Shown here in pieces: positions 1-64,000 of a stretch of DNA of 64,000 bases (within the stretch, counting starts at the first letter, position 1; every line of letters begins with the position of its first letter). This DNA is from an uncultured Rickettsiales bacterium. Lineage in GTDB: Bacteria > Pseudomonadota > Alphaproteobacteria > Rickettsiales > Rickettsiaceae. The notes under the pieces were generated by a model that was not told where the DNA came from, searched no databases, and saw nothing but the letters and a program-made list of their open reading frames with translations. The DNA is taken from NCBI GenBank assembly GCA_903952265.1, contig CAJBEU010000002.1:1-64000 (forward strand), given 5' to 3'. A program made the position numbers and the translations under genes.

Positions 1-117
1 CTGCTGCTGCTGGAGCCTCTCCTGTTGAAGCTCCCCATGCTGCTGCTGCTGGAGCCTCTCCTGTTGAAGCTCCCCATGCTGCTGCTGCTGGAGCCTCTCC
101 TGTTGAAGCTCCCCACG
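1..117. repeat. 39-bp tandem repeat, three copies visible
   Basis: Copies lie at 1-39, 40-78 and 79-117. The first two are identical and the third differs at one base (position 116), which is synonymous (Ala GCA to GCG) in the minus-strand frame. The unit is 13 codons long, so copy-number change keeps the frame. About 24 of 39 bases are G or C, far above the surroundings. The array is cut by the window edge and its true copy number is unknown. Confidence 0.95.
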
Positions 118-169
118 CTGCTGCCGCTTGTGTTTCTGTTCCTTCCACTATTTTTACTTTGTTTGGCAT
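1..169 (-). CDS. Alanine-rich tandem-repeat protein, N-terminal part (runs off left edge)
   Basis: An open frame on the minus strand starts at ATG 169 and stays open to the window edge, so only the first 56 codons are visible. It begins MPNKVKIVEGTETQ and then enters a 13-residue repeat, WGASTGEAPAAAA, present three times with no sign of ending. An in-frame TAA lies a few codons upstream of the ATG, so this is the earliest ATG start. No signal peptide is visible. The Ala/Gly/Pro-rich composition and high GC contrast with the AT-rich neighbours. I do not recognise the family. Low-complexity arrays like this occur in surface, secreted and linker regions, but function cannot be assigned. The other two minus-strand frames would give Gln- or Ser-rich repeats. 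This frame is preferred because it has a plausible start. Confidence 0.6.
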   Translation of the reverse strand, partial: MPNKVKIVEGTETQAAAAWGASTGEAPAAAAWGASTGEAPAAAAWGASTGEAPAAA

Positions 170-529
170 ACGTGTATCTGTCTTTTATGATTAAGTTAAA
201 AGTTCACTAGATCACTTATATCAGATTTTCTTAAAGTACTACAAGGAAAAAATTTCAAATAACGCCTATTTTTCTGGATATATGGGCCTCGATGAGTGAG
301 GCTAATGTTAGCTTTAGGTCTTAAGCCATAGTTTTTACAAGAAAAGCATATAAAATTTTGTCGCTAAATCAGATTGAGCAAATTTCTTTCTGTTTGCTTA
401 TTTTGTCTGTCGTGGTGTGATTTTATTGATTCAGTTATATGTGCTTATAGCTTGGGTTTTGTTGGAGTGTTTTTCAATAATATGTTTGCAAGAAACGCAA
501 CATGTAAGGCTCTCTTGGGCAGTGCATGT
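170..529. other. Intergenic region between murG and the repeat gene
   Basis: No convincing gene is seen in these 360 bases. A short plus-strand frame (374-577, TTG start) reads into the 3' end of murG and looks like a chance ORF. A small inverted repeat, GCCTC-7-GAGGC, lies at 286-302. It has no following T run on either strand, so it is not a clear terminator. A candidate promoter for the left-edge gene is listed separately. Confidence 0.5.
215..244 (-). promoter_or_regulatory. Candidate sigma-70-type promoter for the repeat gene
   Basis: Read on the minus strand, TTGTAG (239-244) is followed after 18 bases by TATAAG (215-220). The ATG is at 169, which would give a leader of about 40 bases. 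The -35 match is partial and AT-rich DNA yields such matches by chance. Confidence 0.3.
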
Positions 530-1621
530 TCACTCTTGAGCTCTAGCCTTCAAAGTTTTCATAACTTCTTCAGTTAAGGTGCTTCTTGGTTTATTTGCTA
601 AAACTCTCAGCTGTTCTGCGGCATCTTGTAACATTTTTGGATATTGTAATATAAGAGAGAGTTTATTTGCTAAATTTGTATCGCATTGCTCATTCTGAAT
701 AATCAACCACGCACATCCCAGTTTTTCTAAATAGGTCGCATTTATGGCTTGGTGGTTTTTTGCTGCAATTGGAAGAGGAATAAGTATAGAAGGTTTGTGA
801 ACGGACACTAGTTCTTCTATTGTAGAGGCTCCAGATCGGCATATCACAAGGTCTGCTTTGCTGTATCTTTCTGACATATCGAAAAAGAATTGTTTCAACT
901 CACATGGTACTTCTATTTCATTATAGAAATTCTTTAGATACTCTTGCCCATCCTCATGAGCCTGCTGAGTGAGTATTATTTGTTGGTTTGGGTGCATTTG
1001 CTTTAGTAGTTTAATTGCATTTGGAATGATTGTGTTAAAAACTCTTGCTCCCTGACTTCCCCCTATTACCAAAATTGAAAGAGTTTTTGAATCTAGCGTG
1101 TTTTGAGTCTTTTGATGCTTTATTTGATTTCGTATCGGATTTTTGCTGAAAACACATTTATGAGAGTATTTTTTTGGAGGTACAAGAGCCTCAAAAAACC
1201 CTAGCGATATTTTGCAAGCATATCTTGCCATGCTTTCGTTTACTTTGCCCAATACGCTATTTTGTTCGTGTAAAATTATCGGTATTCGAAGGACTACTGC
1301 TGCAGCTAGAGGAATAAAAGTGGTAAAACCTCCAAATCCAACTATTAATTTTGGCTTTAATTTAATATAGATGCATGAGAGCCTTATTAGAGTGCTTAGC
1401 ATGTTCCAGATTAAAATGACCATATTAATTAGGCCATCTTTTGGCAGCATTCTTGGTATCATTATTGTTTTCAATCCTTTTGCTTCAATAGGATCGTCTA
1501 TATCGCTTATAATAAAGCAGACTTTGTCTTGCTCATTTTGCAGATTTTGCGCAATGGAGATCGCGGGGAATAAATGTCCCTTCGTGCCTCCGCCCACCAG
1601 CACTACTACTTCTTTTCTCAT
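530..1621 (-). CDS. murG: UDP-N-acetylglucosamine--undecaprenyl-PP-MurNAc-pentapeptide GlcNAc transferase MurG
   Basis: MurG adds GlcNAc to lipid I to make lipid II on the cytoplasmic face of the inner membrane, the last intracellular step of peptidoglycan synthesis. The 363-residue length is normal for the family. Visible motifs are the N-terminal glycine-rich loop (residues 10-16), a VIGGSQGA loop opening the C-terminal Rossmann domain, and CRSGASTIEEL in the donor-binding region. The glycine-rich loop reads GGGTKGH where the family normally has GGTGGH, so Lys14 replaces a glycine. The gene lies 27 bases downstream of ftsW on the same strand, the usual alphaproteobacterial order, but murC does not follow. 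The ATG start at 1621 has no strong ribosome binding site. Confidence 0.95.
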   Translation of the reverse strand: MRKEVVVLVGGGTKGHLFPAISIAQNLQNEQDKVCFIISDIDDPIEAKGLKTIMIPRMLPKDGLINMVILIWNMLSTLIRLSCIYIKLKPKLIVGFGGFTTFIPLAAAVVLRIPIILHEQNSVLGKVNESMARYACKISLGFFEALVPPKKYSHKCVFSKNPIRNQIKHQKTQNTLDSKTLSILVIGGSQGARVFNTIIPNAIKLLKQMHPNQQIILTQQAHEDGQEYLKNFYNEIEVPCELKQFFFDMSERYSKADLVICRSGASTIEELVSVHKPSILIPLPIAAKNHQAINATYLEKLGCAWLIIQNEQCDTNLANKLSLILQYPKMLQDAAEQLRVLANKPRSTLTEEVMKTLKARAQE

Positions 1622-1648
1622 TTGATCGGATTGTAAATAGATTTTGTT

Positions 1649-2773
1649 TTAGCAAATAAAGTAAGTGAGCTGATACCTGCTCGTTGAACTGACTTTTTTA
1701 GTAAGGGCCAGAAGGATTCCTATGCACATAGAAGTAGATATTATCGAAGACCCTCCATAGCTAAGTAGGGGAAGAGTCATTCCTTTTGTAGGCATTAGAT
1801 TTACCGAGACCGCTATATTTATTGATGCTTGCAAGCAAAGAATCAAAGCTAAACCTACAAGAGACAAAATACGAAATCGGTTTTGATCCAAGATCGCCTT
1901 ATATAGGTTGACCATCCCTATTAGTATAAAACAGGTCATTATGGCAATACACGAGGCTATTCCAAATTCTTCAGCAGCTACTGCAAAAATAAAATCTGTA
2001 TGAGCGTCTGGCAAGATTTCTTTTATTCTTCCTTCTCCCAGCCCTCTTCCTAATAGTCCGCTATGTTGAAAAGCGTCGAGAGATTTAGCAGTTTGATAAC
2101 TCAAGTCAGATCCGAAAAATCTATTTATGCGGGCTGAAATGTGAGGAAAATACATGTAACAACCCAAGCTAACGGAAAAAATCATACCAAGAGCTGCACA
2201 AACAAGGATTGTTGGCATTCCGCTTATAAAGAGTTGTAAACAAAATGTTATCAAAAATAATATCGTTGTACCGATGTCCGGCTGCATTAGTAATGTTATA
2301 ATTACTCCTATTGTTATCAAACATGCAATCATCCTGTATCCCCATTTTTGCAATCGATGGGTTCTGTCTAGCAAAATTCCAATGAACAAAACAAAGCAGG
2401 GTTTTAGCATTTCAGAGGGCTGAAGGCAAAAACCAAATGCCTTAATCCATCTTCGTGCTCCTTTGACCTCACAACCTAAAACTGGTACCAAACATGTCAG
2501 TGTTGCAAAGAGGAAAAACCCGATGACTGCAAATTTTTTTAAGGACTTTTCGCTTAGTGTTGAGATTAAAACCATGAGTACAAATCCAAAAGACACATAA
2601 GCCAGATGTCTGACTATAAAATAAGAGGGCTTGAGTCCCATTTTATTTGCGATTGCTGGGCTGGCCGTCATTGCAAGCATCAGGCCTATTGTAAAGAGGC
2701 CTATAGATGCCATGAAAGTGTATTTGTCTATGGTTTTCCACCAAAAAAAGAGAGCTTTACTTTTCCATCTCAT
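1649..2773 (-). CDS. ftsW: FtsW/RodA-family septal peptidoglycan polymerase (lipid II glycosyltransferase)
   Basis: SEDS-family polytopic membrane protein of 374 residues, the usual FtsW size. It polymerises lipid II glycan chains together with a class B penicillin-binding protein at the division septum. The hydrophobic profile shows about ten membrane segments starting near residue 20. The conserved SEDS stretch LLGRGLGEGRIKEILPDAHTD around the large periplasmic loop and the C-terminal PTKGMTLPLLSYGGSS are clear FtsW signatures. Adjacency to murG favours FtsW over RodA. The start ATG 2773 gives a short basic cytoplasmic N-terminus before the first membrane segment. Confidence 0.93.
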   Translation of the reverse strand: MRWKSKALFFWWKTIDKYTFMASIGLFTIGLMLAMTASPAIANKMGLKPSYFIVRHLAYVSFGFVLMVLISTLSEKSLKKFAVIGFFLFATLTCLVPVLGCEVKGARRWIKAFGFCLQPSEMLKPCFVLFIGILLDRTHRLQKWGYRMIACLITIGVIITLLMQPDIGTTILFLITFCLQLFISGMPTILVCAALGMIFSVSLGCYMYFPHISARINRFFGSDLSYQTAKSLDAFQHSGLLGRGLGEGRIKEILPDAHTDFIFAVAAEEFGIASCIAIMTCFILIGMVNLYKAILDQNRFRILSLVGLALILCLQASINIAVSVNLMPTKGMTLPLLSYGGSSIISTSMCIGILLALTKKVSSTSRYQLTYFIC

Positions 2774-2825
2774 TGAAAAATCCTAACAAAAATTAGTATT
2801 TTGGATCCTAGGTTCGAACCATAAA

Positions 2826-2851
2826 TTTATATTGTAAATTTACATTGTAAA
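2826..2851. promoter_or_regulatory. Tandem pseudo-palindrome TTTAYATTGTAAA x2, possible operator
   Basis: Two adjacent 13-base units, TTTATATTGTAAA (2826-2838) and TTTACATTGTAAA (2839-2851), sit in the 295-bp gap between divergent ftsW and the M23 peptidase gene. The second unit is a perfect inverted repeat, TTTAC-att-GTAAA. Just to the left, overlapping palindromes GGATCC, CCTAGG and GGTTCGAACC occupy 2803-2820. Direct repeats of a dyad are typical of dimeric repressor sites, but AT-rich sequence can produce them by chance. No regulator is identified. Confidence 0.35.
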
Positions 2852-3068
2852 TGCAAACTCAATTTTAGTTATGAGTTGACAAAGAGCTTTCATTGAGCAA
2901 ACTAGTTTCCTATATTATAAAGAAACTGAGCGTTGACTTGCTTACCTGTCTTTTACTTGTTTTGCAATTCCACTAAATTCCATTATTTTGAACTTAAACT
3001 TTCAGAAATGAGGGTGTAGAAATTAATTTATTTAAGGCTCTAGATTTACTTACCGAATTACCTCTGCA

Positions 3069-4526
3069 ATGCTTGCCATACCGATCTTATTATTTTGCTG
3101 CTACGGCCTGTACTCTTCTATGAGTACAGATGCTGTTCATTTGCAGCATAAAAACGCATACGTTCAAGGTGTATATACAGAAAAAGCACCACCTAAAAAA
3201 AAGGCTTTGATAGGCAATCGTGTTAAAGATTTATGTGTAAATTTTTTTGCTTCCAAAAAAGAAAGAAAGAGTGTGGGCAAGGTTGCTGGAAAAAATGCTC
3301 AAGACTTAACCCCTAGTCACAAAGGTACTTTCAGATCTGTTGAGGCAAAGCCTCTTTTAGCTCGCTCTAATTATGGATCTCTAAGGCCCATATATCCTCC
3401 TGCAAAAATCGTTTCAACATCTGATTTTGTAAGACGTAGCGACGAATATTTGTTGAGCAAATATGACATAGCTAGGTTACACAAAGGTGTGGAATTGATC
3501 AAATGGCAGTCTATTAAATTAGCTTCTTCAAAAAATGACTCAGCAAGGTACAAAGCTTACGTAGAGAAATTACACCCAAGACGTTTGTCAGAAAATATCA
3601 GAGAGAGCATTCGTAACGCTTCAGAAACTGTTTTGTCTATCGACGAAAAATATGGGTTTTTAAATAAAGATGAGCTCTATTCTGTTCGTCAGCTGAAACA
3701 TATAGCTAACGTAGATTTGCAATCCGGGCTTGGGCACCTGAGACATCTAGATGACTTATTGCGTCGAGTTCCGGTTTTAATGCCTCAAAATTTGGCAATT
3801 ATTACTAGTCACTTTGGTAAAAGGAAGCTGCCATACAGAAGAAAACCTTCTGATCACAAGGGAATTGACATGACAAGTCCGGAAGCAGTTGTTTATGCTG
3901 CAGCGGATGGTCGAGTTGAATTTTGTGGGTGGTGCAGCGGATTTGGTAACTTGCTTGTTATCAATCACGGCAAATTTACTACAAAATATGCTCATTTGAG
4001 AAAAATGTGTGTTACTCAAGGTAAGTTTGTTACTCAAGGAAGTAAGATAGCATTTGAAGGAGCGACTGGAGGAGGTGCAAAAGGCAGGCATCTACATTTT
4101 GAAGTGCGAAGCTTTGTAGGAGAAGCTTTGGATCCTATGGGTTTTATAAACTGCAGTATGCAGGAGAGTCAAAAATTGCAGAGTGACAAGGTTTTGGCTT
4201 TGCAAAAATCTCGATACAACAAAAGTGTGATGTCGAGTCTAGTTTACGAGGTCAAACCTTTGAAAGGCTCCTACTCTTCAAAAAATTTGTCAAAATCGCC
4301 CAAGAACAGAGCCCATCGAGATATTGTTTTAGCTCAAAACGATTCGCAAAGACTTCTTATTCGGAAAAAAGTTGCCGCAAAGGCGTTATCGTCTAAGCAT
4401 TTACCTAGGTCTACAAAATCAGCCGAGATTCAAGCAGATGACTTGCAAAATATAAAGGCTAATCCTGAGGAAAAGAAAAAATCATTTTTTGGAAAAATTT
4501 ATCATGCGATTGTACCTTGGCAATAA
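3069..4526 (+). CDS. M23-family peptidase (LytM/NlpD-like murein endopeptidase or division activator)
   Basis: A 485-residue protein with an N-terminal hydrophobic segment (about residues 2-17, signal or anchor), a long basic low-complexity stretch and a peptidase M23 domain at about 235-355. The zinc ligands are visible as HKGID (His263, Asp267) and HLHFEVR (His341, His343), with the usual KYAHL histidine (309). The complete active site suggests an active periplasmic endopeptidase cleaving peptide cross-links, or an amidase regulator with a retained catalytic site. The C-terminal 100 or so residues are basic and lack a recognised domain. A stop codon 12 codons upstream leaves ATG 3069 as the first normal start. 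Confidence 0.88.
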   Translation: MLAIPILLFCCYGLYSSMSTDAVHLQHKNAYVQGVYTEKAPPKKKALIGNRVKDLCVNFFASKKERKSVGKVAGKNAQDLTPSHKGTFRSVEAKPLLARSNYGSLRPIYPPAKIVSTSDFVRRSDEYLLSKYDIARLHKGVELIKWQSIKLASSKNDSARYKAYVEKLHPRRLSENIRESIRNASETVLSIDEKYGFLNKDELYSVRQLKHIANVDLQSGLGHLRHLDDLLRRVPVLMPQNLAIITSHFGKRKLPYRRKPSDHKGIDMTSPEAVVYAAADGRVEFCGWCSGFGNLLVINHGKFTTKYAHLRKMCVTQGKFVTQGSKIAFEGATGGGAKGRHLHFEVRSFVGEALDPMGFINCSMQESQKLQSDKVLALQKSRYNKSVMSSLVYEVKPLKGSYSSKNLSKSPKNRAHRDIVLAQNDSQRLLIRKKVAAKALSSKHLPRSTKSAEIQADDLQNIKANPEEKKKSFFGKIYHAIVPWQ

Positions 4527-4588
4527 GGTTTTGACCGCTGAGTATTAATACAGCGCCTTAAAATTTGGCCCTGATTTGGTATAGAAAA

Positions 4589-5293
4589 ATGTCCTTCAGA
4601 GAAATAGTTTTAGACACAGAAACCACGGGGCTTTCTGTTGCGTCGGGTCATCGAATAATAGAAATAGGAGCAGTAGAACTAATTAATAAGGTTCCAACTG
4701 GAAGGAAATTTCGTACCTATCTGAATCCTCAAAGGGCTATTTCTGAGGGGGCCTACAGGGTGCACGGTATTTCTCTAGATTTTCTTCGAAATAAGCCTTT
4801 ATTTGGAGACATTGCAGAAGAGTTGGAAAATTTTATAGGAGATGCTCACTTGGTGATACACAACGCGCCATTTGACATGAACTTTTTAAATAATGAATTT
4901 TTACTAGTTGGACGTAAGCAAATTCCTTTCGAAAGAGCAATAGATACGTTAGTTATTGCAAAAAAATTGTATCCAGGTGCCAAGGTAAGTTTAGATGCAT
5001 TGTGTAAAAGGTTTAAGATAGATTTGTCTAACAGAACTTTTCACGGAGCTTTAAAGGATGCTGAACTATTAGTTCTTGTTTACATGGAAATGGTAGGCAG
5101 AGAACAGACAAGTCTTTTAATAAAGGAGAACCATTTTGTTTCCACTGAACAAATAGGCAATCAGCTGGCTGCGTCAGGCAACTTTATTGTGATTAACCCT
5201 TCAAAAGAAGAGATGCAAAGTCATGAGGAATTGCTGCAACACTTGGGTAATTCTCTTTGGAAAAAATTTGCTATACAACGCCATTCAAATTAA
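4589..5293 (+). CDS. dnaQ: DNA polymerase III epsilon subunit (3'-5' proofreading exonuclease)
   Basis: DEDDh exonuclease that proofreads for the replicative polymerase. Motifs are Exo I DTETTGL near the N-terminus, Exo II HNAPFDMNFLNNEF, and Exo III HGALKDAELL with the catalytic histidine. The open frame extends upstream to a TTG at 4565, but ATG 4589 gives MSFREIVLDTETTGL, the normal family N-terminus, and a 234-residue protein of typical length. It lies between the M23 gene and pgsA on the same strand. Confidence 0.93.
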   Translation: MSFREIVLDTETTGLSVASGHRIIEIGAVELINKVPTGRKFRTYLNPQRAISEGAYRVHGISLDFLRNKPLFGDIAEELENFIGDAHLVIHNAPFDMNFLNNEFLLVGRKQIPFERAIDTLVIAKKLYPGAKVSLDALCKRFKIDLSNRTFHGALKDAELLVLVYMEMVGREQTSLLIKENHFVSTEQIGNQLAASGNFIVINPSKEEMQSHEELLQHLGNSLWKKFAIQRHSN

Positions 5294-5409
5294 GAGGCAG
5301 ATGTGCTTAAAAAGGAATTTATAGTAGTCTGTTGTCGCGTGTTATCTATTCAAACATTTTAGTTGTAGATAGGCATGAGTTTAAATTAATAAACATGAGG
5401 ATTTGTTCA

Positions 5410-5988
5410 ATGAATGCTCACCGTAAAGTTTGGAGTATTCCTAATATTCTCACCCTGATGCGAGTTTTAATTACTCCCGTTATCGTCACTACATTCTATT
5501 TTGACGATACGGCCATTGCTCACAGGATAGCATTTGCTCTTTTTCTTTTTGCAAGTATTACAGATTTTTTAGATGGATTTTTAGCTAGAAGATTTAGAGT
5601 TCAGTCCAATTTAGGGAGAATATTTGATCCTATCGCTGACAAATTAATGGTCGGTAGCGTGCTTTTAATGATGGTTTACTTCCATAGAGTCAATGTTATT
5701 CCTTGTCTCTTAATTTTAGGAAGGGAGTTTGCAGTATCTGGATTGAGGGAATTTTTAGCTCTTTTGCAAGTTGGTGTTCCTGTCTCTAAGATTGCAAAAT
5801 GGAAAACTGCTGTTCAAATGACCTCTATATCTTTAATACTGCTAGGATCTAAGGGCTCTGGCTGGAAGTTTGTGGATTATTTGGGTGATTTTGCCATATG
5901 GGCAACTTCCCTTCTTACGCTTGCTACTGGCTATTCTTACTTAACTGCTGCAATAGAATTTGTGCACGAAAAGGACCAGAGCAAATAA
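5410..5988 (+). CDS. pgsA: CDP-diacylglycerol--glycerol-3-phosphate 3-phosphatidyltransferase
   Basis: Inner-membrane enzyme making phosphatidylglycerol-phosphate from CDP-diacylglycerol and glycerol-3-phosphate. The CDP-alcohol phosphatidyltransferase signature D-x2-DG-x2-AR-x8-G-x3-D-x3-D is complete (DFLDGFLARR followed by GRIFDPIAD). Several hydrophobic segments follow. The frame is open back to a TTG at 5332. ATG 5410 is chosen because GAGG lies about nine bases upstream and the resulting start, MNAHRKVWSIPNILTLMR, matches the family. The alternative ATG 5395 adds five residues. Length 192 residues. Confidence 0.92.
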   Translation: MNAHRKVWSIPNILTLMRVLITPVIVTTFYFDDTAIAHRIAFALFLFASITDFLDGFLARRFRVQSNLGRIFDPIADKLMVGSVLLMMVYFHRVNVIPCLLILGREFAVSGLREFLALLQVGVPVSKIAKWKTAVQMTSISLILLGSKGSGWKFVDYLGDFAIWATSLLTLATGYSYLTAAIEFVHEKDQSK

Positions 5989-6001
5989 AGGATATTTAAA
6001 G

Positions 6002-6688
6002 CTAGTATAGCAATTGAGTTAAATCCACTTCAATGTCAATAGGAAGCCCTTCATCACAAGCTTTGGATATCAGAGGATTGAACTCCAGACTCATCGTCTT
6101 AGACAAATGTAATGGTAATGTTTTGGCTAATTCCTCTAGAGCTTTTTTTGAGGTTTCGTTTGGAGAGAGGAGATTGCTCATATTTTCAACTATTGCTAAA
6201 ATTTCTATTGAATATATTTTGTACAAGTTAGCGGCTTTAATTGCATTATTAAATGCTATCTTTTGAGGAGTAGATACGATTATTGCACCCTTTATATGAT
6301 AGTTGCTTGCTATGCTCATATGCACATCTCCAGTTCCTGGAGGCATGTCTATTATCACATAGTCAAAATCTTTTAAATTCTGACTATCTATCATATTTCT
6401 TAATATTTTTGTTGCAATCGGACCTCTCCAAGCAAAGTATTGACTTGGATTCGTCTCTAGAGCCAGAATATTTACTCCATATTTGTAAACAAAGTTACTA
6501 ACAGATTTTTCAATTCCAAAGATTGTTCTAATTGAGGAACAATGCACGTCAGAGTCTATTAGAGCGACTTTCTTTCCTTTCTTTGATAATTGTTGAGCAA
6601 GGATACAAGATATAGTGGATTTTCCTACTCCACCCTTTCCGGAAGACACTAAAATTGTATTTGAATTAATTATTTTTTTCTCGGACAT
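6002..6688 (-). CDS. mrp: Mrp/ApbC-like P-loop ATPase (iron-sulfur carrier family), CxxC motif missing
   Basis: The deviant Walker A motif SGKGGVGKST (about residues 16-25), a FAWRGP-type stretch (85-90) and DMPPGTGD (114-121) identify the Mrp/NBP35 family, which carries and delivers Fe-S clusters. Two features differ. The protein is only 228 residues and has no N-terminal MIP18 (DUF59) domain. Where Mrp proteins have a CxxC cluster-binding pair after ENMS, this one reads ENMSNLLSPNETS (168-180) with no cysteine. It may act without a bridging cluster or in a modified role. The gene is convergent with pgsA. Confidence 0.82.
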   Translation of the reverse strand: MSEKKIINSNTILVSSGKGGVGKSTISCILAQQLSKKGKKVALIDSDVHCSSIRTIFGIEKSVSNFVYKYGVNILALETNPSQYFAWRGPIATKILRNMIDSQNLKDFDYVIIDMPPGTGDVHMSIASNYHIKGAIIVSTPQKIAFNNAIKAANLYKIYSIEILAIVENMSNLLSPNETSKKALEELAKTLPLHLSKTMSLEFNPLISKACDEGLPIDIEVDLTQLLY

Positions 6689-6841
6689 ATCTATATATTT
6701 TGATTTAGCCTATTTAAAAGTATGTTTTTGATTTACTTGATATTTTCGATCTAATGCTCTAGAAAGGTCATGGGTCTGTTTAATTGAACTCAAGTTTTTC
6801 AAGTCAGCCCCTTTGGACTTTTATACAAAATAAAATGGTTT

Positions 6842-7840
6842 ATGGAATCGCTTTTGCATGAAATGATAGGTCAATTTTTAGACAAAGTTAACGATATTTT
6901 CGGTATTCGCATACGTCATCCGAAAGGTCTTACCCCTATTCTGCTGATAGTGTTGGCATTTTTTGCATCAATTTGGTTTTCTTCTGGTGTTTTTCAAATT
7001 AAGGAAGGATCTGGAGGCGCGGTAATGCGTTTTGGAAAATTTGTTAGAGTAGCTGGACCTGGCCTGAATTATCACTTGCCAGCTCCCTTTGAAAGTGTAA
7101 TAAAAGAGAAAATCTCCTACTCTCGTCGAGTTGAAATTGGATATAGATCTAACATGGATGGCTATATTCCTGAAGAGAGCAACATATTAACGAGCGATGA
7201 AAACATTGTAAGGCTTAAGTGCGATGTGACTTGGCATATCGAAGATTTGCCTGCTTTTATTTTTAACGTTTGGGATACAAAATCCGCTATAAGGCATGTT
7301 TCTCAAAGTGCTGTAAGAGAAGTGATCAGTGAAACTCCGATCTCTGACATTTTATCGAACAAAAAGCAGGAAATCGTTAATAAAATTGAAACACTAATTC
7401 AGCGAATAGTAGACAATTATGGAGCGGGTATTCGCATAGAGAAGGTAGATTTACTAGCTGCAGAGCCTCCTGCAGACGTTATTGATGCATATAGAGATGT
7501 GCAAAGCTCTAGAGCTGACAAAGAAAGAGAAATAAATCAGGCTCAGGCTTATTGGAATGATACTGTAACAAGGGCAAGGGGTGAGGCAGTAAAAATTTTA
7601 CAAAATGCTGAAGCTCTCAGTCAAGAATCTGTTTCTCACGCATTGGGGGACACAAAAAGATTTGAAGAGGTGCTTGTGCAGTACAGACGTTCTAAAGATA
7701 TTACTAAGCGCAGAATTTATCTGGAAACTATGGAAAAATTACTTTCAAATAACAGCAAGATTATCGTTGAAGGTAAGATTTTGTCTCATCTTCCTTTAGG
7801 GCAAAATTTAAAGAAAAGCCACTTTATAGGAGTTGAATAA
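6842..7840 (+). CDS. hflK: FtsH protease regulator subunit HflK
   Basis: SPFH/band-7 membrane protein. It has one membrane segment at about residues 30-50, preceded by a cytoplasmic N-terminus, followed by a band-7 domain and a coiled-coil-rich region with repeated Ala/Glu. HflK and HflC assemble into a large periplasmic cage around the FtsH protease. The length of 332 residues fits a short-N-terminus HflK. It is first in an hflK-hflC-degP cluster on the plus strand, 38 bases before hflC. Confidence 0.93.
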   Translation: MESLLHEMIGQFLDKVNDIFGIRIRHPKGLTPILLIVLAFFASIWFSSGVFQIKEGSGGAVMRFGKFVRVAGPGLNYHLPAPFESVIKEKISYSRRVEIGYRSNMDGYIPEESNILTSDENIVRLKCDVTWHIEDLPAFIFNVWDTKSAIRHVSQSAVREVISETPISDILSNKKQEIVNKIETLIQRIVDNYGAGIRIEKVDLLAAEPPADVIDAYRDVQSSRADKEREINQAQAYWNDTVTRARGEAVKILQNAEALSQESVSHALGDTKRFEEVLVQYRRSKDITKRRIYLETMEKLLSNNSKIIVEGKILSHLPLGQNLKKSHFIGVE

Positions 7841-7878
7841 ATGAATACAAAAATAACATTTTTATTAGGTAAATCGCA

Positions 7879-8739
7879 GTGAACAGAAGTATCTATATTT
7901 GGTCCTTTCTCGGCATTTTGGCTTTTCTAGCAATTAACAACAGTTTTGTGATAGTGGATGAGCGTCAAACGGCTGTAATATTCCAGTTTGGAAAGGTTGT
8001 AAAGCAGATAGAGAATCCAGGCTTATACATAAAGGTTCCCCTGATTCAATCAGTAAAATGTTACGAAAAAAGGCTTATCTGGATGCCCATTGCAGCTAAA
8101 GAGCTTACTGCTGCAGACAGTAAAAGGGTGATAATAGATGCATCGGCTTACTTGAAAATAGTAAATCCTACAATGTTTTATAAGTCGGTTTTTTCCTATG
8201 AAGATGCACAAATCAGGGTTTGCTCTCGTCTTGAGTCTTCTATTAGAAAGGTTATAGGAAGACACTCTTTGGCAAACTTACTTTCTTCTGCCCGTAGCAG
8301 CATAATGCAAGAAATATCACAACTGCTTGATGCAGAAGTCGCAGATTTTGGCCTAAAAGTTATCGACGTGCGTATTTCAAGGGCTGATCTGCCCCAAGAA
8401 AATAGTTCTGCTATCTGCAAGAGAATGCAAACTGCAAGAGAGCAAGAGGCAAGAGGAATAAGAGCTGAAGGGAATGCGGAGGCGGCCCGCATTATTTCTG
8501 AAGCCGACAAGACTAAAAAAATTCTCTTGGCTGAAGCGTATGCCAAAAGCGAATTAATTAAAGGTCAAGGAGAGGCAAAAGCATCAGAGATATATAACAA
8601 AAGTTATTCTCAAGACGAGGAGTTCTTCAATTTTTACAGATCCATGCAGACTTATGCAAAGGTCTTTGCTCCTGGTAATTCTCAGTTTATTGTTTCTCCA
8701 AATAGCAATTTTATGAAATCTTTGAAACTAGGAGAGTGA
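7879..8739 (+). CDS. hflC: FtsH protease regulator subunit HflC
   Basis: Band-7 partner of HflK, 286 residues, with an N-terminal membrane segment (about residues 5-22) and the typical start of the domain, VIVDERQTAVIFQFGKVV. The later region has the HflC-like REQEARGIRAEGNAEAARII stretch. The start is GTG 7879 with AGGT just upstream. It follows hflK and precedes degP by seven bases, so the three are probably co-transcribed as a membrane protein quality-control unit. Confidence 0.94.
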   Translation: MNRSIYIWSFLGILAFLAINNSFVIVDERQTAVIFQFGKVVKQIENPGLYIKVPLIQSVKCYEKRLIWMPIAAKELTAADSKRVIIDASAYLKIVNPTMFYKSVFSYEDAQIRVCSRLESSIRKVIGRHSLANLLSSARSSIMQEISQLLDAEVADFGLKVIDVRISRADLPQENSSAICKRMQTAREQEARGIRAEGNAEAARIISEADKTKKILLAEAYAKSELIKGQGEAKASEIYNKSYSQDEEFFNFYRSMQTYAKVFAPGNSQFIVSPNSNFMKSLKLGE

Positions 8740-8746
8740 TTTTAGA

Positions 8747-10231
8747 ATGAAGCACGGATTAACATTAATTTATCTATTAGCAAATATTTGGTTTTCTTTT
8801 GGATTTGCTAATTTTGCGGCATTTTCTGTACAAAAAGCTGCTCACAGCGCTTCGATTGCTGATGTCGTAGAGCCTTTGATACCAGCTGTTGTTAACATCA
8901 GTGTAGTAAAGTACGCAAAATCTTCGCAAAACAGAGTATCTGAAGAAAACGCAGAAAGAGACGAATTTTTTGAATGGTTTGATAGATTTATTAGGCCTTT
9001 TGGTCCTTCTGAAAAGAATCCTCCTTCTCCCAATGGTCCTTCTCACAAAATAGAGCGTTCTGGTTCTGGGTTTTTGGTTACTGCAGATGGCTATATCGTA
9101 ACTAATAATCACGTCATAGATAGAGCTGATGAAATAGATGTTAGTGGTATAGGTGGAATTGGCGCAAAAACCCTTAAAGCCCGTATTGTCGGTGTAGATA
9201 AAGTAACTGATTTGGCTGTCTTAAAGGTTGATTACAAAGGATCTCTACCTTATTTAAAATTTGGGGACTCAAATACTTTAAGAGTTGGTGACCCATTGAT
9301 TGTTATAGGTAATCCTTTTGGTTTAGGTGGAACTGTAACATGCGGAATAGTTTCAAATAAGTCTAGAAATATAGACATGGACCCTAATTCTAATATTTTG
9401 GGAGGATTTATACAGACTGATGCTGCAATTAATAAAGGTAACTCTGGAGGCCCGATGTTTAACATTGCAGGCGAGGTTGTTGGAGTGAATTTTGCCATTT
9501 TGTCTCCTTCAGGTGCTAATGCTGGCATAGGATTTGCGATACCTTCTTCTTATGCGCAAAATGTAATAGAGCAGTTGATTAAGAGGGGAAAAATTGAAAG
9601 GGGCGCGCTAAGTATTTTTACAGCAGAAATCACAGAAGGAATGGCAGAAGCAATTGGAGATAAGAACTTAAAGGGAGTCTTGGTGCGTAGAGTTATCCCC
9701 AATGGTGCTGGGTTTAAGGCGGGACTAAAATCTGGAGACATCATAGTAAAATTTGCAGATCAAGACGTAACTACTGCTCAGCAATTAAAGGCTTTTGTAT
9801 GTGGATGCAAACTTAATTCTACAGTAAGAATATCCATATTGCGTAATGGTGAGCGAAAAGAGCTGATTGCTAAAATTACTGAGCTGGTTAAAGAGTCGTC
9901 ATTGCCTAACTATAAGATGGATCTTAAACAGGGCGCCTTAGAGCATAATGGTGTTGTATTTTCTAATATTGTCGATTCTGAAAAAATCAACGAAGGGGAA
10001 AAACCAATATCAGAAAAAGGAATCATTGTGCGCAAAGTGGATGTGCAATCAAAATGGAGAATCTTACACAGAGGGGATATTTTGATCTCCGTTATAGGGG
10101 CTGCAGAAATAAAAAATGTAGTGCATTGGAAGAAGCTCTATGATCAGGCAAAATCTTCTGGACGTAAAAGCATTCCATTGTTAATCAAAAGAGACGGAGA
10201 GATTTTCTCTATTTTGTTACCAATTATCTAG
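8747..10231 (+). CDS. degP: Periplasmic serine protease/chaperone DegP (HtrA family)
   Basis: An exported protease that degrades misfolded envelope proteins. An N-terminal signal sequence (about residues 1-23) precedes a trypsin-like domain with the full catalytic triad: His122 in TNNHV, Asp155 in TDLAVL and Ser233 in GNSGGP. Two PDZ regions follow, about 285-375 and in the C-terminal 100 residues. At 494 residues it is a full-length HtrA/DegP-type protein. It sits directly behind hflKC, an arrangement common in alphaproteobacteria that links FtsH control with periplasmic proteolysis. Confidence 0.94.
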   Translation: MKHGLTLIYLLANIWFSFGFANFAAFSVQKAAHSASIADVVEPLIPAVVNISVVKYAKSSQNRVSEENAERDEFFEWFDRFIRPFGPSEKNPPSPNGPSHKIERSGSGFLVTADGYIVTNNHVIDRADEIDVSGIGGIGAKTLKARIVGVDKVTDLAVLKVDYKGSLPYLKFGDSNTLRVGDPLIVIGNPFGLGGTVTCGIVSNKSRNIDMDPNSNILGGFIQTDAAINKGNSGGPMFNIAGEVVGVNFAILSPSGANAGIGFAIPSSYAQNVIEQLIKRGKIERGALSIFTAEITEGMAEAIGDKNLKGVLVRRVIPNGAGFKAGLKSGDIIVKFADQDVTTAQQLKAFVCGCKLNSTVRISILRNGERKELIAKITELVKESSLPNYKMDLKQGALEHNGVVFSNIVDSEKINEGEKPISEKGIIVRKVDVQSKWRILHRGDILISVIGAAEIKNVVHWKKLYDQAKSSGRKSIPLLIKRDGEIFSILLPII

Positions 10232-10364
10232 TAATCGCAGGATTAAAGGTAAAAGCTTTTTATGCTCTGCTCTTTAGTTTGTTTTTCCTAAAAGATCTTG
10301 AGTTGCCTTAAAAGGTCTACGACAGAACTTATTTTAGCAACGAAAACATGGGATTGATGTAGAA

Positions 10365-12422
10365 TTATACGGTGCCAAGATGTTCAAGTGGGTATTTGCT
10401 GTGTAGTTCTTTGTGCCCTAAAACTGTTACCATGGGTTGGATTTTTGCAATAAGATTTCTTACATAAGGGCGAATTCCGCTACTTACTAGTATGGAGGGC
10501 ATAATTCCATCTATTACGTTGTCGTTTAAAGATTGCTGCACTTTTGTAAGAAAAGCATTTAGCTCAGACGGAGGTAAAATTATTTGTTTTTCTTCTTCCA
10601 AATCGTACATATTTTCTAGTAGTTTATTTTCCCAGGAGTCAGATATTGCAATGATTGGTAGTTTACCTTTTGCGTTGACGTTTTGAGCGCATATCTGCCT
10701 TGCAAGTTTGCCACGAACAAACTCTGTGATTAAAACCACATTTTGTCCTTTTGAGGACGCATCTCCAGCACTTTCTAATATTGTTGGTAGATCTTTGATA
10801 GATATCCCTTCTGCAAGCAATTTATGTAAAACTTTTTGCAATCTACTTATGTTAATAATATCTGGAATTAGGTCTTGTATAAGCTTTTTATGAGTTTTAC
10901 TAGTCTCTTCTACTAGATTTTGCACGTCTGTGTAAGATAAAAGATCGGTTATATTTTCCTTTATTATTTGAGTTAGGTGAGTGGTAATGACTGAAGAGCT
11001 GTCTAAAACTGTATAACCCTCTGCCATATTTAAATCAGAGGCGTCAATCCATTTTGCCGGTAAGCCAAAGGCTGGTTCTTTGCAATTTATTCCTTCAATT
11101 TGTATATCTTTTCCTGTTGGGCTCATCACCATATATTTTTCTGGAAAAATTGTTCCATATCCTGCAGTTATTTCTTTGATTTTTATCAAGTAATCATTTC
11201 GATTTATTGCAGCGTTATCCTGAAGTCTTATTGCAGGAAGAATAAAACCTAGTTTTGCAGCAGTTTGTTTGCGCAGTAGTTTAAATTTTTTCGGCAAACT
11301 ATTGTTCATGTAAGGAGAGGCTAGCGAGAGTAGCCCCATTCCAAGTTCTACTTTAATTGTGTCTAGCTTTAATACTTCTGCGACGTTTTCTTCTGCAGGG
11401 TGAATAGGAGTGAATTTTTGAGCTGTAGTGGCAATTTTTTCTTTTGCAACCCGAGATACGAGATAAGCCAATCCTCCAAGAGCTCCAGATATAAGAAAGA
11501 ATGGGAAAAATGGTAATCCAGGCAGTAATGCTATAGCGATACTTAAAGAGGCGGCCAAAAATAAAGCTCTAGGTCGTTTGCTTAATTGAGCAAAAAGCGC
11601 TTTATCAGAGGATCCAGAGTTACTAGCTTTTGTGACAAGAAGACCTGCAGATAGAGATATTATTACCGAAGGAATTTGACAAGTTAGACCATCACCTATC
11701 GTCAAAATACTATAGGTTCTAACTGCAACATCTAGAGGTAGATTTCTCTGTAGTATGCCGATAATTATGCCTCCAATTATGTTGATAAAAGTTATTATTA
11801 CTCCTGCAATTGCATCTCCTCGGACAAATTTGTTAGCACCATCCATGGAGCCGTAAAAGGTTGTTTCTTCTTCGAGGCTTTTTCTTCGGTCTTTAGCTGT
11901 CTGATTGTCAATCACTCCTGAAGAAAGTTCCGCATCTATCGCCATTTGTTTTCCAGGCATGGCATCTAAACTAAATCTTGCTGCCACTTCTGCGATTCTG
12001 CTTGATCCTTTGGTAATTACTATAAAATTGACGATCGTCAAAATCAAAAAAATGATAGCTCCAATTACTACGTTGCCTTGCATTACAAAATGTCCAAAAG
12101 CCGAAATTACATGTCCTGCGGCTTTATCTCCAAGGTGCCCATTTGCCAAAATAAGTTTTGTGGACGCAACGTTTAAGGATAGTCTGATGATTGTGGTAAT
12201 TAATAACAAACTAGGAAATACGCTTAAGTCTAAAGGTGTAGGAATCAATAAAGTAGTGACCAATATCACCAAAGACGTAGATATAGAAAAAGCTAGCATT
12301 ATATCTAGCAAAAATGCAGGTATTGGAAGCAGTAAAAATAGTAAGACTGTAACTATACCAAGGGCTAGTGCTATGTCGTTGTGTTTGGCTACTTTTTTAG
12401 TAAATTCTAGTACTGCGGACAT
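10365..12422 (-). CDS. flhA: Flagellar biosynthesis protein FlhA
   Basis: Core component of the flagellar type III export gate. It has the usual N-terminal half of about eight membrane segments, with the conserved FHIPEP-family stretch including MPGKQMAIDAELSSGVID (about 153-170), and a large cytoplasmic C-terminal domain that docks chaperone-substrate complexes. At 685 residues it is full length with no interruption. It could in principle be a virulence-type SctV, but the length and the presence of flhB elsewhere in the window favour the flagellar version. It starts 15 bases after alaS ends and is probably read with it. No other flagellar gene is adjacent. Confidence 0.92.
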   Translation of the reverse strand: MSAVLEFTKKVAKHNDIALALGIVTVLLFLLLPIPAFLLDIMLAFSISTSLVILVTTLLIPTPLDLSVFPSLLLITTIIRLSLNVASTKLILANGHLGDKAAGHVISAFGHFVMQGNVVIGAIIFLILTIVNFIVITKGSSRIAEVAARFSLDAMPGKQMAIDAELSSGVIDNQTAKDRRKSLEEETTFYGSMDGANKFVRGDAIAGVIITFINIIGGIIIGILQRNLPLDVAVRTYSILTIGDGLTCQIPSVIISLSAGLLVTKASNSGSSDKALFAQLSKRPRALFLAASLSIAIALLPGLPFFPFFLISGALGGLAYLVSRVAKEKIATTAQKFTPIHPAEENVAEVLKLDTIKVELGMGLLSLASPYMNNSLPKKFKLLRKQTAAKLGFILPAIRLQDNAAINRNDYLIKIKEITAGYGTIFPEKYMVMSPTGKDIQIEGINCKEPAFGLPAKWIDASDLNMAEGYTVLDSSSVITTHLTQIIKENITDLLSYTDVQNLVEETSKTHKKLIQDLIPDIINISRLQKVLHKLLAEGISIKDLPTILESAGDASSKGQNVVLITEFVRGKLARQICAQNVNAKGKLPIIAISDSWENKLLENMYDLEEEKQIILPPSELNAFLTKVQQSLNDNVIDGIMPSILVSSGIRPYVRNLIAKIQPMVTVLGHKELHSKYPLEHLGTV

Positions 12423-12437
12423 TTTACAAAGAGAATT

Positions 12438-15071
12438 TTAGTGATTAAGTCTTTCTTGTAAAACAGATAGCAGATTTGATGATTTCAGAATTTTTGTATC
12501 AGCTCCTGTCTGTGCGAGCAATTTATTACCTCCTCCCCTACTTTGTAAAATTTCTGAAATCACCTCAAGAATTGTTAGCGCGCTGATTGTTGTACACATT
12601 TCGTTGCTTACTGCAATTATTATAGAGCTTTTTTCTTCTTGAACAGAAATAAAGATTACCAAAGCATTTTTAGCATTATTTGCACTTTTTATCGCGATTT
12701 CTTTTAAAGTTTTTGTCTCTAGGTTTTGAAATTCTTCGTAGACCAATATTTTACCTCCAAGCTTTATGCCTTTTGAGACAATTTTATCCATATTCCATGC
12801 TAAAAGATTGTTATTGAGTATTTTGTTTTCATTTAGCAGTTCGTTATGTTTTTTTAGCAACAAAGTTAGTTTATCTGCTATTTCTTCTATACTGCATCCA
12901 AGTTGGCGACCAATTGATTTGACTAGAGAATCAATTTTTTGATGATGGAGTAATGCATATTTACCTGTAACTGCCTCTATTCTACGTATTCCTGAAGCAA
13001 TTCCAGATTCAGATACAATTTTGAATCCTCCTATTTGGCCTGTATTACTGACGTGTGTGCCTCCACACAACTCTTTTGAGTAATACTGCCCTTCTGAGCC
13101 TATAGAGATAACTCTCACTTCATTTTCATATTTTTCTCCAAAAAGGGCTATTGCTCCTTCTTTAAATGCATTTTGTGCTGGAATATATTTTTCAGATACG
13201 GGTAGGTTTTGTAGTATTATCTCGTTGACGGTGACTTCTATTGCACTAATTTCAGCTTCTGATAACGATCCTTGATGATTAAAATCAAAGCGTAAGCGCT
13301 CGGGAGTAACTAAAGAACCTTTTTGAGTAATAGTGTGGGATAACTTTTTTAGCAGTACTGCCTGTAATATGTGGGTTGCTGAATGATTTCTTGCGACTGA
13401 CTCTCTAAATTGCGTGTCAATTTGTAAACTCAGCTCTTGGCCCACAGAAATTTTGCCTTTTTTGAGGATTGCTGTGTGTACATGTAATTTGTTTAATATC
13501 TTTTGAGTATCTACAATTTGAACGTATGCACTCTCTGTGAGCATTAAGCCTTTATCTCCTATCTGTCCTCCAGATTCCGCGTAAAATGGAGTAACGTTTG
13601 TTAGCAAAAAGAAGGAATAATTTTTTTCATCCAGAGACTGACAAGTTTTGTCATCTTTAACTATTGCTATTATTTCTCCTGAGCATTGAGTATCATTTAT
13701 AAATTTGGTAGGACCGTAAGCATTTAATATTTGAAACCAAATAGAATCTGTTTTTGCAGTAAAAGCTCCGTCTTTTCTAGCTCTTTCTTGTTGATTCTGC
13801 ATACAGATTTCAAATTCTTCTTTATCAATAGCAATACCTTGATCTTTCATTATTTCCTGAGTTAAATCCAGGGGAAATCCGTATGTATCGTATAGCTCAA
13901 AAGCTATTTTTCCTGGTAAGATGTTGCTTTTAGTAAAATTTTTAGACTCTTTATCTAGTATTTTTAGTCCTTTTTTTAATGTAGCGTGAAATCTTAATTT
14001 TTCCTGATCTATTGTGTTAATGATGAGATCTTTGGCTCGTGTAAGTTCTGGGTAACTTGAATCCATTAGATCAATTATTTGTTCAGATAATTTTTGCAAT
14101 ATTGAACTCTCTGATGCGAGATGATGTTCATATCTCATTGCTCTTCTCATAATTCTTCTCAATACATAGCCTCTACCTTCATTAGAGGGCAATATTCCAT
14201 CTGCAATCAAAAAGGATATTGCTCTTGCGTGATCACTAACTATTTTGTATGAAATTTTTTCTTTCCCCTCATAGGGTTTTTTTGCTATTTCCTGAGCAGT
14301 TGCAATTAACTGAGCAAACGTATCGGACTCATAAGTGTCGCAAACTCCTTGTAACACGCAAGCTATACGCTCTAGCCCCATTCCTGTGTCAATAGATTTA
14401 TGCTTAAGCTCGATTTGAGTGTTTTTGTCAATTTGAGAAAATTGCATAAACACTATGTTCCATATCTCCACATATCTTGGGCCATCTTGTTCCTTGCTGC
14501 CAGGAATTCCTCCGTGAATGTGAGGTCCGTGATCGTAAAAAATTTCCGAGCATGGCCCGCATGGTCCTGTTTCCCCCATAGACCAAAAATTATCGTTTGT
14601 CTCAATTTTGATGATCTTTTCCTCAGTAAAGCCAGTAAGTTTTTTCCAGATATTCCAAGATTCTGTGTCAGTATGGTGTACAGTTATGAGTAATCTTTCT
14701 TTAGGTAAATTGTAGACTTTAGTCAGCATCTCCCAGGCATATAAAATTGCGGCCTCCTTAAAGTAATCACCAAAGGAAAAATTTCCCAGCATTTCAAAAA
14801 AAGTATGATGCCTATTTGTGTAGCCAACGTTGTCTAAATCGTTATGTTTTCCTCCTGCGCGAATGCATTTTTGATGAGTAACTGCTTTTTTAATAGAAGT
14901 AATCTCATGTCCTGTAAAAATATCTTTAAACTGCACCATTCCAGAGTTTACAAACATCAAAGAGGGGTCATTAGATGGTATTAAAGGGCTGTGAGGAAGG
15001 TGCTCATGCTCTTTATTCTTAAAAAACTCAATAAATGCACTGCGAATAGATTGGCTTGCTTTATTCTGCAT
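12438..15071 (-). CDS. alaS: Alanyl-tRNA synthetase
   Basis: Class II synthetase charging tRNA-Ala. At 877 residues it is the normal length. The N-terminal catalytic domain begins with the characteristic SAFIEFFKNKEH and FVNSGMVQFKDIFTG. The editing domain carries HSATH and CGGTH zinc-binding motifs, and the C-Ala domain ends with a glycine-rich RGGGNKLLAQTGAD. The gene heads a probable alaS-flhA transcript on the minus strand. Confidence 0.97.
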   Translation of the reverse strand: MQNKASQSIRSAFIEFFKNKEHEHLPHSPLIPSNDPSLMFVNSGMVQFKDIFTGHEITSIKKAVTHQKCIRAGGKHNDLDNVGYTNRHHTFFEMLGNFSFGDYFKEAAILYAWEMLTKVYNLPKERLLITVHHTDTESWNIWKKLTGFTEEKIIKIETNDNFWSMGETGPCGPCSEIFYDHGPHIHGGIPGSKEQDGPRYVEIWNIVFMQFSQIDKNTQIELKHKSIDTGMGLERIACVLQGVCDTYESDTFAQLIATAQEIAKKPYEGKEKISYKIVSDHARAISFLIADGILPSNEGRGYVLRRIMRRAMRYEHHLASESSILQKLSEQIIDLMDSSYPELTRAKDLIINTIDQEKLRFHATLKKGLKILDKESKNFTKSNILPGKIAFELYDTYGFPLDLTQEIMKDQGIAIDKEEFEICMQNQQERARKDGAFTAKTDSIWFQILNAYGPTKFINDTQCSGEIIAIVKDDKTCQSLDEKNYSFFLLTNVTPFYAESGGQIGDKGLMLTESAYVQIVDTQKILNKLHVHTAILKKGKISVGQELSLQIDTQFRESVARNHSATHILQAVLLKKLSHTITQKGSLVTPERLRFDFNHQGSLSEAEISAIEVTVNEIILQNLPVSEKYIPAQNAFKEGAIALFGEKYENEVRVISIGSEGQYYSKELCGGTHVSNTGQIGGFKIVSESGIASGIRRIEAVTGKYALLHHQKIDSLVKSIGRQLGCSIEEIADKLTLLLKKHNELLNENKILNNNLLAWNMDKIVSKGIKLGGKILVYEEFQNLETKTLKEIAIKSANNAKNALVIFISVQEEKSSIIIAVSNEMCTTISALTILEVISEILQSRGGGNKLLAQTGADTKILKSSNLLSVLQERLNH

Positions 15072-15202
15072 ATATTATATTCGTTTAAGGAAATTCAGCA
15101 TTGTGGGCACGATTATATATCAAACCAAAAAGGAATAGAATTAATCTCGTTTTAAAGAAATTTAGACATTTATAAAAACACTGGATCTTTTTTCAAAGGA
15201 AA

Positions 15203-15210
15203 TATAGAAT
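15203..15210 (+). promoter_or_regulatory. Candidate -10 box upstream of tRNA-Gly
   Basis: TATAGAAT lies 13 bases before the mature 5' end of the tRNA-Gly gene, a position that would start transcription just ahead of the tRNA. A recognisable -35 hexamer is not obvious, so this is weak evidence. Confidence 0.3.
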
Positions 15211-15223
15211 CAACGTTCTACAT

Positions 15224-15295
15224 GCGGGTGTAGCTCAGGGGTAGAGCGTAACCTTGCCAAGGTTAAGGCCGTGGGTTCGATACCCATCACCCGCT
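15224..15295 (+). tRNA. tRNA-Gly (GCC)
   Basis: A complete cloverleaf: acceptor GCGGGTG pairs with CACCCGC (15288-15294). The D-arm contains TAGCTCAGGGGTAGAGC. The anticodon stem TAACC/GGTTA holds loop TTGCCAA with anticodon GCC. The T-arm loop is GTTCGAT. The discriminator is T, and the 3' CCA is not encoded, so the CCA-adding enzyme must finish it. Confidence 0.97.
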
Positions 15296-15389
15296 CAATT
15301 GTGGCCTAAGTGCATATGTATTTTTGGTGTAGGAGTATAAGCGGTAAACTTACCTTACTGCGCTTGTCATTTGAATTTTAAGGTTTGAT

Positions 15390-15614
15390 ATGTCTAAAAA
15401 GAAAACGCAGAAGTTCTTCATAGGTGAAGGAGAAGAGGAGAAAGAAGTAAGGCCTACCAAATTAGTGAGCTTGAAAGCAAGCTACATAGGTACCGAGTAC
15501 CTAAAAAGGGACGCCAAAGGTAAAGAGCTAGAGTCTGGTCTTTTATTAGACGAAAATGATATGCCTGTCTCTTGGTCTTTTATCAGCAAAATTGCTACTT
15601 CTAGAAAGGGATAA
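15390..15614 (+). CDS. Small basic/acidic protein of unknown function
   Basis: A 74-residue frame with a good ribosome binding site (AAGG six bases before ATG). It begins MSKKKTQKFFIGEGEEEKEV and contains alternating Lys and Glu runs, with no membrane segment or signal peptide. I do not recognise the family. Its position between tRNA-Gly and the convergent ndk, the ribosome binding site and the lack of a competing gene on the other strand suggest it is real. No function is proposed. Confidence 0.6.
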   Translation: MSKKKTQKFFIGEGEEEKEVRPTKLVSLKASYIGTEYLKRDAKGKELESGLLLDENDMPVSWSFISKIATSRKG

Positions 15615-15706
15615 GGTCTGAGAAAGATTAGCTGTTTAACTTCAGCAGGCTGGGTAGTGCATTTTAGTGGGCTTTCTGAATAACTTTTGACTAAAGACTG
15701 GCGCTT

Positions 15707-16126
15707 TTAGAATAAAAATTCTGTTTTGGCAAAGAAAAGAGATATTTCTCTTTCAGCCGAAACCTGGCTGTCTGATCCGTGCACAAAGTTTGCATCAAGG
15801 CTAACTCCTAGATCTCCTCTTATCGTTCCTTTGTCTGCATTTTTTGGATCTGTTGCGCCCATTACATTTCTATTGAGGGCTATTGCACTTTCTCCTTCTA
15901 AAACCATCAGTATTACTGGGCCAGAAGTTATATTATTTATTAGGCCATCAAAAAAACCTTTTTCGCTGTGTTCAGCATAAAATACTTTTGCTTGAGCTTT
16001 AGTGATATGAGCTAATTTCATAGCAAGAATTTTCAAACCAGCATTTTCCAGATAGGTAACTACTTTTCCGATAGTTTTAGATTTTACTGCTTCGGGCTTT
16101 ATTATAGAAAGTGTATGTTGAATCAT
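15707..16126 (-). CDS. ndk: Nucleoside diphosphate kinase
   Basis: Transfers the gamma-phosphate from ATP to nucleoside diphosphates through a phosphohistidine. The 139-residue length, the N-terminal QHTLSIIKPEAV stretch and the active-site NFVHGSDS (family NxxHGSDS) with its histidine are typical. The gene is monocistronic by appearance, with about 160 bases to the divergent addB. Confidence 0.96.
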   Translation of the reverse strand: MIQHTLSIIKPEAVKSKTIGKVVTYLENAGLKILAMKLAHITKAQAKVFYAEHSEKGFFDGLINNITSGPVILMVLEGESAIALNRNVMGATDPKNADKGTIRGDLGVSLDANFVHGSDSQVSAEREISLFFAKTEFLF

Positions 16127-16285
16127 CAGATTTTATTTATTAGAAAATATATTCAGGATTAGTATTAACCTTTACGAGAATGGTAGGGTATTGCAATTTT
16201 GCTAATTTTTAAAGAGATTTGTAGTCTTTTGTCAAAAGCGTGCATACTCATTAGTTCTCACCTTTTGGGTTTTTAATTTCTGTGT

Positions 16286-18049
16286 ATGCCTTTTTATTTT
16301 GCCCGGGCTGGATATTTACTAAAAGAATCAAAAAACTTTATCTTGAAAAAATACGGAGAGGCTTTGCATGAAGTTATTGTTTTGGTGCCCAACGTATATG
16401 CTGCAAATCAGCTTGCAAAGCTTTTTGTATCCAAAGACTTAAGCGCTGCTCTATTGCCTAAAATTATTCCAATAGAAGAAATCAAAATCGTGGGCAATAA
16501 GATTGTCACTTTAGACAAAGGAGAGCTTGCAAATTATTTTGAGCATCAACTTATAATTGCCAAGATTATCTCTTCTTCTAAACATTATAATTTTAATATA
16601 AGGCAGTCCTTAGATCTGAGTAAATCAATACTGATTCTTTTACACGAGTTTATGAAATCTGGACGTGAGCCTATAGATTTATCCAAATTAAACTATGAAC
16701 ATTTTTTGCAACTGCAAACTTTGGGGGAATTTTTGCAAGAAATAAAAGACAAATGGCTGCTCGAATTGTCAAGGCACTTTATAGGAGACGTATTAGATGT
16801 ATGTCTAAAAAATTGCAATCAGCTGTCCGATCTAGTTCAGCAAGGAAGGTTTTTACCCAAATTAGTGCTAATAGATGTTACACAAGTGTCGTTTTGGAGG
16901 CTTATAAGGAACTTACATTCTTCTGCATTTGACATGATTTTTGCTACTTTTGAAAAAGATGGGGTAGCTAAGCAGAAATGGATAAAATCGGGTCTTATAA
17001 AATTGTTAGAGCATTGCGGCTCTAAAGTTGAAGAAATGACACACCTATGGCCCAACATAAACTCTATTCAGGAAGAGAAGGCTACCGATGTGTCTTATCA
17101 GGTTTTTCCAAATGAAATCAAAGAACTAAATTTTATTGCTAATTTGCTTCTTTCCAAAACACATTTAGAGCCTTCATTGGATATTTCAGTAATACTTGAT
17201 GATTTGGAGATGGTTCATACTCTTGTTCAGATACTGTACGGTTATAACATCGAGGTAAAAAATCTTGTTGGTTTAAGTCTTACTCGCAATGTTGCGGTTC
17301 AATTTTTGCTTTTGATTGCAAAACTTCAAAAACAAGATGCATCGGTAAAAGATTTGATATCTTTGCTAAAACACCCTTATTTTGAGAGGAATATTTCGGA
17401 AAATTTTGAGCACTTGGCTATATCTCAGGGTCTTATTTTTCAAAGTCTGGTAGGAGCAAAATTACGTCTCAAAGAGCAAGATTGCAGGGTTTATCAAATT
17501 TACTCAAATGCACTTTTTCTTGATAAAGCAGATTCCTCTTTTAGGGGTTGTCTTAAGGCTCATTTTGAAGCAGCACAACTTTTATTTCCTTTGATATGGC
17601 AAAGTACTGAATATGTAGCAGTCTGCGAATACATACAAAATCTGTTTAGTGCGGCGCGACATCTAGAATTTATTTCAAAGGAATCGTATTGGGACATTTT
17701 AACGAAATTGCTTCACGGAAAATATTATGCAGATTCTCCCTTAAACTCTAAAATCTGTATAGTATCTCCTAGAGACGTATCATTTTTGAATGCTCAACTT
17801 GTTATTGTTCCAAACTTTCATGACGAATCTTGGCCTAGTTTGGGGGATTCTGATGTGTGGCTTTCTGATAATATTAGATCTGAGTTGGGTCTTAGTGACG
17901 TAAGGTCTGATCAACTTGAAAATTACAGAGATTACTTTTTCAGTGTAATTTCTTTTCCAAAGGCCTTGTTTACCAGATCCTCCAAATCTTTGGGTAAAGA
18001 TACAATCGAATCAAGGTTTTGGTCGCAGCATTTCATTAATAATTTTTAG
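16286..18049 (+). CDS. addB: AddB-like double-strand break repair protein, N-terminal part
   Basis: The N-terminus, with VIVLVPNVYAANQLAKLF followed by LLPKIIPIEEI, resembles the start of alphaproteobacterial AddB (LPTRRAAR and LPKIRPLGDI-type patterns). AddB partners AddA in the RecBCD-like helicase-nuclease that resects broken DNA ends. This frame ends at residue 587, right after ESRFWSQHF, which corresponds to the SRWLLRL-type region before the AddB linker. The nuclease domain follows in a different reading frame at 18069. Full alphaproteobacterial AddB is about 1000 residues, so this is either a frameshifted gene or a genuine two-chain version. No addA lies nearby. Confidence 0.75.
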   Translation: MPFYFARAGYLLKESKNFILKKYGEALHEVIVLVPNVYAANQLAKLFVSKDLSAALLPKIIPIEEIKIVGNKIVTLDKGELANYFEHQLIIAKIISSSKHYNFNIRQSLDLSKSILILLHEFMKSGREPIDLSKLNYEHFLQLQTLGEFLQEIKDKWLLELSRHFIGDVLDVCLKNCNQLSDLVQQGRFLPKLVLIDVTQVSFWRLIRNLHSSAFDMIFATFEKDGVAKQKWIKSGLIKLLEHCGSKVEEMTHLWPNINSIQEEKATDVSYQVFPNEIKELNFIANLLLSKTHLEPSLDISVILDDLEMVHTLVQILYGYNIEVKNLVGLSLTRNVAVQFLLLIAKLQKQDASVKDLISLLKHPYFERNISENFEHLAISQGLIFQSLVGAKLRLKEQDCRVYQIYSNALFLDKADSSFRGCLKAHFEAAQLLFPLIWQSTEYVAVCEYIQNLFSAARHLEFISKESYWDILTKLLHGKYYADSPLNSKICIVSPRDVSFLNAQLVIVPNFHDESWPSLGDSDVWLSDNIRSELGLSDVRSDQLENYRDYFFSVISFPKALFTRSSKSLGKDTIESRFWSQHFINNF

Positions 18050-18068
18050 TTTGTGAAAAATTAGGATA

Positions 18069-18899
18069 ATGAGTAAGAAGCTAGATTCTTTTGTAATTCC
18101 AAAGGATGCGAAATTTCCGGACCTTGTTTCTTCGACTGCTGTGGAGCTTTTGATAAAAAATCCCTACGCTTTTTACGCAAAAAATATTCTCAAGCTAAAA
18201 AAGCTGTATAGATTTAAATCTAGTCCAGATTTAGCAGACTTTGGTATTTTCATACATTATATCCTGGATCAATATAGCAAAAGTTATTGCCCTAAATCTT
18301 TTGAAGAAAAAACGGTCACTTTTTGTGAAATCGCAAAAGATGCTTTAGAGAAAATGAATTTTCAAAAACAAGCTTTTTGGATGCATAAAGTAGAATCTAT
18401 TGCTCAAGAATTTATCGATTTTGACGAAAACAGAAGATGCTTTCTATCAAATGTGTGGTCAGAGCAAAAAGGCAGTACATTGATTAAACTTGCTAGCAAA
18501 AATGTAACATTGACTAGTATTGCTGATCGAATCGAACTTTCTAAAAATGGAGAAGTTTGTATCTTAGATTACAAGACCGGAATTGTACCGAGTAATCAGG
18601 ATGTGCAATCGGGTCTTTCTCCTCAGCTTTTGGTTTCTTCTATCATAGCATCTAAAGGGGGATTTGATTGTTTGAAAGGTTTTGTTAATCCTGCTAAAAT
18701 TACGTATGTTAAGCTTTCAAGCTGTTCGCCTTATTGGCAAGCAAGTGATATAATCGTTGAAAACCTGAGTGATCATTTAAAGCAATTAGTGCAATTGCTG
18801 GAAATATTCCTTGATAGTGGTGCTGAATTGAAATTTTCTCCTTTAGGGAGTGCGCACAGTGGATATGATGAATATGCTCATCTGGGTAGAAACATTTAG
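18069..18899 (+). CDS. addB: AddB-like C-terminal PD-(D/E)XK nuclease domain
   Basis: The 276-residue protein begins with a segment like the AddB nuclease N-terminus (TAVELLIKNPYAFYAKNIL, compare the family TEIERWIRDPYAIYARHIL). It carries nuclease motifs ADRIEL and ILDYKTG, followed by QDVQSGLSPQLL. It lies 19 bases after the preceding addB frame and in another frame. An in-frame TGA at 18054-18056 just upstream means it cannot simply be read through. AGG before the ATG could serve as its own ribosome binding site. The core catalytic residues look intact, so selection may maintain it. Confidence 0.75.
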   Translation: MSKKLDSFVIPKDAKFPDLVSSTAVELLIKNPYAFYAKNILKLKKLYRFKSSPDLADFGIFIHYILDQYSKSYCPKSFEEKTVTFCEIAKDALEKMNFQKQAFWMHKVESIAQEFIDFDENRRCFLSNVWSEQKGSTLIKLASKNVTLTSIADRIELSKNGEVCILDYKTGIVPSNQDVQSGLSPQLLVSSIIASKGGFDCLKGFVNPAKITYVKLSSCSPYWQASDIIVENLSDHLKQLVQLLEIFLDSGAELKFSPLGSAHSGYDEYAHLGRNI

Positions 18900-18981
18900 C
18901 CAAAAACACATTTTTCTGCACTAGAAATTCAAAAGCATTTGTTTTGTTAATCTAAAGTAATTTTGTTTAAGGTATAGCTCT

Positions 18982-20658
18982 ATGGGGGAAGATGCCCGCC
19001 GCATGCTTATTGCTGTTAGCCTATCTTTTGTTCTAATGTTTTGCTGGCAGTATTTTTTTCCTAACAAAGCACTGCCTGTTCAAAAATCTGTTCAAAGCAT
19101 TGTATCGTCACAAAACGTACAGTCTTATATTCAACCTAATCAAGGTACTTTTGTAAGAATTGAGCATCAAAATATTCCAAAAGTAAATATTGAAACACCC
19201 AGCCTTAAGGGATCCATTTCCACTTTGGGTCTTAGAATCGAAAATTTATTTCTTTTAAAGCATAAAGATAGAGTTGGTTTGAATGCTCAACCAATCAAGC
19301 TTTTTAGCGATAACTCTCAATTCGTTGATGTAAAATTTTGGAGTTTTGCTCTCTTTGAGGAATTGCCTAGCTCTAATACTTTGTGGAATGCAAGGGGTAA
19401 AAATCTTACCGTTGAGACTCCTGTAGAATTTGACTGGACTAACAGTCAAGGAGTGAAGTTTTTAGTACAGGTGTCTCTGGATAAAAACTATCTTTTTACA
19501 TTCAAGACGAAAATTCAAAATGATTCAAATAAATCTGTTTTTTATAGTCCGGGAATACAAATATTTAAAAACAAAAAGTTGCTCGAAGAAGAGATTGAAA
19601 AGAGCTCTCATAGCGGTGCTATAGGGGCGATAAACAAGCAAATTAAAGATTATTCCTATAAAGATTTTCTCAAAAAGGGAAAATTGGATTTTAAGACGGA
19701 TTCATTTCATTGGTTTGGAATCACCGACAAGTATTGGCTTACTGCCTTTATAGCCGAAAAGCCAACTAAAGCCGAGGTTGAAATAGCAAAAGTAGATTTG
19801 ATGGAATCTGAGTACATGAGCAATTCCATATCTTACGAAAAACAAGAAATACAACCTGGCCTTAGTTTGAATAATAGATTTTATCTATTTGCTGGAGCTA
19901 AGCACGTGACTCTTTTGGATGAATACAGGGATTCTTTAGGCGCAGTTTTATTTGATAGAGCAATAGATTTTAGTTGGCTATATTTTCTTACTAAGCCGCT
20001 ATTTTATGTGCTCAATTTCTTCTTTGGATTGGTAAAGAATTTTGGACTAAGCATCATTATGCTGACGCTGGTTGTACGTATTGCAATGTTTGCACTAGCA
20101 ATGAAGTCAGATGGAACTGTACGCAAGATGAAAGAGTTGCAACCCAAGATGCAAAGACTTAAAGAACTTTACAAAGGAGATCAAGAAAGACTGAGAAAAG
20201 AGATAATGGAGCTCTACAAAAGGGAGAAAATTAGTCCTGTAGGTTGCCTTCCAATGCTTGCACAAGCTCCTGTATTTTTTGCAATGTATCAAGTGTTAGG
20301 AGTTACACTTGAAATGAGGCATGCACCTTTCTTTTTGTGGATTTCTGATCTTTCAGTAAAAGATCCTACTAACATTTTCACATTATTTGGATTATTGACC
20401 TGGAATCCGCCATCTTTCCTACATATAGGAATTTGGCCTATGCTCATGGCTCTAACCATGTACTTGCAGCAAAGAATTTCTCCAAAACCAGATGATCCAA
20501 TTCAAGCAAAAATGTTTGCTATAATGCCGCTAATAATGCTTTTTGCTTTTGGCAATTTTCCTGCTGGCTTGGTGATATACTGGACGTGGAGCAATTGCTT
20601 TGGCATAGGGCAGCAATACTTGATGAACTTTTTATCAAAAAGGCGTGTAAAGTCTTGA
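18982..20658 (+). CDS. yidC: Membrane protein insertase YidC
   Basis: Inner-membrane insertase (Oxa1 family), 558 residues. An N-terminal membrane segment (about residues 8-26) is followed by a large periplasmic domain and a C-terminal block of about five segments beginning near residue 330. The conserved C-terminal motifs are visible in GCLPMLAQAPVFFAMYQVL and in FPAGLVIYWTWSNCFGIGQQ. It is followed 19 bases later by engB, matching the common yidC-engB gene order. Confidence 0.96.
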   Translation: MGEDARRMLIAVSLSFVLMFCWQYFFPNKALPVQKSVQSIVSSQNVQSYIQPNQGTFVRIEHQNIPKVNIETPSLKGSISTLGLRIENLFLLKHKDRVGLNAQPIKLFSDNSQFVDVKFWSFALFEELPSSNTLWNARGKNLTVETPVEFDWTNSQGVKFLVQVSLDKNYLFTFKTKIQNDSNKSVFYSPGIQIFKNKKLLEEEIEKSSHSGAIGAINKQIKDYSYKDFLKKGKLDFKTDSFHWFGITDKYWLTAFIAEKPTKAEVEIAKVDLMESEYMSNSISYEKQEIQPGLSLNNRFYLFAGAKHVTLLDEYRDSLGAVLFDRAIDFSWLYFLTKPLFYVLNFFFGLVKNFGLSIIMLTLVVRIAMFALAMKSDGTVRKMKELQPKMQRLKELYKGDQERLRKEIMELYKREKISPVGCLPMLAQAPVFFAMYQVLGVTLEMRHAPFFLWISDLSVKDPTNIFTLFGLLTWNPPSFLHIGIWPMLMALTMYLQQRISPKPDDPIQAKMFAIMPLIMLFAFGNFPAGLVIYWTWSNCFGIGQQYLMNFLSKRRVKS

Positions 20659-20677
20659 ATTTTATTGGGCATTCTCA

Positions 20678-25085
<4,408 letters not shown>

Positions 25086-25118
25086 AAAGGTGGATTTGAA
25101 AAAATAGCTGAAAGGTGT

Positions 25119-27155
25119 TTAGGTACTGATTCCGGCTTTTACAAAGTGTTTTTTTGAAATTACGTTAGTGTAAAAACTGTGCGCTTGACTTTTTGGGCCA
25201 ATGTTCTTTGCTGACTCAATCACTTCTTGATAATATTCGTTAGATAGCTGAATTTTGTCCGCAAAATAAAAATCTTCAGATCCGCTTTGCTTAATTCCAA
25301 GCACGTCTCCTGCTCCTCTTAGATTTAAATCCTCTTCTGCTATTGAGAATCCATCGTTGCAAGATTTCATAAAATTTAGCCTTTTCAAAGCAATATTTGA
25401 GATGTGGTGAGCGGAATAGTATAAAATACAATAAGATTCTAGATTGCTTCTACCTACTCTGCCCCTTAGTTGATGGAGCTGAGCAAGGCCAAATCTTTCT
25501 GCATTTTCTATGACAATTAGTGTTGCATTTGGTACATCTATTCCAACTTCCACGATTGTGGTTGCAACTAAAATGTTAGTTTTGCCTTTAGAAAATTCAC
25601 TCATTATTTTTTCTCGCGTCGAGATTTCTGTTCCTCCATGCATCATTGCTACTTGATTTTCTCCAAAGGTAGATTTGACTTTATCGAATCTGGTTTCTAC
25701 GTTGCTAATTGAGGTATTGAAATCTTCGTTATCCTCGATGAAGGGGCAAATCCAGTATATTTTTTCTCCTTTATCGATAATTTTTTGTATTGTGGAATAA
25801 ATTTCGACTTCTCTATTTTCCTTCATCACCAAGGTTGTGATTTTGGCATGATGTTGAGATTTTATCATTTGAGATACAGAGATATTGCCTAGCATTGTCA
25901 TTGCAAGGCTTCTAGGTATTGGTGTTGCCGTCATTAGCAATAGGTCTGCAACATCTGCTTTTTGCATCATAGCAAGTCTTTGCATTACTCCAAATCTGTG
26001 CTGTTCGTCAATCACGATGTACCTTAAGTTTCGAAATTGTACTTTTTCTTGAAACAATGCATGAGTGCCTATAATGATCAAGGCATGATTTTGTATCATT
26101 TTTAGTGTTGCATTCTTTTCTTTTAGAGTCATGTTTCCGCTTAATAGGCAGCAAGTAACGTTGGTATCAGCCAATGCTTTACAAAAATATTTATAATGCT
26201 GTGTTGCGAGCAATTCTGTTGGGACCATTAGGGCTACTTGTCCTTTATGTATTACATTGAGCATACTAAGCAGTGCTACGATTGTTTTTCCAGATCCTAC
26301 ATCTCCTTGTAAAAGCCTGACCATCTGAGTGGTTTTGGACTGATCATCCTCTATTTCTTTAAGTGCAGATAATTGACTTTGCGTTAGATTAAAACCAAGG
26401 GTTTTTAAAACTTGGTTTTGTAAATCCTCATTTTTTTGATAGATAGTTGACTTGGTTTTTATATGAATGTCTCGCAGACAAATCTGATGAGCGATCAATT
26501 CGTCGGTTGCCAGTCTTGTCATTGCCATATTTGCCTCTTTTGCATAAGAAATGAGGCATTTTGGTTGATGCACTGCTTTTAGGCACGAATATATGTCAGA
26601 AAATCTGTGAACTTGTGCTATAGGGTTGTGTTCGGGTATTGCCTCTAAAAATTTTTTTACAAAAAAAATTCCTTTTTTGACGTACTGGTGTAATTTTTTA
26701 TTGATTAATCCGTACGTCAAACTGTATAAAGGCTCTATTTGAGTCACTTCAGATTTAGAAAAGAGAAATTCTGGATGAATTATCTGCAAATTCTGCCCAC
26801 GTTTAGATATTTCTCCTTCAAGTGTATATTCTTCTCCAACCTTGAGCTTTGCTTTTAAAAACGGATGAAGTTTTCCAAAATGTACTAATTCTATTAAATG
26901 ATTTTGACTCTTAAATTCTACGATGATTCGATTGGTAACTCTTTTTGGATCTGTCTCAAGCTTTCCATTAATTATTACTGTGTCTCCTGTTGCAATTGTG
27001 TTTAAATTTGGGTTTAAAATTTTTGTTTTGTAACCTCTGGGTGCATAAAAGATAAGGTCTCTTACGGTATGAATTCCCAACCTTTCTAAGGCTTTAGCGT
27101 GAAGCGCATTTATGGTGATAGCTTTAGATGCTTTTAGAGATAAAAAATTAATCAT
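25119..27155 (-). CDS. recG: ATP-dependent DNA helicase RecG
   Basis: Branch-migrating helicase that rescues stalled replication forks and processes recombination intermediates. It has an N-terminal wedge (OB-fold) region, then superfamily 2 motifs: Walker A LLQGDVGSGKT, DEQHRFGVMQR and TATPIPRS, and the C-terminal QLRGRVGRS. The length of 678 residues is normal. It overlaps the end of holB by eight bases and is third in a gltX-holB-recG run. Confidence 0.96.
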   Translation of the reverse strand: MINFLSLKASKAITINALHAKALERLGIHTVRDLIFYAPRGYKTKILNPNLNTIATGDTVIINGKLETDPKRVTNRIIVEFKSQNHLIELVHFGKLHPFLKAKLKVGEEYTLEGEISKRGQNLQIIHPEFLFSKSEVTQIEPLYSLTYGLINKKLHQYVKKGIFFVKKFLEAIPEHNPIAQVHRFSDIYSCLKAVHQPKCLISYAKEANMAMTRLATDELIAHQICLRDIHIKTKSTIYQKNEDLQNQVLKTLGFNLTQSQLSALKEIEDDQSKTTQMVRLLQGDVGSGKTIVALLSMLNVIHKGQVALMVPTELLATQHYKYFCKALADTNVTCCLLSGNMTLKEKNATLKMIQNHALIIIGTHALFQEKVQFRNLRYIVIDEQHRFGVMQRLAMMQKADVADLLLMTATPIPRSLAMTMLGNISVSQMIKSQHHAKITTLVMKENREVEIYSTIQKIIDKGEKIYWICPFIEDNEDFNTSISNVETRFDKVKSTFGENQVAMMHGGTEISTREKIMSEFSKGKTNILVATTIVEVGIDVPNATLIVIENAERFGLAQLHQLRGRVGRSNLESYCILYYSAHHISNIALKRLNFMKSCNDGFSIAEEDLNLRGAGDVLGIKQSGSEDFYFADKIQLSNEYYQEVIESAKNIGPKSQAHSFYTNVISKKHFVKAGIST

Positions 27156-27912
27156 CTATAAAAAGCATGGATAGAATTAGGGTTGCGATATGCTTTGCGT
27201 CAAAAGCCAACTCTAGGTGGGATTTAACTAAATCGCCGATTTGCTCTGTTGTTTTAACTGATTGTTCCAACGTTTGCGCTTTTATTTTAGAAAAAAGGTT
27301 TGTTTCTTGTTCATCTAGCGGAAAATCTTGGAAAACCTTAGATTTTATTAGTTTAACCAAAAAAGTTTTCATTGATTTGTTAATATCTTGTTTGCCAAGC
27401 AGTTGCTGTAACTGTTCTACGTCATTTTCCAAAAGGCTTTTTATCAGAGGCTCGTAAGTAGAGTCGTCGTTTGATTGTGTAGGATTGTGTAGAGTCCAAC
27501 ATCTAGAAAGTATCGTTTTGGGTAGAGCTTTGGGAGCATTTGTTGTAAGAAAAAAATAGGTGTTGCTATTTGGTTCTTCAATAATTTTAAGACAAGAATT
27601 TACGGCGCTAAAGCTCATTAATTCGGCCTGGTAAATTATCGCGAATTTGTTTTTAGTGAGCATTGAGCTTTGATTGACCCAATGGTTTAGCTGCCTTATT
27701 TGGTCTACCAATATGGATTTTTGTAGGGTATCTTTTTCTACGATATACACATCTGGATTATTTTGACTTTTGAGAGCGTGTTCTTTCACAGAGACACTTT
27801 CTATAAAGGTGCAAAGCAGATTTTTTGTGTGTTGAGAATCTGCTCCAGCAATTAGAATGGAATGAGGAAATTTACCTGACTCCCAGGTTTTTTGTAGGTA
27901 TTGCTTCAACAT
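27148..27912 (-). CDS. holB: DNA polymerase III delta-prime subunit
   Basis: A clamp-loader AAA+ subunit of 254 residues. The N-terminal GKFPHSILIAG and the central NKFAIIYQAELMSFSAVNSCLKIIEEP (here broken over several motifs) followed by TTNAPKALPKTILSRC, with a sensor-1-like region and the SRC motif, identify delta-prime or DnaX-type proteins. The degenerate P-loop and short length favour HolB. Its ATG lies within the last 41 bases of gltX, suggesting coupled translation. The alphaproteobacterial partner is often tmk, which is absent here. Confidence 0.88.
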   Translation of the reverse strand: MLKQYLQKTWESGKFPHSILIAGADSQHTKNLLCTFIESVSVKEHALKSQNNPDVYIVEKDTLQKSILVDQIRQLNHWVNQSSMLTKNKFAIIYQAELMSFSAVNSCLKIIEEPNSNTYFFLTTNAPKALPKTILSRCWTLHNPTQSNDDSTYEPLIKSLLENDVEQLQQLLGKQDINKSMKTFLVKLIKSKVFQDFPLDEQETNLFSKIKAQTLEQSVKTTEQIGDLVKSHLELAFDAKHIATLILSMLFIDD

Positions 27913-29302
27913 GTTTGAGAGAATCTGTTATTCTGTTACAGGTATTTTCTGGTCCTATAATTGCCATTATAGAAAATATGCTAGGGGAATGGGTTGTACC
28001 AGTAATGAGGGCCCTAAGCGGAGCAGCAATGTCTGCGAGACCAAGATTTTGTTGTTGAGCAAATTCTTTAAACACTTTTTGTAAACTACTTTGGGAGAAA
28101 TTTTCTTGATTTTCTTTTATCAGCTTAACAATGGAGTCGATTAATGTGACGTTGGTTCTCATTATCATTCCTAGGGCATTTTCTTCGTATCTTAAGGGTA
28201 TCTCCATTGAATACATCTTTGCAAGAGAGCTTAATTCATTTACGGTTTTGGCTCTAATTTTTAAATCTTTCATGCCTTGAGCTATATAGGCCTTAGATTC
28301 TTGGCTCAGAGGATAATTGGTACTTAATTGCGAAACTACCAAAGATATAAGACACGTTTCATCAAGATTTTTGATGTAATGAGCGTTGATATTTTTGAGC
28401 TTTTCTACATCAAGCCTTGAGGGAGCCTTGTTTATGGATTTAATGTGAAACAACTGTTCCATTTCTTTGCGAGAAAAGATTTCTTGATCTTTGTGACTCC
28501 ATCCAAGTTTTACTAAATAGTTGCACAGTGCATCCGGAAGGTATCCTTCATTTTTATAGTAAGATACGCTCAAAGCGCCATGTCTTTTGGATAATTTTAG
28601 TCCATCAGGCCCATGAATCAAGGGAATGTGAGCCATTTGAGGAATATTCCAACCTAGTGCTTTGTATATTTGAATCTGTAAAAATGCGTTAGTTAGATGA
28701 TCGTCTCCTCTGATTATGTGAGAGATTGCCATTTCGTGATCATCGCATACTGCAGCTAGCATATAAGTTGGACTACCATTGCTTTTTAGAAGAATGACAT
28801 CTTCTAAATGTACGTTTTCTACTACTACTTGTCCCTGGACCAAATCATTTAAAGTTGTGGTACCCTCATGATTTATTTTTAATCTAACCACGGGATTTAC
28901 ATCTTTTGGATGAGCGCTTGCATCTAGATTTCTCCAAGGGCTTAAAGCTCTTTTATGATTTTGATCATAGAGCCTTGTTTTTGCATCTGTTGTTTGTGCC
29001 TCAAAGCAATAATAAGCAGCTCCTATCTCGATTAGCTTTTTAGCAATTGCTTGGTGTTTTCTTGCATTTTGGGATTGCACAATGATCGGCTCTTCCCATT
29101 TAATTTGAAGCCACTGAAGGCTTTGAATAATTTCCTCTGTATACTCAAGTGACACTCTGATCTGATCTGTATCCTCTATGCGCAGAAAAAATTTTCCGCC
29201 TTGATTTTTAGCAAACAGGTAATTAAAAAGGGCTGTTCTTGCTCCCCCAATATGCAGCATTCCCGTTGGAGAGGGAGCAAATCTTGTGATTACCTCAGTC
29301 AT
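27872..29302 (-). CDS. gltX: Glutamyl-tRNA synthetase, copy 1
   Basis: Class I synthetase of 476 residues. The HIGH motif appears as HIGG (residues 17-20) and the KMSKR motif as LKLSKRHG. A second paralogue lies at 56777-58264. Many alphaproteobacteria have two GluRS enzymes and no GlnRS; one copy charges tRNA-Glu and the other mischarges tRNA-Gln for GatCAB amidation. Which does which here cannot be told by eye. It overlaps holB by 41 bases. Confidence 0.94.
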   Translation of the reverse strand: MTEVITRFAPSPTGMLHIGGARTALFNYLFAKNQGGKFFLRIEDTDQIRVSLEYTEEIIQSLQWLQIKWEEPIIVQSQNARKHQAIAKKLIEIGAAYYCFEAQTTDAKTRLYDQNHKRALSPWRNLDASAHPKDVNPVVRLKINHEGTTTLNDLVQGQVVVENVHLEDVILLKSNGSPTYMLAAVCDDHEMAISHIIRGDDHLTNAFLQIQIYKALGWNIPQMAHIPLIHGPDGLKLSKRHGALSVSYYKNEGYLPDALCNYLVKLGWSHKDQEIFSRKEMEQLFHIKSINKAPSRLDVEKLKNINAHYIKNLDETCLISLVVSQLSTNYPLSQESKAYIAQGMKDLKIRAKTVNELSSLAKMYSMEIPLRYEENALGMIMRTNVTLIDSIVKLIKENQENFSQSSLQKVFKEFAQQQNLGLADIAAPLRALITGTTHSPSIFSIMAIIGPENTCNRITDSLKHVEAIPTKNLGVR

Positions 29303-29328
29303 AGGGGGTTCATGAAATATATAGATGA

Positions 29329-31083
29329 TTACTGTGCTTCTTCAAGCTGGATCCATTTTTGCATTTTTGCCTCTAATTCGTTAGTTACTTGATCTAATTT
29401 TAATCCAAGATCTGTTAGCTCTTTTGTATTAGATAAATCTACTTTGATTAGATTTTCTTCCAGAGAGTGTTTTTCTTGTTCTAGGTCTGAGATTTCTTTT
29501 GTTAGCAACTCTAGTTCACGTTTTTGACTATAATTGAGGCGTTTTTTCTCTAAATTAGGTTTATCAGCATTTTTTTCTTGCTTTGCAACTTTGTTCTTAG
29601 AGGCATTGATAGGCCTATAGCCCCCTATCACATCAATAATTCCCTCTTTAGAAAGAATTATAGTTCTAGTTACCAGTTGTTCTAAAAAATCTCTATCATG
29701 GCTGACGATAATCGCAGTGCCTTTATAATTGGAGAGATGATCTAATAAAAAGTCCAGTGTTTCGATATCTAGATCATTGGTTGGTTCATCCAAAATTAGA
29801 AAATTACTTTTTTGAGCTAAAATTTTTGCAAGCAAAAGCCTGCTAACTTGTCCTCCAGATAGATTGGACACTTTAGTATGCAACATCTTGGGATCAAAAA
29901 GAAATTGCTTTAGGTATGCTCCTGCATGCATTTCAGAGTCGTGTACCTTGATATAATGCCCTCCGTTAGGGCAGAGTGTTTCAAGCAGTGTGTGGTCTGG
30001 ATTGATGGTGCTTTTGGTCTGATCTAGGTAAGCAATTTCTAGATTTTGTCCATGTATTACTGTTCCGGTTTTAGGAGTAATTTCTTTTGCGAGTATTTTT
30101 AGCAAAGTAGATTTTCCGCAACCATTAGGGCCTATTAGGCCGATTTTTTCTCCCTTGATAATTTTGTAATTGAAATTTTGTATTAAATTTTGGTCTCTAT
30201 AGCCATGTGTGACATCTTTGATTTCAATAATAAATTTAGTTTTGCTGATTGCATCATCTTGATTTTGGCTAATTAAAGAGGTGGTATTTGCTTGTATGCG
30301 AGTTTTTACGTCTAATCTTAGCTTGTGGAGATTTTCAAGCCTTCTTTGATTTCTCTTTCTTCTTCCTGTAACGCCCTGTTGTAACCATTTAGTTTCGGTA
30401 TCTAGCTTTCTGTTGAGTTTTAGTAAAGCGCTTTCCTCTTGGGCGAAAATTTCATTTTGCCATTCCTCAAAATATTTAAAACCTTTGTCAAATTTACGTA
30501 AAACTGTTTTTTCTAACCACCAGATTTTGTTTGTAAGGTTGCCAAGAAATTGACGATCGTGGCTTACGCAAATTATTGCTCCGCGATGTTTTTTTACCAA
30601 ATACTCTTCTAGCCACTCAATGGCGGTAATATCTAGATGGTTTGTTGGCTCGTCTAGTAACAAAACATCTGCTTCTTGTGCCAAAGTTGATGCGAGAGCT
30701 ACTCTTCTTTTTTCGCCTCCAGACATCGAATGGATAATTCTAGATTCTTCGACTCCAAGATACCTCATGTATGTAGAGGCGGTATATTGTGTGCACTTTG
30801 CGTTGCTGAGTACGAAGTCATTTGCTGTAATTTTCTCATCCATCAATACATCTTGCCTAAGATAGGATATTTTCAGTCCCGGACGTTTGAAAATGCTGCA
30901 AGAGTCTGCTTCGTATATTTCTGCTACAAGCTTTAAAAGAGTGGATTTTCCAGATCCGTTAGATCCTATGAGGCATACTTTATCTTGCTCATAAAGGTGT
31001 ATGCTTGCGCCTTTTAGTATAACTTTGTCGCCAAAGCGTAAATTGGCCTCTTGCAAAGAGTAAATTGGGCAATCTGTTTTCAT
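29329..31083 (-). CDS. ABC-F family ATPase (Uup/EttA-like)
   Basis: Two ATPase domains in one soluble chain with no membrane segments, as in ABC-F translation factors and Uup. Walker A motifs GSNGSGKST and GPNGCGKST and signature motifs MSGGEKRR and LSGGQ are present. The C-terminal 80 or so residues form a charged coiled coil typical of Uup. The frame is open to a TTG at 31104; ATG 31083 (MKTDCPIYSL) is more likely. Exact subfamily is not certain, so no symbol is given. Confidence 0.9.
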   Translation of the reverse strand: MKTDCPIYSLQEANLRFGDKVILKGASIHLYEQDKVCLIGSNGSGKSTLLKLVAEIYEADSCSIFKRPGLKISYLRQDVLMDEKITANDFVLSNAKCTQYTASTYMRYLGVEESRIIHSMSGGEKRRVALASTLAQEADVLLLDEPTNHLDITAIEWLEEYLVKKHRGAIICVSHDRQFLGNLTNKIWWLEKTVLRKFDKGFKYFEEWQNEIFAQEESALLKLNRKLDTETKWLQQGVTGRRKRNQRRLENLHKLRLDVKTRIQANTTSLISQNQDDAISKTKFIIEIKDVTHGYRDQNLIQNFNYKIIKGEKIGLIGPNGCGKSTLLKILAKEITPKTGTVIHGQNLEIAYLDQTKSTINPDHTLLETLCPNGGHYIKVHDSEMHAGAYLKQFLFDPKMLHTKVSNLSGGQVSRLLLAKILAQKSNFLILDEPTNDLDIETLDFLLDHLSNYKGTAIIVSHDRDFLEQLVTRTIILSKEGIIDVIGGYRPINASKNKVAKQEKNADKPNLEKKRLNYSQKRELELLTKEISDLEQEKHSLEENLIKVDLSNTKELTDLGLKLDQVTNELEAKMQKWIQLEEAQ

Positions 31084-31134
31084 TTGAAAGATTCTTACGC
31101 GCAAAGAGTCTGGCTAGTTTGTTCTGACTTTATT

Positions 31135-31410
31135 CTAGGGCCGTATTTTTTTCTTTGCAAAAGTTTTGGCTGGAGGTGGAATTCTATTTCTGTGTATTTG
31201 GACTATTCTTCCACTGTTTAAGTCGTAGAGCGTCATCTCAACAGTTACTTTGTCCCCCTTTAACACTCTAATGCGATTTTTTTTAATTTTGCCTGCGCTA
31301 TATGCTCTGATTTGATGCTGATTTTGCTGGTCCAGCTCAACTTTAAAGCTTCCCCCAGGCAGTATTTCTACTACTTTGCCCGTGCACTGTATGGATTCTT
31401 CCTTTGGCAT
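31135..31410 (-). CDS. infA: Translation initiation factor IF-1
   Basis: A 91-residue S1-like OB-fold protein that binds the ribosomal A site during initiation. The sequence MPKEESIQCTGKVVEILPGG and the central HQIRAYSAGKIKKNRIRV match IF-1. The C-terminal extension of about 20 basic residues (PPPAKTFAKKKIRP) makes it longer than the usual 72. It lies about 50 bases upstream of the ABC-F gene on the same strand. Confidence 0.95.
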   Translation of the reverse strand: MPKEESIQCTGKVVEILPGGSFKVELDQQNQHQIRAYSAGKIKKNRIRVLKGDKVTVEMTLYDLNSGRIVQIHRNRIPPPAKTFAKKKIRP

Positions 31411-31523
31411 TTATTAAAACAAGTTTTTTGTTGAAAAGCTCCTCACTTCCCAGGCATTGTATAAAAGATTCCTTTCATTGTCTAGTTACTGGTATTGCTC
31501 TAGAGATCTACTCAAGATTCAAT

Positions 31524-32024
31524 CTAAGGGGAGCGTATGCATCTTTTAATTTCTAATTCTCCAAGTATGGCATCTTCAAGGCCAAACATTATTTGAGCAT
31601 CTTTTTCATTTTGGTGATCAAAGCCTAGTGTGTGTAAAATTCCGTGAATTATCAAATGGGTAAAATGATCTTTTAGTGCTAGGCTGTATTGCACTGACTC
31701 TTCTTGTAGTATTTGGTATCCAAGTGCTAATTCTCCCATTTCAAGATTTTTTAAAGGGCTTGATAATAAGATTTTTGGATTCCGATTTTCTGCAGGAAAT
31801 GCAAGAACGTTTGTGGGTTTATTAATTCCAAGGAAAGAATAGTTTAATTCTTGCATTTTAGCGTTATCAGTAAGTAATATGCATGTTGCTATTTTGTGAG
31901 GAACCCAGTCCCAATTTAAGACTTTTAAAGTAGTGGTAAGTACTTTTCTTAGGTACCCTTTTGAAGAAAATTTGTGATTGATCCAATTATCGTCTTCTAT
32001 CAAAATTTCTAAAGTAATTCGCAT
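31524..32024 (-). CDS. ybeY: Endoribonuclease YbeY (rRNA maturation, ribosome quality control)
   Basis: A zinc-dependent RNase acting on 16S rRNA 3' ends. The diagnostic HGILHTLGFDH (HxxxHxxGxDH) near the C-terminus and the preceding NKPTNVLAFP motif are present. The length of 166 residues is typical. The start is ATG 32024, divergent from flhB by 37 bases. Confidence 0.95.
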   Translation of the reverse strand: MRITLEILIEDDNWINHKFSSKGYLRKVLTTTLKVLNWDWVPHKIATCILLTDNAKMQELNYSFLGINKPTNVLAFPAENRNPKILLSSPLKNLEMGELALGYQILQEESVQYSLALKDHFTHLIIHGILHTLGFDHQNEKDAQIMFGLEDAILGELEIKRCIRSP

Positions 32025-32061
32025 TAGGATGTCATTTTTTCTAAATTGAGAAACATATTAG

Positions 32062-33147
32062 ATGTCTACAGAATCTGGGCAAGAAAAAGAAGCAAAGACC
32101 GAGCAACCCACTCAAAAGCGTACACAAGATGCCCTTAAAAAAGGTCAAGTAATAGTTTCTAAGGAACTATACAGTTTTTTTGCCATTCTTGGATTTTTTC
32201 TGTGCCTAATTTTCTTGTTGCCCACCGTTACGACAAAGTATGCTCTTTATTTACGCGGCGTAATATCTAATGCGGGAGATTTTATAATAGCTGATGGAGG
32301 TCTTGGCAAGCTACTGCATAGTGTTCTAAGTAAAGTTGTATCGATTTGTGCTCCCTTTTTTTTGATTTTGCTGATTTTTGGATTGATAGCAAATTTTATC
32401 CACCATTTTAGATTTGTTTTAAGTTGGCATACTTTGCATCCTAGTTTATCTGTGCTCTCCCCTATTAGAGGATTAAGGCGGATCTTTTCTTTCAAAAATT
32501 TCATCGAGCTTTGTAAAAGCTGCTTAAAACTTTTGATAATAGGCTTGCTTTTATATTTCTTAGTCAAGAGCGGAATTGAGTATTTGCCAATTTATTTGGA
32601 TTTTTCTGCTCAGGCTATCGTAAAGACCTTATATAACAAAATGTTGTTAATTGCAGGTTTTGCTTGTCTGATCATGGGCATAATTGCTTTTGCAGATTAT
32701 CTATTTCAAAGGCATCAGTATTTTGCAAATCTTAAAATGACAAAACAGGAGATAAAGGACGAATACAGAGAGACGGAAGGAGATCCTGAAACAAAAAGGC
32801 GTATTCGAAAACAAATGATCAAGAATTTAAGATATAGCGTTGTTACTGCAATACAAAAAGCTGATGTTTTGCTTACTAATCCAGATCATGTGGCAATTGC
32901 TCTAGAGTACAAAGCAAAAGTTATGAATGCTCCATGTGTCACTGCAAAAGGATTAGGAGAATTAGCTATGCATATGAAGCATATAGCAAAAGAAAGTGGT
33001 GTTGTAATCGTAGAAAACAAGAGTCTTGCAAGATCTTTATATCATAACACCGAGATTAATCAGACTATTGCGCCTCAGTATTATGATGCTGTTGCACAAG
33101 TTATTGGATACGCATGTGAATTGGCAAAGAAGCGCCAAAAATGGTAG
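32062..33147 (+). CDS. flhB: Flagellar biosynthesis protein FlhB (export substrate-specificity switch), NPDH variant
   Basis: Four membrane segments (about residues 35-210) and a cytoplasmic domain that controls export specificity. Known FlhB and SctU proteins self-cleave between Asn and Pro of an NPTH motif. Here the site reads TNPDH (Asn273, Pro274, Asp275, His276), so Thr is replaced by Asp while the cleavage residues remain. The flanking KADVLLTNPDHVAIALEYK and the C-terminal YYDAVAQVIGYA are typical. At 361 residues it is full length. It stands alone, convergent with radC, away from flhA. Confidence 0.92.
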   Translation: MSTESGQEKEAKTEQPTQKRTQDALKKGQVIVSKELYSFFAILGFFLCLIFLLPTVTTKYALYLRGVISNAGDFIIADGGLGKLLHSVLSKVVSICAPFFLILLIFGLIANFIHHFRFVLSWHTLHPSLSVLSPIRGLRRIFSFKNFIELCKSCLKLLIIGLLLYFLVKSGIEYLPIYLDFSAQAIVKTLYNKMLLIAGFACLIMGIIAFADYLFQRHQYFANLKMTKQEIKDEYRETEGDPETKRRIRKQMIKNLRYSVVTAIQKADVLLTNPDHVAIALEYKAKVMNAPCVTAKGLGELAMHMKHIAKESGVVIVENKSLARSLYHNTEINQTIAPQYYDAVAQVIGYACELAKKRQKW

Positions 33148-33156
33148 AACTTTGTT

Positions 33157-33843
33157 CTATAATAAGCATTCCGATTTAAAGCTGAAAAATCTCTTTTTAC
33201 TGATTATCACGTGATCGTGCACGGTTATGCTAAATGTCGCGCAGGCTTGAACTACCTCCTTAGTTAATTCCACATCAGCCTTAGAGGGTTTGGGATCTCC
33301 GCTTGGATGATTGTGAACCAAAATTATAGCAGTTGCTTCGTGAAACAATGCTCTTTTCACTACTTCTCTTGGATAAAGAGAAGTTTGGTCCACTGTGCCA
33401 AGGGATTGTAATTCATCAGCCACGATAATATTTTTACTATTTAGAAAGATTATTCGAAATTGCTCCGTCTTCATGCTTCCCATGCTTGTTTGTAGATACT
33501 CAATTAGCGCATTCCAAGAGTTTAGAACGTGAGTGTTAATTATATTTTGTTTTAGCACCCTATTTAAAAATTCCCTGATTATCATGAAATTTACCAACAT
33601 TCCCTGAGTCACTCCTTCAATGCTGAGTAATTTATCTGAATCTGCATATATTATTCCTGCAAGGTTTTTTAAATCCGCAAGCATTTGTTTTGCAATAGGT
33701 TTTGTGTCTTTGCGAGGCAAAGCCCAAAAAAGAGCTAATTCCAAGAGCTCGTAGTCTTGTAAAGATCCTGGGGACTTTAAAAACTTTTCTTTTGCTCTTG
33801 CTCTGTGTCCCAGAAAATGTGGTTCTTTTTTTAGTTTATCCAT
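33157..33843 (-). CDS. radC: RadC family JAB-domain protein
   Basis: It has the C-terminal MPN/JAB motif VHNHPSGDPKPSKAD and an N-terminal helix-hairpin-helix-like region, as in RadC proteins. The name reflects an old repair phenotype and the family's molecular role remains unclear. The frame is open upstream to 33921, deep inside map. ATG 33843 gives MDKLKKEPHFLGHRARAKEK, the usual family start, and an eight-base overlap with the end of map. Length 228 residues. Confidence 0.88.
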   Translation of the reverse strand: MDKLKKEPHFLGHRARAKEKFLKSPGSLQDYELLELALFWALPRKDTKPIAKQMLADLKNLAGIIYADSDKLLSIEGVTQGMLVNFMIIREFLNRVLKQNIINTHVLNSWNALIEYLQTSMGSMKTEQFRIIFLNSKNIIVADELQSLGTVDQTSLYPREVVKRALFHEATAIILVHNHPSGDPKPSKADVELTKEVVQACATFSITVHDHVIISKKRFFSFKSECLL

Positions 33844-34621
33844 ATGGAGGGCAGTGAGCATTTGTAGGAGATAATGTAAAAATTTCGCATCCCTCTTTTG
33901 TGACTCCAATTGTATGCTCAAACTGAGCAGACAGTTTTTTGTCTCGAGTAGTTACGGTCCATTTATCCACACTACTTACGATAGTTTTGTATGTCCCTTC
34001 GTTGATCATTGGTTCTACAGTAAAAAACATTCCTTCCTTTAATAAAAGACCTTTGCCTGGCTCTCCGTGATTGGCTACAAATGGATCATCGTGAAAAATT
34101 TTTCCTATTCCGTGTCCTCCGTACTCTCTTACAACTGAAAATCCATGTTGTTGTGCGTGACTATCCATTGCGTTTCCTACGTCGCCTAAAGTAGCGCCAG
34201 GTCTAACTGCTTCTATGCCCTTCATCATTGTTTCGTAACTAACCTGTACGATCTTTCGAGCCTTGATGCTTACGGCGTCTCCAACTATAAACATTCTGCT
34301 TGTATCACCATGCCAGCCATCTAATATAACTGTTACATCAATGTTTAGAATATCTCCGTTTTTGAGCTTTCTGGAATCAGGAATTCCATGACAGACTACG
34401 TGATTAATTGAAGTACATATGGATTTTGGAAACCCTTTATAATTTAAAGGAGCAGGTATTGCTCCGTTGTCTATTATATAGTCGTGACATAGATTGTTTA
34501 ATCCGTCACAAGAGACTTCTTCTTTGACGAATGGAATTATATAATCAAGCACCTCTGCAGCAAGCCTTCCGGCAGCTCTCATTTTTATAAAATCTTCCTC
34601 AGAATGAATGGTAATTGACAC
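33836..34621 (-). CDS. map: Type I methionine aminopeptidase
   Basis: Removes initiator methionine from new proteins. Metal ligands appear in the typical places: NIDVTVILDGWHGDTSRMF (two Asp, broken into shorter motifs NIDVTV and HGDTSRM), GHGIGKIFHDDP, FTVEPM and the final glutamate in AQFEHT. The start is GTG 34621 with the usual SITIHSEEDFIKMRAAGRLA beginning. Length 261 residues. It precedes radC. Confidence 0.96.
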   Translation of the reverse strand: MSITIHSEEDFIKMRAAGRLAAEVLDYIIPFVKEEVSCDGLNNLCHDYIIDNGAIPAPLNYKGFPKSICTSINHVVCHGIPDSRKLKNGDILNIDVTVILDGWHGDTSRMFIVGDAVSIKARKIVQVSYETMMKGIEAVRPGATLGDVGNAMDSHAQQHGFSVVREYGGHGIGKIFHDDPFVANHGEPGKGLLLKEGMFFTVEPMINEGTYKTIVSSVDKWTVTTRDKKLSAQFEHTIGVTKEGCEIFTLSPTNAHCPPYG

Positions 34622-34719
34622 TTTGCTTGTTTCTTTAAAAGGGCATTGGTTGCCATAATATCATGCTCAAATCATTGTTGTAAGACATATGATTATTGAG
34701 ATTACTTTGGTACTAAAAG

Positions 34720-37113
34720 CTACAGTCTGAGGCTCGCATTAAATTTTTCGTGCATCAAGGCAATTATCTGCACTTGCACTTGCTTGATTTCTGCATCCGT
34801 AAGGGTGCGGTTTTCTTCTTGCAGAGTGTATGTGATTGCAAAGGATTTTTTACCTTTAGGAAGGTTTTCATTTTCAAATACATCAAATAAATTAACCGTT
34901 TTTATTATGTCTTTTCTTAACTCGGATATAGCTGTCAAAATAGGACCTAATCTGGTTTCTTTGTCTATTAAAAAGGACAAATCTCTTTTTACAGATTGAT
35001 AGTTTGAAGGGCAATGATAGGGTTTTGCGGCAAAGCTTGAATTAAACTCTAATCTCTCTAAATATATCTCACTAATAAAAGCTTTGAATTTCAACTCTTT
35101 TGCAAACTTAGGGTGTAATTCTCCTATGTATCCCAAAACTAGATTATTAAAAATAATATTTACACATTTTTTGGGGTGGCAATGACTTGCAATGTTATCT
35201 TCCGAGTAAGTCAATTTTGCGACATCTATATTAAGACATTTTAACAGGTACTCTATGTCCCCTTTTAGGTCAAAAATGTCCGCGTCCTGTATTTTACTGT
35301 GAGGATTAATTTCTGCAATAGGCCCAGATTTTAATATCGCAAGTGTTTCTTTTTCGTCTTTTGGAGATATGCCCCAAAATACTGGGCCTATTTCAAATAA
35401 TGATGAGTTTGTTACTCCCCTTGCCTGTCCTTTTTTCATTATTTGAACAAGGTTTGGAATTATGCTTTGCCTTAGACATGCAAGGTCTTCAGATATAGGA
35501 TTTTCTATTTCTATTGGAACGACATTTTTTAAAAAATTAAATTCTTGAGATATATTTTTACTAACAAACGACCAAGTCATTGCCTCTATATAGCCAATTT
35601 GCACAAGAATAGTTTTTAGCATTTCTGCTTTATTGAATGGCTTTTTTATATATTGTGCTTCAAGTTTTGCTAAAGGGATTTTGTCATATCCGTGAATTCT
35701 AATGATCTCTGCTATTACATCACTTTCGGTTTGCACATCAAATCTCCAAGATGGAGGAGTGATTTCGTAATTGGATGAATTTTTTATTGCGAAGAAGCCT
35801 AGTTTTTTCAGAATTTCTAGAAAAACTTCTTCTTTGATAAGTATTCCTAAAAAATTCTCTATTTGATCAGGGCTGAAAGCAATAGATTCAGCCGAATTGA
35901 TTCGGTTATCAATTATGCTGTTTCCAATTAATTTGCCTCCGCATATCTCAATACACATCTGTATTGCGATTTTTGCTGCATTTAGACAAAATTCTGAATC
36001 GACGTTACGTTCAAATTTGTACCTTGCGTCAGTTTGTATTCGTAGTTTTCTTCCAGTGCTTGAAATTGATGTGGGTTCAAATATAGCTGACTCGATTGTT
36101 ATTTTTGAAGTGGTTATAACTACTTTGCTATTTTTGGATCCTATTATTCCAGCTATAGAGATGATTTCATTTCCAGATTTAACAATAATGTCTTTGCCTG
36201 AAAGCTGATATTGATTTTCATCAAGTGCGACAAAATTAGAATCTTTTTCTGAGTGTGTCACAGTGATTGGTCCTTTTAGCGCAGTTGAATCATACGCGTG
36301 CATTGGTTGGCCAAAACTGTGGGAGACGTAGTTTAGTATGTCTACTACTGGATGCACTCTTTTTAATCCAACATTTTCTAGCCTATAACTGATCCAATCT
36401 GGAGTTTCTACTTGAGCTATATTTTCAAGATGCCATAAAGAGAAAAGCGGACACTTTTTTGGATTCAATATTAAGGGCGCATTTAATTTTTTTGCTTGAA
36501 CAGGGGATAGACTGGGTATCTTGATAGTAAGTAAACTTCCAATGCCTGCAGCGGCTAGTTCCCTTGCAATTCCGTATACAGAGAGGCAATCTCCTCTATT
36601 TGGAGTTACGTTGCAGGTTATAGTAACGTCATCTAGGTCAAAGTATTTTGTCAAATTATCTCCAATTTTTGCTGAGTCGGGTATCTCTAAAATTCCGCTG
36701 TCGCACTGTTTTGGCAGGATTGCGGAACTTAAAGACAATTCGGATCTGGAGCAAAGCATTCCGTAACTTTTTACTCCTCTAATTTCTGCCTCTTGTATAA
36801 CTATTGAGCTACTTTTTATAAATGAACCTATAGTTGCAACTACTACGGATATTCCCGCTCTTGCATTTTGCGCGCCACAGATTATTTGTAAGACTCTATC
36901 ATTCCCTATTTCTACTTGGCATATTTGTAACTTATCTGCTTTAGGGTGGGATTTGGTGGACAGTATTTTTCCAATCACAAAGGTGCTCAGTTCTGCTCTT
37001 CTATCGATTACGGATTCTACTTCAAACCCAATATTTGTTAATGTTTCCTGAATAATCTCAACTTCTGCATCTGTATGCAGAAATTCTTTAAGCCACTTTA
37101 ATGTTAGAATCAT
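34720..37113 (-). CDS. pheT: Phenylalanyl-tRNA synthetase beta subunit
   Basis: The large subunit of the heterotetrameric class II PheRS. It has an N-terminal tRNA-binding (EMAP-like) domain at about residues 40-150, B3/B4 editing, B5 DNA-binding-like and catalytic-like domains, and a C-terminal ferredoxin-fold anticodon-binding domain (about 705-797, starting near YQSVKRDLSFLIDK). The 797-residue length is normal. It follows pheS by 24 bases. Confidence 0.97.
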   Translation of the reverse strand: MILTLKWLKEFLHTDAEVEIIQETLTNIGFEVESVIDRRAELSTFVIGKILSTKSHPKADKLQICQVEIGNDRVLQIICGAQNARAGISVVVATIGSFIKSSSIVIQEAEIRGVKSYGMLCSRSELSLSSAILPKQCDSGILEIPDSAKIGDNLTKYFDLDDVTITCNVTPNRGDCLSVYGIARELAAAGIGSLLTIKIPSLSPVQAKKLNAPLILNPKKCPLFSLWHLENIAQVETPDWISYRLENVGLKRVHPVVDILNYVSHSFGQPMHAYDSTALKGPITVTHSEKDSNFVALDENQYQLSGKDIIVKSGNEIISIAGIIGSKNSKVVITTSKITIESAIFEPTSISSTGRKLRIQTDARYKFERNVDSEFCLNAAKIAIQMCIEICGGKLIGNSIIDNRINSAESIAFSPDQIENFLGILIKEEVFLEILKKLGFFAIKNSSNYEITPPSWRFDVQTESDVIAEIIRIHGYDKIPLAKLEAQYIKKPFNKAEMLKTILVQIGYIEAMTWSFVSKNISQEFNFLKNVVPIEIENPISEDLACLRQSIIPNLVQIMKKGQARGVTNSSLFEIGPVFWGISPKDEKETLAILKSGPIAEINPHSKIQDADIFDLKGDIEYLLKCLNIDVAKLTYSEDNIASHCHPKKCVNIIFNNLVLGYIGELHPKFAKELKFKAFISEIYLERLEFNSSFAAKPYHCPSNYQSVKRDLSFLIDKETRLGPILTAISELRKDIIKTVNLFDVFENENLPKGKKSFAITYTLQEENRTLTDAEIKQVQVQIIALMHEKFNASLRL

Positions 37114-37137
37114 TTTTGAGCACTAATTGATTTTTAC

Positions 37138-38175
37138 TTATCGTATTTGATATCCAAATATACCAAATCCGTTATTTTGTAGCCATCTTTGGTCGGACTC
37201 AAACATGTGCCTTAGATCCTGTATGTTGTATTTGATCATAGCAAATCTTTCTATACCAAGGCCAAAAGCAAATCCTTTACAGTCTTTTTTGATGCCACAG
37301 TGTCTAAAAACTTCTCTGTGAATCATGCCAAGACCCATAACTTCCAGCCATTTTTGGCTATTTGGTATTTTTATATCTATTTCTGCAGAAGGTGAGGTAA
37401 AAGGAAAGAAGCTTGGCCTTAATCTCATTTTTACGTCAGGTCCAAAGAATCTTTGCACAAGTTCTGTGAGCAAAAATTTCATGTGAGCAAAAGTGCAATC
37501 ATCATTTACCAGCACTCCCTCTATTTGATGAAACATTGGAGTATGAGTTGCATCAGAATCTTTTCTGTAAACCCTGCCGGCTGACATAAAACTAAATGGA
37601 GGAGTCTTGCCGTTCATTACTCTTATTTGTACGTTAGAAGTGTGTGTTCTAAGCAGCCTCTCTTTATTTAAATTTTCTGATTTATTGCTTTTGAGATAAA
37701 AGGTATCAAACATTTGTCTTGCGGGATGTTCTGACGGCATATTTAAAGCTGAAAAGTTATGCCACTCATCTTCTATATTTGGACCTTTTTCTTCAATAAA
37801 TCCAAAAATGGATAGTATTTCTAATATTTCTTTTTTTGCTTGAGAGATCGGATGAATTCTGCCTAAAGATCTTGGTTTGCCTACAATTGTAAGATCGGTC
37901 CATTCTTGAGCAATTTCCTCTCCTAACTTCTTGTCTTCTAATTCTGTTTTTTTTATCGTAATCAAATCTAAGGCGTCTACTTTTAGCAGATTAATCTTTT
38001 TACCTAGCTCTGTAAACTCACTTAAGGGTGCTTTTTTAATCAGCGCAAATTGCTGAGTGATTAGCCCTTGTTTTCCCAGTAAATCTATTCTTATTTGTTC
38101 CAATTCTTCTTTAGAAGAACACTTGCTGATGTCTTTTATTATGTTTTTGATAAGGCCTTCTTGGTCCATATTCAT
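37138..38175 (-). CDS. pheS: Phenylalanyl-tRNA synthetase alpha subunit
   Basis: Catalytic subunit, 345 residues. A coiled-coil N-terminal arm is followed by the class II core, with motif 2 around RTHTSNVQIRVM and motif 3 in GFAFGLGIERFAMIKY. It is first of the pheS-pheT pair and begins nine bases after the RNase J gene ends. An alternative ATG two codons later (MDQEGLIKN) cannot be excluded. Confidence 0.96.
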   Translation of the reverse strand: MNMDQEGLIKNIIKDISKCSSKEELEQIRIDLLGKQGLITQQFALIKKAPLSEFTELGKKINLLKVDALDLITIKKTELEDKKLGEEIAQEWTDLTIVGKPRSLGRIHPISQAKKEILEILSIFGFIEEKGPNIEDEWHNFSALNMPSEHPARQMFDTFYLKSNKSENLNKERLLRTHTSNVQIRVMNGKTPPFSFMSAGRVYRKDSDATHTPMFHQIEGVLVNDDCTFAHMKFLLTELVQRFFGPDVKMRLRPSFFPFTSPSAEIDIKIPNSQKWLEVMGLGMIHREVFRHCGIKKDCKGFAFGLGIERFAMIKYNIQDLRHMFESDQRWLQNNGFGIFGYQIR

Positions 38176-38184
38176 AAATTTTTG

Positions 38185-39840
38185 CTAAATTACATTTACT
38201 GTATTGACCATAATCAAAGGAGATTTACCTAATCTCGATAAAATGATTTTTTTCAAGTATTTCTTTATGTTTTTATGTAGATCTTGTCTTAATTGTCTAG
38301 ATCCATCCACTATACGACGCACCTGGCCGCTTAATTCTTTGATCAGCTCTTTATCTATATGTTCATCAAGACATCCAGGGCTAGTAAAGATTGGAGGATG
38401 AGTAAGTTTATGTTTTTTATTGTCTAACAGTAACGTAACAATAATTGCTCCAGCGTTTAAGAGAATTTTTCTTGTTTGTAATATTGGAGCAGATGTTGGC
38501 ATAGTCACACATCCGTCTACTGCAAGGTATCCATTGTGGACGTTGCCTAAAATTTCAGGATTTGCAGCATCAAGTTTTACCACACTGCCGTTTTCTACTG
38601 TAAGGGCGTGTTTTACTCCAAGACTTTTAGCAAATTCGGCGTGTCTATATATGTGAGCGGGCTCTCCGTGTACCGGAATACTAATTCTCGGATTTACCAT
38701 TTTATACATTTCTTTTAGATCTTCTTGGCACGGATGTCCTGATGTGTGGACAAAATGGCTTTTTTCTGTGAGCACAGTTATTCCGGAGATAGCCAGTCTG
38801 TTCATTATATGTCCGATCAGCTTTTCGTTACCGGGAATGATCTTTGAAGAAAAAATCACAGTATCGTCAGCTTTTAGTTTTATGGGGTGAGCTCCGTCTA
38901 CTATTCTTCTTGTTGCTGCATTTTCTTCTCCTTGACACCCTGTTGCTATTACTAGTATTTCATTTCTAGGATAACGAGGAATATCTTGGTCATCTATGAT
39001 GTTATCCATATCAAACACATATCCGCTTGCATTGGCAGCTTTAATCATTCTATCTATGCTTCTGCCTGTGAGGACTACTTTTCTGGAAGACTCTTTTGCT
39101 GCGATTAATATGCTTGCTACTCTGGCAAGGTTGGAAGCAAAAGTTGTCACAAGTACAAGATTTGGACAGCTTTTAATTAAATCCATTAAGCTTTTTTGCA
39201 AGTCTTCTTCAGATGCTGCTCTACCTGTAGAAAAAACGTTCGTCGAATCGCAAACAAGAGCTAAAAAGCCCTCTTTGGCGCAGCTTTGAACTAGATTTTT
39301 ATTAGATACTGGGCCTATTACTGGTCCTGGATCAAATTTCCAATCACCTGTATGAAAAACATTGCCTTTTTCAGTTTTGATTACAAGTCCTTGCATCTCT
39401 GGAGAAGAATGTGTCAGAGATACGGTTTGTATTTCAAAAGGTTTTAGAGAAAGTTTTGAGTCGGGCTCTATTATTACTATTTCTGGAGAGTAAGGCAGAT
39501 CATAATCCAAAAGTTTGAGTTTAAGAAGATTGGCAGGAAACCTTGTCGTAAAAATTGGGCATTGTAGCTCTGAGATCAGGTGTGGTATTCCTCCCATATG
39601 ATCTTCGTGTGCGTGAGTTACAAATAGCCCTAATAAATTTGTCCTTTTTTGTATAATAAATTTTAGATCGGGAAGCAGTATTTTTACACCCGGAATATCA
39701 TCTGCGAATCCATTACCGCAATCGACCATTAACCATTTTCCTTGATAATGATAAAGATTGGCATTAAGCCCTATTTCATTTGCTCCACCAAGAGGAACGA
39801 AGAGAAAATCTGTTTTGTATTTTTGTAAATTATGAACCAT
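38185..39840 (-). CDS. rnj: Ribonuclease J (metallo-beta-lactamase/beta-CASP RNase)
   Basis: 5'-3' exonuclease and endonuclease in mRNA turnover and rRNA maturation. The metal-binding THAHEDHMGG motif (His76, His78, Asp80, His81) and later SGHPCQEDLKEM and HGEPAH motifs are visible. The length of 551 residues fits RNase J and rules out smaller hydrolases. It is upstream of pheS-pheT on the same strand. Confidence 0.93.
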   Translation of the reverse strand: MVHNLQKYKTDFLFVPLGGANEIGLNANLYHYQGKWLMVDCGNGFADDIPGVKILLPDLKFIIQKRTNLLGLFVTHAHEDHMGGIPHLISELQCPIFTTRFPANLLKLKLLDYDLPYSPEIVIIEPDSKLSLKPFEIQTVSLTHSSPEMQGLVIKTEKGNVFHTGDWKFDPGPVIGPVSNKNLVQSCAKEGFLALVCDSTNVFSTGRAASEEDLQKSLMDLIKSCPNLVLVTTFASNLARVASILIAAKESSRKVVLTGRSIDRMIKAANASGYVFDMDNIIDDQDIPRYPRNEILVIATGCQGEENAATRRIVDGAHPIKLKADDTVIFSSKIIPGNEKLIGHIMNRLAISGITVLTEKSHFVHTSGHPCQEDLKEMYKMVNPRISIPVHGEPAHIYRHAEFAKSLGVKHALTVENGSVVKLDAANPEILGNVHNGYLAVDGCVTMPTSAPILQTRKILLNAGAIIVTLLLDNKKHKLTHPPIFTSPGCLDEHIDKELIKELSGQVRRIVDGSRQLRQDLHKNIKKYLKKIILSRLGKSPLIMVNTVNVI

Positions 39841-40217
39841 GTTGTCTTTTTAAGATTTTTTAAGAGATGTGGATTGAGATGCTCTATACAAATATTTGAG
39901 GAGGCTTTCGTCAGATATAGACTTTTAATTAAACAGACAAACCCTAACTGTTCTAAAGGGTGTCGATTGGTAAAGTTTGTGCAGTTTTGTTTTTAATTAT
40001 CGGTATGACATTATGTACTGTGTTATAGAATTTTTGTAGATCTTTTACTGTATTAGTTTGCAATTTCATTAATTTTATGATTACTGGACTGTATGGTAGG
40101 TGGTGGGGGAGTATCTCTTGACATTACAAGGGACGCAGGTCGATCCGGGTTTTCCATCTTTCTGTGTCGTAGCGCCTCTTGTGCAAAAACTCTGCAATAC
40201 TATTTTAAATACAAGAA
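39841..40217. other. 377-bp intergenic region between divergent rnj and chpT
   Basis: No coding frame or recognised RNA is seen. A GC-richer block at about 40093-40170 stands out from the AT-rich surroundings and begins with ATGGTAGGTGGTGGGGG (40093-40109), which closely resembles a stretch in another gap at 51570-51586. A TTGACA at about 40118 has no good -10 partner. A TTAA-N6-TTAA pattern at 39850-39863 is one base short of the CtrA consensus. Confidence 0.45.
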
Positions 40218-40823
40218 GTGATATTAGTTACTTTACTCGCTCAAATGATAAGTGCCAAGTTTAGTCACGAACTTTCTGGACCTCTTGGAGCCATAAAAAA
40301 TAGCGTTGAGTTTATTAATAATCCCAATGATTCCTTAAAGGATCAGTCTGTAAGATTGGCATCTTTGGCTGCTCATTCAGCGGTGATTAGGTTAAGGTTT
40401 TTTAGAGAATTATATGGATATAGTGACGAGCCTTTAGGTATTGCCAATCTGCAAAGACTGGTCAAAGATTTTTTTGCAGAAAAAGATGTGGAAGTATCTT
40501 TTATAAACTTAGATTTACTAGATTCTAGCTGGAAAACTAGCAATCATGCGAAACTTTTGCTTTGTGTTGCCGTTCTAAGCCAAGCTCATTTATCTCGCGG
40601 AGGGGAAATCAATATATCTTGCAAAGATAAGGAAATCTCAATCACTGCATGCGGGACTTGTGTCACGCACGTAGAAAGGTCAATTCTAACTTCTTTTGTA
40701 AAGCCCAGCAACATATCTATATGGAATGTTCACGAGTATTATGCTAGACAATTGGCAGACGATTTGGGTCTTAGGGTAGTGGTCTTACAAGAAGCAGAGG
40801 TTTGTTACAAAATTTCATCATAA
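40218..40823 (+). CDS. chpT: Histidine phosphotransferase ChpT
   Basis: ChpT relays phosphate from the CckA kinase to CtrA and CpdR in alphaproteobacteria. The sequence LLAQMISAKFSHELSGPLGA, with likely phospho-acceptor His17, matches the ChpT dimerisation and phosphotransfer helix (family LLASRICHDLISPVGAINN). The C-terminal part is a degenerate ATPase-like domain. At 201 residues it has the usual length. GTG 40218 is the first start after an in-frame stop four codons upstream. No clear ribosome binding site is seen. The partners CckA and CtrA are not in this window. Confidence 0.85.
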   Translation: MILVTLLAQMISAKFSHELSGPLGAIKNSVEFINNPNDSLKDQSVRLASLAAHSAVIRLRFFRELYGYSDEPLGIANLQRLVKDFFAEKDVEVSFINLDLLDSSWKTSNHAKLLLCVAVLSQAHLSRGGEINISCKDKEISITACGTCVTHVERSILTSFVKPSNISIWNVHEYYARQLADDLGLRVVVLQEAEVCYKISS

Positions 40824-40935
40824 TGATTTTGGCAAAATTTGGTAAAACGCCTTCATCAACAATCGAGTCTTCTTATCTATTTATCTTGTCTGCTAAGTCT
40901 TTTGAGTATTACAAAAGCTTAACGTCAGATGGTTT

Positions 40936-41010
40936 TGGTGGGCCCGGCAGGGATTGAACCTGCGACCAAACCGTTATGAGCGGTGTGCTCTACCACTGAG
41001 CTACGGGCCC
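40936..41010 (-). tRNA. tRNA with CAT anticodon, probably tRNA-Ile2 (lysidine-modified)
   Basis: Acceptor GGGCCCG pairs with CGGGCCC, the anticodon loop is CTCATAA, the T-loop is GTTCAAT, and the 3' CCA is encoded. CAT can mean Met or the Ile2 isoacceptor read as AUA after lysidine modification by TilS. The body (GGGCCCGTAGCTCAG, TTGGTCGCAGG) resembles tRNA-Ile2, while the other CAT tRNA at 51660 resembles elongator Met. The assignment is therefore probable, not certain. Confidence 0.85.
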
Positions 41011-41023
41011 GCTTTCAATGCGG

Positions 41024-41098
41024 GGCGAGCGACCGGGATCGAACCGGCAACCTCCAGAACCACAACCTGGCGCTCTAACCAGCTGAGCTACGCTCGCC
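41024..41098 (-). tRNA. tRNA-His (GTG)
   Basis: Acceptor GCGAGCG pairs with CGCTCGC. The extra encoded G at -1 (41098) opposite discriminator C is the hallmark of tRNA-His. The anticodon loop TTGTGGT carries GTG and the T-loop is GTTCGAT. The 3' end reads CCG rather than CCA, so CCA must be added. It lies 13 bases from the tRNA-Ile2 gene on the same strand and they are probably co-transcribed. Confidence 0.97.
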
Positions 41099-41260
41099 AA
41101 TGAAATGGAGCGTAATTTATTATGTTTTATCAGTCAAGGATCTAGTTTTTGAAAAACGATTCTGTTTTTCTGCTGAAGGGACATTATCTTGTGATTGCAA
41201 AGGCTTAGAGTATGATCATTTGCAGATCTTTTTAATGCTTATTGGAGATGTAGAATCGTC

Positions 41261-43660
41261 ATGTGGAAAGTTTTAGCCAAAAGGATGCTTTTGAGTATCT
41301 TATCCGTATTCTTTTTGGCTGGATTGTCTATTTTGGTGGATGCTCGCTACAATTCTGCCAATTTGTTGAGAAGAGCAACGGAATATTGCCTTACTAGCAA
41401 GGATATATCTGTGCGTATTGGTAACATAGTTCCTAGTTATTTTGACAGGCGTTTCATCATTAAGGGTTTGGAAATAGATATACAGTCTTCAAATGTTTTG
41501 AAAGTTGACGAACTTACATGTTTTGTTTCTTTGCAAAAAGGGGATTGGAATGTCTTTAACGCTAGTATAGATTCTTTTAACGTTAGCTCTCCATTGATTC
41601 CAAATTTGTGCTTTCAAAAAGTTAAGGCTTTATGTTCTTTGAATTTGATAAAAAGCAAGCATTTTGCATCTTTTAGGGATCAAAATAATAATGAAATAGG
41701 TAAAATTTTGATGCAGCCCGGAATAATTGAGGCTGAGTTTAGTCAAACTGATGCAGATGCAAAAATTCAGGGATCGGGCACTCTATCTCTTGTTTATCAA
41801 AAAGACTTTTTCCAAATTCAAAGTCATGGGAGTATCAACGGAATCGTAGTACCAATGTCTGAAATAGGCAAAATGTTAGATTTTATTCCCAAGGTCAAGT
41901 GTGACGTTGCTAGCTGTGATTGGAAAATTGATTATATAAAGAAAAGTAAAGAGAAAGACGAAATTTCTAATTTTCGCAGTTTTACCTTAAGCGCAAATCT
42001 TCTTAATTGTTTTGGTAATGCAAACCTTGCACCTATAAAACAAATTAAGGCTTGTGTAAATTTATGTGACAACAAGTTTATAGGTTCTGTTACTTCTGAT
42101 GAACTTGGAAGAGGTAAGGATCATATAATTCAGCTTGAATGTAATAAGGGCAAGATTTTTGGATGCGGTTTTTTAGACGCAAGTTTGTCTCCTTTGATTA
42201 AAAGGTTGTTTTATTTAGGGAACGGAATGGGAGATTTTGTTTTTGAAAAAAAATTGAAATGGAATTATTCCCATGACATTGAGAATAGAGATTTTACTTT
42301 TGACATAGAGGGCAAATTTAACAAAGCAGATCTATTAATGTTGGATCAAAGTCTCGTCGTTTCTGACATTTTTGCCCATGCAAGTTTTAGACCAGAAGGT
42401 TTGAGTCTTGACGCCAAAGGAATTGTGTCCAAATTTAATGCTAACATTTTATACAACGGGACCTTTTCTAATGAAGGTTTGCATAGAGCAGAGATTAAGG
42501 CCCATTTGTCCAAAACAATTCAAACTCCTACATTTAGAGTTGAGCCTGGTTTTGTTTTGATACAATGTGAAATTACCAGGGATGAAAATTGTGGACACAA
42601 ATTTTGGGCAGATTGCGATCTAACTAAACTAGGTTTGTTTTATGAGAAAATGGCATTTGAAAAAATGCATGAAAAGCATTTAATTTTGAAAGCTAATGGA
42701 ATTGCTGATGATAGTAAGACTTTTTTTAATTTTAACCTGATAGGGGCTGATAGCTTAGCAATAGACGGATCTTGTAATTTAAATGGCTCCAATGTTTCTT
42801 TAGATCTGCAGAATGTATGTTACGACCGCAATAGTTACGGAGTTAAAATTGATATTTCTCCAAAATGCACAAAAACTCAAATCAAGGGAGAGGTTTTAGA
42901 TCTTGCACAAGCAAATCTTTTAGATTGGGTAATGCCTACTTTTCAGGATAAAGAATCTCAATTAATAGTGGAAGTGGATTTTATGCACATGAAAAATGGC
43001 AATACTGTTAGTAATAGTTGCCTTAATTCCTTTTATAACGGTAGGTATTATACCAAATCGATGTTTCACGGTTATTTAGATAGTGGTGCTTTTGTAAATG
43101 TTACGCTGAAGTCTTTTGAGGAGCAAAGTATTGAAGAAAAATGGACTTTTGCTAGCGATAACGCTGGCGAAGTTGTTTCTGCTTTAGGTTTGTATGATGG
43201 AATGGATCTTGGTTCTTTAAAAATAGACTTTACTACAAATAGAAGCGAAGTTTCAAAGGATAATGTTTATCCATTTATTTCTGGAGAGGTAAAGATAGGC
43301 AAATTTAATCTCAGAGATGCTCCTCATCCTATATTGTCCATTCTTTGTCCCTCTATTTTACTGCGACCTTTTAGTAAAAATAAATATTTTGTTTTTGATT
43401 CTTTGGTTTCCAATTTTTATCTAGACAAAGGTGCGCTGAACATAGAAAAAGCTCTAGCAAAAAGCTTTTCTCATGCTGTGTCTGCACGTAATGTTCAGAT
43501 TGCTCCTGGTGTTTCTCCAATCACAGTATCCGGAGAAATAGCTCCATCTTGGTATGGTATTGGAAGTATAGCTCGAAGCATACCAATATTTGGCCAAATG
43601 GTAAATCGAATGAAACTTCCGGGTTTTTGGATTCCATACAAGGTCCAGATTCAGATTTGA
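41261..43660 (+). CDS. AsmA/YhdP-like large envelope protein
   Basis: A 799-residue protein with one N-terminal membrane anchor (about residues 8-26) and a long periplasmic part rich in beta structure. The C-terminus (SPITVSGEIAPSWYGIGSIARSIPIFGQM) matches the closing region of AsmA-like/DUF3971 proteins. Larger members of this bridge-like superfamily move phospholipids between the inner and outer membranes. That role is inferred from the family. GGAG lies 13 bases before the ATG. The following DUF2155 gene is close behind on the same strand. Confidence 0.75.
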   Translation: MWKVLAKRMLLSILSVFFLAGLSILVDARYNSANLLRRATEYCLTSKDISVRIGNIVPSYFDRRFIIKGLEIDIQSSNVLKVDELTCFVSLQKGDWNVFNASIDSFNVSSPLIPNLCFQKVKALCSLNLIKSKHFASFRDQNNNEIGKILMQPGIIEAEFSQTDADAKIQGSGTLSLVYQKDFFQIQSHGSINGIVVPMSEIGKMLDFIPKVKCDVASCDWKIDYIKKSKEKDEISNFRSFTLSANLLNCFGNANLAPIKQIKACVNLCDNKFIGSVTSDELGRGKDHIIQLECNKGKIFGCGFLDASLSPLIKRLFYLGNGMGDFVFEKKLKWNYSHDIENRDFTFDIEGKFNKADLLMLDQSLVVSDIFAHASFRPEGLSLDAKGIVSKFNANILYNGTFSNEGLHRAEIKAHLSKTIQTPTFRVEPGFVLIQCEITRDENCGHKFWADCDLTKLGLFYEKMAFEKMHEKHLILKANGIADDSKTFFNFNLIGADSLAIDGSCNLNGSNVSLDLQNVCYDRNSYGVKIDISPKCTKTQIKGEVLDLAQANLLDWVMPTFQDKESQLIVEVDFMHMKNGNTVSNSCLNSFYNGRYYTKSMFHGYLDSGAFVNVTLKSFEEQSIEEKWTFASDNAGEVVSALGLYDGMDLGSLKIDFTTNRSEVSKDNVYPFISGEVKIGKFNLRDAPHPILSILCPSILLRPFSKNKYFVFDSLVSNFYLDKGALNIEKALAKSFSHAVSARNVQIAPGVSPITVSGEIAPSWYGIGSIARSIPIFGQMVNRMKLPGFWIPYKVQIQI

Positions 43661-43684
43661 TCATTTTTCGCTAGCAGGTTTAAG

Positions 43685-44152
43685 ATGATTTTTAGAGTTA
43701 TTCTAACCATGGGATGCCTATTTAGTTGTGTTTTGGTAAACGGAGGTTGGGGGTATGTCAAAGCTTTTGAGCAAGGGGAATGTTTTGGCAATCAATCTTC
43801 ATTTGCCGATAAGAATCTGCAAAACAACCAAGAAAAAATTGACTCAGGATCTTGTGTGCAAGTATGTCACGCGCGAATAGCGGTTTTAAATAAGATTACT
43901 GCTAAAAGGGAGATTTTTGTCGTAAATTCTGATTCAGAAATTTGTGTTGGCAATTTGACTATCAAAGTCCTTGAATGCTGGAAAATCCTTGATCCCATTA
44001 AATCTGATAATTTGGTATTTTTAGAGATTTGTGAGGGCAAAAAGAACAAAAAGCAGTCGTTAATTTTTAGAGGATGGGTATCCGAAGTCCATCCTGGATA
44101 TGCAACACTAGAGCATTATGAGTATGCTCTAGCCGTCATCGAATGTTTTTAA
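43685..44152 (+). CDS. DUF2155 domain protein
   Basis: A 155-residue protein with an N-terminal signal-like hydrophobic stretch (residues 1-22). The body follows the alphaproteobacterial DUF2155 pattern: ARIAVLNKITAKREIFVV, then a domain ending IFRGWVSEVHPGYATLEHYEYALAVIEC, in which GW and the final cysteine are typical. The family is found next to cell-envelope and division genes, but its molecular role is unknown to me. It starts 24 bases after the AsmA-like gene, so the two are probably an operon. Confidence 0.78.
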   Translation: MIFRVILTMGCLFSCVLVNGGWGYVKAFEQGECFGNQSSFADKNLQNNQEKIDSGSCVQVCHARIAVLNKITAKREIFVVNSDSEICVGNLTIKVLECWKILDPIKSDNLVFLEICEGKKNKKQSLIFRGWVSEVHPGYATLEHYEYALAVIECF

Positions 44153-44183
44153 AGCCCTGCCTTCTCTATAAAGTAGTCTTACT

Positions 44184-45959
44184 CTATTTTTTGAAGCTTT
44201 TTAACTCAAGCCCCAATATGTCTAATTGCTCCTTTAGTACCTTTGATGGAGCTCCAACTAGCAAATCTTGAGCCTGTTGATTTAGGGGGAATGCTATTGT
44301 CTCCCTTAGATTTTTGGACTGAGTAAGTAGCATTACTATTCTATCAATTCCTGGTGCTATTCCTCCATGAGGAGGTGCTCCAAACTGTAATGCCTTAACC
44401 ATGCCAGGGAAATTTTCATTTACCTTGTCTTTGGAATATCCCACTACTTCAAATACTGCATACAGCAGGTCTAGTTGGTGATTTCTGATTGCTCCACTAG
44501 AAAGCTCTACTCCGTTGCAAACAATATCATACTGATGAGCTTTGATAGTTAAGTACTCATTCATTGTTTTTGCTTTTTTGATAGCCTCTATGCCTCCTTG
44601 AGGCATGGAAAAGGGATTGTGGCTAAATTGCAATTGTTTTGTTTGTTCATCCATTTCATAAAAAGGGAAGTCCGTAATCCAGCAAAACTCATAACAGTCT
44701 TTTTTTATCAGATTTAATGTTTCTGCAAGGTAGACTCGCAATTTTAACATCAAGGAGCAAATTACTTCCGGTGCATCACAAATAAAAAATATAGTATCCC
44801 CGCTCTTGCTAGACACTGTGTTACAGAGATTATCAACTGTCTCTTGAGTAAGGAACTTTGCAAGCGGACCTTGAGGGAATGCCTGATCTTTAAACTTTGT
44901 GTACGCAAGGCCTTTTGCCCCTTCTCCTACAATAAAGCTTGTTGCGTCGGAAAAGAATTTTCTAGATAAAGCATCTGTATTTGAGACTTTGATGCATCTT
45001 ACTACCTGGCCGTTTGATATACTTTCTGCGAACAAAGAGCAACTTCTTAAAATGTATGTTACATCATTGATTTTTAGAGGATTGCGTAAGTCCGGTTTGT
45101 CTGAGCCATACTCAAGCATCGAAGTGTGATAGGGTATTTTTGGAAATGGGGGTTTGGTTATTTCATAAGAGGAGAATTTACTAAAGATAGAGTGCAAAAT
45201 TCTTTCTAGCATTACAAAAATTTCTTCTTGTGTCACAAAAGACATCTCGATATCTAATTGATAAAATTCTCCTGGAGATCTATCCGCTCTTGCATCTTCA
45301 TCTCGAAAACAGGGAGCAATCTGAAAGTATCTATCAAAGCCTGCAATCATCAAAAGTTGTTTAAATTGCTGGGGTGCTTGAGGAAGAGCGTAAAAATGCC
45401 CCCTATGCAACCTGCTTGGTACTAAAAAGTCTCTTGCTCCTTCAGGAGATGAAGCAGTTAAAATTGGAGTTTGAAATTCTGTAAAACCTTCACTATGCAT
45501 CATGAGTCTAATCTCTTTAATTATCTCAGAGCGTAGCATTATTTTATTGTGAAGAGCTTTTCTTCTTAGGTCTAAGAATCTATAGCTAAGAGTTATATCC
45601 TCTTTTGTATCGTCTTGAGTACTGACAGAAAAAGGGAGTTGGTGCGCTGGGCTTTCGATTTTACCGTTAATTAATTCTATCTCTATTTCTCCAGTATCAA
45701 GTTCTGAATTTTTGGTTTCTAAAGGTCTTGCAACCACTTTGCCTTCTATTGTTATCACGCTTTCTAGAGACATATTTGCTAGATTTTCATTTTCAACTTC
45801 TCTAGTGACGATCTGGGTGATACCGTAGTGATCCCTCAGATCTATGAAAAGCAATCCACCATGGTCCCTTTTTTTGTGTACCCATCCAGAAAGCTTTACG
45901 ATTTGTCCTATGTGAGAAGATCTTAGTTCTCCGCAATTATGAGTTCTGTAGATATTCAT
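44184..45959 (-). CDS. aspS: Aspartyl-tRNA synthetase
   Basis: Class II synthetase of the bacterial type, 591 residues, with an N-terminal OB-fold anticodon-binding domain, a catalytic core with motif 2 (CFRDEDARADRSPGEF) and motif 3 (GIDRIVMLL), and the bacterial GAD insertion. If GatCAB is present, as the two GluRS copies suggest, the enzyme may also mischarge tRNA-Asn. That is an inference from family practice. It lies eight bases downstream of the symporter gene. Confidence 0.97.
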   Translation of the reverse strand: MNIYRTHNCGELRSSHIGQIVKLSGWVHKKRDHGGLLFIDLRDHYGITQIVTREVENENLANMSLESVITIEGKVVARPLETKNSELDTGEIEIELINGKIESPAHQLPFSVSTQDDTKEDITLSYRFLDLRRKALHNKIMLRSEIIKEIRLMMHSEGFTEFQTPILTASSPEGARDFLVPSRLHRGHFYALPQAPQQFKQLLMIAGFDRYFQIAPCFRDEDARADRSPGEFYQLDIEMSFVTQEEIFVMLERILHSIFSKFSSYEITKPPFPKIPYHTSMLEYGSDKPDLRNPLKINDVTYILRSCSLFAESISNGQVVRCIKVSNTDALSRKFFSDATSFIVGEGAKGLAYTKFKDQAFPQGPLAKFLTQETVDNLCNTVSSKSGDTIFFICDAPEVICSLMLKLRVYLAETLNLIKKDCYEFCWITDFPFYEMDEQTKQLQFSHNPFSMPQGGIEAIKKAKTMNEYLTIKAHQYDIVCNGVELSSGAIRNHQLDLLYAVFEVVGYSKDKVNENFPGMVKALQFGAPPHGGIAPGIDRIVMLLTQSKNLRETIAFPLNQQAQDLLVGAPSKVLKEQLDILGLELKSFKK

Positions 45960-45967
45960 GTTTTTTA

Positions 45968-47347
45968 TTAATATTTATGCAATTTTTTGTAGCGCAACTT
46001 TTCAAAAATCCTGATTACAAAAAATGCTATGCAGCTTATTAAAGTCGAGGCAAATACATTTTTTAAACCAAAAGGTAAAGTAAGAGTTTCTAAAAAGATA
46101 AATGACCCTAAAGAAGCCGTAGAGCTTATCAACAACCCTATTTTTGAGATATAAATATTGTATAAGGCCGCTATTAAAGGCACGGCTATCAGAGGAAACC
46201 ATATTCCAGCTACAAAAAAAGCTAAATCTATTGCGTATTCAAATTTCAGGGATGTAAAAATTGACACAGATCCTAATATTATGACCAAAACTTTAGCAAA
46301 CAGGCTGCTTAAGATTTCGAAATTTGAACTTTTTAGAATTTTAAGCGGAGTAAGAACATCTTCTTTGACGCTTTCAATTGCTATCTGTAAAGACGCGTCT
46401 GCTGTTGACATAACTGCTGCAAATAACCCTACTATCACAATTCCGCTAATGCCTGCAGGCAATAAATGATTTACCAAGGTTGGTATTACACTGGTAGGAC
46501 TAATTTCGGGGAATAGCTTTTTTGCGGCCAGGCCATTAAATGTTAGCAGCAATACACAGGCTCCGTAGAGGATTGATTTTAAAAACATCGCAGATGTTGT
46601 AATCTTAGGCGTACTGGCTATTAAATTGCGCTTAATCAGTGCCGGATCAAATCCCATGCAAGCAAATCCTAGAGCAGTCATTATTACTGGCACTAGTGAG
46701 ATATTCTTGCCCTCAAAATGTATAAAGCTATTAACGAGCGTTTGTAGGCTTACTTTTTGAATACTAAGCAAACTTACTATGGGTATTGCAATCAAAAGGC
46801 TTATAAATTGAATTACATTGGTTTTTAAAGTCGATTTTAATCCTCCTATTAAGGTATAACAGACTACAACAGCGTAACTGATTAAAGCTCCTATGATAGG
46901 CTCTACGTTGAGTATGTTTACAAAAATTTTAGTGCTAACGTTAATCTGAATGGCTATATATCCTATTGAGACTGTACTTGCGCATATTCCGGTAAAAATT
47001 CTGCCGAATGTTCCGTAATATTCCTCCATAATACTGCCTATACTGCCTAGTTTATTTTTCTTAGCAATTCTTGGAGTAATGAAGATGCCTGCCACTATAT
47101 CTGAAGGAATTGAGAGTAAAAGACCAAAGGCAATCGTTAGGTCACCGCTAAATGTTTTTTCTCCTAATCCAAATACTGTTCCTCCTCCTATTGAGTTCAC
47201 AAACATAGCAACTGCAAGCGCGAAGTAGCTGTTTATAGATGGACTAGAACTTTTTTTGTCTGAACGTGAATCCTTGATTCTATAGTATATTGCAGTGCAT
47301 ATTAGTATTGCAAAGTAGGTAGATAAAATAATTTTATTGAGTAGCAT
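45968..47347 (-). CDS. Sodium:solute symporter (SSS family)
   Basis: A polytopic membrane protein of 459 residues with about 13 hydrophobic segments. The early segment FVNSIGGGTVFGLGEKTFSG and the later SAVMSTADASLQIA-type stretch (visible as FAAVMSTADASLQIAIES) are characteristic of sodium-coupled symporters of the SLC5/PutP type. The substrate cannot be deduced. It overlaps the AmpG-like gene by 14 bases, suggesting the two transporters are co-expressed with aspS. Confidence 0.8.
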   Translation of the reverse strand: MLLNKIILSTYFAILICTAIYYRIKDSRSDKKSSSPSINSYFALAVAMFVNSIGGGTVFGLGEKTFSGDLTIAFGLLLSIPSDIVAGIFITPRIAKKNKLGSIGSIMEEYYGTFGRIFTGICASTVSIGYIAIQINVSTKIFVNILNVEPIIGALISYAVVVCYTLIGGLKSTLKTNVIQFISLLIAIPIVSLLSIQKVSLQTLVNSFIHFEGKNISLVPVIMTALGFACMGFDPALIKRNLIASTPKITTSAMFLKSILYGACVLLLTFNGLAAKKLFPEISPTSVIPTLVNHLLPAGISGIVIVGLFAAVMSTADASLQIAIESVKEDVLTPLKILKSSNFEILSSLFAKVLVIILGSVSIFTSLKFEYAIDLAFFVAGIWFPLIAVPLIAALYNIYISKIGLLISSTASLGSFIFLETLTLPFGLKNVFASTLISCIAFFVIRIFEKLRYKKLHKY

Positions 47348-48557
47348 TACTAAGCATTTTTGGTATTTTTGTTATGAGTAGTAGCGATGGTATTGCAAAT
47401 AGTGTGACGCAAACGAAAAACCACGGCCAAGGTATGTAGTTAGCAAGGATTCCACTAAAAGAGGGAAATATGGCCTTGGATAAACCCAAGACACTTGTAA
47501 AAAATGCATAACTGCCAGCTGAATATTTTGCATTTGAGCAAAAAGAAGTAACAAGTATTACTCCTGCTGCCATTTTCATGCCTCCGGTCGTAGACTCAAT
47601 AGCTGTGATTCCTGCCAATAGCGGAACGCTTTTCTCTGCTATGGCAATCAAAGAGTATCCCAAATGAGCCAAACCATGTAAAATTCCAAAACTTAGTAAT
47701 CCCGATACTATGGGGATGCGCTGCATAAACCATGCTCCAATTATGGCGCCGATTGTGGCTCCAAAGTATCCAAACAATTTTCCTGAAGTTGCAATTTCTT
47801 TTGCAGTAAAATTGTGTTCCAATAGAAAAGGATTAAGCATTGGAATAAGCATATTATCTGGCATGTTGTAAAGTATGGCAAACAACAAGGCTACTAGAAG
47901 AGTTTTTTCTGGCTTTAATTGGCTAAAAGCTTTTCTTTGATCTGTCCAATCTTCAAGGACATCTTTATGTTTTGTTAAATAAAACACTGCTATCAATGGA
48001 AAACAAAGAATTATTATAACGTACGTCTTGTATATATCGTTCCAACTAAAATAATCTGAGAATATTATTGCTACTGGGCCAGAGCATATCATGCCCAGCC
48101 TACATCCTGTAACGTGCATGCCAGATGAGAAGCGTTGCGACACAAATTTTGACATTTGTATCCTAATTGCTCCAAAAAAATTATCTTGAATAGCTCCGGC
48201 TGATGAAATTATTACCGAGGCTAAGAGAATAAGACTTAACGAGCTAGATGGCTCAAGTCTACCCACCTTGTAGACAGCAAACCCTACTATCAAGTGTAGA
48301 AGCACCAAAATACTGGTCTTGTTGCCCAGCATCTTTGATAAATAAGGTATTTTTATTCGCTCTATATAGACTGTTAAAATAAAGCTCAGTGCATATGGAA
48401 TTGAGACTATTGAGACTATTCCTAGAGTAATTGTGCTAGTGTTTGCTTGAGCAAGGCGGAAATTTAATGTACTTGTACTAATGGTTAGTATAAAGCCGGC
48501 CATAAAGCCAAATAAAATCGACATCTGGCCAATCCTGGCTTTTTTTATTAGGGACAT
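47334..48557 (-). CDS. AmpG-like major facilitator transporter (probable muropeptide permease)
   Basis: A 407-residue protein with about 12 hydrophobic segments. The pattern SIPYALSFILTVYIERIKIP resembles AmpG (LPYSLKFLWAPLLDR-type). AmpG imports anhydro-muropeptides released by lytic transglycosylases for recycling. The lytic transglycosylase gene slt starts 133 bases away on the opposite strand, which supports a cell-wall recycling role. Other facilitator functions remain possible because intracellular bacteria have many AmpG-type paralogues. Confidence 0.65.
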   Translation of the reverse strand: MSLIKKARIGQMSILFGFMAGFILTISTSTLNFRLAQANTSTITLGIVSIVSIPYALSFILTVYIERIKIPYLSKMLGNKTSILVLLHLIVGFAVYKVGRLEPSSSLSLILLASVIISSAGAIQDNFFGAIRIQMSKFVSQRFSSGMHVTGCRLGMICSGPVAIIFSDYFSWNDIYKTYVIIILCFPLIAVFYLTKHKDVLEDWTDQRKAFSQLKPEKTLLVALLFAILYNMPDNMLIPMLNPFLLEHNFTAKEIATSGKLFGYFGATIGAIIGAWFMQRIPIVSGLLSFGILHGLAHLGYSLIAIAEKSVPLLAGITAIESTTGGMKMAAGVILVTSFCSNAKYSAGSYAFFTSVLGLSKAIFPSFSGILANYIPWPWFFVCVTLFAIPSLLLITKIPKMLSNATQ

Positions 48558-48690
48558 TTAGGCAAATTCAAGATAAAATCGCCTCCATTCTAACATTGTT
48601 AAAAAACTGTAGCAAGGGCCTACATTCTTAGGTTTTTCAGACTTTGGCATTGATATCTAACTGTTCTTTATTTAATAAAAGTGAACAATT

Positions 48691-50631
48691 GTGCAGCATA
48701 TTTTTTTATTGTTGATTCTTATCAATTCTCCAAAAGCTTTTGCATTTGAAGCTATATTTAATTCATGGAAAAAAGGTAAATTTGATCAAGCAATTGACCT
48801 TTGTGTTGCTTTAGATCAGAGGTTACTTGCAAAAACTATACGTGCATCTCGTCTTCTTGATCCTGGCTATAAAGGTCACTATTGTTCTGCTGCCATGGAT
48901 TTTTTAAAAAAAAATCCAATGTGGATACAAAGAACTGCCATTATACAAAAAGGGGAGGCTTTAATGCATAGATGGTCTGCCTCAGATATCACTGCCTGGT
49001 GTGATAAATATCCCCCAATTTCCGGAAAAGCTCATAGGCTTTATGCTATGGCATCTGAAAAACAATACGCAATTACCCAAAAGACTATTTTTTTAATACG
49101 CAAAGGTTGGGTGCATGGATCTTTTTCACAAGCTGAATTTCAGGATTATTCGACTCGCTACGGACTTTGCTTAGATTCCAAGACGCATCAAGACAGGCTA
49201 AGTGCCCTGATTCTTGAAGAAAATGTTCCAGCTATAAGAGCTTTATTACCCCTTCTAAACGAATTTCACCGCAACAAAGCAAATGATTGTATTTTGTTAC
49301 TTCAAAAAGACCAAAAATCCTTGAGGATTTTTTCTTCTTATGATTCAAGCTTAATGGATAAAGACCTGATTTATGCCTTTTTTAAATCTCATAAAGATAG
49401 CATTTTGATACCCAAAAAATCCTTGATTTTGTTATTTAATTCTTTGTCTAAATTGAATTTTGATCTGACATATTCGGGCCATTGGTCGGGATTGAGAGAC
49501 GTATTGGCTAGAGCATTTATTGCTCACAAAGATTATTTAAGGGCATATAGGGTTACTAGCGATTCTACAAATGGTAATAAGTTTTTAGCAGGGTGGATTT
49601 TATTGAATTTTTTGAATAAGCCAAAACTTGCCTTGGCACATTTTTTACAGATGATGCAATCTGCCAAATCTTCTCATATTTATTCTAAGGGCTATTACTG
49701 GCTTGCTAAATCTTTTATGAGTCTTGGAAGGAACAAAGAAGCAAATGTGGCTTTTTGTAGGTCAGCATTTTTTTACAATACTTTTTACGGACAATTATCT
49801 TTGACCTCACTGAGAACAAAGAGATTTTCCGACTTAAACTCGGAGTTGAAAAAAATGCCTCTAAAAAATTACGAAGAAATGCTCAAAGTTGTGTGTCTTT
49901 TAAAGCAGCATGGGCGATATGATATTGCACGCCCCATGTGTAAAGTACTTTTTTCCAAGTTAACAAGACCCGAGATATTGTACTCTTTAGATTTTTTAGC
50001 AATTTCGGATAACTTAGACAATTCTTGCCATTGGAACTATATCATAGGAGAGTTAGCTGCAGAAAGAGGGGTGTTTGTAACAAAATATCTTTATCCCCAG
50101 TTGATAAGTTTGCCTAAAAATTTTGACGAAAGCTCTTTGGTTCATGCAGTTGTGAAGCAAGAGTCTGGATTTAATTCTAAAGCAAAGAGCAGAACAAACG
50201 CTCGTGGTCTGATGCAGATATTGCCTAACACGGGTCTTGGTTTAGCAAAATCCTATTCGATTGAGGCATCGCAACTGGATTTATTTGATTCCAAGATTAA
50301 TTTAACTATAGGAAGCTTGTATCTAAAAAAGCTTCTGAGCCGCTACAATGGCAATTATGTTTTGGGGCTTGCAGCCTACAACGCTGGACCTAGCAAAGTA
50401 TATCAGTGGACTAAAAACAATTGCAAACTTGCAGAAAACAGTACTATTTTTGAGGTGGCAGATTGGATTGAAAAAATACCATTTCTTGCAACTCGTGTTT
50501 ATGTGCAAGGGGTAATTGCAAGCAAGACAGTTTACAAAGCTTTACTTAATGGTAGAAGCAGCATATTTATCCACAAAGATTTGGAGCCATTTAAAGCAAA
50601 ATTAGTTCTAAAAATGGATAAAAAGAGATGA
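48691..50631 (+). CDS. slt: Soluble lytic murein transglycosylase
   Basis: Periplasmic enzyme cleaving peptidoglycan glycan strands to anhydro-MurNAc products. A signal peptide (residues 1-18) precedes a long alpha-helical superhelix domain and a C-terminal SLT domain with KQESGFN (catalytic Glu491), GLMQILP and AAYNAGPSKVYQW. The length of 646 residues is typical of Slt70-type enzymes. The start is GTG 48691; no strong ribosome binding site is seen. It is divergent from the AmpG-like gene. Confidence 0.92.
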   Translation: MQHIFLLLILINSPKAFAFEAIFNSWKKGKFDQAIDLCVALDQRLLAKTIRASRLLDPGYKGHYCSAAMDFLKKNPMWIQRTAIIQKGEALMHRWSASDITAWCDKYPPISGKAHRLYAMASEKQYAITQKTIFLIRKGWVHGSFSQAEFQDYSTRYGLCLDSKTHQDRLSALILEENVPAIRALLPLLNEFHRNKANDCILLLQKDQKSLRIFSSYDSSLMDKDLIYAFFKSHKDSILIPKKSLILLFNSLSKLNFDLTYSGHWSGLRDVLARAFIAHKDYLRAYRVTSDSTNGNKFLAGWILLNFLNKPKLALAHFLQMMQSAKSSHIYSKGYYWLAKSFMSLGRNKEANVAFCRSAFFYNTFYGQLSLTSLRTKRFSDLNSELKKMPLKNYEEMLKVVCLLKQHGRYDIARPMCKVLFSKLTRPEILYSLDFLAISDNLDNSCHWNYIIGELAAERGVFVTKYLYPQLISLPKNFDESSLVHAVVKQESGFNSKAKSRTNARGLMQILPNTGLGLAKSYSIEASQLDLFDSKINLTIGSLYLKKLLSRYNGNYVLGLAAYNAGPSKVYQWTKNNCKLAENSTIFEVADWIEKIPFLATRVYVQGVIASKTVYKALLNGRSSIFIHKDLEPFKAKLVLKMDKKR

Positions 50632-50665
50632 TCAAAAAAGATTTTGTTGTATCTATGGGAACTCC

Positions 50666-51421
50666 TTAGCTATTTTTCTCTTTAAGTATAGTTCCATTGT
50701 AGTGAGGTATATCCAGGCAGCTAGATAAGCGTAGCGCTCCGTTTTCGTCAATTTTTTCTATTTTTCCTAGATACGTAGCGAAATCATTTTTCAAAGCTAT
50801 TGTTTTGCCATCAAAGGTATATAAAATCTCGTTAATTTTAGCGCAGAATTCTTCAAAGCCCTCCTCAATGAATTTTTCTACATTGCGGCGTAAATGTCTG
50901 GAAAAAACTTCAATAACTTCAGATATGCTGTATTGATTGTTTGTCAAAGCCTTCATTGAGGTTGCTGGCTGCTCTATTAGGCTTAAATCGTTGACAAGTG
51001 TATTTACATTGATGGATATTCCCACAAGTATTGCATTTATATTGCAATCGTATCGGGTCACTTCCACTAATGCTCCAGATATCTTTTTTCCATGTACCAA
51101 TACGTCATTAGGCCATTTTAATTTTGCATATTTTATTCCAAATGTTATTAAAGTTTCTACTACTGAGTATGCTGCCACTTGAGATATGGAAAAAATCTCA
51201 AACTTTGTAGATTTTGGAATGCAAAATCCGTAAGTTGTATAGGTATTTACGTTAGGAGGGGAAAACCAAGATCTTCCTTGCCTGCCATATCCTCCAGTTT
51301 GAGCAGTAGCGCTCCACAAATACCACTGATTCGAATCCAACTTGAGAATTTCCCTTTTAGCAATGAGTTGAGTGGAGTCAACCACTCCTAGTTTGTAATG
51401 ATGAATTTGTTTTTCTGTCAC
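50666..51421 (-). CDS. birA: Biotin--[acetyl-CoA-carboxylase] ligase
   Basis: Attaches biotin to carrier proteins such as AccB. It has GYGRQGRSW in the biotinyl-AMP loop and LKWPNDVLVHGKKISGALVE in the active site. At 251 residues, with no N-terminal helix-turn-helix, it is a monofunctional class I enzyme without repressor function. The start is GTG 51421. It is convergent with slt. Confidence 0.93.
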   Translation of the reverse strand: MTEKQIHHYKLGVVDSTQLIAKREILKLDSNQWYLWSATAQTGGYGRQGRSWFSPPNVNTYTTYGFCIPKSTKFEIFSISQVAAYSVVETLITFGIKYAKLKWPNDVLVHGKKISGALVEVTRYDCNINAILVGISINVNTLVNDLSLIEQPATSMKALTNNQYSISEVIEVFSRHLRRNVEKFIEEGFEEFCAKINEILYTFDGKTIALKNDFATYLGKIEKIDENGALRLSSCLDIPHYNGTILKEKNS

Positions 51422-51659
51422 GGCTTTGTGGATCTTGATTTATGTACTAGGGCTTTGAAAAATTTTTAAGAAACTTCACAGATCTCTTCGTCTTACATAA
51501 AGCAACTCTGGTTGTTAATCCAAGATTTGTTATTTTGAGGACGGGAATTACTAGGAGTGTATGTCTTAAATGCTAGGTGGTAGGGGTTCAAGCACCGTCG
51601 TTCCTAGGTCAGGTACAATTTTGTAAATTATTTTTAAACAGAATATGCAAGCTTAGTAA
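51422..51659. other. 238-bp gap between birA and tRNA-Met
   Basis: No gene was recognised. A GC-richer stretch at 51570-51618 contains CTAGG (51573-51577) and CCTAG (51603-51607), which can pair around an inner GGT/ACC. It also carries ATGCTAGGTGGTAGGGG (51570-51586), 15 of 17 bases matching 40093-40109. Its place downstream of tRNA-Met on the minus strand would suit a processing or termination element, but no T run follows. Confidence 0.35.
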
Positions 51660-51734
51660 TGGTAGCGAGGAAGGGATTCGAACCCCCGACCAATAGATTA
51701 TGATCCTACTGCTCTGCCACTGAGCTACCCCGCC
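51660..51734 (-). tRNA. tRNA-Met (CAT), elongator
   Basis: The body GGCGGGGTAGCTCAG, anticodon loop ATCATAA, T-loop TTCGAAT and encoded 3' CCA match alphaproteobacterial elongator tRNA-Met. The three consecutive G-C pairs of the initiator anticodon stem are absent. The acceptor stem contains two G-T oppositions (1-72 and 5-68) and the T stem two more, giving a rather weak helix set. It lies downstream of rpsI on the same strand. Confidence 0.93.
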
Positions 51735-51799
51735 AAAAGGTACAAGTAAAAGCAACGTAAGTAGGGCAGAGAAAATAGATCACTGCCTTAACCATGAGG

Positions 51800-52255
51800 C
51801 TAACGTTTAGAGAACTGCGTGCTTTTACGAGCTTTATGCTTTCCGTATTTTTTACGTTCAACTTTTCTAGAGTCTCTGGTAAGCAGACCATTTCCACGGA
51901 GCATCGGACGAAGTTCCGGATTTAGTATACTTAATGCCTTGGAAATACCATGGCGCAAAGCTTCAGCTTGACCAGTGATTCCACCGCCTTTCACTGTGCA
52001 AAGTATATCCAGACTATCCCTATAATCGCTTAGAACTAAAGGCTCTATGACTTTATTGCTGTGTATGGTTGGGATAGAGTTTTCTTTGCTTGAAAAATAC
52101 TGCTCTAAAGACATACGGTTGATCACTATATTTCCTTCTCCAGACTTGATCCATACTCTTGCTATAGCGGTCTTTCTTTTTCCTACAGAACTTATTCTAG
52201 AGGAAGAGTCTTTTGGCTGATTTGCAGTGCCAACGGCTGAGGAATCCTTCTTCAT
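51800..52255 (-). CDS. rpsI: 30S ribosomal protein S9
   Basis: The protein contains VGKRKTAIARVWIKSGEG, GGGITGQAEALRHGISKAL and the C-terminal DSRKVERKKYGKHKARKSTQFSKR (ending in the basic tail that reaches the P-site tRNA; residues shown are broken by the family pattern RKxKKYGxxKAR). It is 151 residues, with about 20 extra N-terminal residues. Its ATG overlaps the rplM stop by four bases (ATGA), the standard rplM-rpsI coupling. Confidence 0.97.
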   Translation of the reverse strand: MKKDSSAVGTANQPKDSSSRISSVGKRKTAIARVWIKSGEGNIVINRMSLEQYFSSKENSIPTIHSNKVIEPLVLSDYRDSLDILCTVKGGGITGQAEALRHGISKALSILNPELRPMLRGNGLLTRDSRKVERKKYGKHKARKSTQFSKR

Positions 52256-52740
52256 AAGATACTTCTTTTGACGTTTTTGGGGTTCATGCTGGCAAAATCA
52301 TAAAAAACTGGACACTGACCTTCGTGAGGATGGGATTCTCCTGGATAAAGTCGTAAGTTGCTCATTAGAGCCTTTCTTTGGGGAGTCTTTTTTAGCATCC
52401 TAAGAATTGCCATCTCAAGAACTCTTTCTGGGTAACGTCCTCCAAGTATGTCAGATGCAGAGTCTTCTTTAATTCCCCCTGGGTATCCAGTGTGACGATA
52501 ATACACTTTTCCCAGTTTTGGATCAGTTTTTTTTCCGGTAAGGTGAATTTTTGCTGCATTTACTACTATCACATTGTCTCCGCAGTCAAGATACGGAACG
52601 TATCCAGGTTTGTGCTTGCCTTTTAGTATTTTTGCGATGCTACTGGCAAGCCTTCCAAGTACAGCATCTTTTGCGTCCATTAAAAGCCAGGACTTTTGTA
52701 CTTCTTTCTGTTTTCTAATTCCTGTAATTACTTTAGACAC
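52252..52740 (-). CDS. rplM: 50S ribosomal protein L13
   Basis: A 162-residue L13 with WLLMDAKDAVLGRLAS at the N-terminus and YPERVLEMAILRMLKKTP in the middle, as expected. The start is GTG 52740; ATG codons inside would remove conserved residues. It is first of rplM-rpsI and followed immediately by it. Confidence 0.97.
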   Translation of the reverse strand: MSKVITGIRKQKEVQKSWLLMDAKDAVLGRLASSIAKILKGKHKPGYVPYLDCGDNVIVVNAAKIHLTGKKTDPKLGKVYYRHTGYPGGIKEDSASDILGGRYPERVLEMAILRMLKKTPQRKALMSNLRLYPGESHPHEGQCPVFYDFASMNPKNVKRSIL

Positions 52741-52818
52741 GGGGGGATTTTATTTGAATAAACTTAAGGGATTCTACGTCATCTTTTATTGATGTCAACT
52801 TGGGTGCTTTGCATAAAG

Positions 52819-54297
52819 TTACTCATTGTTACATTTGTTTGATTTATAGACCGAATCGATACGTTTTTTTAGAAGGAAATAAGTAACAAAAAAGCATACA
52901 CAAACTGTTGCTTGAAGTATTACCAGACTGAAGAAACCCTTCTTGTAGATAACTAAAGATTGTTCACAATCCAAGTACTCAAGTGTTTTGATAGACATGA
53001 ATTTAGATATTAGTGCCGTGGAAAGATTCCCAAAAGCAATAGACACAAGCACTATTGACATTGCATAACCTTTCATTCTTGCTGGGGCTAAAATGGTTGC
53101 TTGATGATAAGCAAACGGCCCTACTAAGGATTCCGCGCCTCCTATGAAACACAAAGATAATAGGTACAAGCAAGAGACCTTTCCGTTGATTGCTCCGCAG
53201 CAGCCAAAATATAAAATCAAAAAACAAAAGAAGGGGCCCATGAGCCCTATTCCAAATCTTATAAAGCCGCTCGTATGATTTTCTTTTTCTACATTTTTCC
53301 TTAAAATTCTGCTTAAAAATAATCCTGTCAAGATGGTGGCGCTGGGAGCTATAGATTGAAAAGCAGTGCTTGGTATTACATGGCCAAAAATTACTGTCTC
53401 AAGATTTCTTACCGTAAACAGATTAATTGAAAAATAAAGCTGAGATTGAAGGCTATAAAATACGGTAAGAAAAGGAATGATTAGCAAAAGTACTAGCAAT
53501 TTTGGTCTTTCTTCTGAGTTAGCTTTAGATGCAATAAAAGCATAGTAAAGGCACAGTATCATCGCACTCCATCCGAGCATTCTAGATGCCTCTATACTGT
53601 AATGTAGCGCATATGTAGTGAGTATAATCAAAATGGCTAGAGTTAAAAATATTGCAGCTTGAGCCTTGATAATTGGAATTGATTTTGAGGAATTCACTGA
53701 TATTTTGCCTACGTTTTGCAATAGACTTTCATATTTACTAAAAATAAAAAAACTGAATAACATTCCCAGGCTTGCAGTTACAAATCCGTACCTAACTCCC
53801 CAATTTTTAGTGATATATCCGCACATTATGGCCGACATTAATGCTCCTATATTGATGCAAACGTAAAACAGGGTAAATCCACGATTTTGTTTACTTGCTT
53901 CTTTTGGAAAATAACATGCTCCAAGCAATATTGTTAAATTGCCTTTAAAGATTCCAGTGCCTACTGCAATTAAGGCAAGGCCAAAAGTAAAGAATTTTTC
54001 ACTTGTGCAAAAAGTGGATATAAATCCATAACCCAGTAGAGTAAGTATTGCTCCTATATTAATTAGGTACCTGAGGCCTAAAGCTTTGTCTGCTAATATT
54101 CCTCCTACAATTGGTACAGCAAACCCGATTGCAACAAAAAGCGAAGAAGTTGCGTATGCTTTTGTGTCCGAAAAACCTAAATTTGAGGTAAGAAATATTA
54201 TAAGCAGAGAAGTTAGGCCGTAATATGCAAATCTTTCTAGTAGCTCTACTGAGCATATCATTGCTAAGAAACCGGGTTTGGCTAATTCTTTGTCCAT
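52819..54297 (-). CDS. Proton-dependent oligopeptide transporter (POT/PTR family)
   Basis: A 492-residue protein with about 12-14 membrane segments. The POT signature ExxER appears as ELLERFAYYG in the first helix, followed by GGILADKALGLRYLINIGA, typical of these peptide/H+ symporters. The family imports di- and tripeptides; in an AT-rich host-associated bacterium it may supply amino acids from the host (inference). It stands alone, with a 224-bp gap to the divergent ygfZ. Confidence 0.87.
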   Translation of the reverse strand: MDKELAKPGFLAMICSVELLERFAYYGLTSLLIIFLTSNLGFSDTKAYATSSLFVAIGFAVPIVGGILADKALGLRYLINIGAILTLLGYGFISTFCTSEKFFTFGLALIAVGTGIFKGNLTILLGACYFPKEASKQNRGFTLFYVCINIGALMSAIMCGYITKNWGVRYGFVTASLGMLFSFFIFSKYESLLQNVGKISVNSSKSIPIIKAQAAIFLTLAILIILTTYALHYSIEASRMLGWSAMILCLYYAFIASKANSEERPKLLVLLLIIPFLTVFYSLQSQLYFSINLFTVRNLETVIFGHVIPSTAFQSIAPSATILTGLFLSRILRKNVEKENHTSGFIRFGIGLMGPFFCFLILYFGCCGAINGKVSCLYLLSLCFIGGAESLVGPFAYHQATILAPARMKGYAMSIVLVSIAFGNLSTALISKFMSIKTLEYLDCEQSLVIYKKGFFSLVILQATVCVCFFVTYFLLKKRIDSVYKSNKCNNE

Positions 54298-54521
54298 AGA
54301 AAACTTGTATATCTTGAAAGTTGTTTATGAATACTCAGCCTAAAGGGCTATATAGAGCTTTTAGCAAGTGCCGCACTATATCACAGTATTTATTGTTCTC
54401 CAAGTTGTGCCAGAGGCTGAGTAAAAAGTAAGAAACTTCTTTTGTCTTTGGTTGATGTCTCTAGGTAAGAATAGATGTATAATTTGCAATATCGATTTTA
54501 TTTAGGAAAAAGCAAAAGTTC

Positions 54522-55331
54522 ATGGGCCAATTTGAATTTTTACGTAACAGAACTATCATTTCCTGCAAAGGAGTTGATTCTGAAAAATTTTTACAAGGGC
54601 TTTTTACAAACGACGTAAAACAAAATTCCTGCTATTCCATGATGCTGTTGCCTAGCGGCAAGTTTTTATTTGATTTCTTTATCTACAAAATCAATTCTGA
54701 GCAATACCTTATAGACTCCTCCAGTTTGGGGCTTTTAGACAAGCTACTTTTGTACAAAATGAGAAATAGAGTTGCTGTTGAAAATGTCAGTTACAAATAC
54801 TTAGTGGCATTTTCAAATCTAGTTTTTGATTTTATGTCAGAATTTTATACATTTGCGGATTCACGAAATAGTAAAATGGGAGTTAGGTGTATTTTGCCAA
54901 AAAGCTTTTTGGAATCACTTATGTCTAAAAATCATGTAGGGCTATATTTAGAAGCGAAATATAAATTAGCAATTCCTGATGGAGATTTAGATATGGTTGC
55001 GGAAAAATCTTTTCCTTTGGAATTTGGATTAACAGAGCTTAAAGGCGTCAGCTATACAAAAGGCTGTTACTTAGGGCAGGAGGCAATTGCAAGGGCTTAC
55101 CATACGGGCGTTATTCGTAAACACATATATAAGGTTAGTTCTGAAGAGGATTTAACTTTAGTGCCAAAAGGTAGCCAAATTTTATGTAACTCTGTTAAGG
55201 TGGGAAATTTTTGTTCTGGATATAAAAACCTAGGCATTGGTCTGATTCGTACTCAAGATTTTGATTTAAATGGAGAGATCATTCTAAACGGAATGCGAAT
55301 TTATTTAGAAAAGGCCTCTTGGTATGGATAA
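54522..55331 (+). CDS. ygfZ: Folate-binding protein YgfZ (Fe-S cluster maintenance)
   Basis: A GcvT-like protein of 269 residues. The family signature KGCYLGQE, containing the essential cysteine, is present near residue 180. YgfZ supports tetrahydrofolate-dependent assembly or repair of certain Fe-S enzymes. AGGA lies about 14 bases before the ATG. It precedes dnaB on the same strand by about 50 bases. Confidence 0.9.
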   Translation: MGQFEFLRNRTIISCKGVDSEKFLQGLFTNDVKQNSCYSMMLLPSGKFLFDFFIYKINSEQYLIDSSSLGLLDKLLLYKMRNRVAVENVSYKYLVAFSNLVFDFMSEFYTFADSRNSKMGVRCILPKSFLESLMSKNHVGLYLEAKYKLAIPDGDLDMVAEKSFPLEFGLTELKGVSYTKGCYLGQEAIARAYHTGVIRKHIYKVSSEEDLTLVPKGSQILCNSVKVGNFCSGYKNLGIGLIRTQDFDLNGEIILNGMRIYLEKASWYG

Positions 55332-55384
55332 AATTACTTGTTTGCCTTAAAGTTCAGCATTAAAAAATAAGATAGCCGGTAGTT

Positions 55385-56803
55385 ATGAATGAAGATTTTA
55401 TTGATAAAGCGCCCCCTACTAACATCAAGGCAGAGCAATTATTGCTCGGGGTAATATTACTTAATAATGAAGTGCTACATAGAGTCGAAGAATTTTTAAA
55501 AGCAGAGCACTTTTCACATCTCCTACACATCAAGATTTACGGGGCGATGCAAAAAGTGTTCGATAAATCTCTTCCTATATCCTCTGCCACGTTAGAGGGA
55601 ATGTTGCACAGCGACAGTGATTTTATCTCAAATGGCAAGTCTGATTATTTAAACGCTCTGATCTCTATGGCAATCGGAGTGACAGATCCATATGGTTATG
55701 CAAAGATTATTTATGATCTAGCTTTAAAGCGGATGCTTATTGGAATTGCAACAGGCATTATACACACCTCTTACAGCTCTTCTATTGTGGAAGATGCTAC
55801 CGAACAGATTGCTCAAATTGAAGACAAGCTTTTTAATTTAACTGAACAAGGAGCAACTGAGAGAAATTTTGTCTCCCTATCTAAAATAGTAAAAGTCTCC
55901 ATAGAGGATGTAGACCATGCCAGAAAATCCCCTAAAAATATAACTGGTATTCCTTCGGGATTGATAGATCTTGATAAAAAACTTTCGGGCTTTCACAACT
56001 CAGATTTACTAATTATAGCCGGGCGTCCATCTATGGGGAAAACTGCTTTGGCTGTAAATATTGCTCTCAATATCGCACTTAACGATGAACCCGAGATTTC
56101 AAAAAAGTCTGTTGGATTTTTTTCACTAGAAATGTCCGCAGAACAGTTAGCACTTCGTATGCTTTCCATTCAAAGCTCTATAAATTCAATGCATTTAAAA
56201 AATGGTACTATAAAAGAAGAGCAATATAATTCTCTCAGAAAAAAGGCCGATATTTTAAGTGATACCAACTTTTTTATAGACGATACGCCCGCTCTCTCAA
56301 TTGCAGCTATTCGAAGCAGGGCAAGAAGGTTAAAACGTAGGCATAACGTAGACATCATATTTATTGATTACTTGCAGTTGATACGCCCTAACAGTAACTA
56401 CGACAACAGAGTATTGGAAATTTCTGAAATTACTCAAGGCTTAAAAGCGCTTGCTAAAGAACTCAACATTCCTATCATCGCTCTTTCTCAGTTATCAAGA
56501 GCTGTAGAGCAGAGGCAGGATAAACATCCTATGCTTGCAGATCTTAGAGATTCTGGAACCATAGAACAAGATTCAGACATCGTGATGTTTATTTACAGAG
56601 AGGAATACTATTTGAGCAGACTAGTTCCGGAACTTGGAAGTAAGGAATACGAGCAGTGGCAGAACAAAATGAGCTCTGTATGTAACTTAGCTGAAGTGAT
56701 AATTGCCAAACACAGAAACGGTCCAATTGGTAGCGTAGGTCTGTTTTACGACAACAATCTTGCTAAATTTGCAAATTCAGACAGAAGGATTATTTCTAGC
56801 TGA
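55385..56803 (+). CDS. dnaB: Replicative DNA helicase DnaB
   Basis: Hexameric helicase of the replication fork, 472 residues. It has the N-terminal DnaB domain (about 10-115) and a RecA-like C-terminal domain with Walker A GRPSMGKT (213-220), FFSLEMSAEQLALRM, IFIDYLQL and LSQLSRAVEQR. The gene ends 27 bases inside the convergent gltX copy 2; both C-terminal tails there are short and nonconserved. Confidence 0.97.
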   Translation: MNEDFIDKAPPTNIKAEQLLLGVILLNNEVLHRVEEFLKAEHFSHLLHIKIYGAMQKVFDKSLPISSATLEGMLHSDSDFISNGKSDYLNALISMAIGVTDPYGYAKIIYDLALKRMLIGIATGIIHTSYSSSIVEDATEQIAQIEDKLFNLTEQGATERNFVSLSKIVKVSIEDVDHARKSPKNITGIPSGLIDLDKKLSGFHNSDLLIIAGRPSMGKTALAVNIALNIALNDEPEISKKSVGFFSLEMSAEQLALRMLSIQSSINSMHLKNGTIKEEQYNSLRKKADILSDTNFFIDDTPALSIAAIRSRARRLKRRHNVDIIFIDYLQLIRPNSNYDNRVLEISEITQGLKALAKELNIPIIALSQLSRAVEQRQDKHPMLADLRDSGTIEQDSDIVMFIYREEYYLSRLVPELGSKEYEQWQNKMSSVCNLAEVIIAKHRNGPIGSVGLFYDNNLAKFANSDRRIISS

Positions 56804-58264
56804 AGCTCTCTTCGGTAGATTTGAGCAGCCCTTTTTCTGATTCAAGCCAGTGAGCCTTTTTATTACTGCATCCCTGCCTAAAACTAAAAGTAAGTCTGAA
56901 AGATTTGGTCCATCCTTAAGTCCAGTTAGTGCTAATCTTATAGGCAGAAAAAGGTCTTTGCCTTTTTTTTGAGTGATTTCAGATAATTTCTGTAGCCAGA
57001 TTTTTGACGTATTTTCGTCGATCACTACTGGTAAAATGTTTGCAGCCAACTCTAGATATTGAACATCTATGTCGCTATATTTTGGTTCTTCCTCTAGAAT
57101 TTTGCACCATAAGTCTATTTCAGAAATGCTTTGCACGTTGTACTTAATTTTTTCCCATAAATTTTGGGATAAGCCAGGAAAAGAACAAAGTTCTTGCGAA
57201 ATTAGTGGTTGTTGCCACGATGTCAAAATCTTTGATGCTCTATGTTCAGAGTAAGGTTCTGCGTCATCCCTTTTTTGGAGCTTGTTTGACTTTAGTTTTT
57301 GCACAGATTCGTAGGATAAGGACTTAAGCAATTTTGCATTCATTTTCTGGAGCTCATCTTCATGATAATGCGTTTGAGCTTTGGAATAGGTGCTGATGTT
57401 AAAGCTTTTTACTAGATCCTCCATGTTTTGATGCAGATCAATAGGTTGGGAGGTACCTAAAAAAGTCATAAAACTGTTGATTGCCATTGGGTGCAGATAT
57501 TGCCTCATGGAATTTAAATCTTCCCCTCCCTGTCTTTTAGATATTTTACCTTGGGTGTTATGAAGTAGACTCAAGTGACCAAAGTTTGGTACAAAAGCTT
57601 TTAATGCTTTAAACAGTTGTATTTGTATAGCAGTATTTGATACGTGATCCTCTCCTCTTACTATGTCTGTGATTTGTTCTTCTACGTCGTCTATTACAGA
57701 ACTTAGCAGATAAGTTATTGTTCCGTCTTCTCGAAGGACTACGGGGTCACTCAACGTCTCGCCCTCAAATTTAACAGGCCCCTTTATGAGGTCTTTCCAC
57801 GTTACTGTCTCATCTTTATTCAATAAAAATCTGTAGTGCGGAGTTCTGCCGGATTTATTAAATTGCTCAATTTGATTTTTAGTAAGCATCAGAGCTTGTC
57901 TGTCGTATATTGGCGGTTTTCCTTTTTGTATTTGCAGTGCTCTTTTACTTTCTAATTCTTCTTTTGCCTCATAACATGGATATATTTTTCCATTCTTTTT
58001 TAAATTTTCTACGACCGCTTTATACAGATCTTTTCTCTCTAGCTGATTAAAAGCTTTGTCCCAGTGTAGTTTCAGCCAAGATAAATTCTCTAAGATAGAT
58101 AATAAAAACTTTATTTCACACCGCAAAGTGTCTGTATCGTCTATTCTTAATATGAAAAGACCATCTTTTTGTTTTGCGTATAGAAAATTGATGAGAGCGG
58201 TTCTGGCGTTGCCTATGTGTAAAAATCCGGTAGGAGAAGGGGCGAATCTAGTGATGCAAGACAT
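56777..58264 (-). CDS. gltX: Glutamyl-tRNA synthetase, copy 2
   Basis: A second GluRS paralogue of 495 residues with HIGN in the HIGH position (16-19) and GKISKRQGG in the KMSKR position. Differences from copy 1 are broad, so this is an old paralogue and not a recent duplication. One of the two is expected to charge tRNA-Gln with glutamate for GatCAB amidation. The C-terminus overlaps the dnaB end by 27 bases on the opposite strand. Confidence 0.93.
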   Translation of the reverse strand: MSCITRFAPSPTGFLHIGNARTALINFLYAKQKDGLFILRIDDTDTLRCEIKFLLSILENLSWLKLHWDKAFNQLERKDLYKAVVENLKKNGKIYPCYEAKEELESKRALQIQKGKPPIYDRQALMLTKNQIEQFNKSGRTPHYRFLLNKDETVTWKDLIKGPVKFEGETLSDPVVLREDGTITYLLSSVIDDVEEQITDIVRGEDHVSNTAIQIQLFKALKAFVPNFGHLSLLHNTQGKISKRQGGEDLNSMRQYLHPMAINSFMTFLGTSQPIDLHQNMEDLVKSFNISTYSKAQTHYHEDELQKMNAKLLKSLSYESVQKLKSNKLQKRDDAEPYSEHRASKILTSWQQPLISQELCSFPGLSQNLWEKIKYNVQSISEIDLWCKILEEEPKYSDIDVQYLELAANILPVVIDENTSKIWLQKLSEITQKKGKDLFLPIRLALTGLKDGPNLSDLLLVLGRDAVIKRLTGLNQKKGCSNLPKRASARNNPSV

Positions 58265-58331
58265 AGCTAGTTAACTGATTAAAGCAAAGAACATTCGGCA
58301 ATTGAAATCTTAAGTCTGAAAATAACCAGAT

Positions 58332-59093
58332 TTAGATTTTGTAAGATTTTGTAAGTGTCTGTTTTGTTTGAACATCGGGCAAATAAATTCCGAATTTCTC
58401 ATCTTTTGATGATATTTGTCCTCCGTATTCTCTAGCCATGAGTGTTAAGGCCTCTTTGGTTGCAATATCGACCTCTTTTGTAGAACATGATTGGATACTG
58501 TTGCTAAATACACAAAAAGCACCGTAAGTTGTAGAGCCAAAATTTAATACTTTTGCTGCGTTGTAAATCTCTTCGTCTTTTGCATCATCAGAGCATATAA
58601 CGATTTCTTTTTTATGTCCTTTTTGGGATTTTTTAGGACATTTAAGTTTTTGTGTAATCAGATGAGGCAAAGATTTGGCAATCCAGGCTCCTTCTTCTGT
58701 GGATGCATACATTGTTTGTTGTAATGCAGGAAAATCTATCAGACAGGCGCTTGTTGAGGTTCTTCCTTTTTGTCTCATGAACATTACTATAGCAAAAAAT
58801 GGTAAAGCCATTGCAAAGTTTGTGATTCCCTCAACAGGATTGATTAGGCAAATCTCTTCTTCATTTTTATACTGCTCTAAATCATTGATTTCGTCTGTAA
58901 ATAACACTTTTATATCGCGATCTTCTTCAAAGAATCTTCGCATTTCTTGTTTTACTCTTGTTACTGAGCTTGATACAAATTTTTCTACGTCTTTGCTGTA
59001 TTGCAAGTGAGCGAGCTCCATATGATCTCTCATAAGCATTCTGCTGGTGCGTCCTATGGACTTTTGTAAAAGATCGGTAAGTATTGTGGACAT
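58332..59093 (-). CDS. Inositol monophosphatase-family protein (SuhB-like), active site degenerate
   Basis: The overall pattern and position behind efp match SuhB-like IMPase proteins of alphaproteobacteria. The metal-binding signature normally DPxDGTTNF reads NPVEGITNF (from Asn85), so both aspartates are changed (to Asn and Glu). The later WDxAAG motif is also gone (ATKEALTLMAREYGGQ). Phosphatase activity is therefore doubtful. E. coli SuhB has a catalysis-independent role in rRNA transcription antitermination, and a similar scaffold role is possible here (inference). It starts six bases after efp. Confidence 0.78.
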   Translation of the reverse strand: MSTILTDLLQKSIGRTSRMLMRDHMELAHLQYSKDVEKFVSSSVTRVKQEMRRFFEEDRDIKVLFTDEINDLEQYKNEEEICLINPVEGITNFAMALPFFAIVMFMRQKGRTSTSACLIDFPALQQTMYASTEEGAWIAKSLPHLITQKLKCPKKSQKGHKKEIVICSDDAKDEEIYNAAKVLNFGSTTYGAFCVFSNSIQSCSTKEVDIATKEALTLMAREYGGQISSKDEKFGIYLPDVQTKQTLTKSYKI

Positions 59094-59099
59094 AATCTA

Positions 59100-59669
59100 T
59101 TATTCTGCCTTTTCCACAAATGAGCCATCTTCCGTTTTGACAACAATTTTGTCGCCAACTGACAGATATGAGGGGACCAATACAGTTAGATCTTGAGTAA
59201 TTTGAGCTTTTTTATAGGCTGCTTTTGCGGTTGCTGACTTGATGTTGGGAGGAGTGTCTTTAATTTCCATCACTATTGTTTGAGGTAGAGTGAGCTTTAC
59301 AGGCTTTTCATTGAAGAAAGATAGTGAGACTTTTAAATTTTCTATTAAAAACTTTTTTTCTTCATTAATCAGATCCAATGGAACTTCCATTTGTTCAAAA
59401 GTTGTTGTATGCATTAGGTAAACATTTCCGTCAGTGGAATACAGATATGTATAAGATTCTTCTTGTAGATGTGCTTTTTTAACAGTATCGCTAGATTTGA
59501 ACCTGTGATTTGTTTTAATTCCGTTAAGTAAGTTTTTCATCTCTACTTGAACATAGGCTGGGCCTTTGCCTGGTTTTGTGTGCACAGGTAGTTTAGTCAC
59601 TACCCACAATTCATTTTCCAAAACCAAAATGTTTCCTGATCTAATTGAGTTAGCGCCTATTATGTCCAT
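59100..59669 (-). CDS. efp: Translation elongation factor P
   Basis: Relieves ribosome stalling at polyproline. The N-terminal KOW-like domain has the loop TKPGKGPAYV with the modifiable lysine (Lys35, aligning with E. coli Lys34). Two OB domains follow. The length of 189 residues is normal. No modification enzyme is in the window. It forms an efp-suhB pair, six bases apart, as in many alphaproteobacteria. Confidence 0.95.
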   Translation of the reverse strand: MDIIGANSIRSGNILVLENELWVVTKLPVHTKPGKGPAYVQVEMKNLLNGIKTNHRFKSSDTVKKAHLQEESYTYLYSTDGNVYLMHTTTFEQMEVPLDLINEEKKFLIENLKVSLSFFNEKPVKLTLPQTIVMEIKDTPPNIKSATAKAAYKKAQITQDLTVLVPSYLSVGDKIVVKTEDGSFVEKAE

Positions 59670-59746
59670 ATCGCCATTGATAAAAGTTCTTTCAGAGTCA
59701 TGGTACAGTAAATCACCTGACTAGAGAATAAAATTAATTACAAGTT

Positions 59747-60673
59747 CTATTTTAATGTAGAGTTTTTCTGCTCTAAAGTGCTGATTGCATGTCTTTTTGA
59801 ATGTTGATTCAAAAACTGTCGCCAGTATAGGGGCAGAGGAGCGTGAAATTTATTTTTTTGCAAGCTTTCTATTGTTTTAGGTAATCTAATATAAGACGCG
59901 TGTAGCATCAAATTTTGAGAGTAAGGACTGTTATACATGTCATTATATTTTTGGTCTCCAACTATTGCTCCTCCCATCAAAAGCGCATGCTTTCTAATTT
60001 GATGCATTTTTCCAGTTTTTGGAACGTATAAAACGCACCATAGCTGATCAGAAAACTTTGTTACGACTCTATAATAAGATACTGCTTCAGTTTCATCTAT
60101 CTCTGATTTGATCCACCCCTCTTTTGCTTTTGGTTTGCCATAAAACAAAGCTAAATATCTTTTTTCTATAAGAGAATTTTTAAAAGCATTGGCAATTTTA
60201 ACTGCGGTAGGTCTATTTTTTGCAATCATAAGTAATCCACTGGTATCCTTGTCTAATCTGTGGACTATTCTCATTTCTGTTCCATACGTATTGTTCTGAA
60301 ATCTAATTGCATCATCTACAGATATACTAATTTTACTACCTCCTTGTGTTGCTAATTTTGCTGGCTTAGATATTACCAGTATCTCTTCGTCTTCATGAAC
60401 AGCAAGAGCGCCAAAGAGTTTTTTAGCAAGGCTTGCAGCTCCAATAGGAATTGATTTTTGATTTTTTCTATAGCTTGTTGTTTGAAATGAGTTTGGTATT
60501 GATAAAACCTCTCCTCCAGTAATTTGGAATTTTGCAGAACATTTTAAATGATTGATTTTTATTAATCCTTTTCTTACGGATCTTTGAATAATACTTTGAG
60601 TAAGTCCCGGAAAAGAGATGCGCAAGTACCTATCTAAGCGCATTTTACAATCTGGTTTTGCTATGTGATCCAC
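59747..60673 (-). CDS. Ribosomal large subunit pseudouridine synthase, RluA family (RluC/D-like)
   Basis: It has an N-terminal S4 RNA-binding domain (RLDRYLRISFPGLTQSIIQR) and a catalytic domain with HRLDKDTSGLL, whose aspartate is the catalytic residue. A later MHQIRKHALLMG motif is also typical. The length of 308 residues fits RluC or RluD; the target uridines cannot be told from sequence alone. The start is GTG 60673, with ATG 60643 as an alternative. It lies four bases from dapB. Confidence 0.9.
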   Translation of the reverse strand: MDHIAKPDCKMRLDRYLRISFPGLTQSIIQRSVRKGLIKINHLKCSAKFQITGGEVLSIPNSFQTTSYRKNQKSIPIGAASLAKKLFGALAVHEDEEILVISKPAKLATQGGSKISISVDDAIRFQNNTYGTEMRIVHRLDKDTSGLLMIAKNRPTAVKIANAFKNSLIEKRYLALFYGKPKAKEGWIKSEIDETEAVSYYRVVTKFSDQLWCVLYVPKTGKMHQIRKHALLMGGAIVGDQKYNDMYNSPYSQNLMLHASYIRLPKTIESLQKNKFHAPLPLYWRQFLNQHSKRHAISTLEQKNSTLK

Positions 60674-60676
60674 TGC

Positions 60677-61381
60677 TTAAAAAATATCTTGTATTTTGTA
60701 CAGCCTTCCTGGGCTTTGTTTTGCTAGCCATTTTGCAGCATTGAGCGCCCCTTTAGCAAAAGGAGACCTGTCTGTAACTTTATGAGAAATTGTAATTTCT
60801 TCTTGATTGCCTAAAAACATAATTCTGTGCTCCCCTACAACCTGACCTCCTCGAATTGAAGTAAAATGCACTTTAGGAGTAATTTTGGTTGTATGATTGT
60901 TAGAATCCAGCAGAGCCTCTTCAATCATGAGGGCTGTGCCTGACGGATCGTCTTGCTTGCTTTTGTGATGAATGTCTACTACCTCTATGTCAAATTCTTT
61001 GCCACCTAAGGTTTGTAGTGCCACATGGCTGAGTTTTGTAATTAAAGAGGCTCCAATCGAAGTATTTGCCGCGTAAAGTATCGGAATTTGTAAAGACGCG
61101 TCTTTTAAGTTCTTCATTTGCTCCTTTGACAAGCCAGTTGTGCAAATTAACAGTCTGGATTTATTGTTTGATAGTGCAGCGTGCAATAGCTCCTCGCATC
61201 CTTTACTTGAGGAGAAATCTATTACTACGTCAGATGTTTCGCACAGAGTGTTTGTATCAGTTCCTTCTAATTTGACGTCGTGAGCATAGGTCAAAAATGT
61301 TTCGGAATCTTTTAGTATTGCTTTTCTTAATGCTCTGCCCATTCTTCCCTTTGCTCCATTGATTCCTATAGCTATTTTCAT
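60677..61381 (-). CDS. dapB: 4-hydroxy-tetrahydrodipicolinate reductase
   Basis: Lysine and diaminopimelate pathway enzyme, supplying peptidoglycan. The NAD(P)-binding GINGAKGRMGR and the catalytic HHKSKQDDPSGTA motif are complete. At 234 residues it is at the short end of the family. It follows mnmG on the same strand by 25 bases. Confidence 0.95.
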   Translation of the reverse strand: MKIAIGINGAKGRMGRALRKAILKDSETFLTYAHDVKLEGTDTNTLCETSDVVIDFSSSKGCEELLHAALSNNKSRLLICTTGLSKEQMKNLKDASLQIPILYAANTSIGASLITKLSHVALQTLGGKEFDIEVVDIHHKSKQDDPSGTALMIEEALLDSNNHTTKITPKVHFTSIRGGQVVGEHRIMFLGNQEEITISHKVTDRSPFAKGALNAAKWLAKQSPGRLYKIQDIF

Positions 61382-61406
61382 TTTGACCCTTTATAGGATT
61401 GTTAGT

Positions 61407-63284
61407 TTAATAAACTGATTTTTGGCTAGTCAGATGTTTAGATTCACTTTTTTTAATATATACAAGTAGAGCAAGTATTGCTGAGGGCGTCATTCCTTGA
61501 ATTTGTTTTGCTTCTCTGATAGTACTTGGACGCCTCAAACTGAGTTTTTCTTTTAGTTCTGTGGAAATACTATCTATTGAATTAAAGTCAATTTTGCTTG
61601 GAATCTCACATTGTTCCTCTTTTTTAAACCAAGAGATTTCTTTTTCTTGCCTCTCTATGTAAGCGCTGTATTTCGCCTCAATATTTAAAATTTCTAGCAA
61701 GGAATGATCTTCTTGGCATAAGTTTGGCATGAGAGTTTTTAATGTGTATACCGAGCATTCTTTAAGAGATAATATCTCATATAGAGTACGCTGTTTGCCA
61801 TTTTTAAACTCGAGTGCAACATCGCTTGATGCAGCTTCAGCAAGATTTGTATCTTGCAAATTCTTACGTAAGCTGTTTATTGCTTTCATTTTTGACTCAA
61901 ATACTTTAACTCGATTAGAATCCAGGCACCCTATCTTTATTCCAAGAGGAGAAAGTCTAAGGTCCGCGTTATCTTGTCTAAGCAAAAGACGATACTCAGA
62001 TCTAGAGGTAAACATTCGGTAAGGTTCCGTTACTCCCTGAGTGATAAGGTCATCTATCATTACTCCTATGTATGCATCCGTTCTGTCTAAAATAAATGTT
62101 TCTCTATTTTGCGCTTTGAGAGCGGCATTAATGCCTGCAATCAGTCCTTGACCAGCTGCTTCTTCATAGCCTGTAGTGCCATTGATTTGACCTGCAAAGA
62201 ACAATCCACTAACTCTTTTAGTTTCAAGGGAAGGTCTTAGTTCTTTTGGATTTATGAAGTCATACTCTACCGCATATCCAGGTGCGGTCATTTCTACATT
62301 TTCTAAGCCTTTAATGGTTCTTAAAAACTCTATCTGAACTTCTGTAGGCAATGAGTTAGAAATGCCGTTTGGATATACTAAAGGGGAGTTTAGTCCTTCT
62401 GGCTCTAAAAAAACCTGATGACTCGCTTTATCGGCAAATCTTTTTACTTTATCTTGTATAGAAGGACAATATCTAGGATTTTTACTGACGCTTTTTGACA
62501 AAGCCACTCCAGATTTATGTATATTGTTTCTTATTATGTCGTGTGTTTTTTGGTTAGTGTGAGTTATATAACAATTAACTTGGGGCACTAAAATAGATCT
62601 ATTTAGGTAGGAAAACGGCACTGGCACATCATCTCCGGGTTGAGCCTCAAGCTTTGAATAGTCTATGGTACTGCTTTTTAGTCTTGGAGGAGTTCCAGTA
62701 AAAAGTCTACCTAACTCAAAACCATGTTTCTTTAGGGTTTGAGATATACCGTAGGATGCACTCTCTCCCATTCTTCCTAAATTCTGCACCGTATCTCCTA
62801 TATATATTTTTGCAGAAAGAAATGTTCCTGTACATAGCACTAAAGTTTTTGTGTTAATCTGACTTCCGTCTTCTAAAATCACGCCATTTACTTCGTCATT
62901 TTTTATTTGAATATCTTTTATTTTATTCAGTATTAAGGAGAGATTTTTTTGAGAAGTAATGAAGCTACAAACGGCTTTTCTGTACAGATCTCTGTCTGCC
63001 TGAGCTCTTGGACCCCAAACTGCAGCTCCACGACTTTGGTTAAGCATCTTATAATGTATGCCTGCTTTGTCTATTGCTTGTGCCATTATTCCTCCTAAAG
63101 CATCTATCTCTTTTACAATCGTGCCTTTTCCAATGCCTCCAATTGAAGGATTGCAGGACATTTGGCCGAGATTGGAATCAGAAGGGGTAATTAGGGCAGT
63201 TTTTGCTCCCATTCTGGCAGACGCAGATGCGGCTTCGCAACCTGCATGCCCTCCTCCTACTATAACTACGTCAAAGCCTTGCAT
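61407..63284 (-). CDS. mnmG: tRNA uridine-5-carboxymethylaminomethyl modification enzyme MnmG (GidA)
   Basis: FAD-dependent enzyme that, with MnmE, modifies the wobble uridine of several tRNAs. The dinucleotide-binding [13 protein letters not shown] and the [16 protein letters not shown] stretch are conserved. The frame is open to a TTG at 63302. ATG 63284 ([13 protein letters not shown]) better matches family starts and gives 625 residues. Either start overlaps the preceding unknown gene, by 19 or 37 bases. Confidence 0.96.
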
Positions 63285-63910
63285 AGATGGATTATCGTAC
63301 AAAAAGTGAACCTAAGGTGTGCTGCGCAGAGAGTCTCTATTCTTTTGTGATGAGTCTTTACCATTTTGATTAAAGATCCAACAATTCTTGTTAGAATTTT
63401 CGATAGAGTATCAACAATTTTTGTTAAAACACTAGTAAGAAAGACGACAATGGATCCAACAAAACACCAAGAGCAAGCTATGCAAATTGCTTTGCCTAAC
63501 TCTCCTACTGTTCCTCCTAACATTTCTTCGAATTTAGTTCTGTAAAAAAAGTCCAAGGCTGAGCACTCTTTTGGAGGTTTCATATTTTTCCAAAATTCTA
63601 TTTCCTCTCTTGCGACTTTGTAGGCGTCATCAACAAACCTGGATCCAGATTTTGGAGTTTCTCGATCTTTCCAAATTTTCACTTTTATGTCTTGCCTTAC
63701 ATCCTCAGGGATTGTGTTTGGTAAATCGTCCGGTAACTCCTTTTTCTCTAGATATTTGATTATCGTTAATGCGGGCTCATCTAGGTCGCTTGGATTTCCT
63801 GCAAATGTGCCTATTGCCACAATGAAAGCCAACAAAACAATTCCTGATCGTATTACGAAAGTCCCTGGGGTCAAAAAGCCATAAATTTTTCTGACCGGAG
63901 TTTTGAACAC
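63266..63910 (-). CDS. Unknown membrane protein between infC and mnmG
   Basis: A 214-residue frame, GTG start nine bases after the infC stop, so it is likely translated with it. It has hydrophobic segments at about residues 18-37 and 141-163, separated by a charged region rich in Lys, Glu and Asp with an acidic stretch near residue 60. Cys143, Cys146 and Cys149 lie close together in or next to the second segment. I do not recognise the family. Its end overlaps mnmG. Confidence 0.65.
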
Positions 63911-63919
63911 CTGATTTTA

Positions 63920-64000
63920 TTATTTTGGTAGCGATTTATTTGGAGCTATTCTCATGATCATTTGTTTTCCTTCTAATTTTGCCTCAGAGTCTTTTACAGC
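63920..64000 (-). CDS. infC: Translation initiation factor IF-3, C-terminal end (runs off right edge)
   Basis: The last 26 codons are visible before TAA (63920-63922). They read AVKDSEAKLEGKQMIMRIAP and end NKSLPK, matching the IF-3 C-terminal pattern (PKMEGRxMxMVLAPK). The rest of the gene lies outside the window. The unknown membrane gene and mnmG follow on the same strand. Confidence 0.85.
   Translation of the reverse strand, partial: AVKDSEAKLEGKQMIMRIAPNKSLPK

What the first reader, a model, noticed from the sequence alone, without database searches (positions are those of the whole stretch)
1..169. 39-bp repeat array encoding an Ala-rich 13-residue repeat at a gene's 5' end
The minus-strand frame starts MPNKVKIVEGTETQ and runs into WGASTGEAPAAAA repeats. 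The unit is a multiple of three, copies are almost identical and the only difference is synonymous, which suggests recent expansion under coding constraint. Its GC content is much higher than the surroundings. Such arrays can vary in copy number between strains and may be exposed at the surface or host interface (inference).
Basis: partly seen in the sequence, partly recalled or inferred. Interest (0 to 1): 0.6.

Follow-up and report, generated by a model that had tools for sequence, protein, structure and literature searches.

The report
Orphan repeat gene in rickettsial genome
The repeats are the start of one real, long protein of a rickettsia-like bacterium with a very small genome; the window merely ends where the assembly broke inside the repeats, and the protein matches no family searched, so it is an ordinary kind of repeat protein with an untested role, perhaps exported to a host.

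Summary
Window 1-127 (minus strand) is a 39-bp in-frame repeat that starts 14 codons after an ATG at 169. The window's left edge is the end of an assembly contig. The array and the same reading frame go on at the start of the genome's other contig and stay open for 779 codons. The two contig ends overlap exactly by 58 bp, in frame, and in the sister species the genes of both ends lie on one contig around one large gene. The product has at least 816 residues, with at least 8 repeats of 13-15 residues near its N-terminus and three 30-residue repeats near its C-terminus. The high G+C comes from the residues, not from foreign DNA. No family or credible relative was found; the sister's gene at this locus shows no significant similarity. 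The N-terminus has no hydrophobic stretch. The genome has type I secretion genes, but the type IV and VI markers searched are missing, so an Ehrlichia-TRP-like exported protein is one of two about equally likely readings; the composition test for a type I signal did not single it out. Copy-number variation could not be tested.

The parts
1..127 (-). 39-bp in-frame repeat (WGASTGEAPAAAA), 3 WGASTG units; continues on contig C1:1-264 of the same genome with 6 units spaced 39, 42 or 45 bp
128..169 (-). 14-codon N-terminus MPNKVKIVEGTETQ of the repeat gene, ATG at 169; the gene goes on off the window to a stop at C1:2340
185..187 (-). in-frame TAA upstream of the ATG, which bounds the N-terminus
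170..529 (.). intergenic stretch between murG and the repeat gene; the consensus scan listed no promoter- or terminator-like site on the gene's strand
530..1621 (-). murG (Pfam PF04101, PF03033), upstream neighbour on the same strand; also the neighbour in the sister species (58% identity)

Best explanation
Shown: one gene, read leftwards from window 169 and broken only by the assembly, codes for an orphan protein of at least 816 residues. It has a 14-residue N-terminus, at least 8 Ala-rich repeats of 13-15 residues, and about 690 further residues with three 30-residue repeats. It lies in a 0.57-Mb genome of the same GTDB family as 'Ca. Sneabacter' (Rickettsiaceae), at a place (murG / hybrid histidine kinase) where the sister species has another large Ala-rich gene with no significant similarity to it. 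Inferred: the array grew by in-frame unit duplication (slippage or unequal recombination), tolerated because the unit is a linker-like segment. Inferred, weaker: the protein, which has no evident Sec signal, leaves the cell in one step through the genome's type I system (PrtD/HlyD/TolC) and acts at the interface with a host, in the manner of Ehrlichia tandem-repeat proteins; the repeats serve as a length-variable spacer or display.
For: Array and frame continue on contig C1. Exact 58-bp in-frame overlap of the contig ends. The other ends of the two contigs overlap by 93 bp inside a transporter family, so the circle can close. The sister species G001 has penicillin-binding protein (my naming), kinase, [759-aa gene], murG, ftsW/rodA and M23 peptidase on one contig. 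After the array, codon usage is like that of controls (0.189 against 0.183 +/- 0.040 for 43 non-overlapping ORFs of 200 aa or more) in frame 0 only. The slot holds dissimilar large genes while the neighbours keep 44-75% identity. Type I ABC (PrtD model; tested in G000 only) and HlyD are over NCBIfam cut-offs and TolC over Pfam's; HlyD and TolC are in 3 of 3 genomes. VirB10 is absent from G000, G001 and Sneabacter but present in the 5 other family members that I put in the same search; VirB4 is in 0 of 3, with no relative as positive control; VipB is in Sneabacter only, 1 of 3.
Against: The last 50 residues have 0.60 LDAVTSIF letters, which 14 of 49 window ORFs reach, and KHPMWC letters are not depleted (0.22; 38 of 49 have that or less), so there is no sign of a type I signal. 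The type I genes lie far off (C1:55-58 kb; TolC on C2) and are not linked to this gene. The flagellar export gate FlhA is also present and could be an exporter. FoldIndex is positive for the array itself (0.23, 0.21) and for all but two of the 13 later 50-residue blocks, so neither the repeats nor the rest is shown to be disordered, and the protein may be a folded cytosolic one. Homology with the sister's gene is not shown (p about 0.06, low-complexity).
Confidence: 0.4

Rival explanations
1. The same gene, but the protein is cytosolic or envelope-associated (scaffold, polymer-binding or division-related, given its neighbours murG, ftsW/rodA and a penicillin-binding protein), and the Ala-rich repeats are a neutral linker that expanded by slippage.
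For: No hydrophobic N-terminus; cell-wall neighbours; no type I signal composition; FoldIndex mostly weakly positive.
Against: Sneabacter keeps ftsW/rodA and murG but has flhA right after murG, with no such gene there. No credible relative in 57 other genomes, which is unusual for a core envelope part.
Confidence: 0.4
2. Assembly artefact: two unrelated genes were each cut at a repeat and only look continuous, or the array is chimeric.
For: Both contigs end inside the array, where short reads mis-assemble.
Against: The sister species carries the genes of exactly these two ends on one contig; in-frame exact overlap of 58 bp; the other two ends overlap by 93 bp.
Confidence: 0.04
3. Foreign gene (phage, plasmid or horizontally gained), as the high GC might suggest.
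For: Array GC 0.63; no credible relatives among 57 other genomes of the family and order.
Against: GC3 of the array is 0.17-0.19, below that of controls (0.30): the GC is residue-driven. No match in phages, plasmids, viral contigs or PHROGs. A large gene sits in the same slot in the sister species.
Confidence: 0.08

Closest known systems
Ehrlichia tandem repeat proteins (TRP120 and others), type I secreted effectors
   Same: Rickettsiales; large protein without evident Sec signal; small N-terminus, near-identical in-frame repeats, C-terminal part; type I ABC, HlyD and TolC in the genome (TRP120 layout from passages of PMC10028187)
   Different: Repeat is Ala-rich (6 of 13), 13-15 residues, one acidic residue; TRP120 repeats are 80 residues. 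C-terminal part is about 690 residues, not 142. Type I signal composition is not distinctive. Sequence likeness to TRPs was not tested directly
Anaplasma marginale MSP1a
   Same: N-terminal tandem repeats continuous with a C-terminal region (passages of PMC3679145)
   Different: MSP1a is a surface protein with Ser-rich repeats of 23-31 residues, strain variation in number, and repeats predicted disordered; none of surface location, variation or disorder is shown here
Coding minisatellites (in-frame VNTRs) in general
   Same: Unit a multiple of three, near-identical copies, in-frame length variants
   Different: Variable number not shown; only one genome of the species is at hand

Membership tests
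In-frame coding minisatellite | unit a multiple of three within an open reading frame, near-identical copies | tested here: met
   spacings of 39, 42 and 45 bp, 97% match in the window, open frame of 779 codons on C1
In-frame coding minisatellite (VNTR) | copy number differs between strains | not testable with these tools
   no reads or second strain; the sister species has no such array
Ehrlichia-type T1SS tandem repeat protein | type I secretion machinery in the genome | tested here: met
   PrtD model 664 bits (cut-off 510), HlyD 323 bits (cut-off 209), TolC domain 86 bits (cut-off 22)
Ehrlichia-type T1SS tandem repeat protein | C-terminal type I signal (enrichment in LDAVTSIF letters; criterion recalled, from no call) | tested here: inconclusive
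   0.60 in the last 50 residues; 14 of 49 window ORFs reach it
Ehrlichia-type T1SS tandem repeat protein | intrinsically disordered repeats | tested here: inconclusive
   FoldIndex of the array is positive (0.23, 0.21), i.e. not disordered by that crude measure
Ehrlichia-type T1SS tandem repeat protein | secretion shown by experiment | not testable with these tools
   none
Surface protein by the Sec route | N-terminal signal peptide or hydrophobic anchor | tested here: not met
   simple hydropathy only, no signal-peptide predictor: best 19-residue mean of the 56-residue window fragment is 0.52, inside the repeats
Any Pfam, NCBIfam, PHROGs or PADLOC family | match over the curated cut-off or a credible E-value | tested here: not met
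   best Pfam 14.3 bits (cut-off 34), best NCBIfam 8.8 bits (cut-off 300); 0 families in PHROGs and PADLOC at E up to 0.1 for this protein

The most novel reading that the evidence does not exclude
A genus of very small Rickettsiaceae that has lost the otherwise near-universal rvh type IV system, without a type VI system in its place, delivers fast-evolving repeat-rich proteins through type I secretion, and keeps one fixed chromosomal slot (between murG and a hybrid kinase) where such effectors are replaced or rewritten beyond recognition between sister species.
Probability: 0.15. Interest if true: 0.5.

Novelty: new member of a known kind. Interest (0 to 1): 0.25.

Why it matters
It shows that a repeat at a window edge can hide a whole gene that the assembly cut in two. 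If the export reading holds, the locus would be a lead to how a rickettsial lineage without the usual type IV or VI markers deals with its host. As it stands it is one more lineage-specific repeat protein of unknown role.

Tried and rejected
Homologues: phages and plasmids by tblastn (no match at E up to 0.01), genome contigs (26 stretches, 0 confirmed), viral contigs by protein (9 stretches, 0 confirmed) and by one exact DNA pattern (0). Those tools may leave out records very near the window's own genome. Relatives: 3 of 58 genomes matched at E up to 0.01, one being its own; the other two are weak hits (E 0.003 and 0.008, 27%). In one search I first tested the wrong (longest) reading frame of those two loci. 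In one search the frame at the hit in L009 reads as an HflC-like protein (my naming, by likeness to window 7879-8739), so I take it as chance likeness; the frame at the hit in L010 was not read (that part of the script failed).

PDB: one hit at E 0.25, ignored. The sister's gene gave a major-capsid hit (E 9e-4, 18.5 bits, cut-off 75), a tape-measure hit (2e-4) and a JetC hit (2e-4), all covering its Ala/Lys/Glu-rich helix region; rejected as composition hits. AlphaFold of the sister's gene, single sequence: mean pLDDT 43, pTM 0.30; the better-scoring parts are long helices near residues 3-60, 343-409 and 418-476; too poor for a fold search, so none was run. Horizontal gain because of GC: rejected by GC3.

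Papers: PMC11909080, PMC10028187, PMC11077975, PMC3679145, PMC10847448 and PMC9352585 were seen as passages found by terms; all others only in search listings. A first guess that the genome is a Holosporales member was dropped.

Full report
Observation. The array is as described: window 1-128, period 39, 3.3 copies, 97% matches; self-match at lag 39 is 0.978 against at most 0.461 in 2000 shuffles. On the minus strand an ATG at 169 follows an in-frame TAA at 185-187 and reads MPNKVKIVEGTETQ, then Ala-rich WGASTGEAP repeats.

Where the window ends. The window is G000:C2:1-64000, so its left edge is the end of a contig of a 571,808-base genome in 2 contigs. A search of that genome with window 1-400 finds, besides itself, two overlapping matches at C1:9-223, within an array that TRF puts at C1:1-264. 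There the same reading frame runs open for 779 codons to a stop at C1:2340. The ends overlap exactly by 58 bp, at a frame-keeping offset of 111 bases; 19 bp is the other exact overlap, and 97 bp would need one mismatch. The other two contig ends overlap by 93 bp within a tandem family of transporters. The sister species G001 is the same sequence as CANGTI010000001.1 (Rickettsiales bacterium RE-15aug16-152) over the stretch held. There one contig carries the genes of both ends: the C1 penicillin-binding protein (my naming; 68% identity) and hybrid kinase (53%), a 759-aa gene, then the C2 genes murG (58%), ftsW/rodA (68%), M23 peptidase (44%) and three more (63-75%). The break is therefore an assembly break inside one gene.

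The protein. With the 58-bp overlap the product has at least 816 residues and at least 8 WGASTG units (3 in the window, 6 on C1, one shared); the true number may be larger, since units can be lost in assembly. Unit spacing on C1 is 39, 42, 39, 45 and 42 bp, always in frame. Three copies of a 30-residue unit (SDGAARS...) lie at residues 596, 626 and 657 of the C1 frame. After the array, codon usage in frame 0 equals that of 43 control ORFs (0.189 against 0.183 +/- 0.040), and the other five frames are at or below 0.06; for the array alone the contrast is poorer (0.596 against 0.427 in one antisense frame). The array's GC at codon positions 1, 2 and 3 is 0.79-0.80, 0.92-0.93 and 0.17-0.19, against 0.45, 0.35 and 0.30 in controls, so its high GC is a matter of residues, not of origin.

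Relatives. No family in Pfam, NCBIfam, PHROGs or PADLOC, nothing credible in the PDB, no match in phages, plasmids, GTDB contigs or viral contigs. Of 58 genomes, its own and two others matched; the two hits are weak, and the one that was read is an HflC-like protein. The sister's gene matches only itself in the same 58 genomes, and a direct alignment of the two is not significant (score 83; 300 window shuffles mean 65.8, sd 10.3, maximum 112, p about 0.06, in low-complexity sequence). So the two genes share place, strand and rough size, and both have Ala-rich stretches, but homology is not shown. 'Ca. Sneabacter namystus' (G018; Rickettsiaceae), of the same GTDB family as G000, has flhA right after murG and no such gene there.

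Mechanism. The N-terminus has no hydrophobic stretch (simple hydropathy only). Of exporters tested: VirB4 0 of 3, without a relative as positive control; VirB10 absent from G000, G001 and Sneabacter and present in the other 5 of 8 genomes searched, all of the same family; VipB in 1 of 3, Sneabacter, which agrees with passages of PMC11077975 and PMC10847448 that it lacks rvh and has a type VI system. Type I ABC and HlyD genes lie side by side at C1:55-58 kb and a TolC gene lies on C2; all are over cut-off. A passage of PMC11077975 calls a T1SS conserved in all Rickettsiales. FlhA is over cut-off too, so flagellar-type export is not excluded. The layout recalls Ehrlichia TRPs (PMC10028187), but the composition test for a type I signal does not separate this protein from others: 14 of 49 window ORFs reach its value. 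FoldIndex does not call the repeats disordered. Export is therefore only one of two readings of about equal odds, the other being a cytosolic or envelope role.

Verdict. The array is real and coding, the gene is whole apart from the assembly gap, and it is a new orphan member of a familiar kind: an in-frame repeat protein of a probably host-associated bacterium. Copy-number variation and location stay untested. Whether the gene is described in print was not searched by name; the listings did not point to it.

Noticed in passing
G000:C1:230000-238745 (L025) and C2:327000-333063 (L007): A tandem run of about 9 related MFS-type transporter genes (37-59% identity to one of them; best NCBIfam model TIGR00883, below its cut-off, for the two tested) spans the other contig junction of this 0.57-Mb genome.
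   Followed up: partly
window 10365-12422; L031:1898-3507; G000:C2:141773 and 256379: Flagellar FlhA, MotA/MotB-like and PF06429 (rod/hook-type) genes are kept in this genome, and PF06429 genes in the sister species, but no flagellin N-terminal domain was found in any of the 3 genomes searched.
   Followed up: partly
G000 and G001 (whole genomes): VirB4 and VirB10 markers of a type IV system and the VipB marker of type VI gave no match in either species of this genus.
   Followed up: partly
L019:4409-4713: In the sister species a 164-bp unit is repeated 1.9 times (89% matches) between the kinase gene and the 759-aa gene.
   Followed up: no
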